From Clostridia bacterium (lineage in GTDB: Bacteria; Bacillota_A; Clostridia; Oscillospirales; CAG-272), in NCBI GenBank assembly GCA_017959485.1, contig JAGDAM010000320.1, positions 1 to 7,619 on the forward strand: a DNA stretch of 7,619 bases, given 5' to 3'. The notes beneath the pieces are model-generated. The model did no database searches, was not told the origin of the DNA, and saw only the letters and a list, made by a program, of their open reading frames with translations. Both the position numbers and the translations under genes were made by a program. Positions 1-7,619 of this stretch are shown here, in pieces; within the stretch, counting starts at the first letter, position 1; the number at the start of each line of letters is the position of its first letter.

Positions 1-35
1 ATGTTTTTCAAGACTTCGAAGCGGAAACCGGCACG

Positions 36-135
36 AAAATGGCCGGCAGGATGCGTGCGGTGAATGGCGCGGTATTACCCCTACAGGCGTCAAAAGGGCC
101 GGCAAGATCCGTGCGTCGAATTGTGCGGTATTGCC
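36..135. repeat. Degenerate 56-bp tandem direct repeat (two copies)
   Basis: Bases 36-79 and 92-135 align without gaps at an offset of 56 bases, with 36 of 44 positions identical by manual count. Shared blocks include GGCCGGCA, CGTGCG and GCGGTATT. The second half of each 56-base unit has diverged. I find no recognisable protein across it in any frame: short frames are open, but they match nothing I know. The unit may extend to the left of the window edge. The 180 bases before the first gene hold only this repeat and the hairpin that follows it. Confidence 0.5.
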
Positions 136-143
136 TTAAGTCA

Positions 144-169
144 ACGCCGCGCGCGGTTCAGCGCGGCGT
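144..169 (-). terminator. GC-rich hairpin after the PPTase gene, possible terminator
   Basis: ACGCCGCGC at 144-152 is perfectly complementary to GCGCGGCGT at 161-169, giving a 9-bp stem with an 8-nt loop. It begins 11 bases past the stop codon of the minus-strand PPTase gene, where a terminator of the hprK operon would be expected. The sequence after the stem on the minus strand starts TTGACTTAAGG and has no clear T-run. A Rho-independent terminator is therefore not proven, and it may only stabilise the transcript 3' end. Confidence 0.35.
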
Positions 170-180
170 CGCCCATGCAG

Positions 181-795
181 TCAGTTTACCGTCCGGCAGA
201 CACTGATCCGGCACTCTCCGGCCGCGGACGCGACCGACAGGCGGAAAAAGCTTCCGAAGCCGGAACAGTCCCGTCCGAACGTCAGGGCAAGTCTGCCGCC
301 GTTCATCTTGGAGGCGGCTTCCCTGTCCGCCCAGATCTTCGCGAAAAGCCGCCCGCGTTCAGCGGGTCCGGCGGCGGCGAGCAGCCGCTCCTCTCCGGGG
401 CAGAGAAATCTCGCGGCAAACGCCGGAATATCCTTCCCCGCGGCTCTTGTGACCGGACAGACGTCGATCCCGACCGGTCCCGCGAAAGAAAGCGCGCATA
501 CGGCGAGACCGCCGTCGTGCGATAGCGAAAAATCATATCCGGCGCCGGGCGCGAAGGGTTTTCCGAATTCTCCCCTCGCCACCGCCGTCGGCTCCTCGCG
601 GCAGTATCTCAGCGTTTCGAGCAGAAGCCGCGCGGCGCTCAGCGATTCGTCACGGCTTCGGGGATTTCTCCGAACGAGTGAATCGACGTATTCTCCTCCG
701 AAAGCGGAGTACAATTCTGCTACGGAGTCCGGCGGACAGGCGCCGACGCGTGCGGCGGTGACGACGGTCGCGCCGTCCCGGGTCAGAACCGTCAT
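181..795 (-). CDS. Sfp-type 4'-phosphopantetheinyl transferase
   Basis: A 204-residue member of the Sfp/AcpT superfamily, which transfers the phosphopantetheine arm of CoA to a conserved serine of acyl or peptidyl carrier proteins in the cytoplasm. The family motifs appear in order: GKPF at 78-81, FSLSHD at 89-94, GIDVCPV at 109-115 with the metal-binding Asp111, and WADREAASK at 155-163 with Glu159 and Lys163. The usual second acidic residue of the GxDxE motif is Cys113. Human PPTase also lacks this acid, so activity is not excluded. The length suits a compact Sfp-type enzyme. The ATG overlaps the hprK stop codon as ATGA, so translation is probably coupled to hprK. No carrier-protein or biosynthetic gene lies nearby, so the target (fatty-acid ACP or a secondary-metabolite carrier) cannot be told. 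Confidence 0.87.
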   Translation of the reverse strand: MTVLTRDGATVVTAARVGACPPDSVAELYSAFGGEYVDSLVRRNPRSRDESLSAARLLLETLRYCREEPTAVARGEFGKPFAPGAGYDFSLSHDGGLAVCALSFAGPVGIDVCPVTRAAGKDIPAFAARFLCPGEERLLAAAGPAERGRLFAKIWADREAASKMNGGRLALTFGRDCSGFGSFFRLSVASAAGECRISVCRTVN

Positions 796-1730
796 TTCCC
801 GTCGCCGATTCCGGTCACCTGCATTATTCTGCGGTTGAATTCCTCGGCGGTATTGTAGCCCATCTTTTTCTGGCGGTTGTTCATGGCGGCGATTTCGATG
901 ATCACCGCAAGGTTCCGCCCGGGTTTGACCGGGACGGTGAGCGACGGAAGCTCTATACCGAGGATGTCGATTTTCTCCTCCTCGAGTCCCATGCGGTCGT
1001 ACATCTTGCCCTCGACCCAGTTTTCAAGCTGAATGACGAGGTCGATCTTTTCGGTGTCCTTTACGGCGCCGACGCCGAATATCCTGCTGACGTCGACGAT
1101 GCCGATCCCGCGCAGTTCGACGTAATGCCGGATCAGTTCGGGAGCCGAACCGACAAGCGACCTCGCGGATACTTTCTTGATCTCGACAGCGTCGTCGGCA
1201 ATCAGCCGGTGACCCCTCTTGACAAGCTCGATCGCGGTCTCGCTTTTGCCTATCCCGCTGTCGCCGAGAATCAGAACGCCCTCGCCGTAGCATTCGACGA
1301 GCACGCCGTGACGCGTTATGCGCTGAGCGAGCGAGACGTTCAGCGAGGCGAAGAGAGCCGCCATCACGTAGGTCGTCGGCTCAGAAGAGGCGAGGAGCGG
1401 CACGCGGTAGAGAGTGCAGGCCTCGACCGTCTCGGGGAGCGGCTCGTGCCCCGCGGTCATTATGACTGCGACCGGACGGTGCCTGATAAACTCGTGAACT
1501 TTCTCCCTCCGCGTCACTGGATCCGCCTGCGCCAGATATTTCCGCTCGGCGTTTCCGATGAGCTGGATGCGGTCGGAGTCGAAAATACCGAAAAAGCCCG
1601 CGAGCGCGAGTCCGGGACGGTCGATCTCGGTGGTGGAGACCATGATCTTGTCCGGCTCGTCGGGCAGGTATATCACGTCGAATCCGAATTCGGTGATCAG
1701 CGACTGCAGCGGTATGCTGTAAGATTCCAT
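792..1730 (-). CDS. hprK: HPr kinase/phosphorylase
   Basis: A bifunctional enzyme that phosphorylates HPr on Ser46 using ATP or pyrophosphate and also removes that phosphate. It is the sensor of carbon catabolite repression in Firmicutes and acts in the cytoplasm as a hexamer. The frame is open far upstream, but I place the start at 1730. GGAGAAGGA lies directly before that ATG, the protein is then 312 residues (usual for the family), and the N-terminus MESYSIPLQSL matches the family. The N-terminal domain spans about 1-130. The kinase domain has His141 in RITRHGVLVE, a Walker A loop GDSGIGKS at 156-163, and the acidic pair in IADDAVEI at 178-185. The signature LRGIGIVDVSRIFGVGAV is at 206-223, and PVKPGRNLAVIIEIAAMN lies near 267-284. 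All key catalytic residues appear present. It is the first gene of a two-gene operon. Confidence 0.96.
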   Translation of the reverse strand: MESYSIPLQSLITEFGFDVIYLPDEPDKIMVSTTEIDRPGLALAGFFGIFDSDRIQLIGNAERKYLAQADPVTRREKVHEFIRHRPVAVIMTAGHEPLPETVEACTLYRVPLLASSEPTTYVMAALFASLNVSLAQRITRHGVLVECYGEGVLILGDSGIGKSETAIELVKRGHRLIADDAVEIKKVSARSLVGSAPELIRHYVELRGIGIVDVSRIFGVGAVKDTEKIDLVIQLENWVEGKMYDRMGLEEEKIDILGIELPSLTVPVKPGRNLAVIIEIAAMNNRQKKMGYNTAEEFNRRIMQVTGIGDGK

Positions 1731-1862
1731 TTCCTTCTCCGCCGCGCGGCCTTTTTTGGAGGCGCCGAGCCGCACCGTCCGTCGCATGCGCCGCGCTCGG
1801 TGACGCACCGGGCTTCGCGCCCGCGCGGGATTTAAAATATTATTATGCGCAATAAATTTCCG
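1731..1862 (-). other. Long GC-rich leader of hprK
   Basis: If transcription starts about seven bases past the -10 box at 1869-1874, the hprK transcript has a leader of about 130 nt. It begins AT-rich and then becomes very GC-rich, with several local inverted repeats. These are CGGGC/GCCCG at 1809-1813 and 1819-1823, CGGTG/CACCG at 1798-1802 and 1806-1810 with a 3-nt loop (competing with the former), CCGAGC/GCTCGG at 1765-1770 and 1795-1800, and a perfect 10-base palindrome at 1741-1750 just before the ribosome binding site. I recognise no known riboswitch. The leader may simply fold strongly, or it may regulate hprK translation. Confidence 0.35.
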
Positions 1863-1868
1863 TATAAA

Positions 1869-1877
1869 AGTATACCA
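1869..1877 (-). promoter_or_regulatory. Extended -10 promoter for the hprK operon
   Basis: Read on the minus strand, bases 1877-1869 are TGGTATACT, an extended -10 element (TG-N-TATACT). The -35 region, near 1892-1898, reads TTTCCTT and is weak, as is common when a TGn extension is present. The wider word TGTGGTATACT is nearly the same as the opposite-strand promoter at 1970-1978. It is the only convincing promoter upstream of hprK in the divergent region. Confidence 0.6.
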
Positions 1878-1969
1878 CATTTCGGGGAAAAAAGGAAACA
1901 GTTTTTTTCGAAAAACGCCGCGGCGGTTCAAAAAACAGGGCGTCAATTCACAATTAATACACATTCTTG

Positions 1970-1978
1970 TGGTATTAT
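1970..1978 (+). promoter_or_regulatory. Extended -10 promoter for the rightward operon
   Basis: TGGTATTAT at 1970-1978 is an extended -10 element (TG-N-TATTAT) in AT-rich DNA, within an otherwise GC-rich region. No good -35 sits at 17 bases; TTCACA at 1947-1952 is too far at a 20-base spacing. Transcription would start near 1985 and give a leader of about 63 nt before the foldase gene. No other promoter is evident upstream of the following genes, so this one may serve the whole six-gene cluster. Confidence 0.6.
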
Positions 1979-1998
1979 ATATTCGGCATAAACTAAAC

Positions 1999-2030
1999 GC
2001 GGCCGGGGGGGTATTCTCCCCGCGGGCCGC
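1999..2030 (+). promoter_or_regulatory. Leader hairpin abutting the foldase ribosome binding site
   Basis: GCGGCC at 1999-2004 pairs with GGCCGC at 2025-2030. Inside it, GGGG at 2008-2011 pairs with CCCC at 2018-2021 around a 6-nt loop, leaving a small internal loop (GGG opposite GCG). The structure ends three bases before the Shine-Dalgarno GGAGGA at 2034-2039. It has no T-run, so it is not an obvious terminator. It could affect ribosome access or protect the transcript's 5' end. Confidence 0.4.
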
Positions 2031-2047
2031 CCCGGAGGAACACGGAC

Positions 2048-3112
2048 ATGACCTATCCCGCACCGAAAAACAGCAGACGCACGCCGAGGATAGCGGCGGC
2101 CGCCGCACTTGTCGCCGCGGCGGTCCTCTCTCTTTTCTCCTGCACCGCCTCGGTGAAACCGGTCGAAGCCACGGAGGAGGAGTCGGCTGTCGTAGGGCGA
2201 GTAGCCGGACGGGACGTCTGTTACGACGAACTGCGCTATCTCGCGATCAACTACCGCGAGGAGCTCTCGGAAAAATACGGCGACGTCTCGGTTTCCTCTC
2301 CCGACGCCGACGCGATACGCGCGGAACTGCGGGATCTTGTCGTCGCGGCGCTCGGAGACAGCGACTATTACGCGGTAACCGCGATGGCGGACGAGTACTA
2401 CCAGGGAGGGAGCTCAAAAATGCTCTCCGAGGAAAAGATTACCGAAGCGGTGGCGGATGAAATCAACCGGCTGGCGACCGACCTCGGCGGCAGGAAGAAG
2501 TATTTCGCCGAGCTTGAGGCGAACCATATGAACGACCGCCTGATGCGCTTCTATCTTTCCTGCGAGCAGTGCGCGACCGAACTGATTTACATATTGAAAA
2601 ACGATCTCGGAATAATCCCCGCGTCCGAGGAGGATCTGCGCGCGGCGCTCGATTCTCCCGAGCTCTGCCGGACCAACCACCTCTATCTTCAGGGACTGAC
2701 CGAAGAAAACAGGCAGAAATGCGAAGAGGCGAGGCGGCGTCTGCTCGCTTCAGACAACAGGGAGATGGAGATCATCCTGATCAAAAGCGTTTACCGCGAC
2801 GCCGACGTCAACGTGACGACCTCTCACGGCGCGTATTTTTCCAGATACACCTCCGATTACGGCGACGCATACGAAAAAGCCGCGTTCGACCTGTCGGTCG
2901 GACAGGTCAGCGAAGTGATCGAAGGCGAGGACGGTTACTTCGTCATCCTCCGGCTCGCTCCGGAAAGCGATTACGTTCTGCGTAATTTCGAGGAGCTGGC
3001 TTCGGGATACGTTTATTCGCGGTTCAACCGCGAGCTCGACCTTTTCAGAAAGAACAACAGCTTCGAATTCAACGAATTCGGAGCAGGTATAGATTTGCTT
3101 GCGATAAACTGA
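2048..3112 (+). CDS. PrsA/PpiC-like parvulin foldase, predicted lipoprotein
   Basis: A 354-residue predicted extracytoplasmic lipoprotein with a parvulin-type (PpiC/SurA/PrsA) peptidyl-prolyl isomerase region. Proteins of this type help exported proteins fold at the outer face of the membrane. A basic N-terminus (KNSRRTPR) leads into a hydrophobic segment at about 15-31 and a lipobox, LFSC, placing the lipidated cysteine at 32. A helical SurA-N-like region follows (about 45-200). The parvulin-like domain spans about 205-305, with the family's GAYFSRY stretch near 261-267, an AFDLSVGQVSEVIEGEDGY stretch (279-297) and FVILRL ending the domain. The isomerase core is divergent, so catalytic activity is less certain than the fold, and it may act as a chaperone only. 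The ATG at 2048 is chosen for its GGAGGA eight bases upstream. It is the first gene of the rightward operon. Confidence 0.82.
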   Translation: MTYPAPKNSRRTPRIAAAAALVAAAVLSLFSCTASVKPVEATEEESAVVGRVAGRDVCYDELRYLAINYREELSEKYGDVSVSSPDADAIRAELRDLVVAALGDSDYYAVTAMADEYYQGGSSKMLSEEKITEAVADEINRLATDLGGRKKYFAELEANHMNDRLMRFYLSCEQCATELIYILKNDLGIIPASEEDLRAALDSPELCRTNHLYLQGLTEENRQKCEEARRRLLASDNREMEIILIKSVYRDADVNVTTSHGAYFSRYTSDYGDAYEKAAFDLSVGQVSEVIEGEDGYFVILRLAPESDYVLRNFEELASGYVYSRFNRELDLFRKNNSFEFNEFGAGIDLLAIN

Positions 3113-3121
3113 CAGACCCAG

Positions 3122-4174
3122 ATGCCAAGATCTAAAGCCGCCCGCAGGCGGGCAGCCAAACGGCGAACTCCTGCCGCGAATCCGCGGCCCGGACTGCGGA
3201 TCGCAATGTGTTTCATACTTACGGCCGCCATCCTTTTCGTGATCGCGGTCTTTATCGGCAATTATCTGAACCGCATGTCGGATCTTCCCCCGGAGGCGTC
3301 GGGAGCGGAGGATACCTCGCGGACCTACCAGCCGCCGGCGGGACACTTCAACAAGGACGCGGTTCCCGTGACTATAGGACGCGCGGTCGCTTTCGAGGAC
3401 CCGGGCGAAACGGTTGTGACCGACGCCTCGACCGGTGAGGAGGAGACGGGCCGGATCACCCGCGAAAACTGGTACGACGGAGCGTCGGTCAATCTGCGGG
3501 CGCCCGTTCCGGACGCCGGCGACACGACCGGAAGCGAAAGCCCGAAGGTGTCGTCCGGAATGAGGGTATTTTTCTCCTCCTCCGCGGTTCCGGCTCACTC
3601 ATACGACGAGGGAGACGGACCTGACGTGGCGCCAACCGTCGGCGCGATCAGGAAAAGATACGGATACGTCAGCGGAGTCTTCTCCGTCTGCTACCCCTCT
3701 CAGCCCGCCGCTTCCCGGCTGATCATGCGCGAATACGAGCTGTCGCTCGCCGCCGAGCTGATGGCGGGCGGATTCGACGATATCATCCTGCGCGGATTCG
3801 GCTGCGGTCCCGGAGAGCTTGAAGAGGCCGTGCAGTTCATACGCGACCTCAAAGAACGCGCTCCCGAAAGCGAAACCGCGGTCGGAATCGCGCTCGACTT
3901 TGATTTCTGCGAATCGGCGGACGCCCGCTCCCGCCTGAACACCATCGGGTTCGACTGCGGATTTCTCGCGGTTGACCTGACCGGGGAGCCGGTTCCACTG
4001 CTTATGACCTCTTCCGAAGTCATACGCGACCGCGTCGTACGGATCAAGGATATCGTGACTATGTTCAGCATGCGCGTGATCGTCGGCTGCGGCGCCCCCG
4101 CCGATTTCGACGAAGAGGTCTATGCCGCCCGGACCGGAGGCGCGCTGAACGTTCAGGCGCTTCTCTCCCCCTGA
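3122..4174 (+). CDS. Membrane-anchored protein, possible degenerate TIM-barrel domain
   Basis: I do not recognise this 350-residue protein with certainty. It has a strongly basic N-terminus (AARRRAAKRR), one transmembrane segment at about 27-47, a low-complexity Pro/Asp/Glu/Thr linker to about 140, and a compact C-terminal domain from about 145. The topology predicted is N-in, with the large domain outside. The C-terminal part has MRVFFSSSAVP, GYVSGVFSVCY and YELSLAAELMAGGFDDIILRGF. This alternation of strand and helix resembles the putative glycosyl-hydrolase TIM-barrel family DUF4015, in which a GFDEIQFDYIRFP-like strand holds the acidic residue. Here the equivalent FDDIILRGF lacks it, so the barrel, if real, may be non-catalytic. 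It starts 9 bases after the foldase stop, in the same frame, with no clear Shine-Dalgarno. Reinitiation from the upstream gene is likely. Confidence 0.75.
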   Translation: MPRSKAARRRAAKRRTPAANPRPGLRIAMCFILTAAILFVIAVFIGNYLNRMSDLPPEASGAEDTSRTYQPPAGHFNKDAVPVTIGRAVAFEDPGETVVTDASTGEEETGRITRENWYDGASVNLRAPVPDAGDTTGSESPKVSSGMRVFFSSSAVPAHSYDEGDGPDVAPTVGAIRKRYGYVSGVFSVCYPSQPAASRLIMREYELSLAAELMAGGFDDIILRGFGCGPGELEEAVQFIRDLKERAPESETAVGIALDFDFCESADARSRLNTIGFDCGFLAVDLTGEPVPLLMTSSEVIRDRVVRIKDIVTMFSMRVIVGCGAPADFDEEVYAARTGGALNVQALLSP

Positions 4175-4214
4175 CGGCCGCACGAAGTCTAATCACTCTT
4201 TTCCGGAGGAACAA

Positions 4215-5300
4215 ATGGATCAATCAAAAGAACTCGACGCGAAGATGAACCCGGGCAAACCGGACGCCGACGGAATGGTCTGGTTCGACGCGTCGCTGCC
4301 TCCCTTTTCGATTTACGGCCTGTGGGCAACCGATCCCTACCGCCGTATGGACGAGACGGTCGCGGAACGGGTCAACCCGGGCGTAAAGCGCAACAACTAC
4401 CACACCGCGGGAGGACGCGTCCGCTTCTCCACCGACTCGGTCCGCATAGGCGTCCGGGTCGAAATGCCCTACGTCACGAAATTCTGCCATATGCCTCTGA
4501 CCGGCTCGTCATCCTTCGACGTATATCTCGACACCGACAACGGATCGGTATATCAGAACGTCTTCAAGCCCGACGTAAAGATTGAAAAAGGGTTCGAAAT
4601 GACGGTAAAAACCCGCGTCCGCGGATACCGCTCCTACACTCTCAACTTTCCTCTCTACTCGCCGGTTTCGCGGCTTGAAATAGGGATAGACGCCGGAGCG
4701 GCGCTCGGAGAAGGCAGGAAATACCTTCCGGTAAAACCCATTGTTTATTACGGTTCGTCGATAACTCAGGGCGCCTGCGCCTCGCGTCCCGGACTCGCGT
4801 ATCAGGCGATCATCTCCCGCAAATTCAATATAGATTTCGTCAACCTCGGCTTCTCCGGCAACGCGAAAGCCGAACCGGCGATGATGGAGTATCTGTCGGG
4901 ACTCGAAATGTCGGCGTTCGTATACGATTACGACCACAACGCGCCGAATCCCGACCACCTTCGCGAGACGCATCTCGCGGGCTACCGGACGGTCCGGGAA
5001 AAGAACCCCGACCTGCCGATCATCATTGCCTCGAAACCCGATTACATCTTCTCGCCGACCGACGGAAACAAACGCCGCGAGATCATAGAGGACACCTTCA
5101 GGTTCGCCCGCTCTCAGGGAGACGAGCACATCTATTATATCGACGGAGACGGATTCTGCCGCGGAGAATACGAGGATTCCTGCTCGGTCGACGGAACGCA
5201 TCCGAACGACGTCGGATTCGTCATGATGGCGGAAAAATTCGGCGCGACGCTGCGCGAGATATTCCGCGAAATGCCCGCCGACGAAGGAGAATCGAAATGA
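4215..5300 (+). CDS. SGNH/GDSL-family esterase, tandem copy 1
   Basis: A 361-residue SGNH-hydrolase-type esterase with an N-terminal beta-sandwich resembling the GxDLY domain (PF14607) and a C-terminal catalytic domain resembling Lipase_GDSL_3 (PF14606). Such enzymes remove acyl, often acetyl, groups from carbohydrates or other small substrates. The N-terminal domain contains FSIYGLW at 31-37 and AGGRVRFSTDS at 65-75. Block I is YGSSITQG with Ser182 as the likely nucleophile. Block II is NLGFSGN with Gly212, block III is DYDHNAPN with Asn242, and block V is VDGTHPND with Asp326 and His329. All four SGNH residues and the catalytic Asp are present. No signal peptide is visible, so it is probably cytoplasmic. 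GGAGGA at 4205-4210 supports the start. Its stop overlaps the start of a paralogue (ATGA). The substrate is unknown. Confidence 0.9.
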   Translation: MDQSKELDAKMNPGKPDADGMVWFDASLPPFSIYGLWATDPYRRMDETVAERVNPGVKRNNYHTAGGRVRFSTDSVRIGVRVEMPYVTKFCHMPLTGSSSFDVYLDTDNGSVYQNVFKPDVKIEKGFEMTVKTRVRGYRSYTLNFPLYSPVSRLEIGIDAGAALGEGRKYLPVKPIVYYGSSITQGACASRPGLAYQAIISRKFNIDFVNLGFSGNAKAEPAMMEYLSGLEMSAFVYDYDHNAPNPDHLRETHLAGYRTVREKNPDLPIIIASKPDYIFSPTDGNKRREIIEDTFRFARSQGDEHIYYIDGDGFCRGEYEDSCSVDGTHPNDVGFVMMAEKFGATLREIFREMPADEGESK

Positions 5301-6403
5301 GCGAAGAAGCAAAAAAGACGGAATACGCCGAACTTGATAAAAATATGATAGTCGAGACCGTCTTCCCCGACGCGGAGGACGCCGTTCTTCACAGCGTGCG
5401 GGAAGAGGTATTCGATCTTTACAATTTCTACGAGCCGCGCACCTCGGAACTGTTCGTAAGAATGCCCGCGGATACCGCGCGCGCCGCCAGCGAAAAGGTT
5501 TACCGCCTCTCGCGCGAGACCGCGGGAGGGAGGGTCCGCTTCACCACCGACTCGAAATACCTTCTCTTAAAGGCGGTCGAGCCGTCGGTCGGACGCAATT
5601 CCCACATCACTCTCGCGAGTTCGGCGGGGTTTGACGTATACGCCGACACCGATTCGGGCAGCCGCTTTATCGGAACCTTCATGCCTCCGTACAAGATGGA
5701 TCACGGCTACGAGCAGATCGTACGCTTCCCCGACAGAAAGACGCGGTCCTTCACAGTCAACTTCCCCGTCCACTCGACCGTCTCCGAGCTTTATTTCGGG
5801 ATCGAACCCGGCGCGTTTCTCGGTCACGGCAGACCTTACCGCGATATCGCTCCGATAGTCGTTTACGGCTCGTCGATAGTTCACGGAACCGCGGCCACAC
5901 GGCCCGGACTCGTCTACACGAACATCCTTTCCCGGCGCCTCGGAGCCGACGTCGTCAACCTCGGCTTTTCCGGCAACGCGAAAGCCGAGCCGGCGATGAT
6001 GGAATACGTAGCCGGTCTCGAAATGTCGGTTTTCGTATACGATTACGACCACAACGCACCGAATCCCGACTACCTTCGCGCGACGCATCTCGCGGGCTAC
6101 CGGACAGTCCGGGAAAAGAATCCCGACCTGCCGATCATACTCGTCTCAAAGCCCAATATCTATACGCGTCCGCAGGACGGTCTCGTCCGCCGCGACATAA
6201 TATCCGACACCTTCCGCGCGGCCCGTGCCGAGGGCGACCGGAGGATCTGGTTCGTTGACGGCGAGAGCTTCTTCCACGGCCGGCTCGAGGATGAATGCAC
6301 CGTCGAGGGAGTCCACCCGAACGACCTCGGATTCGTTCTCATGGCGGACGGAATCGAGGCGGTCATAAGACGCGCTTTGAACGCCGCCGGTATCGGAGTA
6401 TGA
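5297..6403 (+). CDS. SGNH/GDSL-family esterase, tandem copy 2
   Basis: A 368-residue paralogue of the preceding esterase with the same two-domain order. FDLYNF at 39-44 is the GxDLY-type motif, and AGGRVRFTTDS follows at about 76-86. Block I is YGSSIVHG with Ser193, block II contains Gly223, and block III DYDHNAPN contains Asn253. Block V reads VEGVHPND, so the usual catalytic Asp is Glu337 while His340 is kept. The two proteins share 57 of 62 residues from the block II strand past block III but are much less alike elsewhere. No signal peptide is visible. AAGGAG at 5284-5289 supports the start, and the ATGA overlap implies translational coupling to copy 1. The Asp-to-Glu change and the altered block I (IVHG for ITQG) suggest a different substrate range or reduced activity. 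Confidence 0.9.
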   Translation: MSEEAKKTEYAELDKNMIVETVFPDAEDAVLHSVREEVFDLYNFYEPRTSELFVRMPADTARAASEKVYRLSRETAGGRVRFTTDSKYLLLKAVEPSVGRNSHITLASSAGFDVYADTDSGSRFIGTFMPPYKMDHGYEQIVRFPDRKTRSFTVNFPVHSTVSELYFGIEPGAFLGHGRPYRDIAPIVVYGSSIVHGTAATRPGLVYTNILSRRLGADVVNLGFSGNAKAEPAMMEYVAGLEMSVFVYDYDHNAPNPDYLRATHLAGYRTVREKNPDLPIILVSKPNIYTRPQDGLVRRDIISDTFRAARAEGDRRIWFVDGESFFHGRLEDECTVEGVHPNDLGFVLMADGIEAVIRRALNAAGIGV

Positions 6404-6795
6404 CCCGGGAGGGAATCACCGCCGACTGGCCGGTCACCGCGCTCGCCTACCTCGGAGACTCGGTTTACGAGACGGAGGTCAGGGAACGGCTCGTTTGCTC
6501 CGGGATGTCCTCGTCGGCGTCCCTGAACTCGGCGGCGCTGAAGTACGTCACGGCACCGGCTCAGTCCAAAGCGTCGGAAATTATCCTTCCGCTTCTTTCG
6601 GCGGAAGAGGAAAACCTGTACAAAAGAGGCCGCAACAGCACGCATATCAAAAACGCGCCGCGCGGGGCGACTCTCAACGAATACCGCCGGGCGAGCGGAC
6701 TCGAAACGCTGTTCGGATTTCTTTGGCTGACGGGAAGAAAAGACCGCGTCGGAGAACTGCTGGCAGCGGCTTTCCCGGAACTGTACGGCAAATAA
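6400..6795 (+). CDS. mrnC: Mini-ribonuclease III
   Basis: A 131-residue protein made only of an RNase III catalytic domain, without the double-stranded-RNA-binding domain. In Bacillus subtilis the homologue, a dimer, trims both ends of the 23S rRNA precursor. Visible family features are LAYLGDSVYE at 15-24 with the metal-binding Asp20, a KYVTAPAQ stretch at 48-55 and KRGRNS at 75-80. YRRASGLETLFGFLWL follows at 95-110 with the catalytic Glu102. The length is normal. The frame is open upstream to 6295, but the ATG at 6400 overlaps the stop of esterase 2 as ATGA, and the family N-terminus fits there. The GGAG at 6395-6398 is too close to be a normal Shine-Dalgarno, so translation probably depends on coupling. 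The gene is often near cysS in Firmicutes; here it follows an esterase pair. Confidence 0.94.
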   Translation: MTREGITADWPVTALAYLGDSVYETEVRERLVCSGMSSSASLNSAALKYVTAPAQSKASEIILPLLSAEEENLYKRGRNSTHIKNAPRGATLNEYRRASGLETLFGFLWLTGRKDRVGELLAAAFPELYGK

Positions 6796-6808
6796 CAGAG
6801 GAGTAGTA

Positions 6809-7348
6809 ATGAAACACCCGAAAATCGTAATAAGCGTCAGAGGATACGGCGATATGACCGCCGAACTCTATCCGGAATACGCGCCCGTAACGGTAAAGAA
6901 CTTTCTTGAACTTGTGTCAAAGGGGTTTTTCGACGGGCTTATCTTCCACCGCGTAATAAAGAATTTCATGATTCAGGGAGGCGGATACCGGGAGGACTTC
7001 TCGGAGACCGACACTCCCGCGATCCGCGGCGAGTTCGCCGCCAACGGCTGGCCTCAGAACACGCTGAAGCACACGCGCGGCGTGCTGTCGATGGCCCGCA
7101 CAAGCGACCCCGACTCGGCGTCTTCCCAGTTTTTCGTAATGCACAGGGACGCGCCGCATCTTGACGCGCAGTACGCCGCCTTCGGAAAGCTGACCGACGG
7201 ATTCGACGTCCTCGACGCCGTCGCCTCGGTAAAAACCGGAAGGTACGGCTGGTTCTCCGACGTCCCGCGCGAGCCGGTGGTAATAGAGAAGATCGCCCTC
7301 GCGGAAGAAGAGGCAAAGGCCTTCGCGCCTTGCGGCGCTCGGCAGTGA
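6809..7348 (+). CDS. ppiB: Cyclophilin-type peptidyl-prolyl cis-trans isomerase
   Basis: A 179-residue single-domain cyclophilin that catalyses prolyl cis-trans isomerisation. It has no signal peptide and is probably cytoplasmic. The signature FHRVIKNFMIQGG at 46-58 contains the catalytic Arg48 and the pocket residues Phe53 and Gln56. SQFFVMHRDAPHLDAQYAAFGKL follows at about 106-128. His117 stands where human cyclophilin A has Trp121, a change common in bacterial enzymes and linked to weak cyclosporin binding. GAGGAG at 6798-6803 precedes the ATG, 13 bases after the mrnC stop. The last dozen residues (about AKAFAPCGARQ) look like an unstructured tail, and the TGA stop lies inside the first unit of a hairpin-repeat array. 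It is the last gene of the operon. Confidence 0.95.
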   Translation: MKHPKIVISVRGYGDMTAELYPEYAPVTVKNFLELVSKGFFDGLIFHRVIKNFMIQGGGYREDFSETDTPAIRGEFAANGWPQNTLKHTRGVLSMARTSDPDSASSQFFVMHRDAPHLDAQYAAFGKLTDGFDVLDAVASVKTGRYGWFSDVPREPVVIEKIALAEEEAKAFAPCGARQ

Positions 7349-7453
7349 AAATGTCCGGCTGCGCCGGACAGTGAAGTCGTCCGGCTTCGCCGGACTGTGA
7401 AGTAAAACGCTTCGCGTTTTGTGAAGTCTTCGGGCAGAGCCCGAAGGTGAAAA
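7345..7453. repeat. Phased array of GTGAAGT heptamers and 3-nt-loop hairpins
   Basis: Five heptamers begin at 7345, 7371, 7397, 7421 and 7447, with periods of 26, 26, 24 and 26 bases. The three inner ones are GTGAAGT and the two outer ones GTGAAAA. Each gap is almost entirely a hairpin with a 3-nt loop: TGTCCGGC/GCCGGACA (loop TGC), GTCCGGC/GCCGGAC (loop TTC), AAAACGC/GCGTTTT (loop TTC) and CTTCGGGC/GCCCGAAG (loop AGA). Stems differ in sequence but stay complementary, and each keeps GC-NNN-GC at its tip. The first heptamer includes the cyclophilin stop. No hairpin is followed by a clean T-run, so these are not ordinary terminators. The array could protect the transcript 3' end or be a mobile palindromic repeat family. 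I cannot assign it to a named family. Confidence 0.85.
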
Positions 7454-7455
7454 GA

Positions 7456-7489
7456 GACGTAAATCATAATAATTATTACGGTTTACGTC
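7456..7489. repeat. 34-base palindrome with AT-rich core
   Basis: The outer arms GACGTAAATC (7456-7465) and GGTTTACGTC (7480-7489) pair with one G-T wobble. After a single A-C mismatch the inner 12 bases, 7467-7478, are the perfect palindrome TAATAATTATTA. The whole can form a stem of about 17 pairs or a cruciform. It lies two bases after the heptamer array and directly before a GTAG-footed hairpin. Its AT-rich core contrasts with the GC-rich surroundings. It may be a separate palindromic element or part of a composite one. Confidence 0.7.
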
Positions 7490-7512
7490 GTAGGGGCGAG
7501 CATCGCTCGTCC
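7490..7512 (+). repeat. REP-like hairpin with GTAG foot
   Basis: GTAG at 7490-7493 directly precedes GGGCGAGC (7494-7501), a 3-nt loop ATC, and GCTCGTCC (7505-7512). The stem has eight pairs including one G-T wobble. A GTAG-type tetranucleotide at the 5' foot of a hairpin is the layout of bacterial REP sequences recognised by RAYT (TnpA-REP) transposases. No RAYT gene is in the window, so the match is structural only. Confidence 0.5.
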
Positions 7513-7592
7513 GCCTCCGGCCATCGACCATCCGCCTGAAAACGGTAACCGCCGAAGCAAATTGGTGATATCCAAAATACCATAAACGCGTG

Positions 7593-7613
7593 CCTTCCCC
7601 ATTTTGGGGAAGG
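7593..7613. repeat. Perfect 9-bp hairpin, likely edge of an interspersed element
   Basis: CCTTCCCCA (7593-7601), loop TTT, and TGGGGAAGG (7605-7613) form a perfect hairpin six bases from the window end, followed by GGGACC. This pyrimidine/purine stem resembles interspersed repeats I have an impression of seeing in gut Clostridia, and the element probably continues outside the window. It is not followed by a T-run in either direction. The stretch before it, 7513-7592, holds no gene or clear signal apart from a weak direct repeat. Confidence 0.5.
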
Positions 7614-7619
7614 GGGACC

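Follow-up and report, generated by a model that had tools for sequence, protein, structure and literature searches.

The closest described element to the repeat array analysed here is Gut-1 (RF01706), a candidate RNA which was reported from metagenomes in 2010 (PMC2864571). In the passages of that paper which concern it, Gut-1 is entered as 'Human gut only', as an RNA and as not cis-regulatory, and is counted among the RNAs likeliest to be expressed apart from mRNAs; Rfam types it as gene/sRNA. In the literature searched, the accession RF01706 was met only in PMC2864571 and the phrase 'Gut-1 RNA' nowhere. REP and BIME sequences are, according to the relevant sections of PMC3733652, PMC2817692 and PMC8266576, high-copy palindromes outside genes which are often clustered; the REPs carry a GTAG or CGTC tag, have family-specific palindromes, occur mostly as dimers and contain GT pairs in their stems. 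The BOX element of Streptococcus pneumoniae is presented in the pertinent part of PMC3049150 as a composite dispersed hairpin-forming repeat, which has modules at its ends and internal modules whose number varies, and which shares features with MITEs.

The window, i.e. the whole 7,619-nucleotide stretch of Clostridia DNA that was analysed, contains an array in which five heptamer linkers alternate with four hairpins (Table 1). The linkers start 26/26/24/26 bases apart, and all four hairpins have 3-nt loops and GC-NNN-GC tips. GTCCGGC is common to hairpins 1 and 2, while hairpins 3 and 4 are unlike these and unlike each other. Direct reading thus confirmed the array as it had been described from the letters alone, and so did the shuffling experiments. 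The longest chain of linked hairpins in the window was 4, while in 2000 dinucleotide shuffles it was 0 in 1825 cases and 1 in 175; since two or more linked hairpins were obtained in 0/2000 shuffles, a chance origin is ruled out. When any 5-mer was accepted as linker, the window chain of 4 stood against at most 2 in 500 shuffles. The window array is a real feature and statistically strong. The folding z-scores of the 7320-7480 region were -3.9 for the plus strand and -6.3 for the minus strand, and the minimum-energy fold of either strand pairs hairpin 1 with hairpin 2, because these two are alike.

Table 1. Positions of the array components and of the neighbouring features in the window
Feature	Position	Strand	Remarks
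ORF	6809..7348	+	179 aa, immediately 5' of the array
Possible 5' flanking hairpin	7325..7338	+	GCGCC TTGC GGCGC, within the ORF end
Linker 1	7345..7351	+	GTGAAAA; contains TGA 7346-7348, the stop codon of ORF 6809-7348
Hairpin 1	7352..7370	+	8 bp, loop TGC
Linker 2	7371..7377	+	GTGAAGT
Hairpin 2	7379..7395	+	7 bp, loop TTC; outward next pair C-T unpaired
Linker 3	7397..7403	+	GTGAAGT
Hairpin 3	7404..7420	+	7 bp, loop TTC
Linker 4	7421..7427	+	GTGAAGT
Hairpin 4	7428..7446	+	8 bp, loop AGA
Linker 5	7447..7453	+	GTGAAAA
Match of covariance model R1	7345..7427	+	Sole match in the window at E up to 1; 30.8 bits, E 2.2e-6 (E-values of this self-built model are rough)
A+T-rich inverted repeat	7456..7489	+	Follows linker 5 directly; arms of 17 nt with 88% complementarity

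The gene preceding the array, which we take to encode a cyclophilin-type peptidyl-prolyl isomerase, ends within the first linker (CAG TGA AAA). The five best relatives of its product align up to residue 161-168 of 179, and some weaker ones align further (to 172 in L006 and to 178 in L024). The nearest relatives, with at most 69% identity, belong to Clostridia assemblies, several of them from ruminant guts. No TGAAGT array could be seen by eye near the homologues of this gene in 15 relatives; in one of the homologous loci (L003) a TGATAAT array lies on the opposite strand beside the homologue. Both flanks of the window array have counterparts elsewhere: many arrays of the genus-mate genome G015 likewise have a hairpin on the 5' side of their first inner linker, and many arrays of G015 and G098 terminate in AAGG followed by an A+T-rich hairpin. 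No tRNA gene was found in the window.

Some further features of the window were noted. Just 3' of the array, positions 7490-7514 (GTAGGGGCGAGCATCGCTCGTCCGC) resemble a REP-like palindrome with a GTAG tag; in the relevant part of PMC3733652 other phyla are named for such repeats. At the end of the window (7593-7613) there is another perfect hairpin, CCTTCCCCA TTT TGGGGAAGG, and a piece similar to it adjoins a gene in L355. The ORFs 4215-5300 and 5297-6403 are adjacent, overlap slightly and share extended runs of identical sequence (NLGFSGNAKAEPAMMEY, VYDYDHNAPNPD), so that they look like a tandem duplication.

The sequence-only reading had found no named element with this design, which turned out to be wrong, as Rfam Gut-1 shares it. 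The Gut-1 consensus, in which (G)UGAAAU linkers alternate with three short hairpins, corresponds in design to the window array: in both, UGAAAU-type linkers stand between short hairpins in equal order and polarity. Model positions 1-77, the full length of Gut-1, align to window 7343-7432 linker to linker and hairpin to hairpin, with a score of 30.4 bits (E 2.2e-4 in the 221-base stretch searched). This is below the Gut-1 gathering threshold of 50 bits, and the window array formally stays outside the Rfam family. Unlike Gut-1, it has GTGAAGT and GTGAAAA linkers, which differ in the last positions, and longer stems. The array was also found by the covariance model R1, which was built from 27 arrays of other genomes with the window excluded. 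The matches to FourU, STnc490, Pseudomon-groES and other Rfam models were weak and under their cut-offs. The window array is related to a large family of dispersed repeats, among which Gut-1 is the one that bears a name.

Gut-1 itself turns out to be a dispersed repeat with many copies. Matches to it were present in 8 of the 10 genomes reached via the loci of relatives (in 7 of them above the cut-off), with 62 matches in G015 and 35 in G004. In the Clostridia family sample 102 of the 146 genomes had a match and 81 pass the Rfam cut-off. In the phylum sample at least 5 of 398 genomes matched, G015 itself being one of these; since stricter filters were used in both samples and few candidates were scored per genome (29 for the family, 11 for the phylum), the phylum figure has to be read as a minimum. 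E. coli, one of the 14 named control genomes, also matched, below the cut-off. The linker class of the window (three TGAAGT with unconstrained spacers) occurred in 28/146 family genomes, and the linker triple was found in at least 120 stretches of viral contigs. Among the 96 of 110 linker-only matches listed, 127 of the 139 distinct spacers were hairpins (at least 60% Watson-Crick pairs in a symmetric register), 88 of them perfect, whereas 200 rounds of shuffling gave 7.5 hairpins on average and never more than 17; six of the 12 non-hairpin spacers apparently come from coding or simple tandem repeats, as judged by eye. The reversed-pattern control of this search was uninformative, because TGAAGT read backwards is TGAAGT. 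A finder which demands hairpins, run over 201 records, returned chains of at least two in the window, L003 and L063 only.

The relatives were thus checked for further copies, which they do carry. The spread of a small palindromic element, one of the possibilities raised by the sequence-only reading, is borne out by the many copies per genome and by sites which differ between related species. A stand-alone small RNA acting in trans, as Gut-1 was first proposed to be, would agree with the Rfam type and with the statement, in the passages of PMC2864571 mentioned above, that expression apart from mRNAs is most likely. However, there are many diverged copies per genome and the window copy begins inside a stop codon, and we consider this explanation highly improbable.

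In the relatives, the unit consists of a short, usually perfect palindrome and an RTGA-type linker, and 2 to about 8 units follow each other head to tail. TGATGT, TGATAT, TGATAA and TGAAGT were found as further linkers in an identical design. In G015 an array often starts with a hairpin flanked by A4/T4; the TGAAAT-hairpin units come next, then either TTAAGG or TGAAGG and an A+T-rich hairpin, frequently continued by a bidirectional terminator and a second array facing the first. The defined ends suspected from the window are seen in G015 arrays. In a test in which the chains were allowed to mix linker classes, the linkers of an array were identical in 153/220 pairs in G015, where permutation gave 87.3 on average and at most 113, and in 82/105 pairs in G003, where it gave 38.0 and at most 55; in the sole G013 array with three or more hairpins the value was 0/3. 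Between the arrays of one genome the linkers differ. Identical hairpins within an array were obtained in 0/220 pairs in G015 (permuted mean 3.9), while in G003 they were commoner than expected (7/105 versus a permuted 1.9), which means that the hairpins are not diversified everywhere. Pairing is retained across units, which were preselected with a hairpin demand, despite strong sequence variation. The linker agreement, the kept pairing and the predominance of hairpins among the linker-only spacers sustain the earlier view that the heptamer is kept for its sequence and the hairpins for their pairing.

Arrays of G098 which are otherwise similar differ by whole modules at the linker borders, as seen by eye. 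Simple growth at one end, as in CRISPR, was rejected, since in 26 G015 arrays anchored at their 3' end the variation was not confined to one end: there were 7 distinct last modules (mean ratio 0.90), then 12 (0.74), 13 (0.65) and, at the fourth place, 14 distinct among 25 (0.73), the last module being the most uniform.

Several observations concern single genomes or loci. The G003 arrays are strongly clustered: contig C48 (159 kb) carries 17 of them, while there is 1 in 160 kb of contig C63 and there are 2 in 80 kb of C51 (overlapping listings merged). In L463 (G012), 3' of an ORF, a long minus-strand array has AATGAAGT linkers, which is another linker variant. Tandem 7-10-mers such as AGTTGCT and GTGGACA occur at gene 3' ends in L002, L003, L004 and L330, and in L003 and L330 they precede the same TTGAAGG-hairpin end that closes the hairpin arrays. 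In L317 (3058-3091) and L325 (3008-3036) a hairpin precedes the first TGAAAT linker on its 5' side, and the stem of this hairpin continues with perfect pairing into the last codons and the stop of the host gene; it looks as though an inverted copy of the flank had been made.

The placement of the arrays relative to genes was determined with gene calls from our own simple dicodon scorer, which was also used for synteny. In the stretches of G015, G003 and G013, 84 of the 85 arrays with at least two hairpins were intergenic. Among the regions of 100 nt or more, arrays were held by 12/18 convergent, 16/35 tandem and 4/16 divergent ones in G015 (stretches chosen for Gut-1 hits), by 2/13, 9/80 and 3/42, respectively, in G003 and by 1/18, 2/86 and 1/36 in G013 (contigs chosen for length or hits). 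Of the arrays in tandem regions of G015, 15 were in sense to the gene 5' of them and 8 were antisense; the corresponding counts were 4 and 9 in G003, and 2 and 0 in G013. The 19 arrays in convergent regions of G015 are sense by geometry. These counts indicate that gene ends are favoured in G015 and that the strand is not fixed; a strict sense-strand rule is ruled out by the antisense tandem placements. Many of the G015 arrays lie within 30 nt of the stop of the gene 5' of them, frequently before a terminator.

The main rival explanation is a 3'UTR RNA element, in which the UGAARU linkers and the hairpins of the transcript would bind a protein or block exonucleases and in this way set the fate of the upstream mRNA. 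It is compatible with the G015 arrays, common 3' of genes, close to stops and before terminators, and with the window array, which follows its gene in sense. The antisense arrays of tandem regions (8/23 in G015, 9/13 in G003), the arrays in divergent regions and the variation of the linker between arrays of one genome speak against it, and we regard it as unlikely.

Many high-scoring Gut-1 copies show a second arrangement, in which a tRNA or tmRNA gene is followed by a terminator, an array and a facing array. ARAGORN detected a tRNA/tmRNA gene in 18 of the 33 loci scanned (L260 and L307 are one place), and in the plus-strand cases the distance from the end of this gene to the T-run of the terminator was 25-41 nt in 11 of 12 and 156 nt in one. 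Such copies, lying beyond the terminators of tRNA genes, also speak against a role in the 3'UTR. Two copies of the element each were found in L417 (715 nt apart) and L427 (513 nt apart). In L417 (1960-2885) some 500 nt, in which there is one small ORF, lie between two 211-nt tRNA-side copies, and after these comes a tRNA-like fragment (GGGTTCGAATCCC); the arrangement looks like a cassette or a tandem integration at a tRNA gene. In L427 (2206-2400 and 2769-2950) a TGATAT-linker class alternates with a TGAAAT class behind one tRNA gene, and the linkers of the facing arms are reverse complements within each class.

Arrays are not tied to orthologous places at the sites compared. One G015 array occupies a 169-nt gap between two genes, presumably ileS and pyrK; at the same junction in four relatives the second gene begins 6-37 nt after the first and there is no array. 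In the other readable 3' flanks no array was seen by eye. For a second and a third G015 gene, an array was present within 500 nt 3' in 0/13 and 2/13 homologous loci of the genus; in some of these loci the homology is remote or partial, or the gene is an additional copy in a genome already counted. Since the homologues of those G015 genes mostly end near one residue, several of them with TGA, the TGA in those G015 arrays may be the native stop. No conserved gene pair was found around G015 array sites in 400 kb each of G003 and G013 and in further loci; 8 single genes from such sites had homologues, which were read by eye. The 3'UTR explanation does not sit easily with arrays that are not kept at the homologous genes compared.

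Palindromes that are selected as RNA tolerate G-U pairs on the transcribed strand, and do not tolerate the mirror image, A-C. With the basal pair excluded from the tally, the ratio of GU to AC was 3:9 in the array units of the set including the window, in which 137/207 units were perfect, and 8:10 in the linker-only set, while the terminator-like hairpins of these loci gave 58:30, or 40:12 without a preceding A-run. The pooled array units (11:19) differ from the terminator-like hairpins (40:12) with a Fisher p of 4e-4; these counts are small, the copies are related by descent and the two unit sets may share units of G005 and G015. The lack of G-U excess in the stems is a further argument against a 3'UTR RNA, whereas the pairing kept across units and the basal T-R pair, which fits U-G/U-A, are in its favour. 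Among 172 units, 117 have T-G and 40 have T-A as their basal pair (157 together), which fits both U-G/U-A pairing in RNA and plain conservation of the linker. DNA processes such as template-switch palindrome repair would give equal variation with kept pairing. In PMC3733652, where the GTAG repeats are discussed, their frequent GT pairs are taken as a hint of RNA function; the same reasoning applied to the present arrays points away from such a function. The proposal that a protein binds the element on the RNA strand is weakened, as the stems have no G-U excess and the strand relative to genes is not fixed.

A co-occurring RAYT/HUH-type gene was looked for as well, as the sequence-only reading had suggested such a partner. 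Gut-1 was present in 46 of the 55 family genomes positive for Y1_Tnp and in 56 of the 91 negative ones (p 0.005), with a mean of 8.6 and 5.7 matches, respectively; this association may reflect only assembly completeness. Y1_Tnp, covering the RAYT and IS200 types, gave zero matches in G015, G003, G006 and G013, which are draft assemblies, so that these absences are weak. Of the family genomes with ten or more Gut-1 matches (at most 29 candidates were scored per genome) 18/38 were without Y1_Tnp. The presence of the partner is therefore associated with the repeat, but it is seemingly not required. Movement as a REP-type element by a RAYT/IS200-like (HUH, Y1) transposase which recognises the hairpins gains from this association and from hairpins being the reported recognition sites of such enzymes. 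The array-bearing draft genomes without a match are set against it, and so is the combination of variable palindromes with a constant linker, the reverse of REPs; we find it quite doubtful. For the arrays, neither target-site duplication nor excision nor a transposase was found in the loci compared, among which there was no clean pre-insertion site. With regard to the marks of a MITE, terminal inverted repeats and target-site duplication, the tRNA-side copies carry facing arms and no duplication was seen.

On the sequence evidence, the probable explanation seems to be a DNA-level, non-autonomous, modular palindromic repeat that settles at the ends of transcription units. The window array would then be one copy of a modular, dispersed Gut-1-like repeat of an uncultured Clostridia family, which would spread and persist as DNA, as a non-autonomous element. 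Its palindromes may be made or repaired as DNA hairpins, either extruded or single-stranded in replication, and modules could be gained and lost between identical linkers. The repeat would survive where it is least harmful or where it is targeted, namely after stops, around terminators and after tRNA/tmRNA genes. The window copy lies at the 3' end of the putative isomerase gene, with the stop in linker 1; if it influences the 3' end of the mRNA at all, this would be secondary.

The DNA-level explanation is based on the Gut-1 design and the detection of the window array by a model built without it, on the copy numbers in G015, G004 and the family sample, on the linker-only matches with hairpin spacers together with the identity of linkers within arrays, on the lack of G-U excess and the intergenic position of arrays on either strand, and on array sites absent at homologous loci and the whole-module differences in G098. 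Counted against it are the failure to find target-site duplication, excision or a transposase, the small G-U/A-C counts, the kinship of the copies and the basal T-G/T-A pairs. The sense placements near stops in G015 and the sense window copy fit a 3'UTR role, and the kept pairing across units is also predicted by selection on RNA; the identical hairpins of G003 (7/105 versus 1.9) and the G013 linkers (0/3) are counted on the same side. A more specific scheme, which we offer only tentatively and think improbable, is that the linker, and not the palindrome, is the inherited identity of the array: new palindromes would enter at an RTGA sequence, in many cases a stop codon, this target would be duplicated and the palindromes remade as DNA. 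Such insertion would make the linkers alike in one array and unlike in different arrays, and a linker could include the stop codon of the gene itself. The window array would represent a preformed GTGAAGT array in a GTGAAAA target, which now flanks it on both sides.

For Gut-1, these results provide a host group and another nature, that of a repeat present in high copy number instead of one noncoding RNA. The repeat family is large, little-studied and scattered in uncultured gut bacteria, and its named relative is filed as a small RNA. The caution follows that stem covariation in repeats need not indicate RNA function; the tally of G-U against A-C is a simple test between DNA-level and RNA-level palindromes. 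The mobilising enzyme can be sought in the array-rich genomes, which form a natural series for this purpose.

CRISPR arrays consist of a constant short repeat with differing intervening units, and the present arrays are alike in having a short constant repeat with different units between; unlike in CRISPR, these units are palindromes and the variation in G015 is not confined to one end. The arrays share with REP and BIME sequences the many palindromes outside genes, frequently in clusters. They differ from REPs in the conserved linker, the head-to-tail units and the rarity of G-U, and where REPs have a family-specific palindrome with a GTAG or CGTC tag, they have RTGA-type linkers and variable palindromes, so that the logic of the repeat is the opposite one, constant linker and variable palindrome. 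The alternating unit orientation of BIMEs was not found either: the linkers are co-directional in the window, as seen by eye, and within the arrays of relatives, there by construction of the search, and the facing arrays are separate. BOX is alike in its end modules, its variable number of internal modules and its many dispersed copies, all of which were found in the arrays of relatives. It is unlike in its host, in its sequence-modelled modules and in the TIR and TSD ascribed to it in the pertinent part of PMC3049150, while the present arrays have variable palindromes and a constant linker. The array is similar to BOX or BIME in modularity and location, and it is not a REP by the features tested.
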